From Treponema sp. (GTDB lineage Bacteria; Spirochaetota; Spirochaetia; Treponematales; Breznakiellaceae), in assembly GCA_031256635.1 (NCBI GenBank), contig JAIRQF010000108.1, forward strand, positions 1 to 34,454: 34,454 nucleotides of DNA, read 5' to 3'. This document shows, piece by piece, positions 1-34,454 of this stretch; position 1 is the first letter of the stretch, and each line of letters starts with the position of its first letter. A program made the position numbers and the translations under genes. The notes beneath the pieces are model-generated. The model worked only from the letters and a program-made list of their open reading frames with translations. It searched no databases and was not told where the DNA came from.

Positions 1-653
1 ACCGCCATATTCTGTAACTCCTCAAAAATATCAGGATTGGTATCCAGTAAAATACTAATATATGCGCTTAAAGATACTCTTTCTGTACGGTTTTCGCTTT
101 CTTTTATTATAGCATCAGCATTACTTATTTCCAAGTCATATTTTAATGATTTCAACCACAGGTTTTCACTGTCAGATAATTTCTTTGACTCTATTATCTG
201 AATGGGTAAATAATCGCCATGTACGCTGTAAATTCCACTTGATGTCTCTTCAATCTTGTAATGCCGAATATCTGTAAGATATTTTAATAACTTACGAGGA
301 TATCTGCTTTCTATAAACGTGAGTGTTATATCAGAGAAATCAACATCAGGGGTTATCGCGGCATAGAGATTCGCGTATGCGTATACTTTTAGGAAATCCT
401 TTATGGATAGATAATCGTCAGGGCTTTTGTATTCAATAATATTTTCTGATCTGAATATTTTTCCAATGTTTTTCTCGATTGACAGATCTTTTGGTTTTTT
501 AATAATAAGCAGGTCGATTCGCAAAGGTTCTGTGGTAAGCTGGTATTCATACTTAAACTCAAGAAAATCCAGATAATCATAGAGTTCATGCTGAATTGCC
601 TGAAGAAAAGCAGGATGCCAGTTTAGTTTTCCTGAAGATTTTTCATTTTTCAA
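1..653 (-). CDS. PD-(D/E)XK nuclease-like hypothetical protein, 3' end outside window
   Basis: An open frame runs from a TTG at 653 to the window edge with no stop (about 217 residues seen). A GGGGG run five bases before this TTG supports the start; a second in-frame TTG lies 12 bases further upstream. The N-terminal part describes a protein of about 30 residues per element with a motif of the type IxYKSPDD followed by a predicted helix with KVYAYANLY. The E-Y-K core after a hydrophobic strand resembles the E-x-K of PD-(D/E)XK nuclease-fold proteins of the Rpn/transposase-associated kind, which are common as orphan genes in Treponema. No catalytic role is proven. The gene is AT-rich compared with the genes after 835, and it is divergent from the LRR gene. 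The family call is an inference from one motif and general layout. Confidence 0.6.
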   Translation of the reverse strand, partial: MKNEKSSGKLNWHPAFLQAIQHELYDYLDFLEFKYEYQLTTEPLRIDLLIIKKPKDLSIEKNIGKIFRSENIIEYKSPDDYLSIKDFLKVYAYANLYAAITPDVDFSDITLTFIESRYPRKLLKYLTDIRHYKIEETSSGIYSVHGDYLPIQIIESKKLSDSENLWLKSLKYDLEISNADAIIKESENRTERVSLSAYISILLDTNPDIFEELQNMA

Positions 654-666
654 TTTTTCCCCCAAA

Positions 667-685
667 AAGCAATCAAAAGTTGCTT
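667..685 (-). promoter_or_regulatory. Small hairpin followed by T run in the leader of the 653 gene
   Basis: On the minus strand AAGCAA and TTGCTT form a 6-bp stem with a 7-nt loop, and the stem is followed by more T residues just before the GGGGG ribosome binding site. It could act as an attenuator, but the stem is short and AT-rich. Confidence 0.25.
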
Positions 686-795
686 TACCTTATATGGGTT
701 CAAAAGTATTTAAACGCATGACCGAAAAGGAAAAATATTAGTTTTTTTCCATTAGTATTGGGTGTTTTTACTTAATGAAACGAGACAATTCGCTC

Positions 796-827
796 TTGTG
801 AATTTACCGAAATTAACTTATTATTAC
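796..827 (+). promoter_or_regulatory. Possible promoter of the LRR gene
   Basis: TATTAC at 822-827 lies seven bases before the ATG at 835, and TTGTGA is at 796-801, but the 20-nt spacer is long. No Shine-Dalgarno is seen before 835, so the message may be leaderless. Weak support taken alone. Confidence 0.3.
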
Positions 828-834
828 ATTAAAT

Positions 835-2568
835 ATGCCCAAAGAGATAAATAAAGACGAGCTTGACCTGCACTACACCGATGGAGATCCTGACCTTGGA
901 ATCGCGCCTGAGGGCGTAGAATGTAAAAATTTGGACGAAATATCAAAGCGTATCGCCAAAGTTAAAGACACAGTAAAGATTATAAACCTTGATAACCAGC
1001 ACGCATTAACGGAAATACCTTCAGTTTTAGGTAAATGTACAGCGCTGGAAGACCTTAACATTTCTCATACCGATATAAAGGAAATCCCCGACTTTATATT
1101 CAATCTGCCGTCTTTACGCTCCCTCTCCTGCCGCTGCAGCGAGATTCCTGCTTTTCCCTTAGGTCTTTTAAACGCCGGAAAACTTGAATCCCTTTACATA
1201 AGAATGAACAAAGACTGGGTTTTACCGGAGCAGATAACTTCCCTTAAGAGCCTTAAAGTCCTCGCCCTCGACCTTTATTCCGACGCATCTCTTCCCGATA
1301 ATCTTGGCGGGCTTTCCGGCCTTGAAGACCTTGCGATAATGGTAAAATACGATGAACGGACAGTTCCGTCTCTGCCTGAGTCTTTCAAAAATCATTCATC
1401 ATTAAAAAAAATACATATAAACGATCTGTTTTACAAGAACAGAAAAACCTTTGATCTTGAGCAGGCTGCCAAAATTCTCTCCACTTGTCCCGCCCTTGAA
1501 TCGCTTAAGATGTCGGGAGTGGATGTCGGGAAAGGCCATCATAATATATTGCTCCTTACGGGTTTAAAGGAACTTGAGCTTCGGCACTTGATTACCGAAG
1601 GGAAAATCTTTGATTCCATAACAGGGCTTAATAAACTCCAGAGGCTTTGCATTCTTGGAAGCGAATTTAAAATAAAAGAAATTCCCGATATTTTTGCTAA
1701 CATGAAAGCTCTGAATGAGTTTACATTCGCGGGTAACATGGTCATGGATGTTCCTCCATCAATATACACGCTGAGGAATTTAAAAACATTCGAGTTCGGA
1801 TGCACGGCAATTTCGCAGCTTGATAAAAATATCGCCAACCTTCAAAACCTTGAAAATATACATATACATGATAATCTTCTGGAAAGGCTCCCTGAAAATA
1901 TATTCTCGCTTCCAAAACTTAAGCTTTTAAACATAGAAGAAAATATATTCACTCCCGGTTATATCAACGCGGTAAAAACAAAAATAGAATCACTTGCGCA
2001 AAAAGGGCGCAAGATAGAGTTTTTCTATGACAGGCAGGGGCACAGACAGGCGGTAAAGAAGCTTCGCGCCCTAAGGGATATTGATAGAATGGATGTCACT
2101 CAATATGCGAAACTCTGCCTTGGCGCTGTAATTGAGAATCCGTACGCTGTAAAATATATTAATATAGCGAAGTTAAAAGGGAGTCCGCATTACGCGAATA
2201 TCTGCATGGCGGCCGCGGAAAAAACATGCTCGGTTCTTGAAAACATCGTGCCGGAAGCGCTGGGGAAACAAAATTATTTTTCCATCTGCATGGAAGCGGC
2301 AAAATGTCCCGATATCGGCAGTTACTTTAAATTAATAAGGGACGATTTATTGTCATATAATAAATATATACAGGTTTGCATGCAGGCGGCTCTTAGTAAT
2401 AAATCCGCGGATTTTTTAAGCAACTTTAATACCGACGCGTTTCAAAAACGCTACGGCCGCGAAATTTACGAACACATCTGCTGGGCCGCTGTTTTGCATA
2501 ATCCAAGAGCTATTGGCAAGATGATAAGCCCGACAAAGGAAATACATAATATCGCGACCAAACAGTGA
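835..2568 (+). CDS. Leucine-rich repeat protein with C-terminal DUF4116-like helical repeats
   Basis: This 577-residue protein has no signal peptide or membrane segment. Residues about 45-395 are leucine-rich repeats of the type LxxLxxLxIxxxxIxxIPxxI, similar to bacterial LRR proteins that bind other proteins. After a basic stretch (about 395-420) come five copies of a short helical repeat whose signature is Y-x-x-[ILV]-C-x-x-A-[AV], with the Tyr at about 424, 453, 481, 511 and 545. This layout resembles DUF4116-type repeats, although the spacing of 28-34 residues is shorter than I expect for that family. The likely role is protein-protein interaction; the partner is unknown. It begins at ATG 835 without a Shine-Dalgarno. 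The PHP gene follows after 46 nt on the same strand but seems to have its own promoter. Confidence 0.8.
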   Translation: MPKEINKDELDLHYTDGDPDLGIAPEGVECKNLDEISKRIAKVKDTVKIINLDNQHALTEIPSVLGKCTALEDLNISHTDIKEIPDFIFNLPSLRSLSCRCSEIPAFPLGLLNAGKLESLYIRMNKDWVLPEQITSLKSLKVLALDLYSDASLPDNLGGLSGLEDLAIMVKYDERTVPSLPESFKNHSSLKKIHINDLFYKNRKTFDLEQAAKILSTCPALESLKMSGVDVGKGHHNILLLTGLKELELRHLITEGKIFDSITGLNKLQRLCILGSEFKIKEIPDIFANMKALNEFTFAGNMVMDVPPSIYTLRNLKTFEFGCTAISQLDKNIANLQNLENIHIHDNLLERLPENIFSLPKLKLLNIEENIFTPGYINAVKTKIESLAQKGRKIEFFYDRQGHRQAVKKLRALRDIDRMDVTQYAKLCLGAVIENPYAVKYINIAKLKGSPHYANICMAAAEKTCSVLENIVPEALGKQNYFSICMEAAKCPDIGSYFKLIRDDLLSYNKYIQVCMQAALSNKSADFLSNFNTDAFQKRYGREIYEHICWAAVLHNPRAIGKMISPTKEIHNIATKQ

Positions 2569-2601
2569 CGGCTTCCCACTATTCATAAAATCAAATATCA
2601 G

Positions 2602-2607
2602 TATAAT
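2602..2607 (+). promoter_or_regulatory. -10 box for the PHP gene (leaderless start)
   Basis: A perfect TATAAT ends eight bases before the GTG at 2615. With the usual 6-7 nt to the transcription start the message would begin at or one base before the GTG. No good -35 hexamer is visible at 16-18 nt. Confidence 0.45.
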
Positions 2608-2614
2608 AAGCATT

Positions 2615-3442
2615 GTGGCATACCTCTACGAAACACATCTGCATACAACCGGCGTCAGCAAGTGCGCTGTCTCTCTGGGAGCGGAATATATTGCCTCTTA
2701 CATAGATAAAGGCTACTCCGGCATGATAGTAACCGATCACTTTTTCAACGCGAACTGCGCGCTTTCAAGAAAACTTCCGTGGACAGAATGGGTAAATCGT
2801 TTTTGCAGGGGTTATGAAGAAGCGAAGGAAGAAGGCGACCGCCAGGGGTTTGACGTATTTTTCGGCTGGGAAGAAACATTCGACAGCTGTGACGATTATC
2901 TGATTTACGGCCTTGACAAGGCATGGCTGCTTGAACACCCGGAAGTCCGCGGATGGACAAGGGGAGAGCAGTACAGCGCCGTAAGGCAGGCGGGAGGCTG
3001 TGTTGTTCAGGCTCATCCTTTCAGGCAGCGTTTCTACATTCCGCGCATAGTTCTTTCGACAGGCTGCGTAGACGGCGTGGAAGCCGCCAACGGCGGACAT
3101 GAGGATGTTTCTTTTGACGCGCTTGCCTACCGTTACGCGAAAAAACTGGGAAAGCCTGTTACTGCCGGAACAGACATTCACGACGCAAACGCGATTTATT
3201 ACGGCGAAATCTTCGGAGTTTATTCCGATAAAAAACTTAATGACATTTCCGATTATGTTAAAATGATTTTAAATAACGATATAGCCGGTATTAAAGTGAA
3301 TAATGAAATGTTTGACTGTCATAAGGAATCAGAGATACCTGAAAGATTGAAATTTCACGGAACCGAAGGCGTAAGAATCCCTGTGGAAATCCGTGACGAA
3401 GAAGATCGCGTAACGGGAAAACACTGGAAAGACTTTATTTAG
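2615..3442 (+). CDS. PHP-domain metal-dependent phosphoesterase
   Basis: This 275-residue protein belongs to the PHP (polymerase and histidinol phosphatase) superfamily of trinuclear metal hydrolases. Visible metal-ligand motifs are the N-terminal H-L-H near residue 8-10, a V-T-D-H near 40, an E-E-T-F near 89, the A-H-P-F motif near 134, and G-T-D-I-H near 186-190 toward the C-terminus. Proteins of this type hydrolyse phosphomonoesters or phosphodiesters of small molecules; the substrate cannot be read from the sequence. The start is GTG at 2615: it leaves only seven residues before the first metal motif, as is usual. There is no Shine-Dalgarno, and a TATAAT box sits directly upstream, so translation is probably leaderless. 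The gene stands between the LRR gene and the HTH-cupin gene without an obvious functional link. Confidence 0.8.
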   Translation: MAYLYETHLHTTGVSKCAVSLGAEYIASYIDKGYSGMIVTDHFFNANCALSRKLPWTEWVNRFCRGYEEAKEEGDRQGFDVFFGWEETFDSCDDYLIYGLDKAWLLEHPEVRGWTRGEQYSAVRQAGGCVVQAHPFRQRFYIPRIVLSTGCVDGVEAANGGHEDVSFDALAYRYAKKLGKPVTAGTDIHDANAIYYGEIFGVYSDKKLNDISDYVKMILNNDIAGIKVNNEMFDCHKESEIPERLKFHGTEGVRIPVEIRDEEDRVTGKHWKDFI

Positions 3443-3463
3443 GGTTCGCGGACAGATCATGCA

Positions 3464-3482
3464 TATAATCTCAATGTATAAT
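3464..3482 (+). promoter_or_regulatory. Two candidate -10 boxes before the HTH-cupin operon
   Basis: TATAAT occurs twice, at 3464-3469 and 3477-3482, in the spacer before the 3499 gene. Neither has a convincing -35 hexamer. Unlike the leaderless genes, this gene has an AAGGAG ribosome binding site, so a short leader is expected. Confidence 0.35.
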
Positions 3483-3498
3483 TTATTAAGGAGCATGT

Positions 3499-4047
3499 AT
3501 GAATGAAAAAATCGCTCATATCCCCGAACGAATAAAAGAATTAAGGGAAATACTTGAGATAAGCGCCCTTGACATGGCCAAAGATACCGGTATTCCTTTT
3601 GATACTTACAATAAATATGAAAAAGGCGAGCTTGATATTCCGATCAGCGTACTGTATACAATCGCAGGAAGGCTCGGTGCCGATGTTACTGTCCTTCTTA
3701 CAGGCGAAGAGGCAAGGATGGACAGCGCCGCTGTCTGCCGCAAAGACAAGGGAGTGCGGATTGAACGTTACCCAGGTTATGAGTTTTCAAGTCTTGCCTA
3801 TAACTTTAAAAACAGGGACATGGAACCTTTGCTTGTAACACTTGATTCTTCAAAGCCTCCGGCGCCTTTTGTTTCACATTCCGGGCAGGAGTTTAATTAT
3901 GTAGTCGAAGGGCAGGTGAAAATCACGGTAGCGAAAACTGATCACATCCTTTCTCCAGGCGATTCTGTTTATTTTGACGCGCGGCTTCCTCACGGACAGA
4001 GCGCGGTAGGCGGAACAGCGCAATTTTTAACAATAATTCAGGAATAA
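3499..4047 (+). CDS. XRE-type HTH plus cupin transcriptional regulator
   Basis: The protein has 182 residues. Residues about 8-70 form an XRE/Cro helix-turn-helix (R-I-K-E-L-R-E, then D-x-A-x-x-T-G-I-P and a recognition helix with Y-x-K-Y-E-K-G). Residues about 105-180 form a small-molecule cupin domain with the metal-type motif H-S-G-Q-E-F-x-Y-V-V-E-G and a later P-G-D-S-V-x-F-x-x-x-x-P-H-G. Such proteins are local repressors or activators that sense a small ligand through the cupin. A strong AAGGAG lies seven bases before the ATG at 3499. The stop is only four bases before the acyl-CoA synthetase start, so the two genes form an operon, and the regulator probably responds to that enzyme's substrate or product. 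The ligand is not known. Confidence 0.88.
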   Translation: MNEKIAHIPERIKELREILEISALDMAKDTGIPFDTYNKYEKGELDIPISVLYTIAGRLGADVTVLLTGEEARMDSAAVCRKDKGVRIERYPGYEFSSLAYNFKNRDMEPLLVTLDSSKPPAPFVSHSGQEFNYVVEGQVKITVAKTDHILSPGDSVYFDARLPHGQSAVGGTAQFLTIIQE

Positions 4048-4051
4048 GACA

Positions 4052-5761
4052 ATGAATGAAATACTTTCCCGTTTTTTACCGCGCGTGGAATTTGACAGTT
4101 ACGAAGATTTTTTTGAAAATTATAAATGCAATGTTCCCGGTGATTTTAATTTCGCATACGATGTAGCGGATGAATGGGCCCGCCTTCAGCCTGAAAAAAC
4201 CGCTCTTCTGTGGACAGATGACACGAGGGAAGTTAAATCGTTTTCATTCGCCGATATAAAGCGTCTTTCGGACAAGGCGGCGAACGCGCTTGTTTCGTTA
4301 GGTGTAAAAAAAGGCGATGTGGTAAAATTGATTTTAAAACAGCGCCCCGGCGTATGGGTATTAATGTGCGCACTTTCCAAAATAGGAGCGGTTTGCATTC
4401 CCGGCACTTATCAGCTAACGGCCAAAGATTTGGAATACCGCTGTAATATCGCCGGTGTAAAACTTCTAATTACGGTTGACGACGGGGATTTACTTGAAAA
4501 TATCACATCTGTTCTTCCAAAATGCCCGAATCTTGAAAAAGTCGCCGTAATAGGAAAGACAATTCCCGCAGGCTTTATCAATATGCGCGCTGAGATCGAA
4601 AAAGCCAGCGATAATTTTTCAAGGATTAAAACAGATATTAAAGATCCGATGCTTATTTACTTTTCTTCAGGTACGACCGGGCTTCCAAAAATGGTGATTC
4701 ACAATCATTCTCTTCCGTTAGGCCACATTGTAACGGCAAAGTACTGGCACTGTGTTGAAGAAAATAAAGTTCACCTGACCCAGACGGATTCCGGCTGGGC
4801 AAAGTTCGCGTGGGGAAAAATTTACGGACAGTGGATATGCGGCGCGGCTGTAGGCGTATATGACTGGGAAAAATTCACTCCAAAGGGAATGTTAGACGCA
4901 ATAATGCGGCTTAAGCCGGCTACTTTCTGCGCGGCGGCTTCCGTATTTCGTTATCTGATAAAAGAAGATCTGGCAGGATACGACTTCAGTTTTATCCGCC
5001 ATACTTCTGTCGCGGGCGAACCTTTAAGCCCTGAAGTTTATAATAAATTTTCAGAGTTAACAGGCCTTGAAATCCGCGAAGGATTCGGCCAGAGCGAAAC
5101 TTCCGTAATGGCCGCGGTTTTCAAGTGGCTTGCGGTTAAGCCGGGTTCCATGGGAAAGCCCGCGCCGCTTTTCGGATTGAAACTGTTGGACGAAAACGGA
5201 GAAGTCTGCGACGAAGGCATTGTCGGCAACATGAGCATCACATCCGCCGGAAAAAATATGTATGAAACCGGAGACCCTGATTGTATTGCGCCTGTTATCG
5301 GTAATTCTGATTTTCCCGGCCTTTTCAGGGGTTATTGGAAAGATAAAGAAAGCACCGCTAAAAGCTGGAAAAGCGGAACTTACCGGACAGGGGACATGGC
5401 ATGGAAAGATGACGACGGCTATCTGTGGTTTGTCGGCAGAAACGACGATGTAATCAAATGTTCAGGCTACCGCATCGGCCCATTTGAAGTTGAAAGCGCG
5501 CTTATGGAACATCCATCTGTGCTTGAGTGCGCAGTAACTGCGGCTCCGGATGCCCTGCGCGGACAGGTTGTAAAAGCGACAATCGTTTTATCGCGCGGCT
5601 ACAACGCATGCGATGAATTAATCCGCGAGCTTCAAAATCATGTCAAACGCGTAACCGCTCCCTATAAATATCCGCGCATAATCGAATTTGTAAACGAGCT
5701 TCCAAAAACAACAAGCGGAAAAATAAAGCGAATGGAAATACGAAAAAAAGATTTTAATTAA
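4052..5761 (+). CDS. AMP-forming acyl-CoA synthetase (acetyl/medium-chain type)
   Basis: This 569-residue enzyme belongs to the ANL superfamily and should activate a carboxylic acid with ATP and then transfer it to CoA. The P-loop-like motif Y-F-S-S-G-T-T-G-L-P-K is near residue 205, G-E-P-L-S-P and the F-G-Q-S-E-T-S substrate-pocket motif near 330-350, Y-R-T-G-D with a following G-R-N-D-D-V-I-K hinge near 445-470, and the catalytic Lys in T-T-S-G-K-I-K-R close to the C-terminus. Length and motif wording fit the medium-chain acyl-CoA synthetase branch (ACSM/MACS) rather than acetyl-CoA synthetase proper. The acid used cannot be told. It is co-transcribed with the HTH-cupin regulator four bases upstream; a similar regulator/synthetase pairing is common in anaerobic bacteria. 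ATG occurs at 4052 and again at 4056 in another frame; 4052 is the in-frame one. Confidence 0.88.
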   Translation: MNEILSRFLPRVEFDSYEDFFENYKCNVPGDFNFAYDVADEWARLQPEKTALLWTDDTREVKSFSFADIKRLSDKAANALVSLGVKKGDVVKLILKQRPGVWVLMCALSKIGAVCIPGTYQLTAKDLEYRCNIAGVKLLITVDDGDLLENITSVLPKCPNLEKVAVIGKTIPAGFINMRAEIEKASDNFSRIKTDIKDPMLIYFSSGTTGLPKMVIHNHSLPLGHIVTAKYWHCVEENKVHLTQTDSGWAKFAWGKIYGQWICGAAVGVYDWEKFTPKGMLDAIMRLKPATFCAAASVFRYLIKEDLAGYDFSFIRHTSVAGEPLSPEVYNKFSELTGLEIREGFGQSETSVMAAVFKWLAVKPGSMGKPAPLFGLKLLDENGEVCDEGIVGNMSITSAGKNMYETGDPDCIAPVIGNSDFPGLFRGYWKDKESTAKSWKSGTYRTGDMAWKDDDGYLWFVGRNDDVIKCSGYRIGPFEVESALMEHPSVLECAVTAAPDALRGQVVKATIVLSRGYNACDELIRELQNHVKRVTAPYKYPRIIEFVNELPKTTSGKIKRMEIRKKDFN

Positions 5762-5805
5762 AGAAAAATTTTTTAACATTAAGTTATTTACCCGCTTTTC
5801 TACCA

Positions 5806-5834
5806 TTGAGGATAATTTAAATCTTGTGTATAAT
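5806..5834 (+). promoter_or_regulatory. murG promoter (TTGAGG-17-TATAAT), leaderless
   Basis: TTGAGG at 5806-5811, a 17-nt spacer and TATAAT at 5829-5834 make a good sigma-70 promoter. Only six bases separate the -10 box from the murG ATG at 5841, so the predicted transcription start is the A of the ATG. Confidence 0.7.
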
Positions 5835-5840
5835 ATTCGT

Positions 5841-6971
5841 ATGGTAAACATTGCTTTTACTGGGGGAGGGACAGGAGGGCATATATACCCGGGACTTGCG
5901 GTAGCGGCGGAATTAAAAAAGCTGCTTCCTGAAGTTCAGATTTTCTGGATTGGTTCCTCCTCCGGTATGGATCGCGCATTGGTTGAAAGCGCCGGGATCG
6001 AATTCTTCGGAGTGCCTTCAGGAAAACTCAGGCGTTATTTATCATTTCGCAATATTATTGATATATTTAAAATACTCGGCGGTTTTTTATCATCGCGTAA
6101 AATTTTAAAAAGGAAAAAAGCAAAGCTGCTTTTTTCCAAAGGCGGTTTTGTCAGCGTTCCGCCATGCGCGGCGGCGGCATCACTTCGTCTTCCGGTTTTT
6201 ACTCATGAATCCGATTTCAGCCCTGGGTTAGCGACAAAAATTAACACACGTTTTATTAAAGGTAAAGGAAGAATTTTTACAGCATATGAAGATACCGCTG
6301 TTTTTTTTCCTAAAAAAATTAAGGATATTATTATTGTAAGCGGTAATCCCGTTCGCGGTGAATTTCGCAGCGCCGATCCTGCAAAGGGCAGAGCTTTTTT
6401 GGAATTGGGCGATGATGCCCGCGTCCTTTTAATTCTTGGCGGAAGTCAGGGAGCAATGGAAATTAACGAGCTTGTCCGCGCCGCTCTTCCTTCATTAACA
6501 GAGATTTATGTTGTTGTACATCAGAGCGGCCCTTCTTTATCATGGGACATTCCCGCTTCATGTAAATATAAGCCGTACCCGTACATTAAAGATGAGATGC
6601 CCCATGTTATGGCGGCTGCGGAAATTGTTATGGGAAGAAGCGGAGCGGGAGTCTGGGAATGGGCTGTTCAGGGTAAGCCGATGATCCTGCTTCCGCTGAG
6701 AGGCTCCGGAACAAGGGGAGATCAAATTGAGAACGCGCGTTTTTTTGAAAAAGCCAAAGCGGCGCTCGTATTATCATCTCCTTCAGGAAACGGAGGGGAT
6801 GTAAGCGTTCAGGAGTTTGTAAACGCTGTAAGTTCATTTGCCGGTAACGCCGAAATGAGAAAATCATTCGCACAGGCATCAGCCAGGATAGGAGAAAAAG
6901 ACGGAGCGGGAATAATAGCGAAGGTGTTAGCTGAAAACGCCGGAGGGGCGGATGACTTTTGCCGTAATTGA
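5841..6971 (+). CDS. murG: UDP-N-acetylglucosamine--MurNAc-pentapeptide transferase
   Basis: MurG adds GlcNAc from UDP-GlcNAc to lipid I to make lipid II at the inner face of the cytoplasmic membrane, the last intracellular step of peptidoglycan synthesis. The 376-residue protein shows the N-terminal glycine-rich loop F-T-G-G-G-T-G-G-H-I-Y-P, the second loop around L-L-F-S-K-G-G-F-V-S, the H-E-S-D motif, and the C-terminal G-G-S-Q-G and donor-binding G-R-S-G-A-G motif; the length is normal. I chose ATG 5841 rather than the in-frame TTG at 5826, because that TTG lies inside the promoter and the family starts directly before the first loop. The 3' end overlaps the cvpA-like gene by 20 nt, indicating one operon with cvpA, holB' and the two-component genes. 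Confidence 0.93.
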   Translation: MVNIAFTGGGTGGHIYPGLAVAAELKKLLPEVQIFWIGSSSGMDRALVESAGIEFFGVPSGKLRRYLSFRNIIDIFKILGGFLSSRKILKRKKAKLLFSKGGFVSVPPCAAAASLRLPVFTHESDFSPGLATKINTRFIKGKGRIFTAYEDTAVFFPKKIKDIIIVSGNPVRGEFRSADPAKGRAFLELGDDARVLLILGGSQGAMEINELVRAALPSLTEIYVVVHQSGPSLSWDIPASCKYKPYPYIKDEMPHVMAAAEIVMGRSGAGVWEWAVQGKPMILLPLRGSGTRGDQIENARFFEKAKAALVLSSPSGNGGDVSVQEFVNAVSSFAGNAEMRKSFAQASARIGEKDGAGIIAKVLAENAGGADDFCRN

Positions 6972-7467
6972 TTTTATTTTTTTGGGATTGCTCGGGCTTT
7001 TCATGATCCGCTGTTATCTGAAAGGTTTTGTAAGCGAGCTTCTTTCAATGGCCTCTATTGTACTTGGAACTCTCGCCGCGCTTTTTTTTCATAAAAACGG
7101 AGGGGAATTCCTGAGAGAGCGGTTCTGGCCTGACCTGAACAATATAATCCCAGAAATTATCGCTTTTATCGCGTTATTCATAATTGTTTTAATTATTGTA
7201 AAGATGCTCGCAATCATGCTAAAGGGAATCATTGACGGGATTAAACTCGGCGGAATAGATCGTTTCCTCGGTATTCTTTTCGGCCTGGCGGAAGGCATCG
7301 CTGTGGTCAGCCTTATATTGTTTCTTATACATGTTCAGCCGCTGTTTAATTCGTCTTCCATACTGTCAGGCAGTTTTTTCGCCAATCTTCTTCTGCCGCT
7401 GATTACGGGCGGGGAAAATTTATATGCCCTGCATTACGGGATTTTTATTCTGCTGCATATAATATAA
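6952..7467 (+). CDS. CvpA family integral membrane protein
   Basis: The 171-residue protein has four hydrophobic segments, at about residues 5-20, 27-48, 62-88 and 107-127, and a hydrophobic C-terminal tail. The N-terminal pattern D-x-I-F-L-G-L-L-G-L-F-x-x-R-x-x-x-K-G-F-V-S-E-L is typical of the CvpA family (colicin V production). Members sit in the cytoplasmic membrane and have been linked to envelope stress and surface remodelling; the molecular activity is not known. A GGAGGGG sequence just before the ATG at 6952 lies inside the end of murG, with which it overlaps by 20 nt. The next gene starts 30 nt downstream after its own ribosome binding site. The family call is fairly sure; the function is not. 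Confidence 0.82.
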   Translation: MTFAVIDFIFLGLLGLFMIRCYLKGFVSELLSMASIVLGTLAALFFHKNGGEFLRERFWPDLNNIIPEIIAFIALFIIVLIIVKMLAIMLKGIIDGIKLGGIDRFLGILFGLAEGIAVVSLILFLIHVQPLFNSSSILSGSFFANLLLPLITGGENLYALHYGIFILLHII

Positions 7468-7497
7468 AATTATTTTAATTTTTTTCAGGAGCATAAA

Positions 7498-8832
7498 GTG
7501 TTTGAAAATATCATTGAACAGGGAGCTGTCCTTCAGTTAGGTGATGATATAGTTAATCATCACAGCGCTCCGTCCATACTGTTTTTCGGTCCTCCTGATT
7601 CCGGAAAGAGCAGCGCGGCGCTTGAACTTTCCCGCGTTCTTTCCTGTGAAAATGATTCCGCGTGGAAATGTTCATGCCCTTCCTGTGAAAAACACCGCTA
7701 CCTTATGCACGATGATCTTTTATTGCTTACAAACAGATCTTTTTTACCTGTAATCGCAGCTGGTAAATCCGCATTCCTTAGAAATCCGGCAAATATAAAC
7801 TCAAGGCTTGTTTTTTTCCGGTCTCTCCGCAGACTGCTCCTCTGCTTTTCTCCCGTTCTTATGGAAGATGATCCAAGACTGCCGAAAATAAATTCAGTCC
7901 TTCAGTCCCTTGACGAAAAATTAAGCGAGTACCGCATAATTACCGAATCTGAAGATGAAGAAAAACTGACAAAATACTGTGATTCTGTTGTAAAAGACGC
8001 GGTTTCTCTTGAAAAAGACGGGTTTGGCAGCATTATCACGATTGGCCAGATAAGGCGCGCTTCCATGTGGTGCAGGCTTGCGCCTAACGGAAAGCACAAA
8101 ACTCTTGTTATTGAAAATGCCGAAAACATGAGGGATGAAGGGCGCAATTCGCTTCTGAAACTTCTGGAAGAACCTCCGCCGTCTGTCAGCATTGTGCTTA
8201 CCGCGCAAAGGAAAGAAGCGATAATGCCGACAATTCTTTCGCGCCTGCGGCCGTACCGTTTTTTAAAAAGAAGCGCGGAAAGCGAGAAGAAAATTATACG
8301 CAAGGTGTTTCAGGATTCAATAGACGAAAGCTCAGTTAAAGCCGGAAGCTCTCTAATAACCGCTTATTTTGATTCATTTCTTTCCGGAAACCAGGAAAAA
8401 CTGGAAGCGGCGGCGGCGTGGTTTATCATAAGTTTGGCGCGTATCGCTTCTCTTTCCGCAAAGAAAGACAATAACGGCGGCGGTTTATCAGAATTTTTAT
8501 ACGCGGCGGAAGAACGTTATGCGCAAATAGCGATGTCCGCGGAATTTGAACAAGGCGCAAACAGCGCGGCTGTTGTTAAGGCTCTCCTTGGCAGGTATGA
8601 TAATTTTAAAGACGATTCATTTCCGCGGTTTTTAAAAAATTGCCTTGATATTGTAAATGATGTTACGCGCGTGATAAATAAGCCTTCATTTATCTTGTAT
8701 AATGATATTTTAAAAAAATATATCACGGAAGCTGTAACCGCTGTTGATATACTGAATATGAACGCGGCAATCATCCTTGAAAGTCTTTTATATAAAATTA
8801 AGAAAGCTCTTATAAGAGGCAGTTATGATTGA
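7498..8832 (+). CDS. holB: DNA polymerase III delta'-like clamp-loader subunit
   Basis: Delta' is part of the clamp loader that places the beta sliding clamp on DNA. The 444-residue protein has an AAA+ layout: a Walker A motif G-P-P-D-S-G-K-S-S at residues 31-39, a Cys cluster at about 50, 58, 60 and 63 that matches the zinc module of DnaX/HolB proteins, a long insertion (about 90-165) between it and the next conserved part, then an E-N-A-E-x-M motif and L-L-K-L-L-E-E-P-P with L-T-A and S-R-L, which correspond to Walker B/sensor 1/arginine-finger parts. The insertion is unusual in length. The start is GTG 7498, preceded by AGGAG. The end overlaps the histidine kinase gene by eight bases. The Walker A is intact, which is not always so in delta', so an identity as a DnaX-like subunit is possible. 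Confidence 0.75.
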   Translation: MFENIIEQGAVLQLGDDIVNHHSAPSILFFGPPDSGKSSAALELSRVLSCENDSAWKCSCPSCEKHRYLMHDDLLLLTNRSFLPVIAAGKSAFLRNPANINSRLVFFRSLRRLLLCFSPVLMEDDPRLPKINSVLQSLDEKLSEYRIITESEDEEKLTKYCDSVVKDAVSLEKDGFGSIITIGQIRRASMWCRLAPNGKHKTLVIENAENMRDEGRNSLLKLLEEPPPSVSIVLTAQRKEAIMPTILSRLRPYRFLKRSAESEKKIIRKVFQDSIDESSVKAGSSLITAYFDSFLSGNQEKLEAAAAWFIISLARIASLSAKKDNNGGGLSEFLYAAEERYAQIAMSAEFEQGANSAAVVKALLGRYDNFKDDSFPRFLKNCLDIVNDVTRVINKPSFILYNDILKKYITEAVTAVDILNMNAAIILESLLYKIKKALIRGSYD

Positions 8833-10030
8833 TTTCTTCAGGCGCGCGCTGGATAAATTTGACAAACTCGATCAGGACCAGCGCAGGGAACTTTTTATCT
8901 CCGCTGTCGATGAAATTAAGCTTTTTAAAAATGTGCTTGACTCAATTGACAAGGGAATTATTGTCTGCGATGAACAACACCGCCTGTTAATGGCAAACAA
9001 GTGGGCGCAGCGGCTTATACCGATGAATTATATTGAAGGAGCAAAGCTGCATACCGCAATCACCGATGATAGAATTATTAACGCATTCAGGGATATAATT
9101 ATTAACAGGGAAAAGATCGTCGATAAGGAAATGTATTACGAGCATCATGGACACAACAGGCTGTTTTCTGTCAATGTGGTTCCTCTTGTGCAGGATAAGC
9201 ATGTAACTGGAACTCTTATTTATATTGATGATATAACCGAGAAAAGAAAAGGACAGGCGCGCCTTCGCAGAGCCGAGAATCTTGCAAGCCTTACAACGCT
9301 CGCGGCCGGCGTCGCGCATGAAATAAAAAACCCGTTAGGATCGATTTCAATTCATCTTCAATTGTTAAAAAAAACATTGGCCAAAAAATTGAATGCCGCT
9401 GTAAACAGCGAACATGATCAGTATAAAGAACAAATGACAGACACATCGTTTAATAAATATTTTGATGTTATCAATGAAGAAGTCGAAAGGCTTAACCGGA
9501 TTGTCGTGGATTTTCTTTTCGCTGTGCGGCCTGTTAATCTTGAACTACGCGAAGGAAACATCAATGAATTGTTAACGCAGATAATGGAATTTGTGCGCTA
9601 TGAAATGGAACAATCCAATATTATGTGTTTTCTGGAACTTGACGGGGATGTGCCTGCGATTCTTATGGATGAACGTTATATGAAACAGGCTATACTCAAT
9701 CTTGTTAAAAATTCCCAGTCCGCGATGCCGAAGGGCGGTATTTTTACCATATCAACAGAATACGCCGACAATGAAATTAGAATTTCTGTTAATGATACAG
9801 GAGAGGGTATAAGCAAGGATGACATCGGAAAAATATTTGAGCCGTATTTTACAACAAAAGATACGGGAACAGGGCTTGGGCTTACGCAGGTTTATAAAAT
9901 TATAAAGGAACATAACGGCGAGATAACCGTTGATTCAGCATCAGGATCAGGAGCTGAATTTAAAATCAGCCTTCCTTCACCGCAGACAGATAAGCGCTAT
10001 CTTGATTTTAACGGAGGAACCACGCAATGA
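8825..10030 (+). CDS. PAS-domain sensor histidine kinase (NtrB/AtoS type)
   Basis: This soluble 401-residue kinase has no membrane segment. A PAS domain covers about residues 35-140. The dimerisation/phosphoacceptor H-box A-G-V-A-H-E-I-K-N-P-L places the autophosphorylated His at 165. A spacer with an extra charged insert (about 185-212) follows, then the N-box with N-L-V-K-N near 291-295, the D-T-G-E-G motif (Asp 324) and the G-T-G-L-G-L lid at 348-353. It should sense an intracellular signal through PAS and phosphorylate the response regulator whose gene overlaps its end by four bases (ATGA). The upstream AGAGGC serves as ribosome binding site inside the delta' gene. The signal is unknown. 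T. pallidum, from memory, has a comparable AtoS/AtoC pair near murG. Confidence 0.9.
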   Translation: MIDFFRRALDKFDKLDQDQRRELFISAVDEIKLFKNVLDSIDKGIIVCDEQHRLLMANKWAQRLIPMNYIEGAKLHTAITDDRIINAFRDIIINREKIVDKEMYYEHHGHNRLFSVNVVPLVQDKHVTGTLIYIDDITEKRKGQARLRRAENLASLTTLAAGVAHEIKNPLGSISIHLQLLKKTLAKKLNAAVNSEHDQYKEQMTDTSFNKYFDVINEEVERLNRIVVDFLFAVRPVNLELREGNINELLTQIMEFVRYEMEQSNIMCFLELDGDVPAILMDERYMKQAILNLVKNSQSAMPKGGIFTISTEYADNEIRISVNDTGEGISKDDIGKIFEPYFTTKDTGTGLGLTQVYKIIKEHNGEITVDSASGSGAEFKISLPSPQTDKRYLDFNGGTTQ

Positions 10031-11397
10031 ATTTCCGCCTTCTTGTAATTGACGATGAAAAAAATATCCGCGAAGGACTTGCTGAGTTTTTAAAAGACGA
10101 CGGCTATGAAGTTGTATGCGCTTCAGGCGGCGAAGAAGGCTGGAAACGTTTTCTGCACGGAGATATAGACCTTGTTATTACCGATATGAAAATGCCGGGC
10201 CTTCCCGGTGATGAACTTATGCGCCGAATCATCGCAAAGGCGCCTGGCTTCCCCGTTATTATTCTTACAGGCCACGGTACGGTAGAAAGCGCGGTCGCCG
10301 CCATGAGGGAAGGCGCCTGGGATTTTCTTTCCAAACCTGTAGACCTTGATCATCTTTCCATGAAGGTAAAACGCGCTCTTGATAACAGGGAGCTGTTTTT
10401 TCAGCATCTCAGGATGGAAGAAGAGATTGAACGTAAAAATCAGTTTAAATCAATCATCGGCAATTCGCGTAACATGCGCGATGTTTTCGATACCATGAAC
10501 AAGGTTGCTCCGACAAAAGCTTCCATTTTAATTACAGGTGAATCCGGAGTAGGGAAGGAACTTGTAGCCGACGCTGTTCACGAACTTTCGCCGCGAAAGG
10601 ATCAGCCGATGATTAAAGTACACTGCGCCGCTCTTTCCCCGACACTGCTTGAGAGTGAACTGTTCGGTCATGAGAAAGGCGCTTTCACAGGAGCGGTATC
10701 GCAGAGGAGAGGCCGTTTTGAACTTGCTTCGGGCGGAACTCTTTTTCTGGATGAAATAGGTGAAATTGATCAGAATATTCAGATAAAACTTCTTCGGGTC
10801 CTTCAGGAAAAGAAATTTGAGCGTGTCGGGGGAGAGAAGACCATTGAAACCGATGTGCGCATTGTTGCCGCTACCAACAAGGATTTAAAATCTGAAATAG
10901 AAAAAGGCAGTTTTCGCGAAGATCTTTATTTCCGCCTGAATGTTGTGAATATCCATGTCCCGCCGTTACGCGAAAGAAAAGACGATATCCCCCTTTTGGC
11001 CGCCGCTTTTTTAAAGGAACTGGCGAAGGAAAACGGCAAATTAATCGAAGGTCTGCACGAAAAAGTGCGTTCGCGCCTTTATGCATATGATTGGCCGGGA
11101 AATATCCGCGAGCTGCGTAACTGCATTGAAAGCTCCGTTGTTATGTGCCAGTCAAATATAATAACAGTTGACGATCTTCCTCCTGTTTTCCGTAACGCTG
11201 AAGACGATGGCTGGATTAATATTAGACTTGGCGCGAACATGGCTGAATGTGAGAAAATAATTATCCGAGATACTTTATCTCACTGCAAAGGAAACAAAAG
11301 TAAAACAGCCGAAATTCTGGAGATCGGCCGTAAGACATTACTGCGAAAACTCGCGGAGTATGAACTTAACGCGCAGGAAGATAAAGAAGAAGAATAA
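10027..11397 (+). CDS. NtrC-family sigma-54-dependent response regulator
   Basis: The 456-residue protein has three domains. The receiver domain (1-120) shows the acidic pair D9-D10, phosphoacceptor D53 and K103. The AAA+ sigma-54 activation domain (about 142-375) has Walker A G-E-S-G-V-G-K-E at 171-178, the sigma-54 contact motif G-A-F-T-G-A at 218-223 and Walker B near 236-244. A Fis-type HTH follows at about 418-445. It activates RNA polymerase carrying RpoN when phosphorylated, most likely by the kinase encoded just before it. The GGAGG ribosome binding site lies in the 3' end of the kinase gene. It ends 13 bases before the end of the convergent tatD gene. No clear -24/-12 promoter was found in the intergenic regions of this window, so its targets are elsewhere. 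Confidence 0.93.
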   Translation: MNFRLLVIDDEKNIREGLAEFLKDDGYEVVCASGGEEGWKRFLHGDIDLVITDMKMPGLPGDELMRRIIAKAPGFPVIILTGHGTVESAVAAMREGAWDFLSKPVDLDHLSMKVKRALDNRELFFQHLRMEEEIERKNQFKSIIGNSRNMRDVFDTMNKVAPTKASILITGESGVGKELVADAVHELSPRKDQPMIKVHCAALSPTLLESELFGHEKGAFTGAVSQRRGRFELASGGTLFLDEIGEIDQNIQIKLLRVLQEKKFERVGGEKTIETDVRIVAATNKDLKSEIEKGSFREDLYFRLNVVNIHVPPLRERKDDIPLLAAAFLKELAKENGKLIEGLHEKVRSRLYAYDWPGNIRELRNCIESSVVMCQSNIITVDDLPPVFRNAEDDGWINIRLGANMAECEKIIIRDTLSHCKGNKSKTAEILEIGRKTLLRKLAEYELNAQEDKEEE

Positions 11398-11410
11398 AAA
11401 CCACAATGTT

Positions 11411-12259
11411 TCACAAAGTAGAAAATGAAAAAATATTTTTGAAATTAGCCTCTATTTGTAATTCAATGTCTTTTACACCGATTTTATTTCCGGCTTCTGT
11501 TCGGAGTTTTGCGGCTGTTTCCAATATCGGCAGGAGATCTTTCCAATTTGAAAATTGCTCTCCCCGCCGAGGCTGAAAGGGAGTGTCAGTTTCAGTTAAC
11601 AGTCTTTGGGAAGGAAGAAGCGCGCAGCTGCGTATTGCCTGTTTATGGTTACAAAGAATTGTGTTCCCGAATGAAAAATACGCGTTTATGCCGTGTTTAA
11701 GAATGGAAAGCGCTTCTTCATAAGAGCCCGGCCATGAGTGAAAAATAACCGCTTTACACCTGCAAAGATTTTTTGCATGTAAAAATATTTTATGCATGGC
11801 CCTGCGGACATGAAGGACAGCAGGCAGTCCGTTATTTATGGCAGCTTCAAGATGAGCTTCAAAGATTTTATCCTGTATTTTTTCCGTTTCTTTAAAGGAG
11901 TCATTGAAAAGATCGAATCCAAACTCTCCTACAGCGTTTATTTTTTTATTTTCCGCCGTACTGTAAAGAAACTCCATTGACGCTGTCAGGTCAGCGTCTT
12001 TGAACTGTTTTCCTTTTTCCGAATAAATCGCAGGCAGCTGAGGGTGAATCCCAAAACATTGAAATAAAGGAGCCTGCCCGTCTTTTTCTGCGTTACGCGC
12101 TAATGTTTCGTTATATGCAAAATCATCCGCGTTCCATGCGCTAGCCGCGGCGATTACTCCGTTTTCACCGTTATGTAATAATATATTTATGCGTTCCTGT
12201 TCGGCATTGGGAAGAACGAACAGTAAATCGCAGGGATGACAATGCGCGTCTGTCAGCAT
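11411..12259 (-). CDS. TatD family metal-dependent hydrolase/DNase
   Basis: The 282-residue protein is a TIM-barrel metal hydrolase of the TatD family, whose members have DNase or exonuclease activity. The opening T-D-A-H-C-H is the metal-binding HxH motif; G-E-F-G-F-D supplies the bridging Glu, A-V-L-H-V-R and I-F-H-S-W-P-G provide His ligands, and T-E-T-D-T-P-F gives the last Asp. The frame is open for 96 codons further upstream, but that part overlaps mgtE in another frame. I chose ATG 12259, which gives the normal family start and whose A is the last base of the mgtE stop (TAATG), suggesting translational coupling. The family's usual GL-D signature after the Glu is slightly altered (GFD). 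It is the second gene of the mgtE operon; no functional tie to magnesium is known, although TatD enzymes use divalent metals. Confidence 0.85.
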   Translation of the reverse strand: MLTDAHCHPCDLLFVLPNAEQERINILLHNGENGVIAAASAWNADDFAYNETLARNAEKDGQAPLFQCFGIHPQLPAIYSEKGKQFKDADLTASMEFLYSTAENKKINAVGEFGFDLFNDSFKETEKIQDKIFEAHLEAAINNGLPAVLHVRRAMHKIFLHAKNLCRCKAVIFHSWPGSYEEALSILKHGINAYFSFGNTILCNHKQAIRSCALLPSQRLLTETDTPFQPRRGEQFSNWKDLLPILETAAKLRTEAGNKIGVKDIELQIEANFKNIFSFSTL

Positions 12260-13602
12260 TAAAGACCCAATATTATTTTTGCGAAAGAAAAATATATAAT
12301 AAGGGAGACAGCGTCGCAAATTGTCGTTAGAAGAGGCGCGGACATAATCGCGGGATCGATTTTCAGCCGTTTTGCGAAAATCGGCAGAATGCCGCCGACT
12401 GTTTTTGCCATCAATATTGTAAAGAAAAGGGATATGCTTATGGTAAGGCATAATTTCCAGTTTTGGCTGTTTGTAATTAATACGCGGATGAAATTTACGA
12501 TTCCAAGTCCAAGTCCGCAAAGGACAGCGACGCGAAGTTCTTTCCATATAACTATAAGGACATCGCTTAAACCAATTTCACCTACCGCCATGCCGCGTAT
12601 GATCAGTGTTGATGACTGCGAACCGGCAATGCCGCCTGTGTTCATAAGCATCGGAACAAAAGCCATAAGGACGGGTAATGCGGTTAATCCTTCTTCAAAG
12701 CTTGAAATAATAAAGCCGGTAATTGTTGCCGAGAGCATCAGGATCAGCATCCAGACAAAACGGTTTTTTGAATGTTGAAAAACTGATGTTTTCAGGTATG
12801 CTTCATCGGTAGGAACCAGCGCGGCCATCCTGTGAATATCTTCTGTATTCTCTTCAACGATTACATCAACGATATCGTCAACCGTGATAATGCCGACAAG
12901 CCGTTCTTCCTTGTCAACTACGGGCATCGCTAAAAGGTTGTACTTTTTAAATTGATCGGCGACAGTTTCCTGATCGTCGGTAGTGCGCGCAAAGACAAGA
13001 TTGGTATCCATAAGATCGCCGATCCTGTCCTGCGGACGCGCGAGCATCATGGTTTTTGCGGATATCGCGCCGACAAGAAGGCGGTCATTGCCTATCACAT
13101 AACAGTTGTAAATTGTTTCCTTATTAACGCCTGTGCTGCGGATTGTGTCAAAAGCTTCCTTTACTTTGGCGTCTTGTCGAAGGTCAACATATTCTGTTGT
13201 CATTATGCTTCCAGCGGAATTTTCCGGGTACTGGAGTATCTGATTGATTGTTTTCCTTTTTTCAGGAGGTACATTTTTTAGAACTCTTTTAACTACATTG
13301 GCAGGCATCTCTTCGATGAAATCGACAGCATCGTCCACAAATAACTTGTTTACAATTTCACTGATTTCGTTATCCGTAAGCGCTTCGATAATTGTCTGTT
13401 GATGATCGCTTCCAACATACGCGAAAATATCGGAGGCGATGTGCTTCGGCAGAATTCTGAATAATTGAATTATTTTTTCGGTATCAAGTTCCTCGAAAAT
13501 TTCCGCAATGTCAACAGTATTCATATCAGAGACAAGCGTTTTTATTTTTGAGATATCAAGATAACCTTCGTTAATGAGCTGTATAATTTCTTCTTTATCC
13601 AT
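12259..13602 (-). CDS. mgtE: MgtE magnesium transporter
   Basis: MgtE is a homodimeric Mg2+ channel/transporter in the cytoplasmic membrane whose cytosolic part closes the pore when Mg2+ is plentiful. The 447-residue protein has the N domain of short helical repeats (about 1-125), the signature P-E-N-S-A-G-S-I-M-T near 128-137, two CBS domains (about 135-255) and a C-terminal membrane domain of about five helices (280-447) with the conserved G-G-x-A-G-x-Q motif near 328. The start is ATG 13602, with AAGGAT five to ten bases upstream. The earlier in-frame GTG at 13635 lacks a ribosome binding site and lies within the structured leader. A consensus promoter and a long leader precede it, so the gene is probably controlled after transcription starts. 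It is translationally coupled to tatD. Confidence 0.93.
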   Translation of the reverse strand: MDKEEIIQLINEGYLDISKIKTLVSDMNTVDIAEIFEELDTEKIIQLFRILPKHIASDIFAYVGSDHQQTIIEALTDNEISEIVNKLFVDDAVDFIEEMPANVVKRVLKNVPPEKRKTINQILQYPENSAGSIMTTEYVDLRQDAKVKEAFDTIRSTGVNKETIYNCYVIGNDRLLVGAISAKTMMLARPQDRIGDLMDTNLVFARTTDDQETVADQFKKYNLLAMPVVDKEERLVGIITVDDIVDVIVEENTEDIHRMAALVPTDEAYLKTSVFQHSKNRFVWMLILMLSATITGFIISSFEEGLTALPVLMAFVPMLMNTGGIAGSQSSTLIIRGMAVGEIGLSDVLIVIWKELRVAVLCGLGLGIVNFIRVLITNSQNWKLCLTISISLFFTILMAKTVGGILPIFAKRLKIDPAIMSAPLLTTICDAVSLIIYFSFAKIILGL

Positions 13603-13819
13603 ATAGGTATCCTTGTGACTGTTTTTTAAGGACACCGGACAGAAAGCGTTCTACGGCAAAAACTTTCCCATATATTCACTTTTAGCTAGGCGCAGGTTTT
13701 TGGCAAGCCTGCGGTATTGTTCTTACTACCGTAAGGGTCGCTGTCCGTGTCACCATACGCTGCGTTTTTACGCAAACTCACCTTTAACCTCCCGTAATAT
13801 AATATTCGTATTTTATGCA
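13603..13819 (-). ncRNA. Structured mgtE leader RNA, candidate translational riboswitch
   Basis: Between the predicted transcription start (about 13819) and the mgtE ATG lie about 217 nt. Seen on the minus strand: a 5' hairpin TGCGT-AAAA-ACGCA (13774-13761); a long-range stem GACACGGACAG (13751-13741) with CTGTCCGGTGTC (13642-13631), 11 bp with one bulged G; inside it CTTAC-GGTA-GTAAG (13735-13722), CGCAGG/CCTGCG (13713-13708 with 13696-13691) and GAAAG/CTTTC (13667-13663 with 13646-13642). CAAAAAC (13702-13696) can pair with GTTTTTG (13663-13657) as a pseudoknot. GTGTCCTT (13635-13628) can instead pair with AAGGATAC (13614-13607), covering the mgtE ribosome binding site. The two structures share GTGTC, so they exclude each other. 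M-box signatures were not recognised. The structure is read by eye; the ligand is unknown. Confidence 0.6.
13686..13781 (-). CDS. Possible 31-residue upstream ORF in the mgtE leader
   Basis: A GTG at 13781 is preceded, with a 6-nt gap, by GGGAGG (13793-13788), one of the best ribosome binding sites in the window. The frame is open for 31 codons and stops with TAG at 13686. It runs through the first half of the structured leader, so translating it would melt the CTTAC and CGCAGG hairpins and the 5' half of the long stem. The peptide is polar, with two Pro and no clear regulatory codon run. It could be a leader peptide that links ribosome movement to mgtE expression, or a chance frame within an RNA element. 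It is too short to judge by composition. Confidence 0.3.
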   Translation of the reverse strand: MSLRKNAAYGDTDSDPYGSKNNTAGLPKTCA

Positions 13820-13825
13820 ATTCTA

Positions 13826-13853
13826 ATTATAAATATAAATATAATAATGTCAA
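13826..13853 (-). promoter_or_regulatory. mgtE promoter (TTGACA-16-TATAAT)
   Basis: A perfect -35 TTGACA (13853-13848) and a perfect -10 TATAAT (13831-13826) are separated by 16 nt on the minus strand. This is the strongest promoter match in the window; it lies in the spacer after the capA stop and predicts a start near 13819. Confidence 0.75.
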
Positions 13854-13874
13854 TAAATTAAACAGGAAATTCAA

Positions 13875-15053
13875 TTAAAATGGGTTTTGCGTTATTATTT
13901 TTGTGTTAAGCCTTTCCGTTACTGAATAAAAAAAGCCAATATCCAGAGTACTGTCCCGGTTTTTAAGGCCGTGATTTAAAAGTAAATCTTCTGTATAAGA
14001 ATATAACGGGTATATTTTTGTGCCTGCGAAATTTCTGTTATAATGAGTTATAACCGGAAGTATTCCAAAATCCGAAATAAATAATTCCACTTGCGAAGAT
14101 TCTATTTTTTTAAATGTTACGCAGGCTAAACCTCCGATTATTCTTTCTCTATGCGTTTGCTGTGATGCGAAATTTCCGAGCGAATAAATCACATATGTTT
14201 CTCTTCCGTTATTACGCGTGATTATCTGCGCGCGCTGAAGCACATGAGGATGATGTCCGATAACAAGGTCTACATCAAGTTCGGCAAAAAAGGATGCAAG
14301 ACCTAGTTGATTGTTATCAGGTTCAAGACGGTATTCCTCGCCCCAGTGAACTGAAACTATTAAAAAATCACATAACGGCCTTAATTCATCTATCTCTTTT
14401 TTTATTTTTTCCCTGTTTATAAGCGAAACAAGATTTGGATTATCAGAAGGCAGCTGAAAGCCGTTAAGGGCGTATGTATAGGAAAGAAAACCCAGAGATA
14501 TATTATTTTTTATTATAATTCGCGCGCTTTCTCCTTCCTTTCTGGCTCCGATTACCGTAAGTTCCTGTATTGTGTCAAGAAAATCTAGTGTTGAATAAAG
14601 ACCGTCTTTTCCCATATCCATCGCGTGGTTATTCGCAAGATTTATAACATCAAAACCTGTATCAGCAAGCGTGCGCGCAAGAGACTGCGGCGTATTAAAG
14701 CGAGGGTATCCTGAATAACCGTAGCTTTCTCCCGCCATAACAGTTTCCTGATTAATAAAAGCGATATCCGCGTTTTTTACAATGTTTTTTATCTCCGTAT
14801 AAATGTGTGAAAAATCATATACTCCGTTTACGAAAGACGAGCGAAGAACTGAATCATGAAACAGATTATCTCCCGCGGCGATAAAAGTAAGGCTGTGCTC
14901 TCTTGGGGTATTTTCTTCAATGCCTTCAGTAACAACAGGCTGGCTGATTCTATCTGTTTTATATATAATTTCATTGCCTGATACAGAAGAGCCGGCTGCG
15001 AATAATACAAATATAATAACTAATGATAATTGAATTATTTGTTTACTCTTCAT
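13875..15053 (-). CDS. CapA/PGA_cap family metallophosphatase-like protein, exported
   Basis: The 392-residue protein starts with a typical signal peptide: basic M-K-S-K, a hydrophobic stretch to about residue 22, then S-S-V-S-G as a possible cleavage site. The rest is the CapA fold of calcineurin-like enzymes, with motifs A-A-G-D-N-L-F-H-D, N-Q-E-T-V-M, N-L-A-N-N-H-A-M-D and G-H-H-P-H-V-L-Q. The founding member belongs to poly-gamma-glutamate capsule synthesis, but no other capsule gene (capB, capC) is nearby and many bacteria carry isolated homologues, so the substrate is open. The start at 15053 overlaps the prmC end by 11 nt, with GGAAG as ribosome binding site, so it belongs to the prfA-prmC operon. 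It acts in the periplasm, or as a membrane-anchored protein. Confidence 0.85.
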   Translation of the reverse strand: MKSKQIIQLSLVIIFVLFAAGSSVSGNEIIYKTDRISQPVVTEGIEENTPREHSLTFIAAGDNLFHDSVLRSSFVNGVYDFSHIYTEIKNIVKNADIAFINQETVMAGESYGYSGYPRFNTPQSLARTLADTGFDVINLANNHAMDMGKDGLYSTLDFLDTIQELTVIGARKEGESARIIIKNNISLGFLSYTYALNGFQLPSDNPNLVSLINREKIKKEIDELRPLCDFLIVSVHWGEEYRLEPDNNQLGLASFFAELDVDLVIGHHPHVLQRAQIITRNNGRETYVIYSLGNFASQQTHRERIIGGLACVTFKKIESSQVELFISDFGILPVITHYNRNFAGTKIYPLYSYTEDLLLNHGLKNRDSTLDIGFFYSVTERLNTKIITQNPF

Positions 15054-15987
15054 ATCTTCCTGATATTACTCTTTGATTATCAGACAGATCCTTGTATAAG
15101 TCAATATCTTTAAAACCTATATTAATAAGAAGCGCTTTTATTTCATCCATTTGCCCGGGATCGGCTTCCAGTAACAGTGTTCCGCCGTCCTGTAAAAAAA
15201 TGGGAGCTTTATTTATAATGCGCTCTATTATTTCAAGCCCTGATTTTCCTCCGTCCAGAGCAATACGCGGCTCGTTTCGCACTTCCTCAGAAAGCGTTCC
15301 TATTACATCAGACGGAATGTAAGGAGGGTTTGAGACAATCAGTGAAAACAAGGATTGCGAAGATGGGAGAGCGTCAAACAAATCACCATGATAAAAATTT
15401 ATTTGATTTTTACCAAGCAGGCGTTCTGCGTTTGATTCAGCTGTTTTGAGGGCTTCTTTTGAAATGTCAGAAGCGTGAACTTCAAGTTCAGGTATTTCGT
15501 GTTTTAACGAAATTGCTACAGCTCCGCTTCCTGTACACAAATCAAGAATTTTTATTTTATTAACCTCAGGGTAACACAAGGTATTTAATATTTGATCATT
15601 CTCTTTTTCTTCTGTGATACTCTGTGCAACTATACGGCTCTTCTTATCTGGTTTTTGCGGGTTGATTGTTTTTAAAGCCGCTTCAACAAGGGTTTCAGTA
15701 TCAGGGCGGGGAACAAGCACTGAGTTATTTACGGTAAACTCAAGGCCTCTGAATTCTTTTTTACCTGTAATATATGCGGCGCATTCGCCTGAAGCTCTTC
15801 TTTCTATCAGCGAGCAGAACTCTTCGCAATCCTCTTCGGAGAGCGTTTCTGTAGTTGCAGCTAACAGTCCGGTGCGGGTTTTTTTAAGGACATGTGCGAG
15901 TAACAGCGACGCGTCAAGCCCTGGTGTTTTGATACCGGCGTACTTTAAATCGGCGCCTCCCTGAGCGAGCGCTTCGCGGATAAACAT
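15043..15987 (-). CDS. prmC: Release factor glutamine methyltransferase
   Basis: PrmC methylates the Gln of the GGQ motif in release factors, using S-adenosylmethionine. The 314-residue protein has the N-terminal helical substrate domain (1-75), the K-K-E-F-x-G-L-x-F and L-V-P-R-P-D-T-E motif near 92-99, the SAM-binding L-D-L-C-T-G-S-G-A-V-A-I at 148-159, and the catalytic N-P-P-Y at 220-223. Between the P-R-P-D-T-E motif and the SAM motif there is an insertion of about 30 polar residues (roughly 110-142), making it somewhat longer than the E. coli enzyme (about 277). It starts five bases after the prfA stop; TAAAGG there can act as ribosome binding site. Its substrate RF1 is encoded directly upstream, the classic arrangement. 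Confidence 0.93.
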   Translation of the reverse strand: MFIREALAQGGADLKYAGIKTPGLDASLLLAHVLKKTRTGLLAATTETLSEEDCEEFCSLIERRASGECAAYITGKKEFRGLEFTVNNSVLVPRPDTETLVEAALKTINPQKPDKKSRIVAQSITEEKENDQILNTLCYPEVNKIKILDLCTGSGAVAISLKHEIPELEVHASDISKEALKTAESNAERLLGKNQINFYHGDLFDALPSSQSLFSLIVSNPPYIPSDVIGTLSEEVRNEPRIALDGGKSGLEIIERIINKAPIFLQDGGTLLLEADPGQMDEIKALLINIGFKDIDLYKDLSDNQRVISGRYEE

Positions 15988-15992
15988 GGCCT

Positions 15993-17087
15993 TTACGACT
16001 CGTCATCTTGTGAATAGCCGGCTGCGCCGTTTTGAAGCATTTCTTCTTTGGCCGAAAGCTTTAAAGAGTCGAATAATTCTTCTGTATCTCCCTGCATGAT
16101 TAGATCAAGTTTATATAATGTCAGATTGATGCGGTGGTCCGTAAGGCGGTTCTGAGGAAAATTATACGTTCTTATCCTCTGGGAGCGGTCGCCTGATCCC
16201 ACCTGACTCTTTCTTGCCTGGGCTCTCTCCGCTGCGGCCTTTGCTTCTTCCGCCTCGTAAATACGAGCCCTTAGTATGCGCATGGCTTTCGCCTTGTTTT
16301 TAATCTGGCTTTTTTCATCCTGACAGTGAACTGTAATTCCTGTGGGCAGATGCGTTATGCGCACAGCGGAGTCGGTTGTGTTAACGCACTGTCCTCCAGG
16401 GCCTCCTGCGCGCATTACATCAATTCGTAAATCATCCTGTTTTATGTCAATTTCTGTCTCATCCGCTTCGGGCAGTACGGCAACTGTTACAGCAGAAGTA
16501 TGAATTCTACCTGAAGCCTCTGTCGCCGGAACTCTCTGCACCCTGTGTACTCCGGATTCATAACGAAGATTCTCGTACACATTGTTTCCGCTGATTGAAA
16601 AAACTATTTCTTTTATGCCGCCAAGCTCTGTATCATTGTAGTTCATTATCTCGAATTTCCAGTTTTTACTCTCGGCAAAACGCGAGTACATTCTGTAAAG
16701 ATCCGACGCAAAAAGGGCCGCTTCCTCTCCTCCTGTCCCTGCCCTTATTTCCATGATAATGTTTTTTTCATCCAGCGGATCTTTTGGAATAAGAAGTATT
16801 TTCAGTTTCTCTCTTTCAACCGCAAGTCTGCTTTCCAGTTCTTTTAGCTCTTCGCGTGCAAGCTCTCTCATCTCCTGATCTTTTTCTTCCTGAACAAGAT
16901 TTTTGCTGTCATCGGCCTGTTTTTCCAGTTCTTCTATTCTGTTATGCAGCTGTGCGATTTCATCTAAGCGGGAATATTCTTTCATTACGGCGCGGTAGCG
17001 GTTTTGATCCTTTACAAGAGACGGATCTTCAATCAGCTGCGATAATTCATCATATCTTTTAAGCAGGGAAATCAGCCTTTCATTCAT
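15993..17087 (-). CDS. prfA: Peptide chain release factor 1
   Basis: RF1 ends translation at UAA and UAG. The 364-residue protein has an N-terminal coiled-coil-rich domain 1 (to about 100), the R-A-G-T-G-G-E-E-A conserved stretch near 115-123, the codon-reading P-A-T tripeptide at 187-189 (RF2 would have SPF), and the catalytic G-G-Q at 231-233. The residue after GGQ is Cys 234, where most RF1 proteins have His. Length is normal for RF1. No Shine-Dalgarno precedes ATG 17087; a promoter-like pair sits directly upstream, so prfA can be transcribed as a leaderless message in addition to any read-through from the carboxypeptidase gene. It heads prfA-prmC-capA. Confidence 0.95.
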
Positions 17088-17092
17088 GATTT

Positions 17093-17121
17093 ACATTAAC
17101 AAAAATTACCATAGAAAGCAA
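17093..17121 (-). promoter_or_regulatory. prfA promoter (TTGCTT-17-TAATGT), leaderless
   Basis: TTGCTT (17121-17116) and TAATGT (17098-17093) are 17 nt apart on the minus strand, and the -10 box ends only five bases before the prfA ATG. The hexamers are imperfect, but the geometry equals that at murG and iorB. Confidence 0.45.
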
Positions 17122-17153
17122 GTTAGCGGCTGTTTTTACTGGATTGAATTCAA

Positions 17154-18032
17154 TCAGTAATCACGGTTAACCTCATGGATAAACACCAGAGCGTACTGTT
17201 GTATGCCGTTAAAATATTTTTTTATAAATTGAGCGAGTTTTTTTCCGACATAGCGGTAATGCCAGCTTTCCCATCTGTAGCCTGTTACGCTCTCATAACC
17301 GTCCGGGTATGATAATGACCAGCCGTAAAGGTGAGCGTTTGCCTCAAGCCAGATGCCTTCCTGAGTTCTGGCAAACTCATTATCAAGCATATTAAAGTCT
17401 ACGGTAAGCCCAAGCTGGTGCTGGCTGTGACCGGGACGGGCGGAAACCCTGTCCGCTTCAAGCTGGCCTTCCTGCGTCACCCAGTATGTGTAAATTCTGC
17501 CTTGATATTCAAATGATCTGTATGCTGAAATGATTGTCAGCGCATACCCTTCGCGCGCGGCGGCGTTAATAATTTCCAGTGCCGCCTCATAAGCTGCTTT
17601 ACTGAGCATGTTGTTCGATCCCGCGGCAGGTCTTCCTGTCGACAAATCGATAAGATCATGCGGCGTGAAATTCGGGCTGAGTGAATTGTTTTTATCTACA
17701 AGAATCCAATAACCGGGATCATCATCAAGAATTGCCGATAGTTCATTGATAAAATCACCGTTTTCTTCAACATCGTTGCGTATGCGCTCCTTTATTTCTA
17801 ATGGCAGGTTTGACCGGGACAATATATTTAATATTTGATCATTCAGCGATTTTTTCCTTATTTCCTGAAAAGGTGATATGGAAGCAGTCACAAAAATATC
17901 ATTAAATGATTCAGATAAAATTTCACCGCTGTTCTGTGTGTTAATTCCTGTTATTATAAAAAATAATAAAAGGTAAGTTATGCAAATTACAGGTATAAGA
18001 AAAGTAAAGAGCCTTCGTAATTCCGTCCTCAT
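17154..18032 (-). CDS. VanY-type D-alanyl-D-alanine carboxypeptidase (M15B), membrane-anchored
   Basis: The 292-residue protein has one N-terminal membrane segment (about residues 9-29), so it is anchored with its enzyme domain in the periplasm. The M15B zinc peptidase domain (about 140-275) shows S-A-Y-R-S near 169-173, the zinc motif S-x-H-x-x-G-x-x-x-D with S203, H205 and D212, and E-S-W-H-Y-R-Y with E255 and H258. These are all the expected catalytic and zinc residues. It should trim the terminal D-Ala from peptidoglycan stem peptides. The middle part (about 35-125) is not recognised. There is no good ribosome binding site directly before ATG 18032. The gene lies 66 nt upstream of prfA and is divergent from the 18135 gene. 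Confidence 0.88.
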   Translation of the reverse strand: MRTELRRLFTFLIPVICITYLLLFFIITGINTQNSGEILSESFNDIFVTASISPFQEIRKKSLNDQILNILSRSNLPLEIKERIRNDVEENGDFINELSAILDDDPGYWILVDKNNSLSPNFTPHDLIDLSTGRPAAGSNNMLSKAAYEAALEIINAAAREGYALTIISAYRSFEYQGRIYTYWVTQEGQLEADRVSARPGHSQHQLGLTVDFNMLDNEFARTQEGIWLEANAHLYGWSLSYPDGYESVTGYRWESWHYRYVGKKLAQFIKKYFNGIQQYALVFIHEVNRDY

Positions 18033-18096
18033 TATTTCTTTAGAGCCTCTTTTAATACCTTATACGCATTTATCTGTTATATCAAGTTTTTTTCTA

Positions 18097-18126
18097 TTGT
18101 AATAAAATACTTTTTATTGTTATAAT
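18097..18126 (+). promoter_or_regulatory. Promoter of the 18135-20278 pair (TTGTAA-18-TATAAT)
   Basis: TTGTAA at 18097-18102 and TATAAT at 18121-18126 are 18 nt apart. The ATG at 18135 comes eight bases after the -10 box. GCGGG directly before the ATG is too close to serve as a normal ribosome binding site. Confidence 0.55.
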
Positions 18127-18134
18127 AAAGCGGG

Positions 18135-18521
18135 ATGGGGAATTTAACAAAATTAATTCAATTTATCAAGGATTGGTTTTCTGAACAGAACGCCGGACAA
18201 AAAAAAAGGCTTGCCATAACCGGGACTATCGTGTTCGCGGCTGTTCTTACAATCTCTGTTTTAATTTCCATGGGAAGCGGCAAAGAGAGCATCCCCGAAT
18301 CTGAAAGCGTGACAGTATATCCCTCGATCCCCGCGCAGGAGCTGTTTCTGCCTGATGAGCCGGATTTTATTCCCGCAGTTCTTCTTGAACGGGAACAAAG
18401 AACTGTCTGGAACGAACAGGACGCCACCGTATACTGGCAGGATCCCCTGCGTTTCGGCGAAGAAATGTGGCGTGAAAGAATTGAAGCCGCAGTTGATGAA
18501 TTATTGGAGCGTGTTCCATGA
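18135..18521 (+). CDS. Small single-pass membrane protein, unrecognised
   Basis: The 128-residue protein has a short basic N-terminus (K-K-R-L near 23-26), one membrane segment at about 28-46 and a polar, proline-containing C-terminal part with many acidic residues and several Trp. That arrangement suggests an N-in, C-out (periplasmic) protein. I do not recognise a family. Its end overlaps the start of the coiled-coil/TPR gene by four bases (ATGA), so the two are translationally coupled and the products probably work together at the envelope. Confidence 0.75.
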   Translation: MGNLTKLIQFIKDWFSEQNAGQKKRLAITGTIVFAAVLTISVLISMGSGKESIPESESVTVYPSIPAQELFLPDEPDFIPAVLLEREQRTVWNEQDATVYWQDPLRFGEEMWRERIEAAVDELLERVP

Positions 18522-20278
18522 AAAATAATTACACGATCATTTTTTTAATTCTCGTTTTTATGTTGTTTTCCAATGCCGGAATAAACGCATCTGATGACGA
18601 TCAGATTGCAGCTGAAAATGAGGAATTAAATATTAATGATAAACCTCTTGAAGTCGGAATTAACAAATTAAGAAATGATAACTCAGGAGATTATAATGAT
18701 GAACTTGCCATGAAAATACAACAGCTGGAAAAAAGAATTGAAGAGCTGGTAAAAATAAATGATGAGCTTGGATACAGAACCGCGGAACTGCGGATTGAAA
18801 ATTACGCGTGGATAACTGAAATGGTGCAGTTAATTAACGCTAACGATCAGTTAAGGGACAGGGTTGATGAACTTGAAAAATTATCTTCCGATATTACTGA
18901 TTTAATTATTTCAAGTGAAGAGTTAAGGAACACCTCTTATGAATTGTTAAATGTCAATATTGAATTGACACATAACAACGGGCTTTTAAGAGACAGAATA
19001 ATCGAACTGGAAGCCGGGAATAATGAATTAAGATCAACTGTCGAAGAGTTGAGAACAGAGAATGAACGGTTAAGGGCAGAAAATGAAGAATTAAAAATCA
19101 GGCTTGATGAATTAAGGCGCCTTGCTGACAGTCTTTCGCAGACTCCGCCGGTTTTGGAAGCTGCGCCTGTTCAGATAACAGATAAGCAGGAACAACAGCA
19201 GCCGCCATTGGCTGAAGAAACACCTCCCGCTCTTCCTTCGCGTCCTGATTATCCTTCTGGGCCTCCGGCAAGAGTTGACTCTATTTTGCAGGCAGGAATG
19301 ATTCCGCAGGAAAGTGAAATTATTTTTTCAAGGATAGTCCGCGCGACTGTCGGACAAATTCTTGAAATTCCGTTCCGCGGAAACGGCTGGGTGTATTTGG
19401 GAGAGCTTGCCTCGCGCAGGGGAATAGATTACAGTTCAAGGCGCAATGACACCGACGGACAGAGTTTTATTTTTGCATTGGAAGAGGCGGGAACCTATGT
19501 GCTTAAATTTTACCGTCAGGATTTTATCAGGAATTTTATTTTTAACGATCATGTTCAGGTAATTGTCGGCGAAGTTCCCGCGGCTGTTACAGGGTGGTTC
19601 AATCCGTCTTACGATCGCGGAAGGGTAGTAGCGCAGCCTCGCTGGCCATCGGCAATTGAAGAAGCGCAGTTAATAAGCGGTACGCGCCCTTCATCGGAAC
19701 CTGTTGTCTCCGGCGCTTTTTTTATACCGGGGGCAGGTAACAATGGACAGGGTGCTTCTTCCGCGCCCATATCACAAAGTTCAGCTGTCGCGGCGCAGAG
19801 TGCTCCACCTCAAAGTTCAGCCGCTCCAACACAAACAACTCCTTCGCAGACTACAGCTTCTTCATCAACACAGGGAGCTTTTTCAGCCGATCCGTTTCCA
19901 GGCGGCACGCAGGTTTATAGTCCGCAGGCCGCAGATTCTCAATTAAATGATTTTCCTGTTACAAATGAGACTGTTCCGCCGCCGCCGTTAATTCCTGCGG
20001 ATGTATTATTGCAAAGCGCGCGTGAATCATTTGACAGGGGAAATATCGCTTCTGCATTAACAACACTCGCGCAGTATATGGATAGTTATCCGGCAGGAAG
20101 CGATGAAGCTCTCTGGCTGCTTGGGCAGTCGTTTGAGGCAAACAGTCCAAACAGGGATATACTGCGCTCCCTTGATAATTACCGCCGCCTTACCAATGAA
20201 TATCCGCAAAGCGACAGGTTTGAGGACGCGCGGCGCAGGATTTCATATCTTGAAAGATTTTATATTACAATTCAATAG
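18518..20278 (+). CDS. Exported coiled-coil protein with C-terminal TPR (YbgF-like) domain
   Basis: The 586-residue protein begins with a signal peptide (hydrophobic residues about 6-22, then A-G-I-N-A-S). Residues about 55-205 form a long coiled coil with repeated E-L-R-x-E-N heptads. A Pro/Gln-rich linker follows, then a compact domain rich in predicted strands (about 255-360, with G-W-V-Y-L-G-E-L), a second low-complexity Ser/Gln/Ala linker (about 400-470), and a C-terminal TPR region (about 490-583) whose repeats (S-F-D-R-G-N, L-x-x-Y-x-x-x-Y-P, A-L-W-L-L-G-Q-S) resemble the YbgF/CpoB or outer-membrane-lipoprotein TPR type. The coiled coil could bridge the periplasm or oligomerise. The function is unknown. 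It is the second gene of a two-gene unit and ends 37 nt from the convergent ABC-F gene. Confidence 0.8.
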   Translation: MKNNYTIIFLILVFMLFSNAGINASDDDQIAAENEELNINDKPLEVGINKLRNDNSGDYNDELAMKIQQLEKRIEELVKINDELGYRTAELRIENYAWITEMVQLINANDQLRDRVDELEKLSSDITDLIISSEELRNTSYELLNVNIELTHNNGLLRDRIIELEAGNNELRSTVEELRTENERLRAENEELKIRLDELRRLADSLSQTPPVLEAAPVQITDKQEQQQPPLAEETPPALPSRPDYPSGPPARVDSILQAGMIPQESEIIFSRIVRATVGQILEIPFRGNGWVYLGELASRRGIDYSSRRNDTDGQSFIFALEEAGTYVLKFYRQDFIRNFIFNDHVQVIVGEVPAAVTGWFNPSYDRGRVVAQPRWPSAIEEAQLISGTRPSSEPVVSGAFFIPGAGNNGQGASSAPISQSSAVAAQSAPPQSSAAPTQTTPSQTTASSSTQGAFSADPFPGGTQVYSPQAADSQLNDFPVTNETVPPPPLIPADVLLQSARESFDRGNIASALTTLAQYMDSYPAGSDEALWLLGQSFEANSPNRDILRSLDNYRRLTNEYPQSDRFEDARRRISYLERFYITIQ

Positions 20279-20315
20279 AGAATCTTTATTGAACAACTAC
20301 CTTATAAAAATCGCA

Positions 20316-21965
20316 TTAAATCCGCAGTTTTTGTCCTTCTTTATATGCCACGGCGCGTAACTGCTTAACATTTTTGTCCATAAGATAATCATCAAACTGC
20401 ATCATGCGATCGATAAGACCGCCCGGATTTTCACCTTGCGGGAGAATTTCGATGATGCGGTTTGCGATTGAATTGATAAACTCGTGATCGTGCGAATTAA
20501 AAAGAATTACGCCGGGGAACGCGACAAGCCCGTCATTAAGAGCAGTGATCGCTTCAAGGTCAAGATGGTTTGTCGGCTCATCAAGAATCAGGATATTTGC
20601 TCCCGATAGCATCATTTTTGAGAGCATGCAGCGGACTTTTTCACCGCCTGATAATACGCGTACAGGTTTCAGCGCTTCTTCGCCTGAGAAGAGCATGCGG
20701 CCAAGGAAGCTGCGCACATAGGTTTCATCCTGATCTGTTGAAAATTGGCGCAGCCAGTCTGTTATCGACAAATCGGAGTTGAAAAAAACGGAGTTCTCTT
20801 TTGGAAAATAAGAAAGGGAAGTTGTCTGCCCCCATATGTACCCGCCGCTTTCTGCTTTTTTTTCGCCTGAGATAATATCAAAGAAAGCGGATTTTGAAGA
20901 GTGTTCAAGACCGACAAAGGCGATCTTGTCTCCCTTGTTTACAGTTAGCGAAAAACTTTTTAACAGGGACTTGCCTTCGAAAGAAAAATCAAGATTTTCC
21001 GCGTGAAGAACATTATTACCTATTTCGCGATCGCTCTTAAAGCCGACCCAGGGAAACTTGCGGCTTGTTACGGGAACATTATCAAGGTCGAGTTTTTCAA
21101 GCACTTTCTTGCGGCTTGTAGCCTGCCGGCTTTTGCTTGCGTTAGACGCAAACCTCTGAATAAACTCTTTAAGCTCCCGCGCCTTGTCTTCCCTTTTTTT
21201 CAGCTGGTCGCGCGCCTGCCTCTGGAGAATCTGGCTCATCTGATACCAGAAATCATAATTGCCGGAAAAAGGCGATATTCTTCCGTAGTCAATATCGCAG
21301 ATATTTGTGCAGACCGAATTTAAAAAGTGACGGTCATGCGAGACGACAATTAGGGTATTAGGAAAATCGATCAGAAAATCTTCAAGCCAGGAAATTGATT
21401 CAAGATCAAGGCCGTTTGTCGGTTCGTCCAAAAGCAAAATGTCAGGGCTGCCGAAAAGAGCCTGCGCAAGAAGTACGCGCAATTTTTTTGACTCGTCAAG
21501 TTCCGCCATTAATTTATCGTGATCTTCCTCATCAAGACCGAGCCCGGAGAGAAGCTGCCCTGCCTGCGCTTCAGCTTCCCATCCGCCAAGCTCCGCGAAA
21601 TCCGCTTCAAGCTCCGCCGCGCGAAGGCCGTCTTCTTCGGTGAAATCATCCTTTGCGTAGATCGCCTCGCGTTCTTTTTGCACCGAATAAAGCTTCTGAT
21701 AACCCATTACAACTGTTTCTGCAGCTTTATACTTTTCATAAGCGAAGTGATCCTGTTTTAAAACCGCGATTCGCATATTTTTCGCGACAGAGATATCTCC
21801 CTTGTCGTGTTCAATTTCACCTGAAAGTATTTTTAAAAAAGTCGATTTTCCGGCTCCGTTCGCTCCTATTATCCCGTAACAGTTTCCGGGGGTAAACTTC
21901 AGGTTAACATCTTTAAAGAGCGTTCTTTCTCCGAAAATTAAACTTACATCAATAACAGTAATCAT
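20316..21965 (-). CDS. ABC-F family ATPase, YbiT-like
   Basis: The 549-residue protein has two ABC domains and no membrane segment, which defines the ABC-F class acting on ribosomes. Domain 1 has Walker A G-A-N-G-A-G-K-S-T at 34-42 and Walker B with L-L-L-D-E-P-T-N. Its signature motif is degenerate (L-D-E-S-K-K-L-R-V instead of LSGG), as I remember for the YbiT branch. Domain 2 has an intact L-S-G-G-E-K-V-R and L-I-L-D-E-P-T-N-H-L-D-L; its Walker A is altered (G-L-E-H-S-S-K-S-A). The charged linker with R-Q-A-T-S-R-K-K lies between the domains (about 240-300). It may help stalled or idle ribosomes; a resistance role is less likely because the linker is short. The helicase gene is 41 nt upstream on the same strand. 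Confidence 0.88.
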   Translation of the reverse strand: MITVIDVSLIFGERTLFKDVNLKFTPGNCYGIIGANGAGKSTFLKILSGEIEHDKGDISVAKNMRIAVLKQDHFAYEKYKAAETVVMGYQKLYSVQKEREAIYAKDDFTEEDGLRAAELEADFAELGGWEAEAQAGQLLSGLGLDEEDHDKLMAELDESKKLRVLLAQALFGSPDILLLDEPTNGLDLESISWLEDFLIDFPNTLIVVSHDRHFLNSVCTNICDIDYGRISPFSGNYDFWYQMSQILQRQARDQLKKREDKARELKEFIQRFASNASKSRQATSRKKVLEKLDLDNVPVTSRKFPWVGFKSDREIGNNVLHAENLDFSFEGKSLLKSFSLTVNKGDKIAFVGLEHSSKSAFFDIISGEKKAESGGYIWGQTTSLSYFPKENSVFFNSDLSITDWLRQFSTDQDETYVRSFLGRMLFSGEEALKPVRVLSGGEKVRCMLSKMMLSGANILILDEPTNHLDLEAITALNDGLVAFPGVILFNSHDHEFINSIANRIIEILPQGENPGGLIDRMMQFDDYLMDKNVKQLRAVAYKEGQKLRI

Positions 21966-22006
21966 TTTTTTCTGATAACCTCATCCTAATATTTCGAACA
22001 GGAAAT

Positions 22007-23602
22007 TTATTTCCTAAATATACTTAATATTTTTGATATTAAACCTTTTTTAACGGGAGCCTGTTCTTCCCGTTCCGCGTTTATCATGCCAGGCTTGTTA
22101 TGTGAAGATTGTTTTTCTTCTGTCACCTGCTTCCCGTTTTTAATCTGAGTACCGGCGTATTTCTTTTTATAAAACGCCATTCTCTCTTCAATGGAAAGCA
22201 GCGACAAATCCTGCTCTTTTTCCGTTTTATTTAAAAAGCTGCTTTGCTTTTGTTTACCTGCCTGCTGACCTGAGGCTTGAATCTGCTGTAAAAATTCTTT
22301 CTTTTTCTGTGCGCCTGCGTGTCCCTGCGAAAACCTCTTCTTGATTTTTCCTCCCTGTGAACCGTCTGGCCGAAATTCGCGGGAACTGTTTTTCTCCTGA
22401 TTTCTCCCTGTAAAAAATTCTGTTTTGATATAATGCCCGGCGCTTTTATCTTCCGCGTAGTAATCCTGCGCCGCTATTTCTGAGGCGATTTTTTTTCCGA
22501 TGTAGCGTTCAATTGCGGGTAGCTCATAAACGTCCTGTTCGCTCGCAAGAGATACCGCTTTTCCTGTCTTTCCGGCGCGCGCTGTTCTGCCGATACGGTG
22601 AACATAATTTTCAGCTTCCGAGGGAACGTCGTAATTAATAACCATCGAAAGATTATCGATATCAAGACCGCGGGCCGCTACATCGGTTGCGGCAAGCAGT
22701 TTAATTTTTCCGTTCTTTACGCTGTCAATTATTTTGAGCCGTTTCACCTGCGGTAAATCGCCGATGATAAACTCGCAGGAGTAACCGTTCATTTTAAGGC
22801 GTTTTGCGGTAATCTCTGTTTGTTTTTTTGTGTTGCAGAAAATAATCGCGCTTTGCGGCTGCTCGTTTTTTAAAATTCCGAGCAACAGCTGCATTTTTTT
22901 ATCTGACGGGACATGATAAAGAGTCTGCGTTATTTCTTCGACAGTTACTGTTTCAGGCTTTATCTCAATTTCAACCGGCGGCTTTCCTTCTTTGGAACCT
23001 TTTGTGTATTCCCACGCGAGGTTTTTTACCCATGCGTTCAATGTCGCGCTGAAAAGCATAGTCTGCCTTTTTTCGGCGGGAGGCACTGCTTTAATCAATT
23101 TGCGTAAATCAGGATAGAAACCCATGTCAAACATTCTGTCGGCTTCATCAAGAATTAAAAACGAGATGTCCATCAAGCTCATTTTGCCGGAACTGTTTAA
23201 ATCAAGCACGCGGCCGGGAGTCCCTACAAGAATCTGCGCGTTATCGCGGAGTAATTTCTCCTGCTGCGCGTAACCGACTCCGCCGTAAAAACTCCCCGTC
23301 TTAAAAGGCAGGAAAGCGCCGAGCGTTTTCGCCTCTTCTTCTATTTGAACGGCAAGCTCTCTTGTGGGAGCCATAATAAGCGCTTTTCTTTTAAACAGCG
23401 CGTCTTCTGCGAGCATCCTCTGAAAAATCACGATTAAAAACGCCGCAGTTTTTCCGGTTCCTGTCTGGGACTGAACATATAAATCACTGCCGCCAAACGC
23501 GCTGGACAGTACCTGCTGCTGAACAGGCATGCATGTTTCGTATCCGGCCGCTTTAATGCCTTTATGCAAATCAGGGTGCAGATTAAATTCTGTAAACTTC
23601 AT
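22007..23602 (-). CDS. DEAD-box RNA helicase with basic C-terminal tail
   Basis: The 531-residue protein is an ATP-dependent RNA helicase. The Q motif (Q28), motif I S-Q-T-G-T-G-K-T at 45-52, P-T-R-E-L at 79-83, D-E-A-D at 152-155, S-A-T at 185-187 and H-R-I-G-R-T-A-R near 335 are all present, so the core (1-375) is complete. The tail (about 390-531) is low-complexity, rich in Lys, Gln, Ser and Glu, and probably binds RNA; no DbpA-type RNA-binding domain is seen. The general type is RhlE/RhlB-like, with a likely role in rRNA assembly or mRNA decay at low temperature. No Shine-Dalgarno is seen; an inverted repeat lies just before the ATG. ABC-F follows on the same strand, making a possible translation-related unit. 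Confidence 0.92.
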   Translation of the reverse strand: MKFTEFNLHPDLHKGIKAAGYETCMPVQQQVLSSAFGGSDLYVQSQTGTGKTAAFLIVIFQRMLAEDALFKRKALIMAPTRELAVQIEEEAKTLGAFLPFKTGSFYGGVGYAQQEKLLRDNAQILVGTPGRVLDLNSSGKMSLMDISFLILDEADRMFDMGFYPDLRKLIKAVPPAEKRQTMLFSATLNAWVKNLAWEYTKGSKEGKPPVEIEIKPETVTVEEITQTLYHVPSDKKMQLLLGILKNEQPQSAIIFCNTKKQTEITAKRLKMNGYSCEFIIGDLPQVKRLKIIDSVKNGKIKLLAATDVAARGLDIDNLSMVINYDVPSEAENYVHRIGRTARAGKTGKAVSLASEQDVYELPAIERYIGKKIASEIAAQDYYAEDKSAGHYIKTEFFTGRNQEKNSSREFRPDGSQGGKIKKRFSQGHAGAQKKKEFLQQIQASGQQAGKQKQSSFLNKTEKEQDLSLLSIEERMAFYKKKYAGTQIKNGKQVTEEKQSSHNKPGMINAEREEQAPVKKGLISKILSIFRK

Positions 23603-23604
23603 AT

Positions 23605-23620
23605 AAACTACTGTTAGTTT
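23605..23620 (-). promoter_or_regulatory. Inverted repeat next to the helicase start codon
   Basis: AAACTA and TAGTTT are separated by four bases and end two bases before the helicase ATG. In RNA it forms a 6-bp hairpin at the ribosome landing site; it could also be an operator. No -10 box or Shine-Dalgarno is clear around it. Confidence 0.3.
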
Positions 23621-23659
23621 AATGTTTTTTCTGGGAATGGGGAATAGGGAGGCATTACA

Positions 23660-24283
23660 TTATTTTCTTTCTGCTTTTATGTCATTAAAGGTGTCTATAT
23701 AATAATTCGGGTATTTGCCGTGTGGAAAATTATAGATTGATTTTTTATTTGTACCGTATCGGGATTTTAGGACTTCTTTAAAGCTGTATAATGTTGAAGC
23801 GCCAAGAAAATCATTTGTAATGAAGTATTTTTGCCATAATTGTTCTGTCGCGTATAAAGCGAAACTGCCGCTAAAATGTTCAATTATTGAATAATAATAA
23901 GAACGTATTGCCTGTATTTTTTCTTTGTTTTCCGGAGAATACCATAAAACTTTATTATATATTAATTCCGGCAGTTTAATATGATGAGGTGTAATAACCA
24001 TGTGCATACACATAGGGCCTATTACAACTATTTTATCTTTTAGAAAACCCTGAATATCAGGTATTTGATGAAATGGAAAGGAGAACCATTTATCTATACT
24101 TAATAATTTCGCTAATTTATCGCCTAAATATTTTGATATCAGGTTATCTTCCAATATGCTGTATAACGCATCAGGAATGGGAATTTTATTTAGTTCTTTT
24201 ATTACATAATTTTCGATTACTTCAATAACATTATCTTCAAAGTTAATGTTATGATTACTGAAAAACATCAATTCTGTCCGCAT
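23660..24283 (-). CDS. Hypothetical protein, unrecognised
   Basis: The 207-residue protein has no signal peptide, membrane segment or motif I know. It is rich in Ile, Lys, Phe, Asn and Tyr, and its codons are far more AT-rich than those of the helicase gene next to it, similar to the integrase gene. The C-terminal part has many aromatic residues and a helical appearance. The start ATG 24283 has no Shine-Dalgarno; TATATT ends six bases before it, which again fits a leaderless message, though no -35 box is seen. With the integrase it forms an AT-rich islet between the helicase and tRNA-Pro, probably acquired. It could be cargo of a former integrative element. Confidence 0.65.
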   Translation of the reverse strand: MRTELMFFSNHNINFEDNVIEVIENYVIKELNKIPIPDALYSILEDNLISKYLGDKLAKLLSIDKWFSFPFHQIPDIQGFLKDKIVVIGPMCMHMVITPHHIKLPELIYNKVLWYSPENKEKIQAIRSYYYSIIEHFSGSFALYATEQLWQKYFITNDFLGASTLYSFKEVLKSRYGTNKKSIYNFPHGKYPNYYIDTFNDIKAERK

Positions 24284-24618
24284 ATTAATAATATAATAAA
24301 AACAGGCTGATCAGAGTATAAAAAAAGAAACGGTTATTTATTTGCCTTTCTGCTTGTTTTGAATGCGGTGGAATAATAGAATTATTTGATAACTTCAGTT
24401 ATTAAGCAAGTCCAATAAACATAAGAGGGAAATTCACGAATTTGCCTATCAAAAAACAGGCTTGGATAAAAACCTTGATAAGGTCGAAATCAAAGGAAAA
24501 TAGAATATTTTCTTTTTTTTAAAAAGTGTCAATCATCTTTCAAAATAAAAACTTCTCGAATCCATTATCAATTTCATTAAATGAATCACTGTCCCATCAT
24601 AACATACTCAAAATAGGC
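24284..24618. other. 335-bp AT-rich non-coding spacer with a weak hairpin
   Basis: This spacer between the orphan gene and the integrase has no open frame of convincing length. At 24496-24512 GAAAATA and TATTTTC form a 7-bp stem with a 3-nt loop, followed by eight T residues on the plus strand (24513-24520). It looks like an intrinsic terminator but contains almost no G-C pairs, and no plus-strand gene precedes it. No copy of the tRNA-Pro sequence or other attachment site was seen here. Confidence 0.4.
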
Positions 24619-25926
24619 TCAAACACCCCAGAATTTGTCAATAGCTTTATTATTATCGCTTAAACCCAGGAATTGTTCTTCAAGTTCAGCCATGTTGATT
24701 ATGGTATAGTAATCGGTCATTCTGTTGTTTTCATGACCCATCATATCACTTAATTTATTTATTGATATTTTTCGGCGCATTTTTGTGTTATAAGTGAACC
24801 GCAAACTGTGAGGTGTCAATTTCCTGTCATTCTTCATATCTATTTTTGCATTTATAACCGCTTTTTCAAAACGGTATTCAAGATACTCACGACGAATTAA
24901 CCGTCCTTTAAAGGTGAATAATAAATCTTTTTTTGGATCAATTACCCGTATAGACAGCCAGTGTTTTAAATAGTTCATTGTTTTTTTGGGAATAACCGAT
25001 ACACGCATTTTTGGATCGTCTTCATCGCCTTTCTTTAAATGATTGACAATATCTCCGTTATTCTTGCACATTCTGTCAAGGAGAATTCCATATACAATTT
25101 TTTTCTTTGTTTTGCCAAATGGCTCTGCAATTTCTTTACCGTCACTGCCTACTGCCTTCATTATTCTTTTTCCGTCAGTAGCAATTAACTGAGTATCGCT
25201 TATTGCTCTAACTTCACCACTGCGCATTCCAGTTGACGCTTTTAGAGCAAATAATACGCCAAACATGAAACCATCCTGAGATACTTCGCTTTTTGTATCC
25301 CAGATTTTTGAAAGAGCATCAAAATCATCCGGGAAGAGTTTGTTCAATTCATCCTGCGCTAAAATATCCTTCTTACCCTTTGTTTTTTTATAAGTTTTTA
25401 ATGCAGGTTTATATTTTATCATTTTTAACCAGATAGCCTCATCCAGGATAAAATTGATAATAGAGACAACTCGATTTCGCCATGAATTTGAACGATCCAT
25501 TTTTATTAAATCCTGGTCAACCACAACAGGGTCAATCTCTTCCGGTTTTAAATGACCATAATTTAATAAAATGAAATTATTTAAATATCCATGTATTTCA
25601 TCTATTGTGGAATCGTCTTTTAAATATCCGTTTTCTCTTCGTCTTTTTATATAAGCGTTGTTTTTATGAAACATATTTTCAGCCATTTTTGCTATCGTTG
25701 CAGATTCTTTTTCAGTCCGAATTGCCAGATATTCTCTATCCTTTTCTTCAAGGGTTTCAATGATTGATTCTGCCTCACGTTTGGTAAAAACAGGGTTTTT
25801 ACTGGTTCCGCAGGACTTTCTTATCTGCTTTTTTGTAATAGGGTCGAGGTACCAGAAATAATACGCTTTTATAGGTTTTCCGGCTTTTGTTTCCCCTATT
25901 TTCCGCTGATATAAGTGTCTATTCAT
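24619..25926 (-). CDS. Tyrosine recombinase / phage-type integrase
   Basis: The 435-residue protein is a site-specific recombinase of the tyrosine (lambda Int) family. An N-terminal arm-type region (M-N-R-H-L-Y-Q onward), a core-binding SAM-like domain (about 80-190) and the catalytic domain follow in order. Catalytic residues visible are Arg in T-G-M-R-S-G-E, His and Arg in P-H-S-L-R, the G-H-E motif and the Tyr nucleophile in T-D-Y-Y-T. I chose ATG 25926 because AAAAGGGG lies eight to fifteen bases upstream; a longer frame to 25992 has no such site. The gene is AT-rich. It points away from the tRNA-Pro gene and lies on its 5' side, not at the 3' end where such elements usually insert. No excisionase or phage genes are nearby. 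Confidence 0.88.
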   Translation of the reverse strand: MNRHLYQRKIGETKAGKPIKAYYFWYLDPITKKQIRKSCGTSKNPVFTKREAESIIETLEEKDREYLAIRTEKESATIAKMAENMFHKNNAYIKRRRENGYLKDDSTIDEIHGYLNNFILLNYGHLKPEEIDPVVVDQDLIKMDRSNSWRNRVVSIINFILDEAIWLKMIKYKPALKTYKKTKGKKDILAQDELNKLFPDDFDALSKIWDTKSEVSQDGFMFGVLFALKASTGMRSGEVRAISDTQLIATDGKRIMKAVGSDGKEIAEPFGKTKKKIVYGILLDRMCKNNGDIVNHLKKGDEDDPKMRVSVIPKKTMNYLKHWLSIRVIDPKKDLLFTFKGRLIRREYLEYRFEKAVINAKIDMKNDRKLTPHSLRFTYNTKMRRKISINKLSDMMGHENNRMTDYYTIINMAELEEQFLGLSDNNKAIDKFWGV

Positions 25927-25947
25927 GAAATAATCCCCTTTTTTAAT

Positions 25948-25967
25948 TGTGCATAGAAATGTGCATA
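25948..25967 (-). repeat. Direct repeat upstream of the integrase
   Basis: TGTGCATA occurs at 25948-25955 and again at 25960-25967, 12 bases apart, that is about one helical turn. An inverted repeat ATATGA-AA-TCATAT follows nearby, close to 25981. Both are in the integrase upstream region and could be regulator or recombinase arm-binding sites. Confidence 0.35.
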
Positions 25968-26096
25968 AAATAATATGTTTATATGAAATCATATATCATC
26001 GTATTCAAAATTGGCAAGAGAAAAAATTGAAAATTTAATCAAAAAAATTTGTTAAAGTAACATAACTCTATATTACATAAGGAGTTATATCACTCC

Positions 26097-26126
26097 TTGA
26101 CACTCCATGTCAAAAAAAGGTAAAAT
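26097..26126 (+). promoter_or_regulatory. tRNA-Pro promoter (TTGACA-18-TAAAAT)
   Basis: TTGACA at 26097-26102 and TAAAAT at 26121-26126 are 18 nt apart, and the predicted start lies a few bases before the tRNA 5' end at 26140. The -35 box is the left arm of an inverted repeat TTGACA-CTCCA-TGTCAA (26097-26113). Confidence 0.65.
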
Positions 26127-26139
26127 GACATGAAATTAA

Positions 26140-26212
26140 CGGGCATTAGCGCAGTTGGTAGCGCGCTTGGTTTGGGACCAAGATGTCGCCTGTTCAAGTC
26201 AGGCATGCCCGA
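26140..26212 (+). tRNA. tRNA-Pro (anticodon UGG)
   Basis: A full cloverleaf can be drawn: acceptor CGGGCAT (26140-26146) with ATGCCCG (26205-26211), D stem GCGC/GCGC (26149-26152 and 26161-26164), anticodon stem CTTGG/CCAAG with anticodon TGG at 26173-26175, T stem GCCTG/CAGGC (26188-26192 and 26200-26204) with loop TTCAAGT, and discriminator A at 26212. CCA is not encoded and must be added by the CCA-adding enzyme. UGG can read all or most proline codons. No terminator hairpin follows; a run of A leads to the end of the convergent DUF4130 gene. Confidence 0.95.
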
Positions 26213-26222
26213 AAAAAACGCG

Positions 26223-27011
26223 TTATTTTTCCGGCAGATATTTCCAGTAACGCTGAGGCATTAACTGTCTTTGAAGACCTGGATTATTCCGGTCTTCATT
26301 ATTTATAATCCTGTGATAATGTTTCCACAATTCTTCCCACTCATCATTGTTTGCGGCGCTTTCCATGACGTTTTCACCATTTAAGAAAAAGATTTTTGCT
26401 TTTTCCCCGTTGTGCCGGCGCAGGCATAAGCGCCTTTTTTCATCAATTACCGACCATGAAGTTTCGCCGAATCGTGAGGTAAAATATTCGCTCAATGCAG
26501 GAAGTACGAAATGATCAGGTTCGCATCTTGCGATAAACTCTCCGTTATCATTCGGAGAAAAACGCAAAAGACCCATCATCCTGTCTGTTTCGCGGTATAC
26601 TTTGGCCATGGCGTTAATCACCGCAAGCGTATCCGAATCGAGCCTGTCAGAGGCGGCTTTTTCCGCCGCAGCGCGTTTTTTCTCTGAACTGTCCGCGTTA
26701 ATGGAGGCGGCAATAACTTTTTTTCCGAATGTGATTGTTTCCCTTTCTACAGGTAATTCGCTTAACCACGCGTGCAGAATGTTGTCAAACGCGTTAAATG
26801 ACAATTCAAAAAGATCGCGCATGATTCCGTTTAAAAGAGATACATTAAAGCCCCTTGAAAAATACGAAGTGACAAAATCAATATCCTCCTGTTTATATTT
26901 TCTTTTAAAACATGCTTCTTCATTGGTATTTCCGAAAAGATCACCGCCTGCGCCGTTAATATGTTTACCTTTATTAATTATGGAAAATAGTTCGTATAAA
27001 CCCAACAACAT
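26223..27011 (-). CDS. DUF4130 (TIGR03915-type) presumed DNA metabolism protein
   Basis: This 262-residue protein matches what I know of the DUF4130/TIGR03915 family, always or nearly always found next to a radical SAM protein of the TIGR03916 type, as here. Visible family features are the segment D-R-M-M-G-L-L-R-F (about 145-153), the following C-E-P-D-H-F-V-L-P-A-L block, and the C-terminal L-Q-R-Q-L-M-P-Q-R-Y-W-K-Y-L-P. The biochemical role is not established; the partner's HhH domain suggests DNA binding. The protein starts directly at M-L-L-G-L-Y-E and seems to lack the first strand (usually ending in F-D-G-S-F-E-G) of relatives. A TAA lies in frame two codons upstream, so no extension is possible. 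AAGGAA before ATG 27011 and the 35-nt gap to the radical SAM gene indicate one operon. Confidence 0.75.
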   Translation of the reverse strand: MLLGLYELFSIINKGKHINGAGGDLFGNTNEEACFKRKYKQEDIDFVTSYFSRGFNVSLLNGIMRDLFELSFNAFDNILHAWLSELPVERETITFGKKVIAASINADSSEKKRAAAEKAASDRLDSDTLAVINAMAKVYRETDRMMGLLRFSPNDNGEFIARCEPDHFVLPALSEYFTSRFGETSWSVIDEKRRLCLRRHNGEKAKIFFLNGENVMESAANNDEWEELWKHYHRIINNEDRNNPGLQRQLMPQRYWKYLPEK

Positions 27012-27046
27012 TGATTATTCCTTAAAAGACATATTTAAATGCGTTA

Positions 27047-28408
27047 TCAAAACTCAAAAAGCGGAAGCTGTAATCCCGCGCCGTCAGTATCAGAGAGAAG
27101 GCGGCGAATACGCTCAGGATCATCGGGCCGCTCTATGTATATGCCGCCCGCTGTAAGAAAGTAGCGGGCGCGTTTCAGCGCCGCGCCTATGCGGTGAAGG
27201 TTTTCAATTGTCAGGCTGCGCGAGCGGCGGTTCTCTATTATGCGCCTTGCTGTTTTAGCGCCGATACCGGGAATACGCAGAAGCGTTTCGTAATCGGCGC
27301 GGTTAATTTCTACCGGGAAAAAATCAAGGTTTTTAAGCGCCCATGCTGTTTTAGGATCGATGTGCGCGTCAAGGAAAGGCTGATCTTCACCTAATATTTC
27401 ACCTGCGTTAAAATGATAGAAACGCAAAAGCCAGTCCGCCTGATACAGCCGGTGTTCCCTTACTAAAGGAGGGCCGGCTGTATCAGGAAGGCGGGGGTCT
27501 GTTATCCGCGGTTGAAAAGCATTAACGCGGTTTTCCGCATCCTGAGGAAAACCGCCTGCTGCGTTTTGCATAACAATGTTTTTATGCGCGTAACTTCCCG
27601 GGTGAATAAACGCTGAATAATAAACCCGCTTTAATGAAAACTTATTATATAGAGAGCTGGTTAGATTAATGATTTGCCTGTCGTCTTCGCCTGTCGCTCC
27701 GACAATAAGCTGTGTGCTTTGCCCCGCGGGCGCGAAAAATGGAGAAGAAGTTTTTCCCTGCGGAAGAAATTTGCTTTTTTGACGCGCTTCTTCTGTCTCA
27801 TGTTTAATCTGCGAGAAATCATTCATCGCGCCGATAATGTCTTCTTTTGATTTTTCCGGAGCGAGGCATAATAGGCTTTTTTCTGTCGGTAGTTCTATAT
27901 TGACGCTTAATCTGTCAGCCCATTTTCCCGCTTCGCGGATCATTTTATCCCCGGCGCCGGGAATTAATTTTAGATGGATATAACCGCCGAAACCCATATC
28001 AGTTCTGAGCGTCCTTGCTGTTTCTGTCAGTTTTTCCATTACAATATCGGGGTCGGAGAAAATCCCCGATGATAAAAAAAGCCCTTCGATATAATTTCGC
28101 TTGTAAAACTCGCTCGTTAAATCTGCAAGTTCCTTTACAGTAAAACTGGATCTTTTAATATCAGCGGATGCGCGGTTTACGCAATATGCGCAATCATATC
28201 TGCATACATTGGAATAGAGTACTTTTAAAAGGCTTACGCAGCGGCCGTCTTGAGTCCAACTGTGACAGACTCCCATGGGCAAAGCAGCGCCCAGTTTATT
28301 TCCGCCAGGGTTTTTAAAACCGCCGCTTCCTGAGGTAGCGCAGGAAGCGTCATACTTCGCTGCACCTGAGAGGATGGATATTTTATCATGCAGATCAATA
28401 GCCGCCAT
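27047..28408 (-). CDS. Radical SAM protein, presumed DNA modification/repair (TIGR03916 type)
   Basis: The 453-residue protein has the radical SAM cluster motif C-x3-C-x2-C with C69, C73 and C76 (C-R-Y-D-C-A-Y-C), which binds a 4Fe-4S cluster and SAM. Additional Cys residues at about 23, 48 and 57 could hold another cluster. The C-terminal part (about 365-420) is a helix-hairpin-helix DNA-binding module, with L-R-I-P-G-I-G-A-K-T-A-R-R-I. This combination defines the putative DNA modification/repair radical SAM family paired with DUF4130 proteins. The substrate is unknown. I chose ATG 28408; a TTG two codons earlier (28414) coincides with the predicted transcription start. A strong promoter with a palindrome lies directly upstream, so it probably heads the two-gene operon. 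Confidence 0.85.
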   Translation of the reverse strand: MAAIDLHDKISILSGAAKYDASCATSGSGGFKNPGGNKLGAALPMGVCHSWTQDGRCVSLLKVLYSNVCRYDCAYCVNRASADIKRSSFTVKELADLTSEFYKRNYIEGLFLSSGIFSDPDIVMEKLTETARTLRTDMGFGGYIHLKLIPGAGDKMIREAGKWADRLSVNIELPTEKSLLCLAPEKSKEDIIGAMNDFSQIKHETEEARQKSKFLPQGKTSSPFFAPAGQSTQLIVGATGEDDRQIINLTSSLYNKFSLKRVYYSAFIHPGSYAHKNIVMQNAAGGFPQDAENRVNAFQPRITDPRLPDTAGPPLVREHRLYQADWLLRFYHFNAGEILGEDQPFLDAHIDPKTAWALKNLDFFPVEINRADYETLLRIPGIGAKTARRIIENRRSRSLTIENLHRIGAALKRARYFLTAGGIYIERPDDPERIRRLLSDTDGAGLQLPLFEF

Positions 28409-28419
28409 TATCAATATAT

Positions 28420-28448
28420 ACTATACAATAGTGTAGATATTTTGTCAA
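28420..28448 (-). promoter_or_regulatory. Radical SAM operon promoter (TTGACA-17-TATAGT) with operator-like palindrome
   Basis: TTGACA (28448-28443) and TATAGT (28425-28420) are 17 nt apart on the minus strand. ACTAT-TGT-ATAGT (28432-28420) is a hyphenated palindrome over the -10 box and may bind a repressor. The predicted start lies at 28413-28414, at most a few bases before the ATG at 28408. Confidence 0.65.
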
Positions 28449-28453
28449 GTTAT

Positions 28454-31400
28454 TCAGTTTGTTATTTCAGGGGACTTCAATATTCCCTGGGGCCAGAATT
28501 TATATTCATATGACCATGCGGCTCCTTCCGTACGCCATGAATTGGGCCCCCACCAGAATGAAGGATCCCTTTCTACGCAGTGAAGCTGCCCAAAAGTATT
28601 GATTCTGCTGCCGTAAAAAATAATATCAATCTTGTGCCTGCCTTTTGCGTTACAGGGGATATTCATTTTATAGGGAGAAAAAACCAGCGGTCCCAGTTCT
28701 TTACCGTCCAATTTGATTTTTAATAAATGACCGCGGTAATTTGTTATCTGTATTACAGGTTTATCTCCGGAAATTTCAGTATCCAGATGATAGACAATGT
28801 TGCCGCCATAGAAAGGTAGTCCCTGATTTGTGATGTCGCCGAAGGATAACGCACGCACCGGTTTAATTATTCTGCAGACAGTGCCCGATACATTCACTCC
28901 GAAATCACCTAACAGATACATCGCTTCAGCATCGATCTTGCGTCCGTACGGAAAACTCACTTCCAAAATGTTCGCGCCCTGTTTGATTGCAGGAAGGCTT
29001 ACTTTACCTATGCATTTATCCACGTAAAAGCCGCATGCCGGGCCTGCTTTTTCACCGTTAAGCGTGATACTTGCGTTAGCTGCATTTTCAAGCGCCAGTT
29101 CTGCTCCGTTTAATTGTATTTCACTTTCAAAAGTAAAGCGCAGTTTCAGTGTATGGGGAACGCTTGTATCGTTCTCTACCCACGGCTGAGCGACAGCGTC
29201 ACGGCGGGCAGGCCATTTTAGTTCCGCTCTTAAAATATTATCCAGCCTGAGTATTTCCTCTTTTGGTCTGTAGTCCTGCGAATCCAGCGCGTATTCGGCT
29301 ATGTCAAGTAACAGAACATTCGGCTCTTCAAGCGTTACCGGAACAGTACCTGTAAAGCGGACTACTGGTGTTATGGGATTTTTGTTACCGTCGTTTACAA
29401 TGTTAAAAGATTTCGCAGTGTCGCCTATTTGTTCCGGAGTTCCCTGCGTCATATCGAATTTCTCAAACTTTATAAGCAGGCTGTCATGATCATAAAAAGG
29501 TTGAATAACGCTTGTCATGCCGTTATGCAAATTAACAGGCAGTTTTGTAATTACTCCGTTTATTGTGTTGTAAAGTTTCGCAGACCATTCTCCCCTGATA
29601 TTAATTCTTATATCATCGCCTCCGGGAAGATCCGGATTTTTGGGATTGTATGCGTGAGCGATAAAAAGCCAGCGGCTTCCGTCAGGTTCTTCTTTTAATT
29701 GATACAGAAGATCTTCCGCGAGTGAGCCGCTGCTATAACGGATTTCTATTTCGCGTATATCGTTTACTGCGTTAAGAATATCAAATTTTTCAAAGTTTAC
29801 CTTTTGGGAGACTTCATATAATTTTTTAGCGTTATCGCACTTAAGCCCATCAATGTATTCAGGCGCGTTTCCTGAGAAGATGATTCTTCCCCCGTTTTTG
29901 TTGAATTCTTCAAGGCGCTCAAGAGTTGTCTTTCTCATTGTAATAAGCGGAGGTACGATAACAGTATCGTAATTCATCTCTCCTGCGGGGAAATATTTAT
30001 TGCGGATGTCTTGTGTTTTACACAACTGCGGCAGCGCGGATTCGCAGATATAATCAAAATCGATAAGCCCAAGCAAAAGCCAGTTGCAAAGATTTAAAAA
30101 TTTTTCATCCATCTCTTTTCTTATTAACGCGGTTTTGTCTCCCGGACCCCAATGAAGCCAGAAACTTTCAATTGGATGAATTACCGCGACATGACAGACA
30201 GCCTTACCGTGCGTCATGGCTGAAGCGGTTCGCGCGAAGTGATCTTCAATGTACGGGTATTCTTTGTACCAGGGAGACTGGTAATTAAATGTGCAAGGGT
30301 AATCCCTTTTCGCTTCGCCGTGCATGGAAACCCACGAAAGGTGCGGAACCCTGACAGTGACGCCTAACGCCGCCTGCCAGTCGCCCTGAAGCTTATGTCC
30401 GCGGAAATCAAAGTTCCAGTTTGTAACTCCGTATAATTCAGATAAAACGCCGGGGCTGCCGTTCTGCCTTGCTGCGGACTGAGCCTGTTTCGCGGTTGTA
30501 AACTCGCGCCTGTCGCATAACATATCAATGCCCGGCAGCTGGAAATAATGAAGCGATCTCATGGCTTCACCGACTGTTAAAGTCTGGCTCTCAAGCGTTT
30601 CTTCCCCGTTCATGTGGCCTGTAAGCATGATGTTATTTTGCGCGCACCATTCTCCGCATTGTTTCGCAAAAGACTGCGAGAACAGTTGTGTTATGTGATC
30701 ATGATAACGGTAACGCGCCGCGGAAATACTGCCGCGTGAAAGATTCCATAAAAGTTCAGGCAGCCTGCCTGTAAGGTTTTCGCCATACGCGGCTTTGTAA
30801 GTGTTTTCAATATCAAAAGTCCAGGGTATGGTGACATCTTTTTCTTCATCAAGAGAAAAATTTAAGGTATCCTGTCTTGAAAACTGCGGTTCGTCTGTAA
30901 AGACTGCCGGAACAAGGCTGCCGAAATCTTTCTTAAAACGTTTTTCATAAGCTCCGTATGTTACGTGAATAAATTCCTGTATGCTTTTGGGATCAAGGGT
31001 ATTTACATAGGTTTGATTGTTAAACCAGGGATTACAGGCCGCTGTCTCCTGATACGCGTAAAGTTTAATACCGCAGGCTTTATCATCTTTGTCAATTAAT
31101 TTGTAATTTTCAAGATCGCCGTTTTCATTGAGCGCAATGTCAAAACAGGCGATTAGCTCTCCGCTGCCGCATCTTCCAGCGGTGCCGCGGTTAACGCCTA
31201 TAAAGGTCTGAGACTGAGACTCATATGGTTTGCGCGTTAAAAGAAGGTGGCGCATTCTGTATTTGGGATCTTTTGTAATAAGTCCGCCTGCCGCGCCTGA
31301 AGGCCAGCGGTCCTCATCATAAAGCCATGCGAGCATATTTTCTTTGCGCGCTTTTTCTATACAAGCTCCGGTTATTTCCATATATTCTGAACTTAAATAT

Positions 31401-31594
31401 TCTGTCGCCATGCCTGTCCTGACATGCATGTGAAATCCGCCGTAGCCCATTTCTTTAAATCGATCTATCTGCCACAGGAGTTCATCTTTATCGAGTTTAT
31501 TGTTCCATGCCCAAAATGGCGTTCCTCTGTATTCGCTGGACGGATTTTTAAATTGATCGGGAGTTAGTTCTTGATTGAGTTTTGGATAAAGCAT
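28454..31594 (-). CDS. Large glycoside hydrolase, GH106-like (alpha-L-rhamnosidase superfamily)
   Basis: The 1046-residue protein opens with the pattern F-W-A-W-N-N-K-L then L-L-W-Q-I-D-R-F-K-E-M-G-Y-G-G-F-H-M-H (about 27-58), which is typical for GH106-like and related TIM-barrel glycosidases, followed by W-L-Y-D-E-D-R-W-P-S-G. The barrel extends to about residue 600; a linker/helical region and beta-sandwich domains (about 780-1000) that could bind carbohydrate follow. No signal peptide is seen, so it should act in the cytoplasm on imported oligosaccharides, or on a glycoside. The sugar cannot be told; rhamnose is a guess from family similarity. It starts ten bases after the paaK stop, with AGAGG as ribosome binding site, so it is co-transcribed with iorB-paaK, an unexpected partner. 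Confidence 0.7.
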   Translation of the reverse strand: MLYPKLNQELTPDQFKNPSSEYRGTPFWAWNNKLDKDELLWQIDRFKEMGYGGFHMHVRTGMATEYLSSEYMEITGACIEKARKENMLAWLYDEDRWPSGAAGGLITKDPKYRMRHLLLTRKPYESQSQTFIGVNRGTAGRCGSGELIACFDIALNENGDLENYKLIDKDDKACGIKLYAYQETAACNPWFNNQTYVNTLDPKSIQEFIHVTYGAYEKRFKKDFGSLVPAVFTDEPQFSRQDTLNFSLDEEKDVTIPWTFDIENTYKAAYGENLTGRLPELLWNLSRGSISAARYRYHDHITQLFSQSFAKQCGEWCAQNNIMLTGHMNGEETLESQTLTVGEAMRSLHYFQLPGIDMLCDRREFTTAKQAQSAARQNGSPGVLSELYGVTNWNFDFRGHKLQGDWQAALGVTVRVPHLSWVSMHGEAKRDYPCTFNYQSPWYKEYPYIEDHFARTASAMTHGKAVCHVAVIHPIESFWLHWGPGDKTALIRKEMDEKFLNLCNWLLLGLIDFDYICESALPQLCKTQDIRNKYFPAGEMNYDTVIVPPLITMRKTTLERLEEFNKNGGRIIFSGNAPEYIDGLKCDNAKKLYEVSQKVNFEKFDILNAVNDIREIEIRYSSGSLAEDLLYQLKEEPDGSRWLFIAHAYNPKNPDLPGGDDIRINIRGEWSAKLYNTINGVITKLPVNLHNGMTSVIQPFYDHDSLLIKFEKFDMTQGTPEQIGDTAKSFNIVNDGNKNPITPVVRFTGTVPVTLEEPNVLLLDIAEYALDSQDYRPKEEILRLDNILRAELKWPARRDAVAQPWVENDTSVPHTLKLRFTFESEIQLNGAELALENAANASITLNGEKAGPACGFYVDKCIGKVSLPAIKQGANILEVSFPYGRKIDAEAMYLLGDFGVNVSGTVCRIIKPVRALSFGDITNQGLPFYGGNIVYHLDTEISGDKPVIQITNYRGHLLKIKLDGKELGPLVFSPYKMNIPCNAKGRHKIDIIFYGSRINTFGQLHCVERDPSFWWGPNSWRTEGAAWSYEYKFWPQGILKSPEITN

Positions 31595-31604
31595 GAAGCC
31601 TCTT

Positions 31605-32918
31605 TTAAATATCTTTGGGACGCGTGTCTTTTACCCTTACCGCTTTGCCTTCTGAAATCGGAAGCGAGCCGCTTTCATGAAGTTCAACCTTGGGATTGAT
31701 CGAAATTGACACTTTAAGCATTTCTTTGATTTTATCCTTAAGCGCGTTTAACAGGCGGGAGTCGTCCATGAATGTGTCTGCGTTAACTTCTGTTTTAACA
31801 GTTAATCTGTCAAGAGCGCCGTCTTTTTCCACAACAATAAGATAATTATTTCCCACTTCCTTCATTGCCATTATCACTTCTTCGATCTGACTTGGGAATA
31901 CATTTACCCCGTTGATGATTAACATATCATCGCTTCGTCCTGTTATGCGCCTGAGTTTTCTGTGCGTTCTTCCGCATGCGCAAGGCTCTGTGTAAAAGGA
32001 AGTAAGGTCTCTTGTACGGTAGCGCAGTATCGGAGTTGTTTCCCTGCAAAGGATTGTAAGGATGAGCTCTCCGCTCTCACCTTCTTTTACAGGCTCCAGC
32101 GTATCGGGATTGACGATTTCGGCGATGTATCCATCTTCCCAGATATGAAGCCCGTCTTTACATTGACATTCAAAAGCGACGCCCGGCCCGTTCATTTCAG
32201 AAAGGCCGTAGGAATTATACACGTCGACTTTTAACAATGCCTCAATCCGTTTCCTTGTGTCTTCCGAGTAAGGCTCAGCTCCTCCGAAGGCTTTTTTTAT
32301 TGACAGGCTCTCCCTCTCTACTCCCGCTTCTTTCATTTTTGTTTCCAGATGAAGAAGAAAGCTCGGCGTTGCGTGTAACACGGTTGTACCGTAGTCCTGC
32401 ATCATTTTAAACTGACGCGCGGTGTTTCCGGCTCCGGCCGGGATTACAAGCATCCCTACTTCCTCTCCGCCCTGATGAAAGCCAAGCCCGCCCGTGAAAA
32501 GGCCGTATGTGATCATGTTCTGAAACACATCGTTTTTGGTACAGCCTGCTCCGTAAATACAGCGCGCCATAAAATGAGCCCAGTTTTTGATGTCCTCACG
32601 GTTAAAGTAAATTACAGTGGGTGTGCCAGTTGTGCCGCTTGATGAATGAAGGCGCACAACGTCCTCTTTTGGGATCGATAAAAATCCGTATGGGAAGCCG
32701 TCGCGCAGGTCGCTTTTTGTGGTAAAAGGAATTCTGTTAAGATCGTCTAACGTTTTAATGTCATCAGATGATTTAATTCCGCATTTTGAAAGGCGCTCTT
32801 TGTAAAAAGGCGTGCGAAGCGCATAGCCAATCTCGGTTTTTAATTTTTGTAATTGCAGCGCTTCAAGATCGCCTCTTTGCATTTTTTCTATTTGAGGATC
32901 CCAATACTGATAAGTCAT
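31605..32918 (-). CDS. paaK: Phenylacetate-CoA ligase family
   Basis: The 437-residue enzyme activates phenylacetate or a related aryl acid to its CoA thioester with ATP. It has the ATP motif S-S-G-T-T-G-T-P near 93-100, the Y-G-L-S-E-M-N-G motif near 236-243, a C-x(n)-C zinc-like pattern near 247-252 and 309-311, and the G-R-S-D-D-M-L-I-I-N-G-V-N-V-F-P-S motif near 329-345, all typical for the PaaK group of archaea and anaerobes. Length is normal. It starts one base after the iorB stop, with a GGGA site, so the two are coupled. In anaerobes this ligase often follows iorA-iorB: aryl-pyruvates are oxidised to aryl-acetyl-CoA and the ligase converts between acid and CoA ester. Substrate preference (phenyl-, indole- or hydroxyphenylacetate) is open. 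Confidence 0.9.
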   Translation of the reverse strand: MTYQYWDPQIEKMQRGDLEALQLQKLKTEIGYALRTPFYKERLSKCGIKSSDDIKTLDDLNRIPFTTKSDLRDGFPYGFLSIPKEDVVRLHSSSGTTGTPTVIYFNREDIKNWAHFMARCIYGAGCTKNDVFQNMITYGLFTGGLGFHQGGEEVGMLVIPAGAGNTARQFKMMQDYGTTVLHATPSFLLHLETKMKEAGVERESLSIKKAFGGAEPYSEDTRKRIEALLKVDVYNSYGLSEMNGPGVAFECQCKDGLHIWEDGYIAEIVNPDTLEPVKEGESGELILTILCRETTPILRYRTRDLTSFYTEPCACGRTHRKLRRITGRSDDMLIINGVNVFPSQIEEVIMAMKEVGNNYLIVVEKDGALDRLTVKTEVNADTFMDDSRLLNALKDKIKEMLKVSISINPKVELHESGSLPISEGKAVRVKDTRPKDI

Positions 32919-32919
32919 A

Positions 32920-33501
32920 TTATCCCGCTTTAGCGCAGGCGGCCTGCCCCAGTTTAAAAGCTTTTATATTGGAAAGAACTATGTTCTCATTTTTCCTGGC
33001 GAAGACCTGCGCGATTATTTTTTCTATGCTTATTCCTTTTACGGGCAGAAAACACGAAGCCGCTCCTGTCATTACTGTATTTACCGATTTTTCAAGTCCC
33101 GCTTCTTTTGCCAGAGAAGCTGCCTCTATTATGCGCCATTTTGGGAGGCGTTTTATTGATGAATGAACTCCGCCGATATCAGGATAATTTACGATGTTGT
33201 TAAACGGTTCAGCGGCCGTGACAAGGCATCCGTCAGGCTTTAAATAAGAAAGGTAGCGAAGGCTTTCAAGAGGTTCCATCGAAATAATTAAATCCGCTCC
33301 TCCCTTCGGCACAAGATCGCCTGCGATATCTTTATCAGAGATACGCAGATGAGCAAGAACTGCTCCTCCCCTTTGCGCCATGCCATGCACTTCGCTCTGG
33401 CGGACATTAAGTCCTTCGCTCATCGCCGCGTTGGCGATTATTGAGGCCACCGATAAAACTCCCTGCCCTCCGACACCTGCTAAAATAACATCGTACTTCA
33501 T
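32920..33501 (-). CDS. iorB: Indolepyruvate:ferredoxin oxidoreductase, beta (gamma-domain) subunit
   Basis: IorB is the small subunit of the oxygen-sensitive enzyme that oxidises aryl-pyruvates, formed by transamination of aromatic amino acids, to aryl-acetyl-CoA with ferredoxin. The 193-residue protein has the G-V-G-G-Q-G-V motif at 9-15 and the V-R-Q-S-E-V-H-G-M-A-Q-R-G-G block near 33-46, both diagnostic for the pyruvate oxidoreductase gamma domain family. The large subunit gene iorA, which usually lies directly upstream, is absent: an ABC transporter gene is there instead. The catalytic partner must be encoded elsewhere. A promoter with the -10 box six bases before ATG 33501 and no Shine-Dalgarno indicate a leaderless start of the iorB-paaK-glycosidase operon. 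Confidence 0.88.
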   Translation of the reverse strand: MKYDVILAGVGGQGVLSVASIIANAAMSEGLNVRQSEVHGMAQRGGAVLAHLRISDKDIAGDLVPKGGADLIISMEPLESLRYLSYLKPDGCLVTAAEPFNNIVNYPDIGGVHSSIKRLPKWRIIEAASLAKEAGLEKSVNTVMTGAASCFLPVKGISIEKIIAQVFARKNENIVLSNIKAFKLGQAACAKAG

Positions 33502-33507
33502 GGGAAT

Positions 33508-33536
33508 ATTATGGTGAAAAATTTGAATTAAATCAA
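33508..33536 (-). promoter_or_regulatory. iorB promoter (TTGATT-17-CATAAT), leaderless
   Basis: TTGATT (33536-33531) and CATAAT (33513-33508) are 17 nt apart on the minus strand, with the iorB ATG six bases after the -10 box. Geometry and even bases (AATATTC before the ATG) resemble the murG promoter. Confidence 0.55.
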
Positions 33537-33546
33537 CATAATTTTG

Positions 33547-34454
33547 TTATTCTGTAAATATCCGCTGAACGATATCCTCAATATCCTGCTCGTGAACGGA
33601 GATATTTTCAGGGTTATAATGATTAATCAATGTGTTCAGCGCATCCCTGCAGCGAATATTTTTTTCAACTTTGATGTTCCAGATATTATTATCATTTCCT
33701 TTAAGCGTGAAACCTGGCAGCGCTTCCCATTCCGGAAGATCCGCAAACTCCATTTTTATCATAAAGCCGTCTTCGTAACGGTTTTTAAAGTTCTCAAGAC
33801 TGCCGTCAAAAAGTTTCCGCCCAAGGTCTATAACTATAAGCCGGTCGCAGACAGCTTCAATGTCGCTCATGTCGTGAGTGGTTAAAATTATAGTCGTGTT
33901 CTTTTCTCGGTTCAAAGTTTTTATGCCGCGGCGCAAATTTTTCCTGCTCATGACATCAAGTCCGATAGTCGGTTCATCTAGATAAAGCACATCAGGATCG
34001 TGCAGCATTGAAAGCGCGAGGTTAGCCTTCATTTTCTGTCCAAGGCTTAGCTGGCGCACGCTCTGATTTATAAAGCCGCCCATGTCAAAAAGATCGATAT
34101 ACATTTCCTTATTATGATCGTATAACGCTTTTGGAATTTCATACAATTTTTGATAAAGGCTGAATGTATCGGACACCGGTAGATCCCAATAAAGCTGCGA
34201 CCTCTGGCCGAAGACAACTCCGATTCTTTTCGCGTTTTTTTTACGTTCTTTATACGGAATAATGTCTCCTACTTTTATTTCACCTTCATCAGGGGTCAGC
34301 ACTCCGCTTAACATTTTTATTGTGGCAGATTTACCCGCGCCATTTGGTCCTATATATCCTGTTATTTCTCCTTTTTCCAGCGAAAATGAAATATCCGATA
34401 CGGCTTTTTTTATTTCGTATTCATGGTGAAAAAGCGATATAACGGCCCCGCAGA
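33547..34454 (-). CDS. ABC-2 type transporter ATP-binding protein, 5' end outside window
   Basis: The frame stays open from the stop at 33547 to the window edge, so the start is not in the window (about 302 residues seen). Walker A G-P-N-G-A-G-K-S-A lies at about 34345-34371, where the usual Thr after K-S is Ala. The Q-loop region V-V-F-G-Q-R-S-Q-L-Y-W-D, signature L-S-L-G-Q-K-M-K-A, Walker B D-V-L-Y-L-D-E-P-T-I-G-L-D and the H-switch T-T-H-D-M follow. The wording (H-H-E-Y-E-I-K-K-A before the first strand, W-D-L-P-V-S-D) fits the NatA/drug-export ABC-2 group of ATPases that is followed by one or two permease genes. Those would be upstream, outside the window, because iorB follows here. Substrate unknown. 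Confidence 0.88.
   Translation of the reverse strand, partial: CGAVISLFHHEYEIKKAVSDISFSLEKGEITGYIGPNGAGKSATIKMLSGVLTPDEGEIKVGDIIPYKERKKNAKRIGVVFGQRSQLYWDLPVSDTFSLYQKLYEIPKALYDHNKEMYIDLFDMGGFINQSVRQLSLGQKMKANLALSMLHDPDVLYLDEPTIGLDVMSRKNLRRGIKTLNREKNTTIILTTHDMSDIEAVCDRLIVIDLGRKLFDGSLENFKNRYEDGFMIKMEFADLPEWEALPGFTLKGNDNNIWNIKVEKNIRCRDALNTLINHYNPENISVHEQDIEDIVQRIFTE

Follow-up and report, generated by a model that had tools for sequence, protein, structure and literature searches.

A radical SAM and DUF4130 gene pair of Treponema with an SOS-type operator and a predicted sliding-clamp-binding tail

Introduction

The window analysed here, 34,454 nucleotides from Treponema sp. (GenBank assembly GCA_031256635.1, contig JAIRQF010000108.1), carries two neighbouring genes for a radical SAM protein (rSAM) and a DUF4130 protein, a pair that is found in many bacterial phyla and whose chemistry is without a known reaction. 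The question raised by this locus is what such a pair acts upon and when the cell would call for it. A sequence-only reading of the window had proposed repair or modification of DNA, in an accessory role with a suggested link to defence.

Results

Both open reading frames were recovered (Table 1), and profile scores confirm the radical SAM/DUF4130 system that had been read from them. In the NCBIfam search rSAM scores 540.4 bits against the TIGR03916 model (curated cut-off 343.5) and its partner 140.2 bits against TIGR03915 (curated cut-off 112.25); the partner also reaches 121.7 bits against Pfam DUF4130 (PF13566, cut-off 27), and the Pfam Radical_SAM and HHH_5 models both exceed their cut-offs in rSAM. 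The family to which the window rSAM belongs is already known: scores, gene order, strand and the layout of cluster and helix-hairpin-helix (HhH) are those of TIGR03916/COG4277 with TIGR03915 DUF4130, where we take COG4277 to be the same as TIGR03916, and nothing different in kind sets the window rSAM apart from TIGR03916, its lineage-specific insertion lying at about residues 268-303. The consensus promoter claimed for the pair, TTGACA-N17-TATAGT on the minus strand, is likewise present.

Table 1. Positions of the gene pair, its sequence features and its neighbours in the window.
Feature	Position	Strand	Remarks
Tyrosine integrase in AT-rich insert	24619..25992	-	NCBIfam and Pfam matches; outside the system
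tRNA-Pro(TGG)	26140..26212	+	adjoins the pair; neighbour, outside the system
DUF4130/TIGR03915 partner	26223..27011	-	262 aa
rSAM, radical SAM protein TIGR03916	27047..28408	-	453 aa, ATG at 28408
QLPLF codons, predicted beta-sliding-clamp-binding motif	27056..27070	-	rSAM residues 447-451; tail 444-453 low-confidence
HhH DNA-binding region	27221..27313	-	rSAM residues about 366-396, Pfam
CX3CX2C, radical SAM [4Fe-4S] motif	28181..28204	-	C69, C73, C76; invariant, 61/61 homologues
C23, C48, C57, candidate second Fe-S cluster ligands	28238..28342	-	invariant, 61/61
Sigma70-type promoter	28420..28448	-	-35 TTGACA 28448-28443, 17 nt, -10 TATAGT 28425-28420; read from sequence
Palindromic SOS-type operator CTACACTATTGTATAG	28421..28436	-	overlaps -10

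A palindrome of consensus CTAWACAnnTGTATAG is common to the sequences just 5' of the rSAM genes, where it lies over the -10. With up to 2 mismatches it stands near the start of 30 of the 31 rSAM genes of the order, L025 being the exception, and the 127,483 bases of these 31 loci hold 27 sites with up to 1 mismatch, 26 of them at an rSAM start and the 27th in the promoter of a divergent DUF4130 gene (L004). Throughout the 34 kb of the window the operator is the sole site with up to 2 mismatches. DUF4130 genes that lie apart from rSAM have their own palindrome in 8/10 cases (present at L037, L049, L051, L052, L054, L056, L059 and L061, absent at L036 and L046), a count drawn from 12 scanned loci without L058, which its contig truncates, and L060, whose DUF4130 adjoins rSAM.

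Within 1 mismatch the palindrome matches at two places in the window's genome, the rSAM promoter and an operon in which the site lies 9 nt before a DUF72 gene that is followed by a Y-family polymerase. Among relatives we scanned 59 loci, namely 58 stretches (56 from the matches listed and 2 around second DUF4130 copies) and L062, and verified the gene families on one representative each. The box precedes the DUF72-polymerase operon at at least 8 of the loci, the window's own included, UmuD-like S24 peptidase genes at at least 4, mraZ at at least 5, and uvrA, uvrB, a methylpurine-DNA glycosylase (MPG), SMC and an HTH-S24 regulator (L100) at at least one each. Over half of the 59 scanned loci show no obvious repair gene, most loci other than those just named appear unrelated, and many of the 59 are probably chance matches, since a reversed-pattern control also gives 0-3 matches per strand per genome among the matches listed. 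A weaker, degenerate copy of the box stands at a fixed distance from recA in much of the genus, as in CTTTACAAACATATAG of the window's genome, which also has a lexA gene. Across the 27 lexA loci scored, lexA of the genus has no recognisable box, and a near-box occurs at 3 of the 27, all three from one other family.

Because the same box stands before the DUF72/Y-family polymerase operon, umuD, uvrA and uvrB, we regard the palindrome as an SOS-type box. It overlies the promoter and is shared with other SOS genes, as would be expected of a LexA/SOS regulon, and the simplest reading is that it is a LexA box to which LexA would bind; the spirochaete order concerned thereby gains a candidate SOS box. 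A literature search for a spirochaete LexA box returned nothing on point, and we found no earlier report of this one, in a coverage that takes in few subscription journals. The operator might instead belong to a repressor other than LexA, either of the BlaI/MecI/CopY type or an S24-type phage-like one, in which case the pair would answer another stress. Operators of the BlaI/MecI/CopY type contain TACAnnTGTA, as does the palindrome in many members, and both the missing lexA box of the genus and the HTH-S24 gene at L100 would fit such a repressor. The company that the box keeps is nonetheless SOS-like (Y-family polymerase, umuD, uvrA, uvrB, MPG), the lexA near-boxes of the other family argue for LexA, and the rSAM genes of other phyla carry LexA boxes of their own, so that we consider control by a different repressor unlikely and retain LexA as the candidate.

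This last point was drawn from a cross-phylum set of 80 named rSAM loci plus another 18 taken from plasmid and phage records, leaving out of box scoring L297, with its start unset, and L258, L259, L262 and L272, where the N-terminal motif is absent. The boxes used for groups other than Bacteroidota (Alphaproteobacteria, Caballeronia, Firmicutes and so on) are what we take to be their LexA boxes. Among the 80 named loci the spirochaete box stands at the rSAM start in 12/12 spirochaete loci and 0/64 others, with 4 unscored. GAAC-N7-GAAC is present at all 13 alphaproteobacterial rSAM loci (0.05 expected by shuffling; 0/409 control windows), CTGT-N8-ACAG at 3/3 Caballeronia loci, and the Firmicute box at 11/14 loci with up to 2 mismatches (35/578 control windows) and at 5/14 with up to 1 (4/578), 4 of 18 Firmicute loci being unscored. 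In Bacteroidota CTAA-N5-TTAG is found at 11/39 rSAM loci against 6/1794 control windows, leaving 28/39 without it, and GGA-N5-TCC at 2/39 against 96/1794. Both Fibrobacter loci have the Fibrobacter box with 1 mismatch; the Geobacter box gave 0 matches, and the single Acinetobacter locus has none of the alphaproteobacterial, E. coli-type and Firmicute boxes. Since the boxes of Alphaproteobacteria, Caballeronia, Firmicutes and Bacteroidota each stand at rSAM, the gene appears to have kept its SOS control as the box changed between phyla.

SOS control of the rSAM family is already published for several other phyla. In PMC8565304 a COG1573-COG4277 operon of Bacteroidetes is reported to be under SOS control, with citations to the same effect for Verrucomicrobia and Alphaproteobacteria; PMC3828012 places CAC3343-CAC3344 putatively under LexA, and PMC13130816 has an Acinetobacter homologue increasing upon drying. 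The view that the pair has no established function therefore stands for its chemistry and gives way for its regulation. The window locus shares with the COG1573-COG4277 'UDG base-excision' operon of PMC8565304 SOS-type control of presumably the same radical SAM gene, and differs from it in having a DUF4130 partner without glycosylase and a different operator, the spirochaete palindrome.

The window rSAM ends in GLQLPLFEF. A QLxLF-type motif lies within the last 60 residues of 60/78 homologues, where shuffling predicts 1.05, and when QLxLxF is also admitted the count rises to 71/78 (5.5 expected; 7/78 have neither form), L209, which is cut, and L210, which is fused, being excluded from the 78. 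The same QLxLF-type search finds 3/415 other ORFs of these loci and 0/69 DUF4130 proteins. Many Bacteroidota homologues terminate in the motif (QLSLF, QLTLF), most Firmicutes have it slightly internal, and in Proteobacteria it reads QLSLF, QLALF, QLSLL or QLSLGF. All 61 aligned rSAM sequences have Q447. In the AF2 model of rSAM (mean pLDDT 81.5) residues 444-453 fall below 50, which is what a free docking tail predicts.

A QLxLF-type consensus mediates beta-clamp binding by DinB, UmuC and MutS, and rSAM has the sequence mark of a beta-clamp client, a flexible terminus with a QL[SD]LF-type motif. The likeness to UmuC, DinB and MutS lies in this C-terminal peptide and its flexible tail; those clients are polymerases or mismatch repair proteins, unlike a radical SAM enzyme. 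To judge from its tail, rSAM is probably tethered to the clamp. No radical SAM clamp client is known to us, nor any other replisome-tied radical SAM enzyme. Searching the literature for a clamp-binding motif together with radical SAM gave nothing on point and no earlier report of the tail in this family, subscription journals lying mostly outside the coverage. The sequence-only reading had passed over both this motif and the palindrome over the -10.

Of the 80 named loci, 69 have DUF4130 downstream of rSAM in the same orientation, and within the genus it follows directly in 11/24 loci, the remainder having DUF4130 elsewhere in the genome or not found, so that some genomes hold rSAM without a detected DUF4130. 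As roughly one in two rSAM genes of the genus has no DUF4130 next to it, and some genomes have none that was found, the partner may be dispensable. At L210 the two are fused in one frame of 822 aa whose linker contains QLSIF. In Paracoccus and Caballeronia the gene downstream of rSAM encodes a DUF4130-UdgX fusion (284 and 245 bits against TIGR03914, 182 and 210 bits against TIGR03915, respectively). Both fusions contain GEQPG and KRRLH, close to the hallmarks of UdgX in the PMC10359453 abstract, GEQPG and KRRIH. In the window too the DUF4130 domain comes immediately after rSAM, but it has no UdgX domain, NCBIfam and Pfam giving no UDG domain in it at all, and the single PF03167 UDG match in the window's genome has GEGPG and not GEQPG, and so is not UdgX. 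The AF2 model of DUF4130 (pLDDT 84.5) gives weak, non-significant fold matches, with a best Foldseek E of 0.067 and VIA Z scores of at most 7.1, many rows of which are DHH/DHHA1; this weak likeness is a lead only. No solved structure was matched by the DUF4130 sequence.

The extra cysteines noted in the sequence-only reading are three beyond CX3CX2C, and all six are invariant in the 61 aligned homologues with the spacing C23-x(19-35)-C48-x8-C57-x11-C69-x3-C73-x2-C76. In lipoyl synthase three further cysteines hold a second cluster, and by analogy C23, C48 and C57 could hold a second Fe-S cluster here, the model being of low confidence in that region. Fold searches with the rSAM model place lipoyl synthase first in VIA (Z 18.5, followed by HydE at 17.4 and RlmN at 14.5) and HydE first in Foldseek, top folds that name no reaction, and by sequence the solved structures give solely weak HhH and HydE-type matches. 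The resemblance of both the cysteine arrangement and the model to lipoyl synthase, HydE and RlmN, which act on protein, RNA and small substrates, together with the neighbouring tRNA gene, would suit a substrate of RNA, as in damage-induced modification of tRNA or rRNA, or of protein. We think this improbable, given that DNA is indicated by the HhH, the clamp motif, the UdgX fusion and the SOS control alike, and that the tRNA neighbour is not retained in other genus members, the pair being located away from the tRNA at L283-L285.

If the substrate is DNA, as we prefer, direct reversal of UV photoproducts has to be weighed against processing of uracil or abasic sites. Spore photoproduct lyase, SplB, is a radical SAM enzyme acting on DNA damage; the window rSAM is likewise radical SAM, with a putative action on DNA damage. 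PMC3765255 (Aravind 2013) predicts DUF4130 to be a mutagenesis-related enzyme, links it with radical SAM proteins of the SplB type and with uracil-DNA glycosylases, and suggests SplB-like reversal. The window rSAM differs from SplB in its three extra invariant cysteines, its HhH and its clamp tail, and the glycosylase in the partner's fusions is of the UdgX type. No photoproduct-lyase family is among the 10 NCBIfam matches (E up to 0.1), in a library that presumably includes an SPL model. These points lower the likelihood of a SplB-like reaction, and we give it little weight beside uracil or abasic-site processing.

The tRNA and AT-rich integrase islet had been correctly seen beside the pair: tRNA-Pro, a tyrosine integrase and a GC content of 30-34% over the integrase stretch were all found. 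The accessory role built upon it fails. rSAM is matched in 32/36 and DUF4130 in 29/36 genus genomes, several of these incomplete, and in the relative G032 (locus L279), whose rSAM and DUF4130 are 94% and 91% identical to the window proteins, tRNA-Pro lies 14 nt from DUF4130 with the pair adjacent as in the window, in a 15 kb stretch without a match to the window's integrase or helicase. Integrase cargo is rejected on these grounds, and the islet is a local insertion beside a resident pair; the direct repeats within 22000-28500 showed no conspicuous copy of the tRNA 3' end. A link to defence fares no better, as PADLOC gave 0 families for either protein, and an anti-phage system was rejected on that account. 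Homologues occur in 158 plasmid and 10 phage records, and 2.9 million viral contigs hold only 2 relatives; the one phage record inspected, Acinetobacter phage MD-2021a, contains glyS and glyQ and has a bacterial appearance, and a phage gene was likewise rejected. That the pair is integrative-element cargo or an anti-phage system, as the adjoining integrase and tRNA and the homologues on plasmids might suggest, is by its core distribution in the genus, G032, PADLOC and the viral contigs largely refuted already, and we hold it to be most improbable.

Discussion

In the model that we propose, this spirochaete group has in the pair a core module for DNA damage that damage itself induces. The putative repressor, LexA, would occupy the palindrome over the -10 and depart during the SOS response. 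The rSAM made as a result would dock on the beta sliding clamp via its C-terminal QLPLF tail, with its HhH domain holding DNA, and SAM, the CX3CX2C cluster and the probable second Fe-S cluster at C23/C48/C57 would give rise to a 5'-deoxyadenosyl radical whose target is a damaged nucleotide close to the fork, DUF4130 serving as the DNA-handling partner. Since UdgX is fused to DUF4130 in Proteobacteria, uracil or abasic sites are the likely substrate class.

The operator, its regulon company, the clamp motif, the cluster cysteines, the HhH, the partnership and the fusions are computational observations, and from them we infer the binding of LexA and of the clamp and the DNA substrate. With some confidence we therefore describe the pair as a LexA-controlled, sliding-clamp-tethered radical SAM DNA-damage enzyme with a DNA-handling partner, and the repair or damage-handling role first suggested for it gains support from the SOS-type operator, the HhH, the clamp motif and the UdgX fusion of other phyla. 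A wider version, for TIGR03916 at large, we offer more tentatively, as one that may hold but on which we would not yet rely: the enzyme, induced by damage and holding a second Fe-S cluster, would travel with the replication machinery as a clamp client and alter or reverse damaged nucleotides at the fork, DUF4130 would hold the lesion, and UdgX would provide a covalent cap in Proteobacteria.

UdgX serves as a tool in base editing; what it does in nature is, to our knowledge, unsettled. The damage-type operator and the predicted clamp-docking tail indicate where and when the lesion should be sought, and together they sharpen a vague DNA-related role into directly testable predictions for LexA and DnaN. 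In a related genus a divergent solo rSAM paralogue (L281, L282) keeps both the operator and a QELDF or PELDF end, and has lost cysteines among the first three.

Genes behind the SOS-type box

The SOS-type box, the palindrome that lies over the -10 element of the rSAM promoter, also precedes a DUF72 gene, which is the first gene behind it in 8 genomes and which we regard as a candidate SOS gene. In most of the recA loci of the genus (L184-L192) a degenerate form of the box is found upstream of the gene at near-constant spacing, some 354 nt ahead of the Walker A codons. In 5 genomes a box with at most one mismatch also lies near mraZ, which heads the division cluster (loci L084, L116, L129, L133 and L135, sites at 1501), and in 4 of the 5 a small divergent gene stands across the box from mraZ. 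This placement could tie DNA damage to division, or it could be a chance occurrence.

rSAM and DUF4130 copies

Three loci (L280, L281 and L282) carry a divergent solo rSAM paralogue, which retains the box and has lost extra Cys residues of the form paired with DUF4130; in 2 of these 3 genomes a DUF4130 match was not found. Second DUF4130 copies are present in some genomes of the genus (G031:C45, G009:C78 and G023:C203), the copy of G031 (L128) having a box of its own.

The rSAM of the window contains a lineage-specific insertion for which model confidence is partly low, and the rSAM of the close relative G032 likewise matches in two pieces.

Features in the window and in its own genome
Feature	Location	Strand	Remark
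rSAM lineage-specific insertion, about 30 residues (around 268-303)	window 27500-27607	-	
Inverted repeat, 24-nt	window 27439-27487		close beside rSAM insertion
AT-rich orphan ORF, 207 aa	window 23660-24283	-	next to integrase
DUF72 gene, then Y-family polymerase	L062 1501-3016, own genome C59		box in front

Neighbouring ORF and database record

The orphan ORF beside the integrase gave weak matches only, of GATase/asparagine-synthase type. Record CAKLQH020000003.1 (L288), named Acinetobacter phage MD-2021a, is probably a bacterial contig, since glyS, glyQ and other host-like genes surround its rSAM pair.
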